Assembly (NCBI GenBank): GCA_002435145.1
Contig: DJLT01000110.1
Location: forward strand, 1 to 39,431
Reading direction: 5' to 3'
Source: Neptuniibacter sp. UBA6509
Lineage (GTDB): Bacteria; Pseudomonadota; Gammaproteobacteria; Pseudomonadales; Balneatricaceae
DNA: 39,431 nt
The notes under the pieces are model-generated. The model searched no databases and had not been told where the DNA came from. It was given only the letters and a program-made list of their open reading frames with translations. Both the position numbers and the translations under genes were made by a program. Each line of letters opens with the position of its first letter. Position 1 is the first letter of the stretch. Positions 1-39,431 of this stretch are shown here, piece by piece.

Positions 1-65
1 CTATTAACATAATGGATGTTTTTAAGATGCTTGATTCTCGTTATACTGCAAAGCAAAACGCCTGA
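1..65 (+). CDS. possible 3' end of an upstream gene (partial)
   Basis: One plus-strand frame is open from the window edge to a TGA at 63-65, about 20 codons, and ends 13 bases before the hinT start codon. The close spacing suggests an upstream gene co-transcribed with hinT. The visible residues are too few to recognise a family, and an open frame of this length can arise by chance. Confidence 0.3.
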   Translation, partial: INIMDVFKMLDSRYTAKQNA

Positions 66-78
66 CTGAGATAAGAAT

Positions 79-447
79 ATGGACTGTTTGTTTTGCAAAA
101 TTATTAATAAAGAGATACCCGCGCAGATCATTTATGAAGATGAGCATGTTCTCGCGTTTAATGACATAAGCCCACAGGCCCCTACTCATGCGCTTATAAT
201 TCCACGAAAACATATTTCAACACTTAACGATATTGAGTCCGGTGATGAAGCTCTTGTGGGTCATATGATAAAAACCGCTGCTGATATCGCAAAAAAAATG
301 GGTTTTGATGAAAGTGGATATCGCACAGTTTTTAATTGCAATGAAGATGGTGGCCAAACCGTTTACCACATTCATTTACACCTACTTGGTGGAAAAGCGA
401 TGGGGTGGCCTCCATACCAAGATACACTGAAGCAATCGATCACTTAA
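79..447 (+). CDS. hinT: HIT-family purine nucleoside phosphoramidase / nucleotide-binding protein HinT
   Basis: A 122-residue protein of normal length for the HINT branch of the histidine triad family. These are cytosolic homodimers that hydrolyse adenosine 5'-phosphoramidates and lysyl-AMP-type conjugates. The N-terminus has the CxFC pattern (residues 3-6) often seen in HIT proteins, and the HIT signature HIHLHLLGG lies at residues 97-105. The triad histidines are 97, 99 and 101, the last being the family's nucleophile. The gene follows a possible upstream reading frame by 13 bases and is followed by a hairpin. Family assignment is secure; the physiological substrate is not evident from sequence. 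Confidence 0.95.
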
Positions 448-465
448 AGCTGCTCAGTTATGGTT

Positions 466-485
466 AAGCTTACCTATGTAAGCTT
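466..485 (+). terminator. hairpin downstream of hinT (weak terminator candidate)
   Basis: A perfect 8-bp inverted repeat, AAGCTTAC then GTAAGCTT, with a 4-base loop lies 19 bases after the hinT stop. No T-run follows on the plus strand, so intrinsic termination is uncertain. Confidence 0.35.
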
Positions 486-648
486 GCCGCCGATAAACTT
501 ATTAATAAAAGTGTAAAATAAACCCGAGCTAAAGCACCCACTTTAATAATAGCTCCCCCTTCTAAACGGCTCTGTAATTGGAAGTAGTATCCAAAGAGAA
601 TATAATTACAGTTAATAATGTAATACCACGTATAACAGAGAATAAGCG

Positions 649-2604
649 TTGCCCATGTTTAAGGAAAATCAGCAACCAAGCGACAATGATAACGGAATAG
701 AGACAAGTAAATCCTCCTATACTGCTCCCTACCGTCATCGCGGATATAAGAAAGCACTTTACGCGCTACGTGATGCACTTGATAACCAAAATGCAGTTAT
801 TCTAAAAGGTGTTGAAGGGACTGGGAAAACAACTTTAATCTCTGAACTGATGAGCGATTATCAACGCAAAGGCGTTCCTGTTATTCGCTTTAGCTCCAAA
901 TTAACTAAAGTTTCTCAATTTTATTCCCAACTTGCTGACTGCCTCGAAGTTCCTAAACATAAGAAAGACTTAATTCGTGCTCTTCGAAATACAAAAAAAG
1001 CGGGGCAATATTGCTTAGTTGTTATTGACCAAGAAGCTATAGAATCATCTGCAGATATTGCAGAGACCTTAAAACAGCTCTGCCTGACCTCCGAAACAAC
1101 GGCAAGATCCATTAAACTCGTCGTTGTACGAAAAGACTATTTAGTAATCCACACGGAAGGAACCCCCGAAGCGGATTTTCATAACTGGATAAAAACTGAA
1201 GTCACCTTAGATCCTCTTCAAACAGATGATATTGAAGGTTATATCTACTACCTTTCTGCCATCAAAGGACTACAGCCTACTCCTTATGAGATAGGCACTG
1301 ACTTTATCATGATTGAGCAGTCAGAGGGCCGTATTAGCCGCCTGAAAGCGCTTTTACTTCCCCTTATTCATAAGGATGTGATTACACAGCGAGATTTTAA
1401 TAAATCAGAAAAAGGAAACAAACCCCTCCATTCAAACCATTCTGGAGTCATTGCTTTCACTTTCATTATTATTCTCGCTATTGGCGTAGGCATTAATCAC
1501 TTTCTTTTTTCCGATACCCCCAAACCTAAAGAAGCATTAGCCGCGGCAAAAAATAACACCGTTCCTGCTGAGCAAACTGTATTCGCGGAATCTACCGCTA
1601 GCGATAATTCAAACTATATTGTGACGCCCCCGAGCATTTCGAATATAGAAAAAGCTGAATATACTGATCTACCTATTCTAGATAGCGACATAGCGGCAAA
1701 CGAACAAACGCAACTAATCGAGAAACAACTTAAGGAGCAGCTTGAAGCAACTGCTCAGATTACGTCTGAAATAAAATCTGACAACGATGTTGAAATAACT
1801 GCCTCAATCCCTGCCACTCAAACTCAGATAAAACAAACCTCTGAAGATATTTCAGCGCTCACTCAAGATGAATTCCAAACTGAGATGAAAATACGGCTGT
1901 TATTACTAGAGCAGGAACTCACAGAAGCCGTGGTTGAAAACAACCGCCTCAAAATTGCATTACTCGAGACAAAAAATGAGAAAACCACCGAGATTATCGA
2001 GAAATCTCAACAGCAACTTCCCAACGCTGCACAAAAAAACTCAGTCACTCCTGTCAACCAAAACATCATAGACTCACCGGTGGTATCAGCCACGGAGAAG
2101 ACTGAAGAGAAGACTGAAGAGAAGCAAATGGACGTTGACCGTACACAAGACTCTAACAAAGAAGCAGCGTTTAATATTACCAGTGCAGAAACAAGCGAAC
2201 CTGAAGTTAGCGTTTCAAATTCAGGCGATAAAGAAAAACCAATGAATGATCTAGAAGCAGCCTCTAACGCTATCGCTCGTTGGGAAGAGGCGTGGCAAGC
2301 ACAGAATCATGAAATCTATTCAGACAGTTATACGGCCAGCTTTAACGGCGCTTACAAAACTCACCAGCGTTGGCTAAAGAAAAGATATGACGCCCTAACC
2401 TCTCCGGGCTGGATAAAGCTGTCCCGTAGCGAGCTTACAAATATCCAACACTCCAACTCTGATATAAAGGTAGATTTTTGGATAACTTATGAAGCAGACA
2501 ATGGCTATAAAGATAAAACGTTGAAACGGCTCAGCTTGACAAAGGTTGATGGCGAATGGCTTATTAATAAAGAACAAAATTTGCAAGTTAAACCTTTCTT
2601 TTAA
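649..2604 (+). CDS. membrane-anchored AAA-type ATPase with coiled coil and C-terminal NTF2-like (Cds6-type) domain
   Basis: A 651-residue multidomain protein. Residues 30-245 form an ExeA/DamX-like AAA-type domain with Walker A GVEGTGKT at 54-61. Its Walker B-like strand is VVIDQE at 124-129, with Q where the usual catalytic E follows the D. One transmembrane helix lies at about 266-287. A long low-complexity Glu/Thr/Ser-rich linker follows, containing a heptad-like segment around 410-445. The last 110 or so residues resemble the NTF2/SnoaL-like domain found at the C-terminus of Cds6-type L,D-transpeptidase-associated proteins. Expected topology is a cytoplasmic ATPase and a periplasmic linker and tail, which would suit a cell-envelope or cell-division role; this is inference. 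The start is either TTG at 649 (GAG spaced 8 bases) or ATG at 655 (spacing 14). The gene ends at a shared terminator with the convergent PilZ gene. Confidence 0.7.
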   Translation: MPMFKENQQPSDNDNGIETSKSSYTAPYRHRGYKKALYALRDALDNQNAVILKGVEGTGKTTLISELMSDYQRKGVPVIRFSSKLTKVSQFYSQLADCLEVPKHKKDLIRALRNTKKAGQYCLVVIDQEAIESSADIAETLKQLCLTSETTARSIKLVVVRKDYLVIHTEGTPEADFHNWIKTEVTLDPLQTDDIEGYIYYLSAIKGLQPTPYEIGTDFIMIEQSEGRISRLKALLLPLIHKDVITQRDFNKSEKGNKPLHSNHSGVIAFTFIIILAIGVGINHFLFSDTPKPKEALAAAKNNTVPAEQTVFAESTASDNSNYIVTPPSISNIEKAEYTDLPILDSDIAANEQTQLIEKQLKEQLEATAQITSEIKSDNDVEITASIPATQTQIKQTSEDISALTQDEFQTEMKIRLLLLEQELTEAVVENNRLKIALLETKNEKTTEIIEKSQQQLPNAAQKNSVTPVNQNIIDSPVVSATEKTEEKTEEKQMDVDRTQDSNKEAAFNITSAETSEPEVSVSNSGDKEKPMNDLEAASNAIARWEEAWQAQNHEIYSDSYTASFNGAYKTHQRWLKKRYDALTSPGWIKLSRSELTNIQHSNSDIKVDFWITYEADNGYKDKTLKRLSLTKVDGEWLINKEQNLQVKPFF

Positions 2605-2671
2605 GCTGAAACGAAATATCACTCTAGGATAACTAAGCCGAGCAATCCCAAAGCCTCCTTTCAACTGTGAA

Positions 2672-2711
2672 AATTAAACCACCTACCACCTACACAGGCG
2701 GTGGTTTAATT
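2672..2711. terminator. bidirectional terminator between the AAA/NTF2 gene and the PilZ gene
   Basis: A perfect 12-bp stem, AATTAAACCACC at 2672-2683 with GGTGGTTTAATT at 2700-2711 and a 16-base loop, sits between two convergent genes. The right arm overlaps the PilZ stop codon (2706-2708). A/T-rich arms give short U runs in both directions. Confidence 0.6.
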
Positions 2712-3170
2712 ATGATGTGACGGAAAGTCCGCAGCATGCTTTCCGATCCACTCTAAAGCTGCTTCTTCAGAACTCAATTCACGCCCTTCACGCGTTAATA
2801 TCTCTTGACGATACTCTTCGATATAACAAACCTGTTCAACCATTCTAACGGCATAGGCCGTAGCTAGATCAGAAAACCCTATGCCAATTAAATACCGATC
2901 CCCTTCTCCTTTACACCATACGATATGACCTATCGTTTTGAACGGCGGATGATCGAGGGAGATCTCAACTTCTACAGCCTCCCCTACATTCATTAATCTA
3001 TCAGATACGCAGGACAAACCACCCGCACTGACATCACAGGTACTCACCTGCTGCGCGCCGGTTTTAGAGGAATGAGAAGATGATAGTTCGGATAAGCACT
3101 GATGGGCAGAATCAGGGCTAAAAATCTGTATGGGTATACTTGCAGGGTGTCTAATAAAACGTCGAGGCAT
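2706..3170 (-). CDS. PilZ-domain cyclic-di-GMP receptor protein
   Basis: A 154-residue protein made mainly of one PilZ domain, a family that binds cyclic-di-GMP and passes the signal to motility, surface or envelope targets. Both binding motifs are visible: the RxxxR motif (RRFIR, residues 3-7) and the DxSxxG motif (DVSAGG, residues 46-51). The intervening stretch (about 20-42) is longer and more Ser-rich than in minimal PilZ domains. A predicted helical tail follows after about residue 110. The start ATG is preceded by AGGAGA at good spacing. Downstream and upstream genes do not identify the partner. Ligand binding is well supported by the motifs; the output is unknown. Confidence 0.88.
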   Translation of the reverse strand: MPRRFIRHPASIPIQIFSPDSAHQCLSELSSSHSSKTGAQQVSTCDVSAGGLSCVSDRLMNVGEAVEVEISLDHPPFKTIGHIVWCKGEGDRYLIGIGFSDLATAYAVRMVEQVCYIEEYRQEILTREGRELSSEEAALEWIGKHAADFPSHHN

Positions 3171-3311
3171 AACAACTCTCCTCTCTACACATATTATTAA
3201 GTGTAGACCTTAAACAAAAATAGGGAGCTATTTGCTCCCTATTCACGCCCAAGTTTGAACACTCAGTCAACAATTCCTAATTAAAAGAATTCCCTGAGCG
3301 GGTATTTGTGA

Positions 3312-4346
3312 TTAACCGTTCGCAAGCAGCTCTCGCAAATCGATAATAGAAGCATTCGCTCTAGATATATAATTGGCCATAACTAATGAGTGATTAGCAA
3401 AAAGCCCAAAGCCCCCGCCGTTTAAAATAACAGGGCTCCATACCGTTTCCTGAGTCGCTTCAAGCTCTCGGATGATTTGACGTAAGCTAACTCTCGCATT
3501 CTTTTTATCCAATACAGGACCAAAATCATGTTCAATAGCTTTCAATATGTGCAACAAGGCCCATGCAGACCCACGCGCTTCATAAAACACATCATCAATT
3601 TCTAGCCAGGGCGTTTTCACTTCCGTTTCATTGGTAGCCTGAGTTGATTGCTCTGCAGCAGTATCTCCAGCCAAATCGGTATTCAATCGCTTTTGACCTA
3701 CACTGGCACTCAAACGCTGGGACAAGCTACCCAAACGCGTTTGCACATCACCTAACCAATTATTTAAGTTATCAGCGCGCGCAAAAAACTGCGCTTCAGA
3801 CTGTTCAGTATTTGCCAAAGCAAGCTGGTAGCTCACTAAGGCTTCCAAGCCTTCTTTATATTGCGATTCAGTTGACGGAATTAACCAACTATTTGAATCA
3901 AAATTCAATTGAGGCTCAGTTACCGTCAATGCAGGGTATTCAACTGACTGAGACTGTGAACGACTAAAATCTTTGCGCATTGCACGAGCGAGATCTCTAG
4001 ACTGAATCAACACCCCGTATTCCCAGTTACTTATATTATCCAACCATAAACCAGGAGGAAGTTTATCGTTGGTGATATAACCGCCCGGCTTATGAAGCAA
4101 AGTATCAACTACTCGATGCAAAGTATAAACAGAGCTATACCCTGTGGTGACTTTAACCCCTCTAGTCTCGGCATCCAATTTAGCTTCATCAACCGGCTCA
4201 AATGAATTAGGTGTGATACTCCAATAAACCCCGAGCGGTAAAGATATGACAAGCACCAACAGCACAACTGATAAAACAGCGCGGCTAATTTTACCGCCTG
4301 GCATGTTATCCCAAGAATCTAAACACCAATCGACCAAAAATCCCAT
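3312..4346 (-). CDS. DUF2333 family inner-membrane protein
   Basis: A 344-residue protein matching the gammaproteobacterial DUF2333 family, whose function is not established. It has a short cytoplasmic N-terminus, one transmembrane helix at about residues 20-42, and a long periplasmic region with a conserved-looking WLDN and WEYGVLIQSRDLARAMR segment around residues 100-125. The C-terminal part is predicted helical. Two ATGs lie 6 bases apart; I chose 4346 because GAGGG (4353-4357) is 6 bases upstream of it but abuts the first ATG at 4352. No obvious operon partner is present. Family call is fairly sure; no activity can be assigned. Confidence 0.75.
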   Translation of the reverse strand: MGFLVDWCLDSWDNMPGGKISRAVLSVVLLVLVISLPLGVYWSITPNSFEPVDEAKLDAETRGVKVTTGYSSVYTLHRVVDTLLHKPGGYITNDKLPPGLWLDNISNWEYGVLIQSRDLARAMRKDFSRSQSQSVEYPALTVTEPQLNFDSNSWLIPSTESQYKEGLEALVSYQLALANTEQSEAQFFARADNLNNWLGDVQTRLGSLSQRLSASVGQKRLNTDLAGDTAAEQSTQATNETEVKTPWLEIDDVFYEARGSAWALLHILKAIEHDFGPVLDKKNARVSLRQIIRELEATQETVWSPVILNGGGFGLFANHSLVMANYISRANASIIDLRELLANG

Positions 4347-4745
4347 GATCATCCCTCAACTAAAAAAGCGTCATTGCAGCGTTGACTGCAGTAATTACAA
4401 ATATCTCTCAGCAATAAACTGTTTATTACTCACGGTACCCACAAAAACTAGCATAGGCTTATAACTATTCTATCTTCAATCACAGCTCTCGACACCTATA
4501 GATAAGATTTTCCAGAAAAGAAGTGGATTAAAGCAGCAGGTCCAGCCTTTAAAAAAGACAAATATAGAACCCAAGTCAGTATTTAGGACAACAAAATCTG
4601 CTTTTTCTGTAGAACCACCCTAATTTACACACATCGTTTGCTATAGTGATTGAAAACGTGCGGCCATGAATAAAACTATTTTAAATACTTTACATAGACC
4701 ATATGCGCACGACTCTTCTGCAACGGACCGCAGCTAGGTAACGAA
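4347..4745. other. intergenic region between divergent genes, no feature recognised
   Basis: About 400 bases separate the DUF2333 gene (minus) from the GGDEF-EAL gene (plus), so both promoters should be here. I do not see a convincing -35/-10 pair, a long palindrome or an RNA gene. An AGG lies 9 bases before the plus-strand ATG at 4746. Confidence 0.5.
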
Positions 4746-7399
4746 ATGAGTAAAAACGAAGGCATTAAGCCACTCAAGATTCTATTTACGATTTTATCAG
4801 TCATTCTCATTTCTGCACTTGCAGTCTTCAGTTATGCCCTTTGGGAAGATGTAAAAAGCACTGAGCTAGATAAGCTCTATAAAGAAAACCAAACACTTAT
4901 TAATCAAAGCCTCTCATTCTTTGACCAACAAACACGATTGATCGTCAAAACAGTACAACCTCGCTTCATCTTCCCCAAACTACAATCCAAAGCCGTTAAT
5001 AACATATTTGATTACTTAAGCTCGGCAACAGATGAAGTTGCAGTCTACTCACTCATTGATCTACAAGGCAATACGTTACTCAGTAGAGGATAATTACCGC
5101 ACCTAAGCTATCCGAGCAAAGCAGCACAATTATTGAGCGTGTTAGAACAAGCCAAACGGCTCAGATAGGCTACCTACATAAAGCGGGGATCTTAGGGGAA
5201 TCATTTCTTCCATTTTACGTTCCGTTATTAGATAAGAATAAGGCGGTTTCGTCGATCGTGGTTGCGTTTTATCGAATACAGGGCGATAAGTCGATTATGA
5301 AAAACCTCATCACTCCTGACGGTAACACCATTTGGTTACTTGGCGAACGTGGTCAAGTTCGCCTTTCTTACCCTATACCCAGAGGGTTTGTTTCAGATCT
5401 ATTTGGCTGGCGTTTATCTACAGAAACCACTTCCACGATTCAATATAACCTTCAATCAGGGTTGACTAAACAAGGCCTAGCATTAGAAGTTAAAGGACAG
5501 CATGTTTTAGCTAATGTGGGTTATATTCCTGAATATCAGCTGATAACTTTAAATTCCCATCCCACAGGAAAGCTTTTCCATACGTGGATCGAACGCATGC
5601 AGCCCGTGGCAGCCATATTCGCACTTTTCCTATTAGCCGCACTGTTTGCTTATCGTGTTGCTCTACAAATAAGTAGCAAAATATCAGATGCGCGCCTTAA
5701 AGCAGAAGGAAATGTTCATAAGCTTTCAAAAGCAATTGAGCAAAGCCCAAACAGTGTAGTTATAACGGATAACAATTGGAGCATCGAATACGCAAATAGC
5801 CATTTTGACCTTGCTAACGCTAAGCCAAACGCAAGAGATGAAGCGAAAGGCCACAATATAATCGATTACCCTCCTTACACCGTTTTAACGAATGAGATAG
5901 ATAAAATAAGTAACGAGATCTCTACTAGTGGCAACTGGTTTGGCGAACGTAAAACTGGACACGATGGGAAATGGTACTCTTTTTCTATCAGCCACATCAC
6001 CAACCCAAATGATAAAATCACCCACTATGTCACAGTTGTACAGGATATTAGTGGCCGTAAACAAGCAGAAGCTGAGCTATTCAAGCAAGCAAACTTTGAC
6101 CCCCTTACAGGACTTCCTAACCGCCGTAGAACCAATCAAAATCTTACGAAAGAGTTACAAACCGCCTGGAAAGATAAAAAGAAAGTTGCTGTGTTATATC
6201 TTGATATAGACAACTTTAAAAACGTGAACGATACCTTCGGCCATATGGTTGGCGATCAATTATTGCAATTAGTTGCCGCAAGGTTACTTAAAAGCTGCAA
6301 AGGCAAAGCCAAAATATGTCACATAAGCGGTGATGAATTCCTTGTATACGCCACATACAGCGATAAAAAGGAGGTAACAAAGCTAGCTGATCAAATACTC
6401 AAAGATGTTGAAACTCCGGTGCTGATCGAAGGTAAGCAGATTTTCATATCGGTAAGTATCGGTATTTCACGCTACCCTGAAGACAACAATGATGTTGTGG
6501 GCTTAATCAAATTTGCTGATATAGCTCTTTTTGAATCTAAAAAATATGGTCGTAATTGCTTTAGCTTTTTCAATCACGACTTAGATCGGCGCTTAAAACG
6601 TAAACACGCCATTGAATCTGAATTGCGTACAGCATTGCAGCACAATGAAATTCAAATGGTTTACCAAAGCAAAAATGATGTGAATACAGGGCAGATCATC
6701 GGGTTTGAGGCACTTATGCGATGGAAAAGCTCCGTCCTAGGCCCGGTCAGCCCCGTAGAGTTTATCGAAATAGCTGAAGAGATAGGTGTAATTAGTGCCT
6801 TAGGAGAGTTTGCCCTCCATCAAGCCTGTAACGATCTAATAGAGTTTCAAAAGTTTAGTGACCGTATGTTACGCATGGCTGTGAACCTTTCTATCCGACA
6901 GCTAAATGATGACAGTGTTATCGATATGGTCAGCAACGCTATCAATGAAACAGGTGTTGACCCAAGTACACTTGAACTCGAAATTACAGAGAGCCTTTTA
7001 GCCGAGAACATTAATAAGCTTCTTCCTCGGTTAGAAAAACTGCTTGAGTTGGGTACCTCACTGACAATCGATGATTTTGGAACGGGCTATAGCTCATTGA
7101 GTTATCTCACCACGTTCCCAGTTTCCACCCTAAAAGTAGATCGCGCATTTGTGAAAGACATGGTTTTTAACAACAACGATGCAACCCTAACGCGTACCAT
7201 TATATCGATGGCTCACGCGTTAAAAATGAAAGTAGTTGCGGAAGGTATCGAAGACAGAGATCAGTTGGCGATGTTACAGGAATATGGCTGTGATATTGGC
7301 CAGGGGTATTTATTCAGTAAACCCATTCCTCGATCAGAGGTTATTACGCTAATTGAAACAGAAAATCTTCCAACAACCGTAGGATTTAGAACTAAATAA
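4746..7399 (+). pseudogene. membrane PAS-GGDEF-EAL cyclic-di-GMP protein interrupted by a frameshift
   Basis: Two adjacent reading frames make one protein of about 884 residues. The first (4746-5093) encodes an N-terminal transmembrane helix (about 11-31) and the start of a periplasmic sensor region. The second continues in another frame, without any stop, from 5087 to 7399. The overlap lies between a TAG at 5084-5086 (second frame) and the TAA at 5091-5093 (first frame), so one missing base at about 5085-5093 would fuse them. After the shift come a second helix (about 284-306), a PAS domain (about 320-440), a GGDEF domain with SGDEF at about 528-532 and no RxxD inhibitory site, and an EAL domain starting at about 655. 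The EAL signatures are intact (EALMRW, ELEITES, DDFGTGYSSL, EGIED). If the shift is real, the sensor and catalytic halves are separated; GTG 5258 has no well-placed ribosome binding site. A sequencing error remains possible, though no homopolymer is present. Confidence 0.8.
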
Positions 7400-7425
7400 A
7401 CGGGAAAAAAATAAAGCCCCCGTTT
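7398..7425 (+). terminator. weak hairpin after the GGDEF-EAL gene
   Basis: AAACGGG at 7398-7404 pairs with CCCGTTT at 7419-7425 around an A-rich 14-base loop, immediately after the stop codon. The following T-run is short, so this is a weak terminator candidate. Confidence 0.3.
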
Positions 7426-7510
7426 AACTTGCTTATTCATGAGTTTTAACTTGCTCGTAACGAGGGAGGCACTGAGCCTGCAAGGGTGCTGCTAAGCCCG
7501 CAAGGGTGCT
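7423..7510. repeat. two pairs of short direct repeats
   Basis: TTTAACTTGCT occurs at 7423-7433 and 7445-7455 (22-base period). GCAAGGGTGCT occurs at 7480-7490 and 7500-7510 (20-base period). Both pairs lie in the gap between the convergent GGDEF-EAL and HD-GYP genes. The roughly two-helical-turn spacing could be chance or local duplication; no function is evident. Confidence 0.5.
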
Positions 7511-7658
7511 TGTAACTGCAGCCGCAACGTAGGAATGCGATTAGAACATCAATGAAAAATGGATTTTCAAGACTGAAAATACTTACCCTTGCACTTATCC
7601 TTAGTCTGTAACCTTACCTCTCAATACATAACTGAACAGAATCCACACAAAAACAAAA

Positions 7659-9134
7659 TTAAATTCGATCCTCTGTTTCTGGGTATTGCTGACGAATATA
7701 ATTAAGATCATCCCCTTCCAATAAGGATAAGAAAACATCAACTAAACGCCTATCTAGATGAGAGCCTGAAATTCTCTTGAGTTCACTTATAGCTTCTTCA
7801 TCACTCCAAGCGTCCTTGTAACTCCTTTTTGATACGAGTGCATCAAACACATCAACAACCGCAACAATGCGAGCAGCGAGAGGAATTTCATCTCCAACCA
7901 GCCCCTTTGGATAACCCGAACCGTCAACCTTTTCATGATGGTAATGCGCTATATCTCGAGCCATATTAAAAAAGGAGCTATCACCCAATATTTTTGAACC
8001 GGCACTAGGGTGCATCCGCATAATACTCCATTCATCCTCGGTCAAAGAACCCGGTTTATTAAGAATATTATCAGGTGTCGTTATTTTCCCTACATCGTGC
8101 ATCATACTTGAATAACCAAGCCTACGAACAACCTCAGGGGATAACCCAATCGCTTTACCTAACTCTTCACAGTAAGATTTAACACGGTTGATATGGTTAC
8201 CTGTATCTAAATCTTTATAATCACAAACCAGAGCCAGCTTTTTAATGGTTTCTAAGTTTGCTTCATAGAGATCCTGCGTACGCTCCCTAATACGATCCTC
8301 TAAGCAAGCATTAATCTCATTTAATTCCTTATTCAGCCTTTGTTGCTCTTTATATAGATGTCGAGTTCTTAGATGTGACCCTACACGCGCTCTAAGCTCT
8401 TCGTGACTAAACGGCTTAGTAATATAATCATTAGCACCATCACTTAATAATTCACACAGCAACTCTTCTTGATCATGCTGGGTAACAACAATCAGCGGTA
8501 TTTGATCATAGGTTGAGCAAGAACGAACTAAATGTGTAAATTCACGTCCATCCATCTCTGGCATTTCAATATCAGTCAAAATCAAATCAATATCATCATG
8601 CTTCTGTAACTCTCGCCACGCCTCTTGTCCATTAGGGCAAAGAATTGGGCTACATCCTAACTGCTCAAGCATCTGTCCATATAATGCCAATAAAGCAAGA
8701 CTGTCCTCAGCCACTAAAACATTAAAGCGCTCACCGGAGATGTGCTGACAAAACTGCAGTGTTTCTTTACGCTGAATAACATTGTTAACACGTTCTAATA
8801 GAAAAGCCTGCGTGCAATTTTTGAGTATAAAATCAGTCACACCCGCCTGAAAACAACTACGCTTCAGTTCCATAGATCGTATGGAAGAGACAACAATAAT
8901 AGGTACTAATAAGAATTCAGATTGAGATTTTATCTTCCCGGATAATGCTACACACTCAGTATCTGGAAGTTCTGCTCCCATTAGAATTAAATCAGGAATG
9001 GAGTGACCAAGATCTTTAAGGCAGCTTTCACCCGTTTGGTGCAGCTTCACGCGATAGCCTGCGCCTTCAAGCACCGCCTTATAAAATGTCCTTATTGTTG
9101 AACTGCCATCAACCACAAATATGGTTTGCTGCAT
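7659..9134 (-). CDS. response regulator with degenerate REC, intact REC, coiled coil and HD-GYP cyclic-di-GMP phosphodiesterase
   Basis: A 491-residue cytosolic protein. Residues 1-120 fold as a receiver, but the phospho-acceptor position is Gly53 (DLILMGAELP) and the acidic pair near the N-terminus is reduced (Asp9-Gly10). Lys105 is kept, so this domain probably is not phosphorylated. Residues 137-255 form a normal receiver with Glu143/Asp144, Asp188 and Lys240. A helical linker (about 255-300) leads to an HD-GYP domain with His346-Asp347 and the GYP motif at 407-409. HD-GYP domains hydrolyse cyclic-di-GMP to pGpG or GMP. The cognate histidine kinase is not in the window. GGAG lies 9 bases before the ATG. 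Catalytic motifs look complete. Confidence 0.93.
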   Translation of the reverse strand: MQQTIFVVDGSSTIRTFYKAVLEGAGYRVKLHQTGESCLKDLGHSIPDLILMGAELPDTECVALSGKIKSQSEFLLVPIIVVSSIRSMELKRSCFQAGVTDFILKNCTQAFLLERVNNVIQRKETLQFCQHISGERFNVLVAEDSLALLALYGQMLEQLGCSPILCPNGQEAWRELQKHDDIDLILTDIEMPEMDGREFTHLVRSCSTYDQIPLIVVTQHDQEELLCELLSDGANDYITKPFSHEELRARVGSHLRTRHLYKEQQRLNKELNEINACLEDRIRERTQDLYEANLETIKKLALVCDYKDLDTGNHINRVKSYCEELGKAIGLSPEVVRRLGYSSMMHDVGKITTPDNILNKPGSLTEDEWSIMRMHPSAGSKILGDSSFFNMARDIAHYHHEKVDGSGYPKGLVGDEIPLAARIVAVVDVFDALVSKRSYKDAWSDEEAISELKRISGSHLDRRLVDVFLSLLEGDDLNYIRQQYPETEDRI

Positions 9135-9341
9135 CCTTTTACACTCCAGAAATAAAAGCCTTATTAAAAGAAGGTGATTTATAGTCTTCTTTTATAACAT
9201 CACTAATAAAAAATTCTCTACTAAACATTAGGCTACTTTAAATAAAATTCAATTATTAACTGGAATAACATATGAAATAATGCAGTAAAGCCCGCATTAA
9301 AACATCCGAAAAAATTAATATTTTCATAGTGTTACCTCCAC

Positions 9342-9355
9342 GTGATTTAGATCAG
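9342..9355. promoter_or_regulatory. FNR/Anr-type binding-site candidate upstream of pta-ackA
   Basis: GTGATTTAGATCAG carries the perfect core TGAT-N4-ATCA and matches the FNR/Anr consensus TTGAT-N4-ATCAA at all but the outer base of each half. It lies 118 bases before the pta start. A TATAGT hexamer at 9391-9396, a plausible -10, is about 35 bases downstream. The acetate overflow pathway is a sensible anaerobic target. A CRP-like reading is weaker because the right half lacks TCACA. Confidence 0.45.
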
Positions 9356-9472
9356 TGGCATTTATGCTGCATTGCGTCATAATGGAGTCATATAGTTAGG
9401 ATATCTTTTAACGTAACGCCAGTTATTCAGTATGGGTATCTACACAATACTTTTTAGGATCCCGAGGTTTTT

Positions 9473-10408
9473 ATGGTTATTCAAGATAAGCCACCACTAC
9501 ATGACCAGTTAGAGTTTTTTATAGAGCAAGCGGAACAAGCTCGCCCTATTCGTACTGCTGTTGCGCACCCTGTCGATAACAACAGCCTTATTGGCGCGGT
9601 TGAAGCCGCAGAGCATGGCCTTATTATTCCCACCTTAGTAGGTCCGGAAAATAAAATAAGGGCGGTAGCTGAAGAACAGAACCTTAATATCAGTGACTTT
9701 GAACTGATCAATACTGAACACAGCCATGCGGCTGCAGAATTGGCGTGTGAGCTTGTTAAAAAAGGCGATGCTGAAGCACTGATGAAAGGTCACCTTGGTA
9801 CTTCTGAACTGTTACGCGCGGTTGTTCACAAAACTAAAGGGATACGTACAGAGCGCCGCCTGAGTCATGTATTTGTATTCGATGTGCCTAATTACCATAA
9901 ACCTCTTATCATTACAGATGCGGCCATTAATATTGCGCCAGACTTGAACTGTAAAAGAGATATAACTCAGAATGCTATCGACTTCTGTCGAGCATTAGGA
10001 GTAGAAAGCCCGAAAGTTGCTATTCTTTCCGCAGTCGAAAAAGTAAAACCAAACATACTTAGTACGATTGATGCTGCAGCACTTTGCAAAATGGCTGATC
10101 GTGAACAGATTACTGGTGGTATCATTGATGGTCCATTAGCTTTCGATAATGCAATATCCCAGCAAGCAGCGATAGATAAACATATCGTCTCCGACGTTTC
10201 AGGGGATGCCGATATCTTGCTAGCGCCTGATTTAGAATCAGCCAATATGATTGCTAAACAGCTAATCTATTTAGCAAACGCAAAGTCTGCGGGCATAGCA
10301 TTAGGCGCCAAAGTACCTATTATTCTGACCAGCCGCGCAGATAAAACACTCGCTCGTTTGGCTTCCTGCGCCCTAGCCTCACACATGGTTCACCATAGAA
10401 ACAGATAA
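9473..10408 (+). CDS. pta: phosphate acetyltransferase, short PTA/PTB-family form
   Basis: A 311-residue enzyme of the phosphate acetyl/butyryltransferase family, converting acetyl-CoA and phosphate to acetyl-phosphate and CoA. It is the short, single-domain form and lacks the N-terminal DRTGG-type extension of long enterobacterial Pta. Family features include the MKGHLGTSELLRAV segment (about 103-116), the ITDAAINIAPDL segment (about 145-156) and the DGPLAFDNA segment (about 220-228). The ATG is preceded by GAGG at 5 bases. The stop is 2 bases before ackA, so the two genes form an operon for acetate formation or acetate/acetyl-phosphate use. Phosphate butyryltransferase is an alternative, but the ackA partner favours acetyl. 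Confidence 0.88.
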   Translation: MVIQDKPPLHDQLEFFIEQAEQARPIRTAVAHPVDNNSLIGAVEAAEHGLIIPTLVGPENKIRAVAEEQNLNISDFELINTEHSHAAAELACELVKKGDAEALMKGHLGTSELLRAVVHKTKGIRTERRLSHVFVFDVPNYHKPLIITDAAINIAPDLNCKRDITQNAIDFCRALGVESPKVAILSAVEKVKPNILSTIDAAALCKMADREQITGGIIDGPLAFDNAISQQAAIDKHIVSDVSGDADILLAPDLESANMIAKQLIYLANAKSAGIALGAKVPIILTSRADKTLARLASCALASHMVHHRNR

Positions 10409-10410
10409 TT

Positions 10411-11586
10411 ATGCATACGATTCTGACGGTTAATGGCGGCTCATCAAGCCTAAAATGTGCTCTTTTCGAACTAAAAAACGAGACATTCTCGCTCCTATAC
10501 AATTTTAAACTAGGCAACATTTTAAATGACGCCTCTTTTAAAGCTATCGATAAAACGGGAACGGTTGTTGAAAACAGCACACCTGACTTTAGTGAGATCC
10601 CTGCAGAAGGGAGGCACCAGGCATGCTTAAATGCGGTGCTGACATGGTTAGAACATACGCTGCCAAATAATACACTTAAGGCTATAGGCCATAGAGTCGT
10701 TCATGGCGGCAGTACATTTGACGAACCTCAGCTTATTGATGATCGATTAATCGAGCAACTCAGCGCCTTAATCCCTCTCGCGCCACTTCACCAGCCTTTT
10801 AACTTAAAGTTAATAGAAGCCTGTCGGGCGCTGGCACCAAAGCTCCCTCAAGTCGCTTGTTTTGATACGATGTTTCACTCTAATCAATCAGCTCTTGAAC
10901 AAAACTATGCGATCCCACGCAAGTACACTGAAGAAGGCGTGCATAGATATGGCTTCCATGGTCTTTCTTATGAATTTATACAGCGCCAGTTAGATCAACT
11001 TGAAGAAATGCCACTAAATACAGTAGTTTGCCATTTAGGCGCAGGCGCCAGTATGTGTGCGATCAAAGACGGGAAATCTATCGCCTCATCAATGGGATTT
11101 ACCGCTGTTGATGGGCTCCCAATGGGAAGCCGCTGTGGCAACCTTGATCCTGGCGTCTTACTCTACCTCCAGCGTCATTACCATATGACCACCGATGAAC
11201 TCGAAGCATTTATCTATAAGAAAAGCGGCTGGCTTGGAGTATCAGGAATCAGCAGTGACATGCTCCAACTCCATCAGTCAAATCAAGCTGAAGCGGAAGA
11301 AGCTATAGAGATGTTTTGCTACAGAGCCGCCTTAGAAATTGGCCGTTTATCTGCAGCGTTAGAAGGGTTAGAACAACTCGTATTCACGGGCGGTGTTGGT
11401 GAGAACGATGCGGATGTAAGACAAAGAATACTACGACGCTGCCATTGGTTAGGACTGACTTACTCCGAAGAGGCTAATCAATCTTCAGAATGCTTAATTA
11501 GCACCCCAGACTCAAACGTAAAAGTACGCGTTATTCCAACCAATGAAGAAGCAATGATAGCTACACATGCTCTAGAGTTAACCTAG
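10411..11586 (+). CDS. ackA: acetate kinase
   Basis: A 391-residue ASKHA-superfamily kinase that interconverts acetyl-phosphate plus ADP and acetate plus ATP. Recognisable motifs are VNGGSSSLKCA near the N-terminus (phosphate 1 loop), GHRVVHGG (about 91-98), FDTMFHS (about 151-157), HRYGFHGLSY, CHLGAGAS (phosphate 2 loop) and FTGGVGEN near residue 330 (adenosine site). Length is close to the usual 400. It sits 2 bases behind pta in a two-gene operon and is followed by a strong hairpin. Assignment is secure. Confidence 0.95.
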   Translation: MHTILTVNGGSSSLKCALFELKNETFSLLYNFKLGNILNDASFKAIDKTGTVVENSTPDFSEIPAEGRHQACLNAVLTWLEHTLPNNTLKAIGHRVVHGGSTFDEPQLIDDRLIEQLSALIPLAPLHQPFNLKLIEACRALAPKLPQVACFDTMFHSNQSALEQNYAIPRKYTEEGVHRYGFHGLSYEFIQRQLDQLEEMPLNTVVCHLGAGASMCAIKDGKSIASSMGFTAVDGLPMGSRCGNLDPGVLLYLQRHYHMTTDELEAFIYKKSGWLGVSGISSDMLQLHQSNQAEAEEAIEMFCYRAALEIGRLSAALEGLEQLVFTGGVGENDADVRQRILRRCHWLGLTYSEEANQSSECLISTPDSNVKVRVIPTNEEAMIATHALELT

Positions 11587-11613
11587 TTTTCTTAAAATAG
11601 CATTTGAAACCCG

Positions 11614-11650
11614 TCCCTTGAACGATATAAAACAATAATCGTTCAAGGGA
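11614..11650. terminator. strong bidirectional terminator between ackA and the GST gene
   Basis: A perfect 13-bp stem (TCCCTTGAACGAT at 11614-11626 with ATCGTTCAAGGGA at 11638-11650) encloses an 11-base A-rich loop. TGGTTTT follows on the plus strand. It separates convergent genes and should end both transcripts. Confidence 0.75.
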
Positions 11651-11671
11651 TGGTTTTAAGAATCTAGATCA

Positions 11672-12283
11672 TTAAGCACATAAGGCTTTATAACGTTTCG
11701 TTCCTTCTCTTTCAGCAATGCGATTTCGCCATTGATTAATATTTGTATAAGCAGATAAATCAAACTTAATATCATCACTAATACCGACAACGAACGCGAC
11801 ATTAAGGTCAGCTAATGTAAACCTGTCTCCCACAAGGTACTGTTTACCTTCTAAGCTTTTTTCTAATGTGCCCAAGATAGCAGGTAGTTTTTCTAGTGAC
11901 TGAGCAATTACGGCCTCTTCACGCTTAGGCTCTGGAACAAACACCAACTGAATAAAGACTTTAATCAGAGGGTCCTGTAGGTCAGCGACAGACCAGATAC
12001 TCCACTGACTAATCAAGCCACGCTCTTTAGCCGTTAATCCCAGTAACTCAGGCTTATATGCATCAGCAATATAGTTGTTAATTGCTACAGATTCCCAGAT
12101 GGTGAATTCACCATCTAACAACGCAGGCACTTTTCCATTTGGGTTTACCTGAAGGAAGGCTTCTGACTTATGCTCCTTCGCTCGAAAATCAATAGACTTA
12201 GTTTCATAAGCAACACCTGCCTCTTCTAAGCACCAAAAGCAACGACCTGCACTAGACTTGGGACTTCCGTATATTGTTAACAT
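11672..12283 (-). CDS. glutathione S-transferase family protein
   Basis: A 203-residue protein with the two-domain GST fold. The N-terminal thioredoxin-like domain (about 1-75) begins LTIYGSPKSSAGRC. It carries the cis-proline VPALL motif after NPNGK and the glutathione-contacting ES pair in IWESVAINNYI. The all-helical C-terminal domain includes the FTLADLNVA N-capping motif. The Ser-rich segment after YGSP could supply the catalytic Ser or Cys; the substrate is unknown. The start is ATG 12283, preceded by AGGA at 6 bases, rather than the TTG three bases further out. It is monocistronic, convergent with ackA and divergent from the YCII gene. Confidence 0.88.
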   Translation of the reverse strand: MLTIYGSPKSSAGRCFWCLEEAGVAYETKSIDFRAKEHKSEAFLQVNPNGKVPALLDGEFTIWESVAINNYIADAYKPELLGLTAKERGLISQWSIWSVADLQDPLIKVFIQLVFVPEPKREEAVIAQSLEKLPAILGTLEKSLEGKQYLVGDRFTLADLNVAFVVGISDDIKFDLSAYTNINQWRNRIAEREGTKRYKALCA

Positions 12284-12514
12284 CAATTTTCCTATAAATA
12301 ATTAATAAGCCCAACTTTAATAAGCCAAGCTACTGGCTCAATTAAAAAAAGCGTCCCTGCATCATAGCAACAGCCACTTTAATAACCAAAGCAGAATCTA
12401 GTCAAAACTCTTTAGCTATTAAAAAAAAGGGAAATTGCCAAAATTAGAAATACCCGCCACAATCAATAACGCTGTAACTCAATGGAATTAACAAAAAACA
12501 AAAGGAGAAAGATC

Positions 12515-12838
12515 ATGCCTCAATTTATACTGACCTACTTAGGCGGAAATCAACCCGCAACCCCTGAAGAAGGCAAACAACATTTTGCTAAATATATGGC
12601 ATGGTTAAGTGAGCTGGGTGATGCAGCAATTAGCCCTGCAAATCCACTCAAAAGTAGTTGTGTTGTTGGTCCTGACGGAACTGTCAGCGATGGAGGTAAA
12701 ACAAATATGTCAGGTTTCACACTGATTCAGGCTGAATCAATGGAGGCGGCGCTAAAAATCGCGCAGGCCTGTCCTTTCTTAGATATAGAAGGAAGCTTAG
12801 AGGTATCCGAAATTGTACAGATGCCTCCTCATCAATAG
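12515..12838 (+). CDS. YCII-related domain protein
   Basis: A 107-residue protein with a ferredoxin-like alpha/beta fold of the YCII/DGPF type. Visible features are an N-terminal beta strand (MPQFILTYLGG), a central GPDGTVSDGGKT loop and a later EAALKIAQACPFL helix typical of the DGPF subgroup. Members are small dimers; some are enzymes related to muconolactone isomerase or dehydrochlorinases, but most are uncharacterised. The start is ATG 12515 because AGGAGA lies 6 bases upstream; an earlier in-frame ATG at 12482 would add a charged 11-residue leader. It is divergent from the GST gene and convergent with the helicase gene. Confidence 0.8.
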   Translation: MPQFILTYLGGNQPATPEEGKQHFAKYMAWLSELGDAAISPANPLKSSCVVGPDGTVSDGGKTNMSGFTLIQAESMEAALKIAQACPFLDIEGSLEVSEIVQMPPHQ

Positions 12839-12862
12839 TTCTAAATTCTAGCAGTTAGAACT
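12837..12862. terminator. hairpin between YCII and DEAD-box helicase genes
   Basis: AGTTCTAA at 12837-12844 pairs perfectly with TTAGAACT at 12855-12862 over a 10-base loop, starting inside the YCII stop codon. There is no strong T-run, but the position between convergent genes supports a terminator role. Confidence 0.4.
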
Positions 12863-12884
12863 CTTCAAAAAGAGAAAATGGCAC

Positions 12885-14132
12885 TTATTTTTTAGCGCTG
12901 CCCTTCTTCCCTTTAGCCTTAGGCCCTTTTTTTCCTGAAGCAGACTTTTTACGCTTTTTAACTCCTGCAGCTTTACCCGATGCTTTCAGTTTCTTCGGAC
13001 CTTTATAATCACCGACAAGCCCTTCGATCAACTTACGACGAAAACGAGTTTTGATATATCGCTCTACAGAGGACATTAAATTCCACTCGGTCGCATCAAC
13101 CAATGAAATTGCGCGCCCCTCTTCCCCTGCCCTTCCTGTACGTCCCACACGATGCAGATAAACATCACCTTTGCGTGGCATCTCAAAATTGATAACCAGA
13201 TCGACGCCTTCAACATCAAGCCCACGCGAAGCCAAATCGGTCGTCACTAATACTGTCGTTGTGCCTTTTCGAAAACCATCAATCGTGGCAAAACGTCCTT
13301 TCTGCTGAACATCACCATGCAACAACGCTGCTTTTAGCTTATGGTAACGCAGATAACCATCTAAGCGTCTTGCTTGGGTTTTACTGTTACTAAAAACAAT
13401 CGCTTTATTATACGTTTCATTTTGCAGTAACCAGCACAGCTGCTTATCTTTATGAGAAACATCATCTGAGAGCGTTAAATACTGCGTAATAGTTTCAGCA
13501 GCTTCACGTTTTTGCCCTATTTGAACCCACTCAGCATGATCTAAAATTTCACCCGCCATCGAACGAATAGCAGAAGGTAAAGTAGCGGAGACCAAAAGCG
13601 TTTGGCGCGCTTCAGGGCATAACAAAACTATTTGATTCAGACTATCCTTAAACCCTGTTTCAAGCATTCGGTCCGCTTCATCTAGAACTAAAAAGTCCAA
13701 ACTATCCAACTCAATAGACTGGTTTTCTAAATGAGGTAACAAACGCCCTGGCGTTGCTATAACAACATCAGCCGAAGCAAGTTTTCGTTCTTGAACTTTA
13801 AAATCCTGTCCACCCACCAATGAGACCGCTTTCAGATCTAATCCATCTGCCAGTTTTTCAAACTGCTGAGCAATCTGCTCTGCTAACTCTCGTACAGGAA
13901 CTAAGACTAACGCGCGAGGTTGCTTCTTAGGTGAACTTTCCCCAACTAAACTTTGAATCATGGGGATAAGGTAAGCCGCCGTTTTACCGCTACCTGTCGG
14001 AGCACTGACCAACAGATCCTGACCTTCTAATAACAAAGGTACTGCTTGCTGCTGTACCTCAGTCGCTTCACTATAACCCGCAGATTTAAGATTACTTTCA
14101 AGATCAGGATTCAGTGCAATATCGGGAAACAT
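12885..14132 (-). CDS. DEAD-box ATP-dependent RNA helicase, SrmB-like, with lysine-rich tail
   Basis: A 415-residue superfamily 2 helicase. In order: a Q-motif region (GYSEATEVQQQAVP), motif I APTGSGKT, motif Ia PVRELA, GG and TPGR motifs, motif II DEAD, motif III SAT, then ATTDLASRGLD-type motif V and HRVGRTGRAG (motif VI) in the second RecA-like domain. The last 40 or so residues are almost all Lys, Gly, Ser and Ala, a basic tail typical of RNA- or ribosome-binding helicases. HKDKQLCWLL and MPRKGDVYLHRVGRTGRAG resemble SrmB, a 50S assembly helicase, but RhlE-type assignment cannot be excluded. The start is ATG 14132 with GAGAG at 5 bases. The leader contains a terminator-like hairpin. Confidence 0.88.
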   Translation of the reverse strand: MFPDIALNPDLESNLKSAGYSEATEVQQQAVPLLLEGQDLLVSAPTGSGKTAAYLIPMIQSLVGESSPKKQPRALVLVPVRELAEQIAQQFEKLADGLDLKAVSLVGGQDFKVQERKLASADVVIATPGRLLPHLENQSIELDSLDFLVLDEADRMLETGFKDSLNQIVLLCPEARQTLLVSATLPSAIRSMAGEILDHAEWVQIGQKREAAETITQYLTLSDDVSHKDKQLCWLLQNETYNKAIVFSNSKTQARRLDGYLRYHKLKAALLHGDVQQKGRFATIDGFRKGTTTVLVTTDLASRGLDVEGVDLVINFEMPRKGDVYLHRVGRTGRAGEEGRAISLVDATEWNLMSSVERYIKTRFRRKLIEGLVGDYKGPKKLKASGKAAGVKKRKKSASGKKGPKAKGKKGSAKK

Positions 14133-14146
14133 AAGCGCTCTCAGTA

Positions 14147-14188
14147 AAAACAAAAGCGATGAAACCAGATTAAACCAATTTCATCGCT
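14147..14188 (-). promoter_or_regulatory. terminator-like hairpin in the helicase 5' leader (attenuator candidate)
   Basis: On the minus strand AGCGATGAAA (14188-14179) pairs perfectly over 10 bp with TTTCATCGCT (14164-14155) and is followed at once by TTTGTTTTT. This is the form of a Rho-independent terminator. It ends only about 15 bases before the helicase start codon and just before its ribosome binding site. No gene lies between it and the next upstream gene, so it may act in the helicase leader as an attenuator or mRNA-structure control. Confidence 0.5.
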
Positions 14189-14193
14189 CTATG

Positions 14194-14235
14194 ATACTAT
14201 TTAAGTAGGCATCAACGAACGCGCATACTATTTAA
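14194..14235. repeat. direct repeat ATACTATTTAA upstream of helicase
   Basis: The 11-base sequence ATACTATTTAA occurs at 14194-14204 and 14225-14235, 31 bases apart (about three helical turns on one DNA face). It lies upstream of the leader hairpin, where the helicase promoter should be. It could be paired regulator sites or -10-like elements. Confidence 0.35.
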
Positions 14236-14414
14236 AAGCGACACACATTGATAGTACTAATCATATTGAAATAAATTTACATATTAAATAGCAAAGAAGT
14301 CATACTGAATAATACCGTTGAGCACATCAACTATTATATATAAAAACCCACCTATCACTGATTAAGTATAAGCACGATAAAAACTTAGTCTACGATGAAC
14401 AACGGTACGAGACT

Positions 14415-15509
14415 TCATACGTAAATCATATCACCCATAACCATTGTACCTTTACCCTTTTCCTTTGCTAGATACATGAATTTATCAGCCTTAATTGAAA
14501 GATCATCAACAGTTAGTGCATGATCGGGATATATCGCCACACCAATACTGGCAGATACTTGAACTTGATCATTAGAAATACATACCGGGGAGCAAGCTGC
14601 CTTTAAAAGTTTTCGAGACACTTCAATAGCCCCATCAGAAGTAATATTTTGTAGTATCGCTACAAACTCATCGCCACCTATTCTAGCTATCGTGTCTTCA
14701 TTTCTTATAGTACCTTGAAATTTCCAAGACAGCTCTTTCAATAATTGATCACCTGCACGATGACCATAGTTATCATTAACACACTTAAAACCATCTAAGT
14801 CTAGAAACAAAAGGGAAAATTTATTTTTATCTCTTTTGTGCTTTTTTAAGACTTGATTAAGACGATCCTCAAATAAAAAGCGATTCGGTAGCCCCGTAAG
14901 TTGATCGTAGTAAGCTAACCTCCTAACTTCCTTTTCACTTTTTTCTGCTTTTTGCTTTAGCGATAAATTTTCAATTAAAGTAGCCCCCATAGTTTTACTG
15001 CTAAAAGTAATAAACCCAAGAAAAAGGACCAACATCAAGGCCATACCAATAGACTCTTCAGAGCCAATAATAAAGTTAGCGACTATATTTGGAACAAGCA
15101 CCGGTAAAGTAAAAAGCAAAAAAGAATATTTGTCTGCTGATAACGACGACGAAGCGCCAGCTGCCAATCCTCCGAGAGTAAATGAAATATAAATCCTCGT
15201 TACGGTATCAACATCAAGAAAAAAGAAAAAACCACACCACCCCCATATCAACCCTGACAACAAACAGCCGACTCTAAAACTAATCATAGCAACGTGCTGA
15301 TTAAAGTCCTTCAGCATGCGTTTTGATAAAGTAAACCTTATAACATATACAAATACCAACAAACCAAGCCACAGGTATAGGCTAATATCCGAAAGCTGCT
15401 TGATAAGCTGTATAGATAGAATAAATGATAATGTTAGACTAATGAGTCCTGTAATCATGATGTTTTTTGCAAAAACCCCAATCACAGCCTTCCTAACATA
15501 CAAATCCAT
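14415..15509 (-). CDS. membrane diguanylate cyclase (GGDEF)
   Basis: A 364-residue protein. Residues 1-180 are very hydrophobic with about six transmembrane helices, resembling a MASE-type integral membrane sensor, followed by a short coiled coil. The GGDEF domain spans about 195-360 with an intact IGGDEF active site (278-282). An RxxD inhibitory site (RNED) sits exactly five residues before it, so an active cyclase with product inhibition is expected. The start is ATG 15509, with GAGG 6 bases upstream; a TTG 12 bases further out is less likely. It lies 92 bases downstream of a secreted solute-binding protein gene on the same strand, which may deliver its ligand signal. Confidence 0.92.
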   Translation of the reverse strand: MDLYVRKAVIGVFAKNIMITGLISLTLSFILSIQLIKQLSDISLYLWLGLLVFVYVIRFTLSKRMLKDFNQHVAMISFRVGCLLSGLIWGWCGFFFFLDVDTVTRIYISFTLGGLAAGASSSLSADKYSFLLFTLPVLVPNIVANFIIGSEESIGMALMLVLFLGFITFSSKTMGATLIENLSLKQKAEKSEKEVRRLAYYDQLTGLPNRFLFEDRLNQVLKKHKRDKNKFSLLFLDLDGFKCVNDNYGHRAGDQLLKELSWKFQGTIRNEDTIARIGGDEFVAILQNITSDGAIEVSRKLLKAACSPVCISNDQVQVSASIGVAIYPDHALTVDDLSIKADKFMYLAKEKGKGTMVMGDMIYV

Positions 15510-15601
15510 AATTGCCCTCAAGCCTTGGATAAATTTACGTCTTTCTATTCATATTGTAGCGTTAGAGTACGATTTAATGAGTAAAAAGAATGAGGCTTAT
15601 A

Positions 15602-16480
15602 TCACTTAAGCTCTTTTAGTGGTGGATAAAGATACTTCTGGAAATGAGATTCCAAACCATTTAACAATGGATTTTCAATTCTATAAATTCGCCGCTCTTT
15701 CAAATTCGAAAATTTAAAGTTCTCTCCATAATATTTTTCCCATAAAGAAACTAGGCTTCCATCACTATAAGCTCTTTCCAAGCCTTTAGTCACTCTTTTA
15801 GCCGCCTCGACGTTTCGAATATTAGTATAGAAAAAGCGTGGTAGTGGATACACTATTGCCATGCTTGTGTCATAATTCAAATTTTCAATTGATGTTCTAA
15901 TACGGTACTCATCATATATCTCATTTGCACCACGGCAGAATAGATCAGCTCTATTTGCTGCAATCATCCGAAACAAATTCTCGTACCCTGAAGCAGTTTC
16001 CACTTTAAATCCATTAAATCTAAGTATTTCAACATCACTCCACCCACTTCCCTGGACATGACTCAATGACTTTAATTGATCAAGGTTTTCTACACTCTTC
16101 AATAATTCTTTACCCAAAGGGGATACAAAACAAACTCGAAACCCAACGACACCCAAATCCACAGGAAAGTGCGCATATTTTAGCATCGAGTCATAACTTT
16201 TTTCATAACTCAGCTTAATAAATAAATTTTGAAAAGTATTTTTCCTTGCATACTCTATGGCTCGAGGAATGTTCACAGAAGGGATCGCTTTCAGCTCGTA
16301 CTCTCCATACTGAGCTTTTGTTTTATCTAAAGCTAATTTTAGCGCAGCGAAATCATACTCATACCGAACATCATTATTACTTTCACCTATGCGGTAATGA
16401 AAGATAGTTGCTTCGGCATTAACCCTTCCAGTAAAAAAAACAAATAAAATTAGAAGAAAAACACAGTTAAGGGCGCTCAT
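15602..16480 (-). CDS. secreted solute-binding protein family 3-like, no transporter genes nearby
   Basis: A 292-residue protein with a clear Sec signal peptide: a hydrophobic core from about residues 6-16 and likely cleavage after GRVNA. The mature part resembles the bilobal solute-binding fold of family 3: a FHYRIGESNNDVRYEYDF-type start, an internal GVVGFRVCFVSPLGK hinge region, and a C-terminal lobe with WEKYYG. Sequence similarity to amino-acid binding proteins looks weak. No ABC permease or ATPase gene is present, and the next gene on the same strand encodes a membrane diguanylate cyclase. A sensory role is therefore plausible. ATG 16480 was chosen because it begins a good signal peptide; the upstream TTG at 16501 is possible and the ribosome binding site is weak. 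Confidence 0.7.
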   Translation of the reverse strand: MSALNCVFLLILFVFFTGRVNAEATIFHYRIGESNNDVRYEYDFAALKLALDKTKAQYGEYELKAIPSVNIPRAIEYARKNTFQNLFIKLSYEKSYDSMLKYAHFPVDLGVVGFRVCFVSPLGKELLKSVENLDQLKSLSHVQGSGWSDVEILRFNGFKVETASGYENLFRMIAANRADLFCRGANEIYDEYRIRTSIENLNYDTSMAIVYPLPRFFYTNIRNVEAAKRVTKGLERAYSDGSLVSLWEKYYGENFKFSNLKERRIYRIENPLLNGLESHFQKYLYPPLKELK

Positions 16481-16692
16481 TATATGATGGCTCAAATTCA
16501 ATTAGTCACTATACATAATAGACTAAAAAGCCTTCAGATCATTAAAAGCGTACCTAACTTTCCACATGTATAGAAGCTACATTGTTTTAATAAAGTGCTA
16601 TCAGTAAAGAAGAAACGATGATATTGAATTGAACCAATATTATTGCAATAACAGTAAGAAAAACCCATATTAAGGTTCTATATACAGCTCAA

Positions 16693-17430
16693 TCACCCGC
16701 GCTGTCTTACGGCCTCAAACAAACAAACCCCAGTCGCAACAGATACGTTAAGGCTACTAACCTCCCCTGCCATGGGTATTTTTACCAACTGATCGCAGTG
16801 TTCACGGGTCAAGCGACGCATCCCTTGCCCTTCCGCTCCCATAATCAGCGCCATAGGCCCTGTTAGGTTAGCATTATAGACATCTAAGTCAGTTTCACCC
16901 GCTGTTCCGGTAGTCCAGATACCACGCTTTTGTAAACTCTTTAAAGTACGCGCTAAGTTAGTCACTAACACGTAAGGTATTGCTTCAGCTGCACCACACG
17001 CGACTTTAGATGCTGTTGCATTAAGTGGTGCAGACTTATCTTTAGGCGCGATCACCGCGTGTACACCCGCTGCATCCGCTGTACGTAAACACGCTCCAAG
17101 GTTGTGCGGGTCCGTTACGCCGTCTAACACTAACAAGAAAGGCGGCTCATCTAGATTATCCAGTAATTCTTCTAGATACTTATCAGTACGCGTAGGGATA
17201 GGCTTACAAAAGGCAACAACACCTTGGTGAACACCACCCTCTACTAGCTCTTCAAGTTCACGTTTGTTTACTTGTTCAACCTGAATCTTATGGCTCATCG
17301 CCGTTTCAAACAGGCTATGCATACGCTCGTCTTTACGACCTTTTAAGATCAAAATCCGCTGTATACGTTTTGGATCACGCTTTAAAACAGTATTGATCGC
17401 ATGGATACCAAATAGATGTTCATACTGCAT
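16693..17430 (-). CDS. rlmB: 23S rRNA (guanosine-2251-2'-O)-methyltransferase RlmB
   Basis: A 245-residue SPOUT-class rRNA methyltransferase. The N-terminal substrate-binding domain (about 1-75) begins QYEHLFGIHAI. The catalytic domain carries the three SPOUT motifs: DGVTDPHNLGACLRTADAAG (motif 1), LIMGAEGQGM (motif 2) and IPMAGEVSSLNVSVA (motif 3), which form the trefoil knot that binds S-adenosylmethionine. The start is ATG 17430, two bases after the hemH stop, so the gene is read from the hemH transcript. In many gammaproteobacteria rlmB instead follows rnr; the hemH pairing is less common. Confidence 0.93.
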   Translation of the reverse strand: MQYEHLFGIHAINTVLKRDPKRIQRILILKGRKDERMHSLFETAMSHKIQVEQVNKRELEELVEGGVHQGVVAFCKPIPTRTDKYLEELLDNLDEPPFLLVLDGVTDPHNLGACLRTADAAGVHAVIAPKDKSAPLNATASKVACGAAEAIPYVLVTNLARTLKSLQKRGIWTTGTAGETDLDVYNANLTGPMALIMGAEGQGMRRLTREHCDQLVKIPMAGEVSSLNVSVATGVCLFEAVRQRG

Positions 17431-17432
17431 GT

Positions 17433-18443
17433 TTAACGCTCTCCAACCCAATCACCTGCTTGCTCTTTTACTAAAGCAGCCAAAAGGTCAATAAAACTGG
17501 CCTGCGCATTTAATGCAGGAATATAATCGTAACTATCACCACCTGCTTCCAGAAACACCTCGCGATTTTCTATCGCTATCTCTTCCAGTGTCTCTAGACA
17601 ATCAGCTGAAAATGCTGGGCAGACAATATGAATATTTTTAACACCCTTTGCAGGCAACGCCTCAAGTGTTTTATCTGTATAGGGTTCCATCCATTGAGCA
17701 GGCCCAAAGCGAGATTGAAACGTTGTCATCCACTCAGTATCGGCCATCCCCATCTTTCCAGCCAATAATACTGAGGTTTGGTGGCACTGTTCCGGATAGG
17801 GGTCACCTTTATCTGCATACTCTTTGGGTATACCGTGATAAGACAGTATGAGTTTATCCGCTTTGCCCTGTTCATCTCTGAATTCTTGAATCTGACCTGC
17901 TAAAGCCGCGATATAAGCAGGATGATCGTAATAAGAGTTTACAATACGAATATCAAGGACACTGCGCTGCTTAAGCTGATAACGAGCTACCAAATCATAA
18001 ATAGGTGCTGTTGTTGTTGCTGAATACTGAGGGTACATAGGAACCAGCAAAATCTTCTGATAGCCGCTTGAGGATAACTTTTCTAAACGCTGAGATAACC
18101 CTGGTTTACCGTAGGTCATTGCTGAAAAAACATCCGGCGCATGATCACCGTATTGTTGCTGCAATAATAGATGTAATTCAGCAACCTGCTTGTCTAAGAT
18201 CTTACGCATCGGGGAATCATCTTCCCAGATACTCGCGTAAGCCTTAGCTACTTTTTTCGGTCGAATATTTAAAACAATGCCATTCAAAACAGAAAGCCAA
18301 AGCAAACGACGCAGGCCTTTACCTTCAACTACACGCTGATCCGATAAAAACTCTTTCAAAAAACGGCGTACAGCACCGGGCTCAGCTTTATCTGGCGTGC
18401 CAAGGTTGACTAAAACGACGGCGGCTTTTCCGGATTGACTCAT
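17433..18443 (-). CDS. hemH: ferrochelatase
   Basis: A 336-residue enzyme that inserts Fe2+ into protoporphyrin IX, the last step of protoheme synthesis. It starts with the family's VVLVNLGTPD segment. It contains the catalytic histidine in LSYHGIPKEY (around residue 200) and the conserved PAFSADCLETLEEI segment (around 275-290), whose Glu is an expected metal-path residue. Length matches bacterial HemH. The Cys positions do not by themselves show an iron-sulfur cluster. AAGGA lies 10 bases before the ATG. rlmB follows within 2 bases. Confidence 0.95.
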   Translation of the reverse strand: MSQSGKAAVVLVNLGTPDKAEPGAVRRFLKEFLSDQRVVEGKGLRRLLWLSVLNGIVLNIRPKKVAKAYASIWEDDSPMRKILDKQVAELHLLLQQQYGDHAPDVFSAMTYGKPGLSQRLEKLSSSGYQKILLVPMYPQYSATTTAPIYDLVARYQLKQRSVLDIRIVNSYYDHPAYIAALAGQIQEFRDEQGKADKLILSYHGIPKEYADKGDPYPEQCHQTSVLLAGKMGMADTEWMTTFQSRFGPAQWMEPYTDKTLEALPAKGVKNIHIVCPAFSADCLETLEEIAIENREVFLEAGGDSYDYIPALNAQASFIDLLAALVKEQAGDWVGER

Positions 18444-18582
18444 TCAGTAATATTCCTTCTAAGTAAGCCCGTGATTATCCCGAAACTCCAAGCAAAAGCC
18501 TATAGCCATGTCAGGCTATGAGAACAAAAAGCGACCTATATATAAAAAAAGAGCGCTGAAAGCACCCCGTAGTGAAGTTCTA

Positions 18583-18619
18583 GGCATAAAAAAACCGTAC
18601 TCATAAGAGTACGGTTTTT
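18583..18619 (-). terminator. Rho-independent terminator after adk
   Basis: A perfect 13-bp stem (18590-18602 with 18607-18619, loop ATAA) reads on the minus strand as a GC-centred hairpin ending in a run of T residues. It lies 22 bases past the adk stop. The A-rich flank on the other side makes it potentially bidirectional. Confidence 0.85.
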
Positions 18620-18640
18620 AAATGTAACCAGATCAGAAGA

Positions 18641-19324
<684 letters not shown>

Positions 19325-19426
19325 TTAAAAATGAAAAAGTGATAGTTTCCGACCTCTTATGAGCTATCGAAAACGTAAAATTCTTTTAGCTAAAAAATGC
19401 TTATGCCGGACAATACCACGCATTAG

Positions 19427-19445
19427 ATGTCGAACAATTCGACAT
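19427..19445. promoter_or_regulatory. perfect 8-3-8 palindrome upstream of adk
   Basis: ATGTCGAA-CAA-TTCGACAT is a perfect inverted repeat in the 291-base gap between ppc and adk (both minus). It lacks a T-run, so it looks more like an operator than a terminator. The binding protein is not recognised. Confidence 0.4.
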
Positions 19446-19591
19446 TAGCACTACCAACCCAGAACTAAAGTTTCGTTAACACGACAGTAAAACATTTTTG
19501 AAACATAAAATGCAACACACTAACCTTTAAAAAACAAAGGGATAGATTACCAATTAGCTTAACGCGCAACAGTAATTATCCCCTATTAGAA

Positions 19592-22201
19592 TCAACCTGT
19601 ATTACGCATTCCTGCTGAAATACCCGCCATAGTAACCATTAATGCTTGTTCTAGACGCTGATCCGGCCTATTTCGGTCACGATTTAGCAACTCGGCTTGC
19701 AAAAAATGTAGCGGATCAATATAGGGATTACGTACATCAATGGACTGCCTAATTACCGGATTGCCCTGCAATAGAGAATCCTGACCTTTAATACCATTAA
19801 TGATCGATACAATGTTGAGTAAGCGCCCTCTTAAACTCGAACCTAAAGTGATCAGTTCCTCAGAGACTAAACGCTCATCATAGTAAGCCGCTATATTGGT
19901 ATCGCTTTTAGCTAATACCATCTCTAACATATCAATTGTTGAACCAAAGAAAGGCCACTGTTGATACATCTGCTTAACTAGCTCAGCACTACTGCCACTC
20001 ATGGCTTCATCTAATGCTTTATCGCTTCCAAGCCATGCAGGCAACATGAGTCGTATCTGAGTCCACGCAAAGATCCAAGGGATCGCACGCAAACTCTCAA
20101 CACCACCATCCTGTTTACGCTTAGCCGGTCTTGATCCTAACGGTAATTTAGCGAGTTCTTGTTCAGGTGTTGCTGCACGGAAATACGGTACAAACATTGA
20201 ATCTTCACGAACAATGGCTCGATACTCCGTCAAACCTCGCTTCGACATAATTTCCATCTGCTCACGCCAAGCTTGCTCTGGACCTGGGGCTGGATTTAAA
20301 GTCGCTTCTAATACAGCCCCTGTGCATAACTCAAGGTTACGCACAGCCAAATCGGGCATGCCATATTTAAAACGAATCATTTCCCCTTGCTCGGTCAAAC
20401 GTAGACTATGATCTACAGACCCTGGTGGTTGAGCCAAGATAGCAGTATGACTTGGGCCGCCACCTCGACCAACTGTGCCGCCTCGGCCATGAAATAAGGT
20501 GAGATGTACGCCGTGATCTTTACATAACTGAGTTAAAGCTTCTTGTGCTTTGAATTGCCCCCAAGCGGCCGCTAACTGCCCCGCATCTTTCGAGGAATCA
20601 GAATAGCCTATCATGACCTCTTGATGACCTTCTGTGTAAGCTTTATACCAATCCACATTCAGTAAAGCATCAATACAATCACGCGCATTATCTAAGTCGG
20701 ATAAAGTCTCAAATAATGGCACCACACGCATATTGTGGCTTATACCCATTTCACGTAGAAGCAGAATCACCGCTAATACATCAGAGGGTTGGCTCGCCAT
20801 AGAGATGACATACGAGCCTAAAGCACTTTTTTCTGCAGTTGCAACTTCTTGGCAAGTATCAAGTACTTCTTGCACCTCAGATGAGGGGGTCCAATTATTA
20901 GGTAACAATGGTCGGCGGCTTTGTAGCTCTTTTAAAAGAAAAGATTGGCGCCCCTCTTCACTCCAGCCATTATATGAACCTAAGCCATAAAACTGCGAGA
21001 GTTCCTCAAATACCTGAGCATGTCGATCTGAACTCTGTCGAATATCCAGTTTTACCAGCGTTAAACCAAAACAAGCGATTCGGCGAATAATATCTTCTAA
21101 GGCACTTTCAGCAATAATCCCCATACCGCACTCTTGTAGAGAGCGATAACACATCATGAGCGGATCAAGTAGCTCTTGGTCAAGAAGATAAATATCGGCT
21201 TCTTTTTCTGTTTTTCCTTTAAGCTGACGAGCAACCCAGTTCTTAGTTGAAACAAGCTTTTCTCGAACTTCACCTAATAGTTTACGGTAAGGTTCTGAAC
21301 AATCCCCTACCCTATCACGTAGCTCTTTACTCGCCTGAGACATCGACAGTTCAGCACGCAGATCATCAATATCATTAAGATAAAGGTCTGCCGCCATCCA
21401 ACGTGACAAAAGAAGCACCTCAGCGGTAACAGTTGCTGTGACGTTAGGGTTACCATCTCTATCTCCCCCCATCCAAGAAGCAAAACGAATAGGAGAACAA
21501 TCTAAAGGTAGATTTTCGCCCAAGGTTTCATGTAACTGGGCATCCAGACGGCGTAAAAATTTTGGGACTGCAGACCAAAGCGAGTTTTCAATCACTGCAA
21601 AACCCCACTTAGCTTCATCTACTGGAGTAGGTCGTTGCTGCCGAATCTCATCGGTATGCCAAATCTGGCGAATAAGTTCATCTAAGCGGTGCTGAGCGTT
21701 TTCTTCGCCTCGATCAAGTCGACATAGGCATTCCGCAATATCATCATATTTTTGAATCAGTGTACGGCGGTTAACTTCCGTAGGGTGAGCGGTTAAAACG
21801 AGATCTATCTGCATTTTACTGAATGCATCAGCCACCTGCTTTGGAGAGAAGCCTTTCTGGCGAAGCTGAGCAAACAAAGTGCAAAGGGAATCGGGTGTAC
21901 ATACATCTGTTACTTCTAAATGACGGCGTACCCTGTGATGCTCTTCAGCAATATTGGCAAGATTCAAAAATTGGGTAAATGCTCGAGCTAGCGGAAGGAC
22001 ATCGTTTTCACTCAGATCATGTAAAGCTTGTAACAGCTCCTCATGCTCGGGCTGAGCTTCATTGCGACCCTCTTTGGCTAGCAACCTTACCTTTTCAATT
22101 TTTCTAAATATATCATCGCCTAGATGAGATTTTATCGTCTCTCCTAGGCTAGAGCCTAGCATTCGTACGTCATCGCGTAGAGCTTCATGCAGATCGGTCA
22201 T
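19592..22201 (-). CDS. ppc: phosphoenolpyruvate carboxylase
   Basis: An 869-residue enzyme that carboxylates phosphoenolpyruvate to oxaloacetate, replenishing the TCA cycle. Catalytic His139 lies in VLTAHPTEV. Other signatures are GGDRDGNPN (about 249-257), GYSDSSKDAG (about 540) and the glycine-rich loop FHGRGGTVGRGGGP (about 573-586). The C-terminus ends MRNTG, as in nearly all bacterial Ppc. Length is standard. AGGAGAGG precedes the ATG. The gene is monocistronic. Allosteric control by acetyl-CoA and aspartate is expected from the family and cannot be read from sequence alone. Confidence 0.97.
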   Translation of the reverse strand: MTDLHEALRDDVRMLGSSLGETIKSHLGDDIFRKIEKVRLLAKEGRNEAQPEHEELLQALHDLSENDVLPLARAFTQFLNLANIAEEHHRVRRHLEVTDVCTPDSLCTLFAQLRQKGFSPKQVADAFSKMQIDLVLTAHPTEVNRRTLIQKYDDIAECLCRLDRGEENAQHRLDELIRQIWHTDEIRQQRPTPVDEAKWGFAVIENSLWSAVPKFLRRLDAQLHETLGENLPLDCSPIRFASWMGGDRDGNPNVTATVTAEVLLLSRWMAADLYLNDIDDLRAELSMSQASKELRDRVGDCSEPYRKLLGEVREKLVSTKNWVARQLKGKTEKEADIYLLDQELLDPLMMCYRSLQECGMGIIAESALEDIIRRIACFGLTLVKLDIRQSSDRHAQVFEELSQFYGLGSYNGWSEEGRQSFLLKELQSRRPLLPNNWTPSSEVQEVLDTCQEVATAEKSALGSYVISMASQPSDVLAVILLLREMGISHNMRVVPLFETLSDLDNARDCIDALLNVDWYKAYTEGHQEVMIGYSDSSKDAGQLAAAWGQFKAQEALTQLCKDHGVHLTLFHGRGGTVGRGGGPSHTAILAQPPGSVDHSLRLTEQGEMIRFKYGMPDLAVRNLELCTGAVLEATLNPAPGPEQAWREQMEIMSKRGLTEYRAIVREDSMFVPYFRAATPEQELAKLPLGSRPAKRKQDGGVESLRAIPWIFAWTQIRLMLPAWLGSDKALDEAMSGSSAELVKQMYQQWPFFGSTIDMLEMVLAKSDTNIAAYYDERLVSEELITLGSSLRGRLLNIVSIINGIKGQDSLLQGNPVIRQSIDVRNPYIDPLHFLQAELLNRDRNRPDQRLEQALMVTMAGISAGMRNTG

Positions 22202-22377
22202 ATACCTCTCCTAACGCTGAAAAATAGCAAATCCTTCTTTCGATGCTACCCCATAAGAAATAATAAAAATACATGAATTTCAGACTATTAGTTCTATTAA
22301 AGGAGCAGAATCAAACCATGATTTAGCATCACAGTTTATTAATAATGACTTTACTCTAATGTAGCAAAAGGGTGAAA

Positions 22378-22435
22378 CCTGCGAATTCAGTACTACATTC
22401 GCAGGCTTAGAGTGAAATAAAGGGCCTTATTTCAC
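22378..22435 (-). terminator. tandem hairpins downstream of the relA-mazG operon
   Basis: Two perfect 9-bp hairpins lie between the small membrane protein gene and ppc: GTGAAATAA/TTATTTCAC at 22412-22435 and CCTGCGAAT/ATTCGCAGG at 22378-22405. On the minus strand they come first and second after the operon's last stop codon. The second is followed by a T-rich stretch about 10 bases later. Probable terminators. Confidence 0.55.
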
Positions 22436-22469
22436 AGATATGAGCACAAGGTAAATTACAGAAGCCTTG

Positions 22470-22850
22470 TTATAAATAAGACTGCAGTGTCTTTAATCGG
22501 TCTTGAGCAATCCACTCACTCTCATAACGAATCCGCGCAACAGGCTCACTTTGATTCGCTAAGTAAATAGCTACACGATAGTTACTATTTACTTGAGCTT
22601 TTTTATCATCAAGCAATTCCGCTTTTGCGATATCAGACAACTTAAAAACATCAAAAGATTCAGACTTTACCACAGCTAAGGATTTGTCCTGTTCATCCAA
22701 TAAAAGCTGAGGTGCCCCATTGAGATCCACATTGACAGTAAAGCCGCTGCCCTTTAATTCATTAATCTGTTTATTGCCACGTTTCCAATGCCATAGGCCA
22801 AAAATAACAATGCCGACAAAAGCGATAAGAACCCAATAATTAGGTAACAT
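22470..22850 (-). CDS. small single-pass membrane protein of unknown function, last gene of relA-mazG operon
   Basis: A 126-residue protein I do not recognise. One transmembrane helix at about residues 4-22 is followed by a basic stop-transfer (HWKRGNK). The remaining soluble part of about 95 residues is predicted beta-rich and ends in a helix (WIAQDRLKTLQSYL). The start codon follows directly on the mazG stop codon, so it is translationally coupled to mazG. Its placement with relA and mazG suggests co-expression with nucleotide-stress genes but does not define a role. Confidence 0.75.
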   Translation of the reverse strand: MLPNYWVLIAFVGIVIFGLWHWKRGNKQINELKGSGFTVNVDLNGAPQLLLDEQDKSLAVVKSESFDVFKLSDIAKAELLDDKKAQVNSNYRVAIYLANQSEPVARIRYESEWIAQDRLKTLQSYL

Positions 22851-23684
22851 CTATAAACCTTTCTCTTTAGCTTGATCCCAAAAATGGTCAAGCTCATCTA
22901 ATGTAAAATCGGCCCAGCTTCTACCTGAAGCAACGACTTGATCCTCTACAAAGCCAAAACGGCGTTCAAACTTTTGGTTTGTTCCACGCAATGCATCTTC
23001 TGGGTTGACGCTCAGGTGACGCGCAAGATTCACCTGAGCAAAGATCATATCGCCCATTTCATCTGCAACCGCCGCCTTATCACCCGACTGAATCGCTTCA
23101 CGCAACTCAGCTAACTCCTCTTCAATTTTATCCAGCACTAACTCAGCATCATTCCAATCAAAGCCGACTTGAGAGGCTCTTTTTTGCAACTTAGCTGCGC
23201 GTGTTAAACCTGGTAGAGCATTGGGGATATCATCCAACACACGACTGCTTTTTTGAGTTTCTTTACCCGAGCGCTCCTCTTGCTTAATCCGCTCCCAGTT
23301 CTGTTTAATCTCAGCGTCTGTTAACGCTTTTTCAGCAGGAGGTGAATGTAAAGTACCATCCGGAAAGACATGAGGGTGCCGTCTTACCAACTTAGTCACT
23401 AAGTTAGAGACAATGGTTGAAAAATCGAAATACTGCTCTTCTTTACCTAACTGAGCATAGAAAATAACTTGAAAAAGCAGATCACCCAACTCATCATTCA
23501 GATGAGTCCAATCTTGTCGCTCTATCGCATCTACAACTTCGTAAGCTTCTTCCAATGTATGTGGAACAATCGACCTAAAATCCTGTTTAAGATCCCAAGG
23601 ACAACCACCCTTCGGATCCCGTAAACGAGACATTAAGTAGAGCAGATCATCGACTGAATATTCTTTTATCACTTCTTTTGACAT
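22851..23684 (-). CDS. mazG: nucleoside triphosphate pyrophosphohydrolase MazG
   Basis: A 277-residue protein with two tandem MazG repeats, the usual full-length architecture. The N-terminal repeat has CPWDLKQDFRSIVPHTLEEAYE and ELGDLLFQVIFYA. The C-terminal repeat has EELAELREAI and DEMGDMIFAQVNLAR. Both carry the acidic ExxE-12-ExxD metal-binding residues. MazG cleaves NTPs to NMP and pyrophosphate, and in E. coli its activity lowers ppGpp, which fits the position 24 bases after relA. Two ATGs lie 6 bases apart; GGA is 8 bases from 23684 and only 2 from 23690, so I prefer 23684. Confidence 0.94.
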   Translation of the reverse strand: MSKEVIKEYSVDDLLYLMSRLRDPKGGCPWDLKQDFRSIVPHTLEEAYEVVDAIERQDWTHLNDELGDLLFQVIFYAQLGKEEQYFDFSTIVSNLVTKLVRRHPHVFPDGTLHSPPAEKALTDAEIKQNWERIKQEERSGKETQKSSRVLDDIPNALPGLTRAAKLQKRASQVGFDWNDAELVLDKIEEELAELREAIQSGDKAAVADEMGDMIFAQVNLARHLSVNPEDALRGTNQKFERRFGFVEDQVVASGRSWADFTLDELDHFWDQAKEKGL

Positions 23685-23708
23685 ACTCATATTCCAAAAC
23701 CGAGCATG

Positions 23709-25976
23709 CTAGGCATTCGGCCCACTACGCTGACGATAGACCTGCATAACATTTGAAATCTGATTCACCTTATCCATAACTCTACCTAAAAGGTCTAGAC
23801 TTGAAATTTCAACCGTTAAGATCAAGCGCGCCATATTTTCACGCTTATCTGAGAGTGTATTTGCTGCAATAATATTTACATCTTCAGCAGCCATAATCAG
23901 CATCACATCGCGCAATAGCCCGGAACGGTCAAACGCCTCGATAAAGATATCTACAGGATAAGTTGTTTGATCAGATTCACCCCAATCTACATCAATAATT
24001 CTCTCAGGCTCTTTCTCCTGAAGTTGAATAAGATTAGTGCAATCTTCACGGTGTACAGATACACCCCTGCCTTGTGTTATATAACCAGAAATAGGATCAC
24101 CTAGCACCGGTTTACAACAACTTGCCATGGTAGATAGGAGATTACCAACACCTCTGATACTTAACCCTTGAGCGTCTGAATCATGTTCAATAGTTTGAGG
24201 TAACGCAAGGTCCAGCTGCTCCTCTGCTTCATCTTCCAATATTTGTTTCTGAGCAGAATTAATAATTTGCGATAACCGTAAATCACCTGCACCTAACGCT
24301 GCATACATATCCTCGATATTCTTGTAGTTAACTTCATCACAAATTCTGGATAAATCTAACTCTTCGAAATCGATAGCCAAACGCTTGAACTCTTTCGTTA
24401 CAATCGTGCGTCCAGCATCAGCATTTTGCTCTTTAGCCTGGAATTTGAACCAATGCGCTACTTTTGCTCGCGCACGGGGTGTCGTTACAAACCCTAAGTT
24501 CATATTCAACCAATCACGTCGTGGGCGTTCTTCACTACCCGTCATGATCTCAACTTGATCACCCGTCTGTAAGCGCCTATTAAGTGGCACAATACGCCCA
24601 TTGATTTTTGCACCACGACAACGATGTCCAATTTCGGTATGAACACGGTAAGCGAAATCTACCGGGGTAGCACCTTTTGGCATATCAATAACATGACCAT
24701 CAGGTGTGAAAATATACAAGCGATCTTGCACCACATCGCCGCGGAGCATTTCACCAAAACCTTCACTTTCTCCTAAGTCATCATGCCACTCAAGTACCTG
24801 TCGTAACCAAGCGATCTTATCTTCATACGCGTCACTGTTACGCTTAGAGTCATCCGTTCCTTTGTATAAATGATGTGCACAAACTCCAAGTTCGGCCTCT
24901 TCATGCATATCATAGGTACGTATTTGGATCTCTAGCACTTTGCCATCAGGGCCAAAAACAGCCGTATGCAATGAGCGATAGCCATTCTGCTTTGGCGAGG
25001 CTATATAATCATCAAACTCATGGGGGATATTGCGCCAAAGACTATGTACGATCCCGAGTACCGCATAGCAATCACGACTTTTCGGCACCAATATTCTGAC
25101 CGCTCTAACATCATAAACTTGGCTAAATTCAATATTTTTGCGCTGCATTTTGCGCCAAATACTGTAGATATGCTTAGCGCGCCCGTTTACTTCACCATCG
25201 ATGTTAACGCTTTCTAATTCACTTTCTAAACGCACTACAACTTGATCAATATAATCCTGACGATCGAGTCGCTTTTCATCTAGCAATTGCGCAATATCTT
25301 TATAATCATTAGGTTTGAGGTAGCGAAACGATAAATCCTCAAGTTCCCATTTTATATGCCCAATGCCTAAACGGTGAGCAAGTGGCGCATAGATATCAAA
25401 GACTTCACGTGCAACAAGATAGCGTTTACGCCTAGAGCCATCTTTAACACCTCGAATGGCGCATGTACGCTCTGCAATTTTAATTAATGCAACCCGCACA
25501 TCGTCAATCATTGCCACCAGCATTTTACGGATATTATCCATCTGGGCAGTATCACTACCCAAAACACTTTCATCAATGCGAGGGTTTTTGCGGCTACCGA
25601 TTGCAGCCATCTGGATCACGCCCATAATTAACTGGGCGATGGATTTACCAAACTGTTTACGAACGCGTTCGATTGGTAACTTACGTTCACGAACAACACG
25701 ATAGAGAATGGCAGCCATAAGTGATTCTTGGTCTTGATGAAGATCGGCAAGGATTTGTGCCATCTCAAGACCTATGCGGAAACTACCATTCGTATTCTCA
25801 GACCAAACATCGACGGACTCATCACAATTATTCTGCGCTTGATTTGCCATTTCACAAGCACGGCGAATCGCATCTATATCATCAATGTCAGTTAAATCTT
25901 GAAGGTGCTCGAGCCAAACATCTAAATCAACGCTCCCATCATCTCGGATAGGCTGATCCTGGCGAACTTTAACCAC
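23709..25976 (-). CDS. relA: GTP pyrophosphokinase RelA, (p)ppGpp synthetase
   Basis: A 755-residue long RSH protein. The N-terminal hydrolase domain lacks the HD pair and the EDT motif, so hydrolysis should be lost. The synthetase domain (about 235-390) carries the acidic EFDD motif (320-323), the EXDD type of monofunctional RelA rather than the RXKD type of SpoT, followed by the family's YIASPKQNGYRSLHT. TGS (about 410-475), helical, zinc-finger-like (ASCCKP) and C-terminal ACT (about 675-750) domains follow; these bind the stalled ribosome. The start is GTG 25976, matching the MVKVR start of relatives, but no good ribosome binding site precedes it. mazG follows 24 bases downstream. Confidence 0.96.
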   Translation of the reverse strand: MVKVRQDQPIRDDGSVDLDVWLEHLQDLTDIDDIDAIRRACEMANQAQNNCDESVDVWSENTNGSFRIGLEMAQILADLHQDQESLMAAILYRVVRERKLPIERVRKQFGKSIAQLIMGVIQMAAIGSRKNPRIDESVLGSDTAQMDNIRKMLVAMIDDVRVALIKIAERTCAIRGVKDGSRRKRYLVAREVFDIYAPLAHRLGIGHIKWELEDLSFRYLKPNDYKDIAQLLDEKRLDRQDYIDQVVVRLESELESVNIDGEVNGRAKHIYSIWRKMQRKNIEFSQVYDVRAVRILVPKSRDCYAVLGIVHSLWRNIPHEFDDYIASPKQNGYRSLHTAVFGPDGKVLEIQIRTYDMHEEAELGVCAHHLYKGTDDSKRNSDAYEDKIAWLRQVLEWHDDLGESEGFGEMLRGDVVQDRLYIFTPDGHVIDMPKGATPVDFAYRVHTEIGHRCRGAKINGRIVPLNRRLQTGDQVEIMTGSEERPRRDWLNMNLGFVTTPRARAKVAHWFKFQAKEQNADAGRTIVTKEFKRLAIDFEELDLSRICDEVNYKNIEDMYAALGAGDLRLSQIINSAQKQILEDEAEEQLDLALPQTIEHDSDAQGLSIRGVGNLLSTMASCCKPVLGDPISGYITQGRGVSVHREDCTNLIQLQEKEPERIIDVDWGESDQTTYPVDIFIEAFDRSGLLRDVMLIMAAEDVNIIAANTLSDKRENMARLILTVEISSLDLLGRVMDKVNQISNVMQVYRQRSGPNA

Positions 25977-26224
25977 GGTGAAGATTTGCCATGAAAAATA
26001 TTACTCCCATTTTTACGCCTTACCACTTTCATTCATTATTATTGTTATTACACAAGAAGATATGGGCAATTCCTTTTTATTCAACCCAGTCCTGCGGCGC
26101 GTTATTCTATTCCTAATACAGTAAAAACACCATTCCGACTCTTTAATGAGGGTGTGTAATTAAGTACAGAGCCACAATTAAAAAATTTAACACTGCATAA
26201 TCCATACCCAAATTTATTACCGAT

Positions 26225-26248
26225 GAAAAAAAAGCCCCTATGGGGCTT
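26225..26248 (-). terminator. Rho-independent terminator after cysM
   Basis: On the minus strand AAGCCCC, a 3-base loop and GGGGCTT are followed by eight T residues. It lies 18 bases past the cysM stop codon. A textbook intrinsic terminator. Confidence 0.9.
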
Positions 26249-26265
26249 CTCAATCAAATCAGACC

Positions 26266-27162
26266 TTAAGCGTTAAAGACACCCGTCGACAAATATCGGT
26301 CGCCACGATCACAGATAATACAAACAATCACCGCGTTCTCTAATGTCTCCGCCAAGCGCAGAGCCCCTGCGACTGAACCACCGGAGGAAACTCCACAGAA
26401 AATACCCTCCTTTTGAGCAAGCGCTTTCATTGTTTCCTCAGCTTCCTCTTGGGCTATATCGAGCACTTGATCGACACGAGTTTGATCAAAAATCTTAGGC
26501 AAATACTCTTGAGGCCAACGACGAATACCAGGAATCTGCGCACCTTCACTTGGCTGAAGCCCTACGATCTGAACATCTGGATTCTGCTCCTTTAAGAAGC
26601 GTGAAGTCCCCATAATAGTGCCTGTCGTTCCCATAGAGCTCACAAAGTGAGTAATTTTCCCCTGGGTTTGTTGCCACAACTCAGGGCCTGTACCTTGATA
26701 ATGCGCCTCGGGGTTATCCATATTTGAAAACTGATCTAATACAATACCTTCACCACGAGCCTGCATCTCTAAAGCAAGATCGCGTGCACCTTCCATTCCT
26801 TCCTCTTTAGTCACTGGAATTAACTCGGCTCCATAAGCTGTCATGGAGGCCTTGCGCTCCTCACTGGCATTATCAGGCATAATCAATTTCATCTTATAAC
26901 CCTTAATTGCCGCAGCCATAGCTAACGCAATACCCGTATTACCAGAAGTCGCTTCGATCAACGTATCACCGGGTTTGATCTGCCCACGCTCTTCCGCATG
27001 TTGAATCATGCTTAATGCAGGACGATCTTTAACAGAACCTGCTGGGTTGTTTCCCTCTAATTTACACAGAATCACATTGCCATTACCCTGGCCAATACGC
27101 TGTAAACGCACTAATGGGGTTTTGCCAACATAATCTTCAATAGTAGGAAACTGAACGTCCAT
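26266..27162 (-). CDS. cysM: cysteine synthase B (O-acetylserine sulfhydrylase CysM)
   Basis: A 298-residue fold-type II pyridoxal-phosphate enzyme making cysteine from O-acetylserine with sulfide or thiosulfate. The PLP-binding lysine is Lys45 in NPAGSVKDR. The phosphate-binding loop is seen in GTTGTIMG, and the substrate loop is TSGNTG (about 69-74). The shorter length and the GLQPSEGAQIPGIRRWP segment favour CysM over CysK. GAG lies 6 bases before the ATG. In relatives cysM commonly precedes rlmD and relA; here it is followed directly by relA after a terminator. Confidence 0.94.
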   Translation of the reverse strand: MDVQFPTIEDYVGKTPLVRLQRIGQGNGNVILCKLEGNNPAGSVKDRPALSMIQHAEERGQIKPGDTLIEATSGNTGIALAMAAAIKGYKMKLIMPDNASEERKASMTAYGAELIPVTKEEGMEGARDLALEMQARGEGIVLDQFSNMDNPEAHYQGTGPELWQQTQGKITHFVSSMGTTGTIMGTSRFLKEQNPDVQIVGLQPSEGAQIPGIRRWPQEYLPKIFDQTRVDQVLDIAQEEAEETMKALAQKEGIFCGVSSGGSVAGALRLAETLENAVIVCIICDRGDRYLSTGVFNA

Positions 27163-27182
27163 AAAATACTCGCAATGTAAGA

Positions 27183-27230
27183 AAAGGGTACTAACTATAA
27201 GCTATAAGAAATTAAGCTTTTATACCCTTT
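27183..27230 (-). promoter_or_regulatory. long inverted repeat in the cysM leader
   Basis: AAAGGGTA at 27183-27190 and TACCCTTT at 27223-27230 form a perfect 8-bp pair 32 bases apart, 21 bases upstream of the cysM start codon. The enclosed sequence has further partial symmetry. It may be a leader structure; no known riboswitch is recognised. Confidence 0.25.
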
Positions 27231-27362
27231 AGGAAGACCCGGAATTCTACCGTTGGTTCCCTGAAAGCTCAAGAAACCCGCTTTTATGTTATTAGAAAGA
27301 AAATATCTAAAGATATATGCTTTTAAGAAAGCACCTTAAGAGAGAACACCCACACTATCCAA

Positions 27363-27977
<615 letters not shown>

Positions 27978-28139
27978 TTAAAAAATCAAGTGACCTCCCC
28001 CCACAACTGTCAGCCAAGTAAACAGCTAAAGCGAAATACCCTACATCCCAAAAGTCTGCGCAATTTTGTTCAATAACCTTCAAATCTATTCTGACATAGT
28101 ACTCAAAAGCAACATTGCGCTACTGAAAAAGGCAGCACT

Positions 28140-28748
28140 ATGATTACCGTTTTACTCTCTATGTCTATTTTTGCACTTATTGGGGCGATTACACCGGGAC
28201 CTGTCAATATAATTGCCACAAGCTCCGGAGCTACTTTTGGTTTTGTGCGCACCCTGCCCCATATCCTAGGGGCAACGATATCCTATACGCTGATCGTATT
28301 TATTGTTGGCGCAGGTTTAGCTCAATTACTCTCTAACACACCGCAAGTCACAGAAATACTCAAATATTTAGGCAGTGGTTTTCTGCTTTATATGGCCTAT
28401 AAGATTGCGTCGGCACGCAGTGATAACAATGAGATCGCTGAGGATTCAACACCTCCTATATTTATTCACGGCGCGTTATGCCAAGGCCTCAACCCTAAAG
28501 CATGGCTAGTCTCCATGTCTGGTGTAAGCGTGTTTGTTATGGCTCAGCCAGAAACGACTACCAGTTTTTACCTGCTCGCCTATACGTTTATCTCTTTTGT
28601 ATCATGCTTTGTAGGTATCAGTGTATGGGCTGTTATTGGGCACCTCATTAAAGGATTATTAGCACAACCCCGTCGACAAATATTGTTTAACCGAGTGATG
28701 GGATTCCTGCTCAGCCTAACGGTATTATCTATTTTATTTGAGGTGTAA
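28140..28748 (+). CDS. LysE/RhtB family amino-acid exporter
   Basis: A 202-residue integral membrane protein with about six hydrophobic segments. The family signature PGPVNIIATSSGATFGF lies near residues 19-35. A conserved GLNPKAWL follows in the middle, after the cytoplasmic loop of about 85-105 residues. The family exports amino acids or related small molecules with the proton gradient; the substrate cannot be read from sequence. AGG lies 7 bases before the ATG. The AraC-type regulator gene begins 112 bases downstream on the same strand and may control it. Confidence 0.88.
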   Translation: MITVLLSMSIFALIGAITPGPVNIIATSSGATFGFVRTLPHILGATISYTLIVFIVGAGLAQLLSNTPQVTEILKYLGSGFLLYMAYKIASARSDNNEIAEDSTPPIFIHGALCQGLNPKAWLVSMSGVSVFVMAQPETTTSFYLLAYTFISFVSCFVGISVWAVIGHLIKGLLAQPRRQILFNRVMGFLLSLTVLSILFEV

Positions 28749-28860
28749 ACTGAGAACACAGATTGATATGATTATTGTTAACAAAGAGCAATATCAGTCT
28801 ACGATTTATAGGCTGCTACTGGCAAATTTCTAATCAGGCATTTCAATAAGGGGAAGGATT

Positions 28861-29682
28861 GTGGTTCAAGATAAATCCTTATTTTTCACTCGAAGTGAAA
28901 GCCTGCCTTTTATTGAAATGCGTTCGGCCAGCCGTTCCACAGCCTGCTTTCATACCCATTCGCACGACGAATTTACCTTTGGTGTTATCGATACCGGTAG
29001 TGGCAATTATCATAACCTGAATCAGCGCAACCACATTACACGTGGTACAACCGTTACAATTAATCCCGGAGACGCCCACTCATGTAACCCCAATGCTGGT
29101 GAGTGGTCGTACCGTATGTTGTTTGTTGATACCGCATGGATAGCTCAACTACAGCACGAGTTATTTAACTGTGCTGGAATGGACTATATCCCCTTCCCTG
29201 CTTTATACGATACCAGCAGTCCCAGCTTCCGCCAGTTTGACCAGCTTTTTGAACTACTAGTGCAACCCAATGACCGTCTAGCTGCTGAAACGATATTAAT
29301 TGATTTTTTACGCAGCCATTTTGCTAAAGGTTTTAAGCTCGCAGGCGAGCATCAGGCACGCGATAACTTCCACATCCGTCGGGTCCAAGAACTGATAATG
29401 GACCAACTCGACTGCAATTGGTCTCTGGATGAATTCAGCGAGGAAACCGGACTCAGCCGCTACCACCTGATCCGTAGTTTCAAAGAACACTACGGTCAAT
29501 CTCCCCATGCTTATCAGCTTGACCAACGTATCAAAAAAGCCAAAACATTATTACAGCAAGGAGAAAGTTTATCCGATACCGCACTCCAACTGGGCTTTTC
29601 CGACCAAAGCCACTTTCAGCGTAATTTCAAAAAACGTGTCGCGGTCACCCCGAAGCAGTATCAATCTTTCTTTAAGCGTTAA
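28861..29682 (+). CDS. AraC-family transcriptional regulator
   Basis: A 273-residue regulator. The N-terminal cupin-like ligand domain (about 15-120) contains FHTHSHDEFTFGVI and INPGDAHSCNP. The C-terminal region (about 170-273) has two helix-turn-helix motifs: WSLDEFSEETGLSRYHLIRSF and LSDTALQLGFSDQSHFQRNFK, with the family's VTPKQY end. The start is GTG 28861 with GGAAGG just upstream. Sitting behind a LysE-type exporter gene, it likely senses an exported amino acid or analogue, a common pairing; ligand and operator are unknown. Confidence 0.92.
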   Translation: MVQDKSLFFTRSESLPFIEMRSASRSTACFHTHSHDEFTFGVIDTGSGNYHNLNQRNHITRGTTVTINPGDAHSCNPNAGEWSYRMLFVDTAWIAQLQHELFNCAGMDYIPFPALYDTSSPSFRQFDQLFELLVQPNDRLAAETILIDFLRSHFAKGFKLAGEHQARDNFHIRRVQELIMDQLDCNWSLDEFSEETGLSRYHLIRSFKEHYGQSPHAYQLDQRIKKAKTLLQQGESLSDTALQLGFSDQSHFQRNFKKRVAVTPKQYQSFFKR

Positions 29683-29734
29683 CTCACTATCACAGTGGCT
29701 GTCACAGTCACTCAGCCATAAATCTAAGGAATGG

Positions 29735-30001
29735 ATGCAAATGCAAAAAGAGGAAGGACCTATTCAAGCTAGGCTGATGGGATTTTTAGCAGCGATGTTC
29801 TTCGCTGTACCTACAACAATTATTATCTGGCTAGGAGTAAATAAAGAGCTAGCGCTATGGGGAGCCCCTAATGCGTTTATCGGTAGCAGTAGCTTTTGGC
29901 TAATTATGAGCGCCTTTGCGGCTGTAGCTATGATATTTCCACACCTTTTCCCTGCGATGCTAGGAAAGGCATGGAAGTTTATTATTCACTGGTTGGGGTA
30001 G
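29735..30001 (+). CDS. small protein with two transmembrane helices, unknown function
   Basis: An 88-residue protein with helices at about 14-36 and 52-78 joined by a short loop, a basic N-terminus and a C-terminal GKAWKFIIHWLG. I do not recognise a family. The frame is open further upstream but overlaps the AraC gene; AAGGA at 29726-29730 places the start at ATG 29735. It begins 52 bases after the AraC stop and may be co-transcribed with it. Confidence 0.65.
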   Translation: MQMQKEEGPIQARLMGFLAAMFFAVPTTIIIWLGVNKELALWGAPNAFIGSSSFWLIMSAFAAVAMIFPHLFPAMLGKAWKFIIHWLG

Positions 30002-30318
30002 AGTATTCACAGCGTGAGGTAGAACTTTCACAGTTTGCTGGTCAATTTAATGTAAACGTATCTATTAATCACAATCAGAGGAACTTCAGATTTAATAAGA
30101 ACGTCTAACTCGTGCGACAACATATTCTCTTTCCCTAGCAAGACACAACAAAAGCAACGAATAACCAGTGTTTAAACTATTTAAGGCCGTTTAAATAGGT
30201 AGCTGACTTTGAAATTATAATCAGCCTTATGATTCACAAAAACAAGGGTAATTCACCCTGATTATTCAATCTTAATGTAAAACCCTGCGCTGGAAATATA
30301 TCCCCTTAACCGATTCCA
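30002..30318. other. intergenic region with a 22-base palindrome, no gene seen
   Basis: About 317 bases between the two-helix protein gene and the convergent hydrolase-OsmC gene. It contains CTATTTAA-GGCCGT-TTAAATAG (30177-30198), an imperfect GCTGA/TCAGC pair at about 30203-30226 and a small AGGGT/ACCCT hairpin (30245-30259). Terminators for both flanking genes are expected here, but none is strong. Confidence 0.45.
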
Positions 30319-31533
30319 TCAAATCAAAACTGTTTTGATATTAATCTCGCCTTCAAGGGTTTTATGTACTGGACAGCGATCCGCAATACCGTGCAAACGC
30401 TTGCGCTGTTCCTCGGTTAGATCGCCTGTCAAAGTAATCTGCCGGATAAACTGATCAACCTTGCCACTGCTTTGTTCACACGTTGTGCAATCCTGTGCAT
30501 GTACTTTGTCATGGCTAACATCTACTTGAACATGCTCTAAAGGGATCTCTTTTTGGCGCGCATACATCCGGATGGTCATTGATGTACAAGCACCTAATCC
30601 AGCTGCAACAAGCTGGTATGGCGTTGGGCCTAAATAACTCCCTCCATAAGAAGCAGGCTCATCGGCAATCAGATGATGTCCCGCAGCACTGAGATCTTGA
30701 GTAAAACTATCTGGATCCGCTTCGCTCACCCGGGTTATCCCTTCCGGCGCATTCATCAACTTAGGTAATAGCGTAACGTCAATATATCGCTGTACCCAAG
30801 CAGAGATGAGCTCCGCAGCATACTCTGCGTCTTCAGCACGAGTAAGAAGATGATCCGCATTATCCAACGTGACAAAACTCTTCGGATGTTTAGCCATTTG
30901 GAACAGTTTAGCCGCATTATCTAGACCCACCGTTTCATCCAAAGGCGCATGCATAACGAGCAATGCTTTTTTCAAATGACTGACACTTTTCTCTAAAGAG
31001 ACTTGCGATATATCTGAGACAAAACTTCGCTTGATGGTAAAAGCACGTCCGCCCAAATTCACTTCCGCTTGCCCATCAGAACAGATCTCACTCACTTGAT
31101 GTCCAAAGTTATGCAGAACATGCTCCGGCTCAGCAGGTGCACCTAATGTAACAACCGCTTTAGCCTCAGGAACCTTTATTGCTGCGGCCAAAATCGCCGC
31201 ACCACCTAACGAATGGCCAATCAACAGTTGCGGCGCTTCATAACGCTCGCGTAAAAAACTAACCGCCTGAAGTAAGTCCTCAACATTTGAGCTGAAGCCT
31301 GTATTAGAGAACTCCCCTCCCGAATGTCCAAGCCCCGTGAAATCAAACCGCAGCACAGCAATCCCTAAAGAAGCTAATCGCTGAGCTATACGCCTTGCCG
31401 CAGGAATATCTTTTGAACAAGTAAAGCAGTGTGCAAACAGTGCATATGCGGCGGGCTTACCGACAGGCATATCCAACCTAGCCGCTAACGTTGAACCATC
31501 ATGACCTTCAAACTCTAAACGCTCAGTTCTCAT
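30319..31533 (-). CDS. bifunctional alpha/beta hydrolase-OsmC fusion protein
   Basis: A 404-residue fusion. Residues 1-255 are an alpha/beta hydrolase with nucleophile elbow GHSLGG (Ser108), acid region APLDETVG (about 218) and catalytic histidine in NADHLL (about 248). Residues 265-404 are an OsmC-like domain with the two reactive cysteines of the Ohr/OsmC fold at about 316 (GACTSMT) and 387 (DRCPVHK). OsmC/Ohr proteins reduce organic hydroperoxides through these thiols. The hydrolase may release an acyl or ester substrate for the redox domain. An extra CTTC motif (about 349-352) lies in the OsmC part. GAGGG is 8 bases before the ATG. A palindrome about 65-80 bases upstream may be its operator. 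Confidence 0.9.
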   Translation of the reverse strand: MRTERLEFEGHDGSTLAARLDMPVGKPAAYALFAHCFTCSKDIPAARRIAQRLASLGIAVLRFDFTGLGHSGGEFSNTGFSSNVEDLLQAVSFLRERYEAPQLLIGHSLGGAAILAAAIKVPEAKAVVTLGAPAEPEHVLHNFGHQVSEICSDGQAEVNLGGRAFTIKRSFVSDISQVSLEKSVSHLKKALLVMHAPLDETVGLDNAAKLFQMAKHPKSFVTLDNADHLLTRAEDAEYAAELISAWVQRYIDVTLLPKLMNAPEGITRVSEADPDSFTQDLSAAGHHLIADEPASYGGSYLGPTPYQLVAAGLGACTSMTIRMYARQKEIPLEHVQVDVSHDKVHAQDCTTCEQSSGKVDQFIRQITLTGDLTEEQRKRLHGIADRCPVHKTLEGEINIKTVLI

Positions 31534-31596
31534 GCTAATACCCTCAATAAACCATGCTATATCTTGGCTTCAGTATCTGTAAGTTACCTCACAAAG

Positions 31597-31612
31597 GCTA
31601 TTTAGAAATAGC
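31597..31612. promoter_or_regulatory. palindromic operator candidate upstream of the hydrolase-OsmC gene
   Basis: GCTATTT-AG-AAATAGC is a perfect 7-2-7 inverted repeat, 64 bases upstream of the start codon. The A/T-rich symmetrical form resembles MarR-type operators such as those used by thiol-based peroxide sensors. No regulator gene is adjacent. Confidence 0.4.
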
Positions 31613-31661
31613 TATAGTGAAAATAGGCAGAATTTATGGCAAGTAAAAAAGATGTGGCAAT

Positions 31662-31692
31662 AAAAAAGGGGAAGCCGTTCCGGCTTGCCCTT
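31662..31692 (-). terminator. Rho-independent terminator of a short Fur-controlled transcript
   Basis: On the minus strand AAGGGCAAGCCG, loop GAA and CGGCTTCCCC, with one internal mismatch, are followed by six T residues (31667-31662). No long minus-strand gene lies immediately upstream. The terminator therefore implies a short transcript from the promoter at about 31911-31939. Confidence 0.75.
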
Positions 31693-31778
31693 CAAAATGA
31701 CCAGAATAGAGCTGTGAAAAGCGATTACCAAACTAAAGTGGATGTTCTTCTACCCTTTACTAGATGTCTAGCCCATGA

Positions 31779-31877
31779 CTAGCCCGAAATTGGAAGCAGC
31801 ATAAGCGAGAGAAAAACTGAACTAAACACTACGATAAGCGGAAACTCTAAGTCCGACTTTTTAATTCGAATATTCAT
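31779..31877 (-). CDS. candidate 32-residue membrane peptide, iron-regulated
   Basis: A 33-codon frame, ATG 31877 to TAG 31779, with GGA 5 bases before the ATG. The product has a charged N-terminus (MNIRIKKSDLE) followed by one hydrophobic segment (about 12-30) and would be a single-pass membrane peptide. It lies downstream of a promoter overlapping a Fur-box palindrome and upstream of a clear terminator. I do not recognise a family. The transcript could instead, or also, act as a small RNA. A frame of this length could be fortuitous, but the composition is strongly that of a membrane peptide. Confidence 0.45.
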   Translation of the reverse strand: MNIRIKKSDLEFPLIVVFSSVFLSLMLLPISG

Positions 31878-31890
31878 AATATTCCAGTCC

Positions 31891-31939
31891 GTTAGTTAAT
31901 AATGAGAACCATTATTAACTAACAAAAACCAAATGTAAA
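31891..31939 (-). promoter_or_regulatory. minus-strand promoter overlapping a perfect palindrome with Fur box
   Basis: GTTAGTTAATAATG (31891-31904) and CATTATTAACTAAC (31910-31923) are exact inverted repeats around 5 bases. The central 19 bases (31898-31916) match the Fur consensus at 15 of 19 positions. On the minus strand TTTACA (31939-31934), a 17-base spacer and AATAAT (31916-31911) form a good sigma70-type promoter. Start of transcription would be near 31904, inside the palindrome, as expected for Fur repression. Confidence 0.65.
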
Positions 31940-32070
31940 TAGATCTCATTTACTTTTACCGCAATTACTAGATAACAATTTTATTAACGAATAATTAACG
32001 TATAATTTCACGCCTGCACTACAGCGATTTAGAAAGCTATTCGCTACACGATCTACCGAAAGGATATACC
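31940..32070 (+). promoter_or_regulatory. leader and promoter region of the aldolase-dehydratase operon
   Basis: TATAAT at 32001-32006, preceded by CG, is a perfect -10 hexamer 65 bases before the aldolase ATG. The -35 region is poor (ATTTTA at 17 bases), suggesting an activator. The Fur palindrome lies about 80 bases upstream of this -10, too far to block it directly. Confidence 0.4.
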
Positions 32071-32838
32071 ATGTTTGATTTACCGCTATTAGACCTTAAA
32101 GATAAGGTTTCTCCAGATGAATGGAAAATTCGCTTAGATCTTGCCGCCTGTTATCGCTTAGTTGAAGATCTAGGCTGGGGAGACTTAATCTATACTCATA
32201 TTTCAGCCAAAGTGCCGGGTACAGATCATTATCTTGTTAATGCATTTGGTTTAAGTTTTGATGAAGTTACAGCTTCAAATCTAGTTAAAGTAGATCTCGA
32301 GGGTAATATTCTTGACGATACTCCTTTTGATATAAACCCAGCTGGTTTTACTATTCACAGCGCTGTACATGAAGCCCGAGATGATGCTCACTGCGTTGTT
32401 CATCTACACACCAACGCAACCATTGCGGTATCAACACTTAAAGAAGGTCTTCTGCCTTTATCTCAGTACTCATGCTTCTCCCTTTCCTCTTTAGGCCATC
32501 ATGGTTATGAAGGTTTAGCAGTCAATAGCGAAGAGAAAAAGCGCTTACAAAAAGATATGGGAATAAATAACCACCTCCTACTTCCTAATCACGGAGCCCT
32601 CACTGTTGGTCCAAGCGTCGGCGATGCATTTATGCGTATGTACGACCTACAACGGGCATGTGAAATACAGTTATTGATCCAAGCTACAGGTGCAGAAGCG
32701 ATACCTGTGGCACCTGAAATTGTTGCAGGCATTAAAAAACAAGCCAATGTGGTCCACTCAGGCTCTACAGGTGGACAAAAGTCTTGGCCTGCAATGTTAC
32801 GTAAAGCATATCGTCTTGACCCTGGTTTCGCATCTTAA
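32071..32838 (+). CDS. class II aldolase/adducin family protein
   Basis: A 255-residue protein of the class II aldolase/adducin fold. Zinc-ligand histidines are visible in VVHLHTNAT (about 109-117) and LPNHGAL (about 171-177). The N-terminal GWGDLIYTHISAKVPG matches the phosphate or substrate loop of the family. Relatives include L-fuculose- and L-ribulose-phosphate enzymes and non-phosphorylated keto-acid aldolases. AGGA is 6 bases before the ATG. The next gene, an enolase-superfamily dehydratase, starts 48 bases on, so this enzyme could cleave the 2-keto-3-deoxy sugar acid that the dehydratase makes. Exact substrate unknown. Confidence 0.85.
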   Translation: MFDLPLLDLKDKVSPDEWKIRLDLAACYRLVEDLGWGDLIYTHISAKVPGTDHYLVNAFGLSFDEVTASNLVKVDLEGNILDDTPFDINPAGFTIHSAVHEARDDAHCVVHLHTNATIAVSTLKEGLLPLSQYSCFSLSSLGHHGYEGLAVNSEEKKRLQKDMGINNHLLLPNHGALTVGPSVGDAFMRMYDLQRACEIQLLIQATGAEAIPVAPEIVAGIKKQANVVHSGSTGGQKSWPAMLRKAYRLDPGFAS

Positions 32839-32886
32839 AGTACTGACATTCCACCAGCTCAAGTATTAGTTATTAAAGGTTAGAAA

Positions 32887-34062
32887 ATGAAGATTAATCG
32901 CGTAGAAATTTTTGATATTCACTGTCCAGACCGCCCAGCGTGGAACCCTATCTTTGTTCGTGTACATACGGATGAAGGTATCAGCGGCGTAGGTGAAGCA
33001 GGCCTAGCTTATGATTTAGGTCACAGCGCAGCTGCACATATGATTAAAGAGTTTGCAGAAGAGATGTTGCTCGGGCGCGATCCGTTTCAAACAGAAGATC
33101 TTTGGAGCCTAATGCTACGTGGTAGTTTTTGGGGCTTAGGTGGCGGCCCGATTATCTATTCCGCAATGAGCGCAATTGACACGGCCCTTTGGGATATCAA
33201 AGGCAAAGCGTTAGGCATGCCGGTTTACCAACTTCTAGGCGGCAAAGTTAACGATAAGCTGCGCACTTATGCTAGCCAACTTCAATTTGACTGGGATGAT
33301 GAATTCAAAGCACTCACAGACCCAGAAGACTATGCCCGCGCAGCGGAGAAGGCTTTAGCTGAAGGTTACGATGCAGTTAAAGTTGACCCCATCATGTATG
33401 ACGCAAACGGTGAAACCTTCTTCGATCGCACTAAACTTTTCAATAACAAAGATATGAAAATGTTCCGTGATCGCTTGATGGCGATTAGAGATGTCATGGG
33501 AGAAGATGGTGACATTATCTTTGAATGCCATAGTTTGCCGGGTGCCTCAACAGCGATTCAGTTAGGTGAGATTGTAGAAGAAGCACGCTGCATGTACTTC
33601 GAGGAGCCTGTTAATTATCTAAATTCGGAACTGCACAAACGTGTAGCTGATAAAGTAAATGTGCCTATTGCCGGTGGTGAAAGACTCTATAACCGCTGGG
33701 GTGTACGTCCATACCTTGAAGACCAAAGCCTTGATGTACTTCAGCCTGATATAGGTCTATGTGGCGGATTTACTGAAACCAAGAAAGTATGTGATTACGC
33801 GGATGTTTATGATGTTCGTATCCAGGCACATGTCTGCGGCGGCCCTGTAGCAACAGCTGCATCACTTCATTTAGAAACAGCTATTCCTAACTTCCTTATC
33901 CATGAACATCACACATATGCGATTAAGAAGTGGAACCGTGAGTTATGTATACAAGATCCACAACCGGTAGATGGATTCTTCCAAGTTTCTGAAGCGCCGG
34001 GTATTGGTATAGAGCTAAACGATGAAATCGTCATGCGCTCACCAAGAATTGAAGTTAAGTAA
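32887..34062 (+). CDS. mandelate racemase/enolase superfamily sugar-acid dehydratase
   Basis: A 391-residue enzyme. The N-terminal capping domain (about 1-125) ends in SAIDTALWDIKGKALGMPVYQLLGG. The TIM-barrel domain follows, with a catalytic lysine region YDAVKVDP (about 162-169). Mg ligands appear as Glu in IFECHS, Glu in YFEEPV and Glu in AGGERLYNR, and an acid/base histidine in IQAHVCGG. This looks like the galactonate-dehydratase-like branch of the mandelate racemase subgroup, acting on an aldonic acid. It is co-transcribed with the class II aldolase and ends at a shared terminator facing the lactonase gene. Substrate is not determined; a six-carbon or deoxy sugar acid is plausible. Confidence 0.87.
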   Translation: MKINRVEIFDIHCPDRPAWNPIFVRVHTDEGISGVGEAGLAYDLGHSAAAHMIKEFAEEMLLGRDPFQTEDLWSLMLRGSFWGLGGGPIIYSAMSAIDTALWDIKGKALGMPVYQLLGGKVNDKLRTYASQLQFDWDDEFKALTDPEDYARAAEKALAEGYDAVKVDPIMYDANGETFFDRTKLFNNKDMKMFRDRLMAIRDVMGEDGDIIFECHSLPGASTAIQLGEIVEEARCMYFEEPVNYLNSELHKRVADKVNVPIAGGERLYNRWGVRPYLEDQSLDVLQPDIGLCGGFTETKKVCDYADVYDVRIQAHVCGGPVATAASLHLETAIPNFLIHEHHTYAIKKWNRELCIQDPQPVDGFFQVSEAPGIGIELNDEIVMRSPRIEVK

Positions 34063-34083
34063 AAGCATATTATAAACAGAATC

Positions 34084-34118
34084 AAAAAAGGCTCAGAGGT
34101 TACCCTCCGAGCCTTTTT
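34084..34118. terminator. bidirectional terminator between dehydratase and amidohydrolase genes
   Basis: AAAAAGGCTC at 34085-34094 pairs perfectly with GAGCCTTTTT at 34109-34118, extended inward by GAGG/CCTC. T-runs follow in both directions. It separates the two convergent halves of the sugar-acid gene set. Confidence 0.88.
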
Positions 34119-34142
34119 CTTTTCAATACGAGCTAATTCAAT

Positions 34143-34988
34143 CTAATCAAATTGGTAGATACGTTTAGCGTTTTCATACACCAACATATCTTTTTCAAAA
34201 CCTTTCCATTTCATCTCTTCAAGATAACGCTGCCATAGCTCGGCATAACTACATGAGAGTTCAGAAACGGGGAAATTACTCGCCAACATCACCCTCGCCA
34301 AACCAAACTGACGGATAGCAAAGCTAATCATCGGCTTAATCGAGAGCGTATCCCAATCAGGGTTAAACATCTCCCAACCTGAACATTTAATAAAACATTC
34401 CGGATGATGCGCTAAACGCATAATTGAATTCATCCAATTTTCAGACAGTTTGTCCGGAGAGCCTGTATGATTAATCACAACTTTGAGCTGAGGTAGTCCA
34501 GCCATTATGCTACTGAGAGCATCCACAGCTAGGGGATCAGATAAAGGTAATTGAGCCTCAAATAACAGCCCCTTATCCGCAAGCATAGATAAGTTCTGTT
34601 TAACTATCCTATTACTTAGTAAGTTGGCTGCATTTTGATCCAAAATGAAACGTATACCCACCAGCGAACCAAACTTAGACAACTCCTCTAACTGCTCAGA
34701 GAAAGTTTCCGCTTCAATATTTCCATAGGCAATGCTCTTGAAAGGCAATTGGCAGTGTTCTTCTAACCACGCTAGTTCACGCCAAGGTTCATCATTATCA
34801 AACCCAGCCTCAATATGAACAAATCCTTCCAATGCGGCGGGCGGATTTAGTTTAAGATCACCCTCGATATAATCCCGGTGAATAGTCGCTTTATTAGGCC
34901 AGTTAGGTTCATTACCCTCTTGTAACCAAGTGTATTGACCTTCTTTCAAATTAAATAAGTGTATATGTGGATCAATCACTCGACTCAT
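34143..34988 (-). CDS. amidohydrolase-family TIM-barrel protein, probable sugar lactonase (COG3618 type)
   Basis: A 281-residue metal-dependent hydrolase of the amidohydrolase 2 group that includes L-fuconolactonase and L-rhamnonolactonase. Visible features are the N-terminal HxH motif in VIDPHIHLF, a barrel histidine in VVINHTGSPD (about 172-181), KCSGWEMF, and the strand-8 segment MLASNFPVS. The usual strand-8 Asp is Asn in this branch. It lies 31 bases behind the SDR gene on the same transcript. With the SDR, dehydratase and aldolase it fits an oxidative sugar pathway as the lactone-opening step. Start ATG 34988 or TTG 34994; GGA spacing fits either moderately. Confidence 0.82.
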   Translation of the reverse strand: MSRVIDPHIHLFNLKEGQYTWLQEGNEPNWPNKATIHRDYIEGDLKLNPPAALEGFVHIEAGFDNDEPWRELAWLEEHCQLPFKSIAYGNIEAETFSEQLEELSKFGSLVGIRFILDQNAANLLSNRIVKQNLSMLADKGLLFEAQLPLSDPLAVDALSSIMAGLPQLKVVINHTGSPDKLSENWMNSIMRLAHHPECFIKCSGWEMFNPDWDTLSIKPMISFAIRQFGLARVMLASNFPVSELSCSYAELWQRYLEEMKWKGFEKDMLVYENAKRIYQFD

Positions 34989-35019
34989 GAACAATTATTC
35001 CGCTAGCCCTTTTTAGGAA

Positions 35020-35760
35020 TCATTGTGCAGTATACCCGCCATCAATGACCTGTAAACTTCCTGTTATGAATTTAGCCTGTTCACTCGACAAAAATGCAAT
35101 GAGTGCAGCAACTTCTTCCGGTTGCCCTATCCGACCTAAAGGTTGTAACGCCGCTTCCGCAGCATGAACCTTCCCCCTATCTGCCCCGCTTTTTTCACAA
35201 TATCGATCAATAGCTTGATGATAAAGAGGGGTTTCAATGGTCCCAGGGCAGACTGCATTTGCACGAATACCATACTGGGCATAATCCAACGCGGTCGTCT
35301 TTGCCATAGAAGCCAAAGCTGATTTACTCATGTTATAAGCAAAAGAGTTCGTTTTACCGACAAGAGACTGGTCTGAGCCAACCAAAATAACAGAACCCGA
35401 GCCCTGAGCCCGCATTGTAGGAAGAGCAGCCTTGAGTAAATAAAATGCACCTTTTACATTAATACTCATGAGACGTTCAAAATCTTCATCAGAAGTATTT
35501 TCAATGTTGGCTGAAAGGTGAACACCCGCATTAGAGACAAGTACATCAATTCGCTCGGACATATCTACGACGTATTGAATCGCATTATTCACTTGGTGAG
35601 CATCCGAAACATCACAACGAATAAATTCACTGCGCTCATGTACTAAATCACTTGGATTTAAATCAAGGTTGTATACGTGAAACCCATCAGCTAAAAACTG
35701 TTCAACAACAGCCTTACCGATCCCGACCGAACCACCTGTTATAACGCACACTTTATTCAT
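35020..35760 (-). CDS. short-chain dehydrogenase/reductase (SDR)
   Basis: A 246-residue classical SDR. The Rossmann motif TGGSVGIG lies at residues 8-15, NAG at about 77-79, the catalytic Ser in LVGSDQS and YNMSK (Tyr-x3-Lys) at about 143-147, with PGTIETP after the active site. An Asp after the second strand (YNLDLNP) favours NAD+ over NADP+. The start follows AGGAG at 6 bases and lies 21 bases after the acpS stop, so the gene is an extension of the rnc-acpS operon. It may oxidise a sugar to a lactone, or a keto-deoxy acid intermediate, together with the lactonase, dehydratase and aldolase. Confidence 0.88.
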   Translation of the reverse strand: MNKVCVITGGSVGIGKAVVEQFLADGFHVYNLDLNPSDLVHERSEFIRCDVSDAHQVNNAIQYVVDMSERIDVLVSNAGVHLSANIENTSDEDFERLMSINVKGAFYLLKAALPTMRAQGSGSVILVGSDQSLVGKTNSFAYNMSKSALASMAKTTALDYAQYGIRANAVCPGTIETPLYHQAIDRYCEKSGADRGKVHAAEAALQPLGRIGQPEEVAALIAFLSSEQAKFITGSLQVIDGGYTAQ

Positions 35761-35781
35761 TCACCGCTCCTAAAGCTGAGT

Positions 35782-36159
35782 CTAGCTGCCTTCCGCGACA
35801 ACAAATGCAACGACATACTCTTTCTCATCGCTATAGCTTAGCTGTAAGTTATGAATAGCTAGCGCCTTCGCTCGCTCTTCCGCCCCTGCTGTGAGCTTAA
35901 CGAGTGGGCGCCCGTTTTCATCTCTAGAAATCTCAATATGCTGCCAACTAACACCTCTACCAATGCCTGTCCCTAATGCTTTAGAAACCGCTTCTTTTGC
36001 TGCAAAGCGTTTAGCCAAGAAAAGTGCAGGATCGGTTGTATTAGTACAGTCATCTAATTCATTAGGCGTTAAAACCCTTTGCGCAAGCTTAGGCGTTCGT
36101 TCCCAAGCTTCGCGCATACGCTTTATCTGCAAAATGTCTGTACCAATACCGACAATCAT
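35782..36159 (-). CDS. acpS: holo-[acyl-carrier-protein] synthase
   Basis: A 125-residue phosphopantetheinyl transferase of the AcpS type, moving 4'-phosphopantetheine from CoA to acyl carrier protein. It has the [13 protein letters not shown] start with the Mg-binding Asp8 and the [21 protein letters not shown] signature with the second metal-binding Glu. It overlaps the pdxJ stop by 4 bases (ATGA), the arrangement known from E. coli and relatives. Translation is probably coupled. Confidence 0.96.
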
Positions 36160-36929
36160 TTTGTCAAAGCATCACGTGATGATTGTATTCTTGCCTGAGT
36201 TTGTAGCATCTGCTGTTTCATCTCTGATACAGCTTCTTTTAATCCAACAAACAACGCGCGGGCAATAATACCGTGACCAATATTAAGCTCATTCATCTCT
36301 GGAATTTCAGCGATTTGCTCAACATTATGATAATTCAAACCATGACCAGCATTCACAACTAAACCTTTTTTATAGGCATAGCTCGCAGCTTCACGAATAC
36401 GTTTAAGCTCCGCCATCTGCTCTTCGGAAGATTCGGCTTCTGCATAAGCCCCTGTGTGAAGTTCAATAACTGGCGCCCCACAACGAAGAGTCGCATCAAT
36501 CTGGGAGATTTCAGGATCAATAAAAAGAGAAACCTCTATACCGGCATTAGCCAAACGAGTACAAGCTTCATTAATACGCTGCTCTTGGCCTGCAACATCT
36601 AACCCACCTTCGGTTGTTAACTCTTCTCTTTTTTCAGGAACTAAGCAGCAATGCGCAGGCTGCACCTTCTCTGCTATTCCTATCATTTCATCGGTCACAG
36701 CCATTTCAAAGTTCATGCGTGTCTGTAAAGTTTCTTTCAACAAAAAGACATCACGATCTTGAATATGACGACGATCCTCGCGTAGGTGTATAGTAATGCC
36801 ATCAGCCCCCGCCTCTTCAGCAAGTGCAGCAGCTTGTACTGTATCCGGATAGCGAGTGCCACGCGCCTGACGAATCGTCGCAACATGGTCAATATTTACA
36901 CCTAGCAACAGGCGAGAAGGTTCTATCAC
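36156..36929 (-). CDS. pdxJ: pyridoxine 5'-phosphate synthase
   Basis: A 257-residue TIM-barrel enzyme that condenses 1-deoxyxylulose 5-phosphate and 3-amino-2-oxopropyl phosphate into pyridoxine 5'-phosphate. Motifs include [19 protein letters not shown], the active-site region [12 protein letters not shown], and [13 protein letters not shown] near the C-terminus. The start is GTG 36929, because AAGGAG lies 6 bases upstream, just after the recO stop; the longer in-frame version would overlap recO. It is followed by acpS with a 4-base overlap. Confidence 0.95.
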
Positions 36930-36939
36930 ATTTAGCTCC

Positions 36940-37632
36940 TTACATTTTCTGGAACAGTTCACGACTGCGTAAAGGTTTATAACCTAATAAATGATCTATC
37001 AATAAACGCATTAAGCGTTTTGAAGCCCGCTTAACCTGTGTATCGCTATAATTATCTGAAGCAATAGCTTCAAGCTGCCAGCCATAAAAACAAAAAGCTT
37101 TTTGCTTCTCTGCTGGGGCTACTTGTAGAGTAACAAAGCCCTGCCCTGGATTTAACAGGTAAATAGAATCTGAGGATTTATTATCAAGATCAGGCAGATA
37201 ACCGAGTTCCCCCAGCAACCGATGCTCAAATGTTCGCAATGCACCTTGAATGTCATCGCCAGAAAGTAACTCATTTAAGACATACTGATAATAAACATAT
37301 AGCTGGGGATGGGAATCAAAAGGCTGAAGTGTTCTCGAAAGCAGCTCATTGACATACAAGCCACACATTAAGCCATCACCTTTAAGAAACATCATCGCGG
37401 CAACAGGTTCAGCTTGTGTCAGGGTTTTAAGTTCATTGCGCCCGCGCCAAGCAATCTGAATCGGGACAAAAGATTGAACGGATGCACGAAGTTTAGAGTT
37501 AGGGCGACGCGCACCTTTAACAACGGCGGGGACTTTGCCATGCTCCAAGGTAAAAAAATCAACGATAAGACTCGTATCGCGATATGGGCGGTTATGGAGA
37601 ACATAAGCCGCCTGCTGATCTATCTGAGCCAT
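36940..37632 (-). CDS. recO: DNA repair protein RecO
   Basis: A 230-residue recombination mediator of the RecFOR pathway, which loads RecA on SSB-coated single-stranded DNA. The N-terminal OB fold begins [21 protein letters not shown]. The conserved [16 protein letters not shown] follows, and then a helical domain with [12 protein letters not shown]-terminal zinc cysteines are not evident, as in other gammaproteobacterial RecO. Gap to era is 6 bases and to pdxJ 10 bases. Confidence 0.93.
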
Positions 37633-37638
37633 AGACGA

Positions 37639-38580
37639 TTAGGTATTATCGTAACCTAAACTACGAAGAGCACGTTCATCATCAGCCCAACCTCGACGGA
37701 CTTTAACCCAAAGGTTAAGCATAACTTTACAATCGAACATCCGCTCCATATCCATACGCGAATCACGGCCGACCGTTTTAATCCTTGAGCCTTTATCACC
37801 AATAACAATACGTTTTTGGCCATCACGCTCAACCAAAATCAGCGCACTGACATGAAGTACGCCATTCTTAGCGTACTTAAATTCCTCAATTTCAACGGTT
37901 GTACCGTAAGGAATCTCATCCCCTAAATTACGCATCAACTTTTCTCGAACCATTTCTGCAACCATAAAGCGCGAGCTTTTATCTGTTACTTGGTCTTCAG
38001 GGAAGTGATGCATGCCTTTAGGCATATGCTTTGCGATAAGCTCTTCTAGCTGCTCTACGTTATGACCATCTTTTGCTGAAAGTGGGACCATCTCAGCAAA
38101 ATCCATACGACCGGCATGAGTTTGCATCTGCGGTAATAAAGAAGCTTTATCTTTTAACTGATCAATTTTATTCACTGCTAGGATAACTGGGCAACGAACA
38201 TTCTTAACTTTATCAAGAACCAATTGATCTTCTTCAGTCCATGCTGTGCGGTCCACAATAAATACAACTAAATCAACATCACGCAACGCATCAGAAGCGG
38301 CTTTATTCATATAGCGGTTAAGCGCTTTCTTACCTTCGTCTTTATGTAAACCCGGTGTATCAACATAGACAATCTGGAGATCGCCTTCTGTTTTGATACC
38401 CATGATCTGATGTCGCGTTGTTTGAGGTTTACGTGACGTTATACTCAGTTTCTGCCCCAATATGTGGTTCATCAACGTAGACTTGCCAACATTTGGTCGC
38501 CCAACAATTGCCACAAACCCACAACGCTGGTTGGGATTCTGAGGCTGTTCGGACAACAGGTGCATTAGATCTTCAGCCAT
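37639..38580 (-). CDS. era: GTPase Era
   Basis: A 313-residue GTPase for 30S subunit maturation that binds the 3' end of 16S rRNA. G motifs: G1 GRPNVGKS at 27-34, G2 around the TTRHQIMG segment, G3 DTPG and G4 NKID. The C-terminal KH domain (about 215-300) includes [13 protein letters not shown]. The N-terminus is somewhat longer than in E. coli (about 20 residues before the first strand). It starts 2 bases after the rnc stop, with GGAG upstream. Confidence 0.97.
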
Positions 38581-38582
38581 TT

Positions 38583-39263
38583 CTATTTCTCCACCTGTAG
38601 GGCGATAAGTGCATTTTTTGCTGCTTCTTGCTCAGCTTGACGTCGGCTACTACCAATACCTTTCTCAGCTTTCTTCAAGCCTTCAACACGACAATCTATA
38701 TAGAAGGTTTGATCATGTGCCTCACCCTCTACATTCATCAATTCATATTCGGGAAGAGCCAAGCGACGAGATTGCAAAAACTCTTGCAAGCGAGTTTTTG
38801 AATCCTTCATTGATTCATTGAGATCTAATTTGTCTAAACGCTCTTTAAACCAAGATAGAATAAACCCGCGGGCCGTATCCATATCGGTATCAAGATAGAT
38901 AGCACCAATAATAGCTTCAACCGCGTCAGCTAAAATGGAATCTCTTCGATAACCGCCGCTTTTAAGCTCGCCGCTACCTAAACGCAGGTAATCACCTAGA
39001 CCTAATTCACGAGCTACTTCAGACAAAGTAACACCTTTGACCATTCGAGCACGTAAACGGCTCAGCTCACCCTCTTTTGCTTTTGGGAAGCGGGCAAAAA
39101 GGTCATCAGCGATGACAAAATTAAGAATGGAATCACCTAAAAACTCTAGGCGTTCATTATTCTTTTTACCACAGCTTCGGTGTGTCAATGCCAATTCAAA
39201 GAGTGACATATCGCCAAAGCTATGGCCTATACGACGGGATAATTCAGATGCTGGTTTTATCAA
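38583..39263 (-). CDS. rnc: ribonuclease III
   Basis: A 226-residue endonuclease for double-stranded RNA. The catalytic signature [11 protein letters not shown] lies at about 38-48, the second acidic pair is in [13 protein letters not shown] (about 113-125), and the dsRNA-binding domain covers about 155-225 with the AAKNALIAL end. The start is TTG 39263: the frame is closed just upstream by a TGA with no ATG or GTG in between, and the next ATG would remove the N-terminal helix. The TTG overlaps the stop of the upstream DUF4845 gene by 4 bases (TTGA), implying coupled translation. In E. coli RNase III cuts its own leader; that cannot be assessed here. Confidence 0.96.
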
Positions 39264-39431
39264 GGTGCTATTGCTTCATATTGCTTTTCAAATTTAACCA
39301 TTGCATCCACGTTATAAAACATGGGTACACGTATTTCATAATCTAGGGTGAAATAGATAACACCCTTATCTTTCCTAATAACCAAAGCATCCTTATGCGG
39401 GAGTTTCACTTGGTTAATACGGAATTTTTTA
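39260..39431 (-). CDS. DUF4845 domain protein, 3' end only
   Basis: An open minus-strand frame runs from the window edge to TGA 39260-39262, giving 56 codons. It includes [20 protein letters not shown] and VKFEKQYEA, which match the C-terminal half of the DUF4845 proteins often encoded between lepB and rnc in gammaproteobacteria. The N-terminal membrane helix would be outside the window. Function is unknown. Its stop overlaps the rnc start. Confidence 0.85.

Follow-up and report, generated by a model that had tools for sequence, protein, structure and literature searches.

The gap between an alpha/beta hydrolase gene (30319-31533, minus strand) and a class II aldolase gene (32071-32838, plus strand) holds a candidate microgene whose short open reading frame is, on comparative evidence, a real gene, and which is probably controlled by Fur. 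The window, by which we mean the whole stretch of DNA that was analysed, is a complete contig of 39,431 nucleotides from a 3.88-Mb assembly that is 91% complete. By computation, the coding sequence is conserved, a Fur-like box recurs, the promoter is conserved within the genus, one helix is predicted and the neighbours change between genomes. We consider it reasonably likely that the microgene is free-standing and encodes a single-helix microprotein of the inner membrane; it would be repressed by iron-Fur and switched on when iron is short, and its product would act on a larger membrane protein. The elements of the microgene are given below by their positions in the window.

31911..31939, minus strand: sigma-70-type promoter, TTTACA-17 nt-AATAAT; TTTAC and ATAAT are invariant in the genus copies (n = 8).
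31939-31934, minus strand: -35 element TTTACA, followed by the 17-nt spacer and the -10 element.
31916-31911, minus strand: -10 element AATAAT, from the sequence scan.
31898..31916, no strand assigned: predicted Fur box over the -10 element and start point, matching GATAATGATAATCATTATC at 15/19 positions and recurring 5' of the peptide in relatives.
31891..31923, no strand assigned: perfect 14-5-14 palindrome enclosing the Fur box, from the inverted-repeat listing; its outer arms are peculiar to the window copy.
31935..31950, no strand assigned: possible second, weaker Fur-like site across the -35 element, AATGAGATCTATTTAC, suggested by eye.
31779..31877, stop included, minus strand: 32-codon open reading frame, MNIRIKKSDLEFPLIVVFSSVFLSLMLLPISG, for a product of 32 aa with one predicted transmembrane helix.
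31662..31686, minus strand: intrinsic terminator, AAGCCG GAA CGGCTT followed by CCCC and a T run, from the terminator scan; the hairpin is also present in the predicted fold.

An earlier note, made from the sequence alone, had described a -35/-10 pair at 17-base spacing, a perfect 14-5-14 palindrome that spans the -10 element and start point and matches the Fur box at 15/19 positions, an open reading frame with a one-helix product and a Rho-independent terminator, and our scans recovered all four on this strand. The frame is read from 31877 to 31779, with one helix modelled at residues 7-31, and the terminator stem occupies 31686-31672 with the T run after it. The palindrome arms (31891-31904 and 31910-31923; 14 nt, 100% complementary, 5-nt spacing) are the only perfect pair among the eight inverted repeats listed in the window at the settings used. 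The Fur-box consensus GATAATGATAATCATTATC is the basis of our 19-position scoring, and 31898-31916 is the one site in the 39.4-kb window that matches it at 15/19 or better; a search of the window for the canonical 19-mer with three or fewer mismatches returned no matches, because this site carries four. The promoter pattern taken alone is at chance level in the window (two found against 1.6 expected), one terminator turned up where 0.4 were expected, and the ribosome-binding site is weak in the window copy, with GGAGG present in eight of the 23 copies described below. The elements nevertheless rise above chance, because the peptide is conserved in 23 of 116 genomes of the family, with codon change dominated by third positions and with Fur-box enrichment.

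Conservation of the peptide was followed with two profiles. The first, a 12-row alignment of genus and family matches, found weak copies in two further genera at E-values of 0.001-0.04 (G026, G027, G111, G112, G114 and G115), while the second, a 19-row alignment in which these weak copies were included, matched 23 of the 116 family genomes at E ≤ 4.3e-6, with one match in each, the next match standing at E 3.7e-3. The second-round scores of the weak copies are not independent, because those copies had entered the 19-row model; independent support for them comes from the first-round matches, the upstream boxes, the start sites and synteny. Carriers comprise eight of the 11 genomes in the genus of the window (g1), four in g2 (G015, G016, G026, G027), G104-G108 in g15 and six in g16 (G109-G112, G114, G115). 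The profile search found no peptide in the three other genus genomes (G005, G006 and G007), which retain the aldolase. Third-position changes equal or exceed those at first and second positions together in 14 of 14 close pairs, and NG86 dN/dS lies between 0.03 and 0.32 in the 13 of these pairs where it is defined; some sequences recur among the 14 pairs, which are therefore not mutually independent. Judged by this pattern of substitution, the peptide codons are under purifying selection. The peptide is conserved across related genera and is therefore probably a genuine small protein.

The 23 copies are 25-37 aa in length and share a distinctive core. Pro13 and Leu23 are invariant, position 12 is Phe in 18 copies and Tyr in five, and a small residue (Ala, Gly, Ser or Cys) occupies position 19 in 22/23, position 20 in 22/23 and position 24 in 18/23. 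Charged residues C-terminal to Pro13 are absent from every copy. The N-terminal net charge is +1 to +3 in 15 copies and 0 or -1 in the remaining eight, which leaves the topology uncertain. AlphaFold, run on the single sequence, returned one helix over residues 7-31 with a mean pLDDT of 86.2, and on this model the peptide is predicted to be a single-helix membrane protein; the periodicity of conservation along the helix was not significant (p 0.27, with row G109 mis-anchored). The earlier note had recognised no known family for the peptide or the RNA, an impression borne out across Pfam, NCBIfam, PHROGs, PADLOC, PDB and Rfam. Among the 23 members the best E-values were 0.041 in Pfam and 0.011 in NCBIfam, from matches in one or two members, and no family in either collection fits. 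We recognised no report describing the peptide in the open-licence PMC literature.

In the mechanism that we infer, from Fur binding and induction to topology and contact with a partner, iron-loaded Fur would occupy the box across the -10 element and transcription start, obstructing RNA polymerase, and loss of iron would release Fur and allow transcription; for these steps of block and release the support comes from sequence only. The resulting mRNA, ~240 nt long, would run as far as the terminator. Its product would insert in the inner membrane, with the N-terminus, which is usually positive, in the cytoplasm and with its span beginning at the invariant Pro13, and the small-residue patch (positions 19, 20 and often 24) beside the invariant Leu23 would contact a larger membrane protein. 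A metal transporter, a sensor kinase and a respiratory complex are the candidate types of partner, and the activity or stability of that partner would be adjusted during iron starvation.

The same helix could belong to a part and not to a regulator, namely a small structural component of a membrane complex for respiration or iron uptake, recruited at low iron. Known membrane complexes include single-helix subunits of similar size, and a lone helix bearing a patch of small residues and the invariant Pro13 and Leu23 would suit such a role. However, we recognised no complex of this kind among the neighbours covered by profile search or by reading, which are part of those in the 19 mapped genomes, and the best match of the peptide profile to PDB sequences, to a stretch of cytochrome b6f subunit 4, reaches only E 0.53. 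We regard a structural subunit as unlikely.

RyhB and PrrF are short Fur-box transcripts that end in an intrinsic terminator, and the earlier note had entertained a small RNA of this kind for the window. The Fur-like promoter, the short length and the dedicated terminator of the microgene are the points of likeness, and the open reading frame would then be incidental, or a minor second function of a dual-function RNA. This proposal fared poorly, and we consider it quite improbable. The eight aligned genus copies hold no conserved block 3' of the stop codon, the codons appear to be under purifying selection, and the predicted fold is unremarkable (z -1.46, with 17 of 200 shuffles matching or exceeding its stability). 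Rfam returned nothing at gathering score, its two matches (E 0.12 and 0.88) falling far below the gathering scores. The window gene thus differs from RyhB and PrrF in conserving codons and not RNA, and a RyhB/PrrF-like RNA as the main function was rejected on the missing post-stop conservation, the fold and the lack of a fitting Rfam family. A simple scan found a terminator-like hairpin within 260 nt after the stop in nine of the 23 copies. In G026, G027 and G016 this hairpin is very clear and starts 4-6 nt past the stop. Of the regulatory RNAs, ryhB of E. coli O157:H7 is reported to encode a nonapeptide, RyhP (PMC5331693), and this speaks for the RNA proposal. RyhP resembles the window peptide in coming off a short iron-starvation transcript, but as described in that report it has 9 aa and an ATT start and is borne on an established regulatory RNA (PMC5331693).

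The size and hydrophobicity of the product would also suit a membrane-active, toxin-like peptide under Fur control, as in type I toxin-antitoxin pairs. The distribution of the peptide argues against this: it is present as a single copy per genome at real scores, searches with the 23 members gave no match in PADLOC and nothing better than E 0.056 in PHROGs, and tblastn found no match in the plasmid and phage collections. A toxin-like function is highly improbable on these grounds.

The Fur-like box recurs with the peptide. In the 150 nt 5' of the start, the best 19-mer reached p ≤ 0.05 in 18 of the 23 copies when set against Markov-resampled (shuffled) sequences and in 16 of 23 when set against local windows. 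A significant upstream box was absent by the shuffles in G104, G105, G109, G110 and G114, and by the local windows in these five and in G015 and G016. The upstream box outscores every other position in nine of the 23 loci, which are 3-39 kb long. The Fur score alone fails to separate the members (12-16) from lookalikes (9-13) and from G007 (13). Within the genus alignment the Fur core is mostly retained, while the palindrome arms beyond it vary among congeners. The earlier note had named the joint disappearance of palindrome and peptide frame from close relatives as counting against the gene. This is seen in three of the 11 genus genomes (G005-G007) and not in the other eight, although the outer palindrome arms are specific to the window copy.

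The genome of the window encodes a Fur-family protein (PF01475, 135.5 bits, G000:C124) and a second, weaker member of the family (47.8 bits). The Fur-like pattern was found 58 times in this genome against 61 for a reversed-pattern control, and 72 against 62 in another pattern run; because these counts lie near the control, the genome's own regulon gives no positive control for the motif. A clear iron regulon was not evident near the own-genome Fur-pattern loci (30 loci, with five at contig edges left out). One such site, at G000:C90 ~12437 (L263), is a 15/19 Fur-like box ~75 nt 5' of an open reading frame that by eye resembles frataxin/CyaY. The suggestion of the earlier note that this is an iron-repressed small gene finds good support at the level of sequence comparison, in the conserved peptide, the purifying selection, the recurrent Fur-like box and the presence of a Fur protein in the genome.

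Since the aldolase start (32071, plus strand) lies on the other strand ~160-195 nt from the peptide in all eight genus genomes that carry it, the box might instead serve the divergent aldolase, with the short frame as a by-product. This arrangement can be compared with that in G005, G006 and G007, which retain the aldolase and have neither the peptide nor a good box. The best Fur scores in the 700 nt 5' of the aldolase are 12, 12 and 13 of 19 in these genomes, respectively, against 14-16 of 19 in the genus copies with the peptide. The G005 assembly is only 88% complete, and 13 against 14 is a small difference; a TATAAT element persists by eye 5' of the aldolase in G005 and G007. The box therefore seems tied to the peptide and not to the aldolase. 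Other genera have the peptide and box with the aldolase cluster absent within 7 kb, and the codon selection on the peptide is a further point against a by-product, so that a box serving the aldolase is scarcely probable. In G005 (L237) and G007 (L239) a cysteine-synthase-like gene, assigned by eye, is directly divergent from the aldolase; the window has a PALP-family gene at 26266-27162, so the intervening stretch appears to have been inserted or lost in one lineage.

Neighbouring genes were mapped in 19 genomes, with Pfam run on one member per cluster and on two for mnmG. In g1 the divergent aldolase lies beside the peptide in 8/8 copies and the downstream genes vary. In G104 and G106-G108 the divergent gene encodes a cation P-type ATPase, and an M3 peptidase gene lies downstream on the opposite strand. 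In G105 (FP type) and the four mapped g16 genomes (YP type; G111, G112, G114, G115) the peptide precedes one common gene, which shares its strand, by ~2-2.6 kb; that gene is mnmG by Pfam in G105 and G112, and in the g16 genomes a BatD-like gene is next downstream of the peptide. GGDEF/EAL-type genes are the neighbours in g2 (G026, G027). The peptide is found in at least four distinct genomic settings, and no neighbour cluster is common to all genera across the 19 genomes mapped, an argument for a stand-alone gene that acts in trans; for the same reason the context points to no partner. No sensor kinase adjoining the peptide was recognised among the selected neighbours that were profile-searched. 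A leader peptide or attenuator for a downstream gene would have its short frame between promoter and terminator, as here, but was rejected because the downstream genes change between genomes, several of them facing the opposite way (e.g. in G002, G003, G004, G008, G106 and G107), and with the conserved residues at hydrophobic helix positions it has next to no probability.

Some further features of these loci were recorded. In G112 (L179, 8273-10206) a divergent gene for a 125-aa protein without a Pfam match is followed by a fumarase C gene, and the shared intergenic region may serve both directions; the clusters of these two proteins lie farther from the peptide in G111 and G114. An iron-responsive fagA-fumC arrangement is described in Pseudomonas (PMC3377617), and the divergent pair in G112 resembles that operon, although equating the 125-aa protein with fagA is a guess. 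The window hydrolase is fused to an OsmC domain, and the protein is 86% identical to its counterparts in N. pectenicola and Neptuniibacter sp. PT1. Its relatives are mainly from Rhodobacterales among the 80 kept in a scan of named genomes, no copy of the peptide was found in the 80 named loci around them (stretches of 3-13 kb), and no match to the hydrolase was confirmed in viral contigs. Near the contig end, a 651-aa protein (649-2604, plus strand) has weak AAA/STAND NTPase matches.

Beyond the family, no convincing copy of the peptide was found in the order sample (391 genomes, including some from the family itself) or in the class sample (370 genomes), and diverged versions beyond the reach of the profile are possible there. 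Seven non-family genomes of the order sample had matches at E ≤ 0.02, of which four were inspected and the other three lie in frames of at least 359 aa; in the class sample 16 genomes besides that of the window had matches, eight of which were inspected, with the other eight in frames of at least 166 aa. With four further ones added, 16 lookalikes were inspected in all, and the same microgene was not seen among them; their best upstream Fur scores were 9-13 of 19, with 14 at 12 or below and two at 13. An earlier, looser search of the order sample, run with the first model, reached E ≤ 1 in 195 of its 391 genomes, a rate taken as chance level, with few of the matches inspected. We see an even chance that the peptide represents a family of membrane microproteins that is new and uncatalogued, has so far been found in one marine gammaproteobacterial family, is encoded by stand-alone genes under Fur control and, during iron starvation, directly tunes a transporter, a sensor or a respiratory complex of the inner membrane.

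Proteobacterial iron-starvation responses have been described mainly through uptake systems and small RNAs. If the reading of the microgene as a Fur-controlled membrane microprotein is true, the product would form a protein arm of the iron-starvation or iron-sparing response beside the classical small RNAs, and would offer a compact handle for finding the membrane protein that needs adjusting at low iron. The microgene keeps its Fur-like promoter at differing genomic sites in different genera. It is too short for usual gene calling, and the combination of a Fur box and a short conserved frame can recover genes that annotation has missed.

One comparison is with small proteins that regulate metal transporters when metal is depleted. 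MgtS and MntS respond to Mg2+ and Mn2+, respectively, and not to Fur, and differ from the window peptide in this respect and in that none of the 23 members of the window family is fitted by a Pfam or NCBIfam family. The likeness lies in their size and role: in E. coli, MntS (42 aa) and MgtS (31 aa) are described as acting under metal depletion, MgtS on PitA and MgtA and MntS on the Mn exporter MntP (PMC10710835, PMC4361602). A second comparison is with SbiT of the Stenotrophomonas maltophilia sbiTRS operon, which comes from a Fur-regulon study, has one predicted transmembrane domain and is proposed there to act through intramembrane contact with the kinase SbiS (PMC9769818). The Fur link, predicted for the window peptide, and the single predicted transmembrane domain are the points of likeness; SbiT is, however, co-operonic with its partner, whereas we recognised no kinase among the profile-searched neighbours of the window gene. 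With no claim of family membership, we suggest by analogy that the MgtS/MntS-type transporter regulators and SbiT are the nearest functional analogues of the window peptide.
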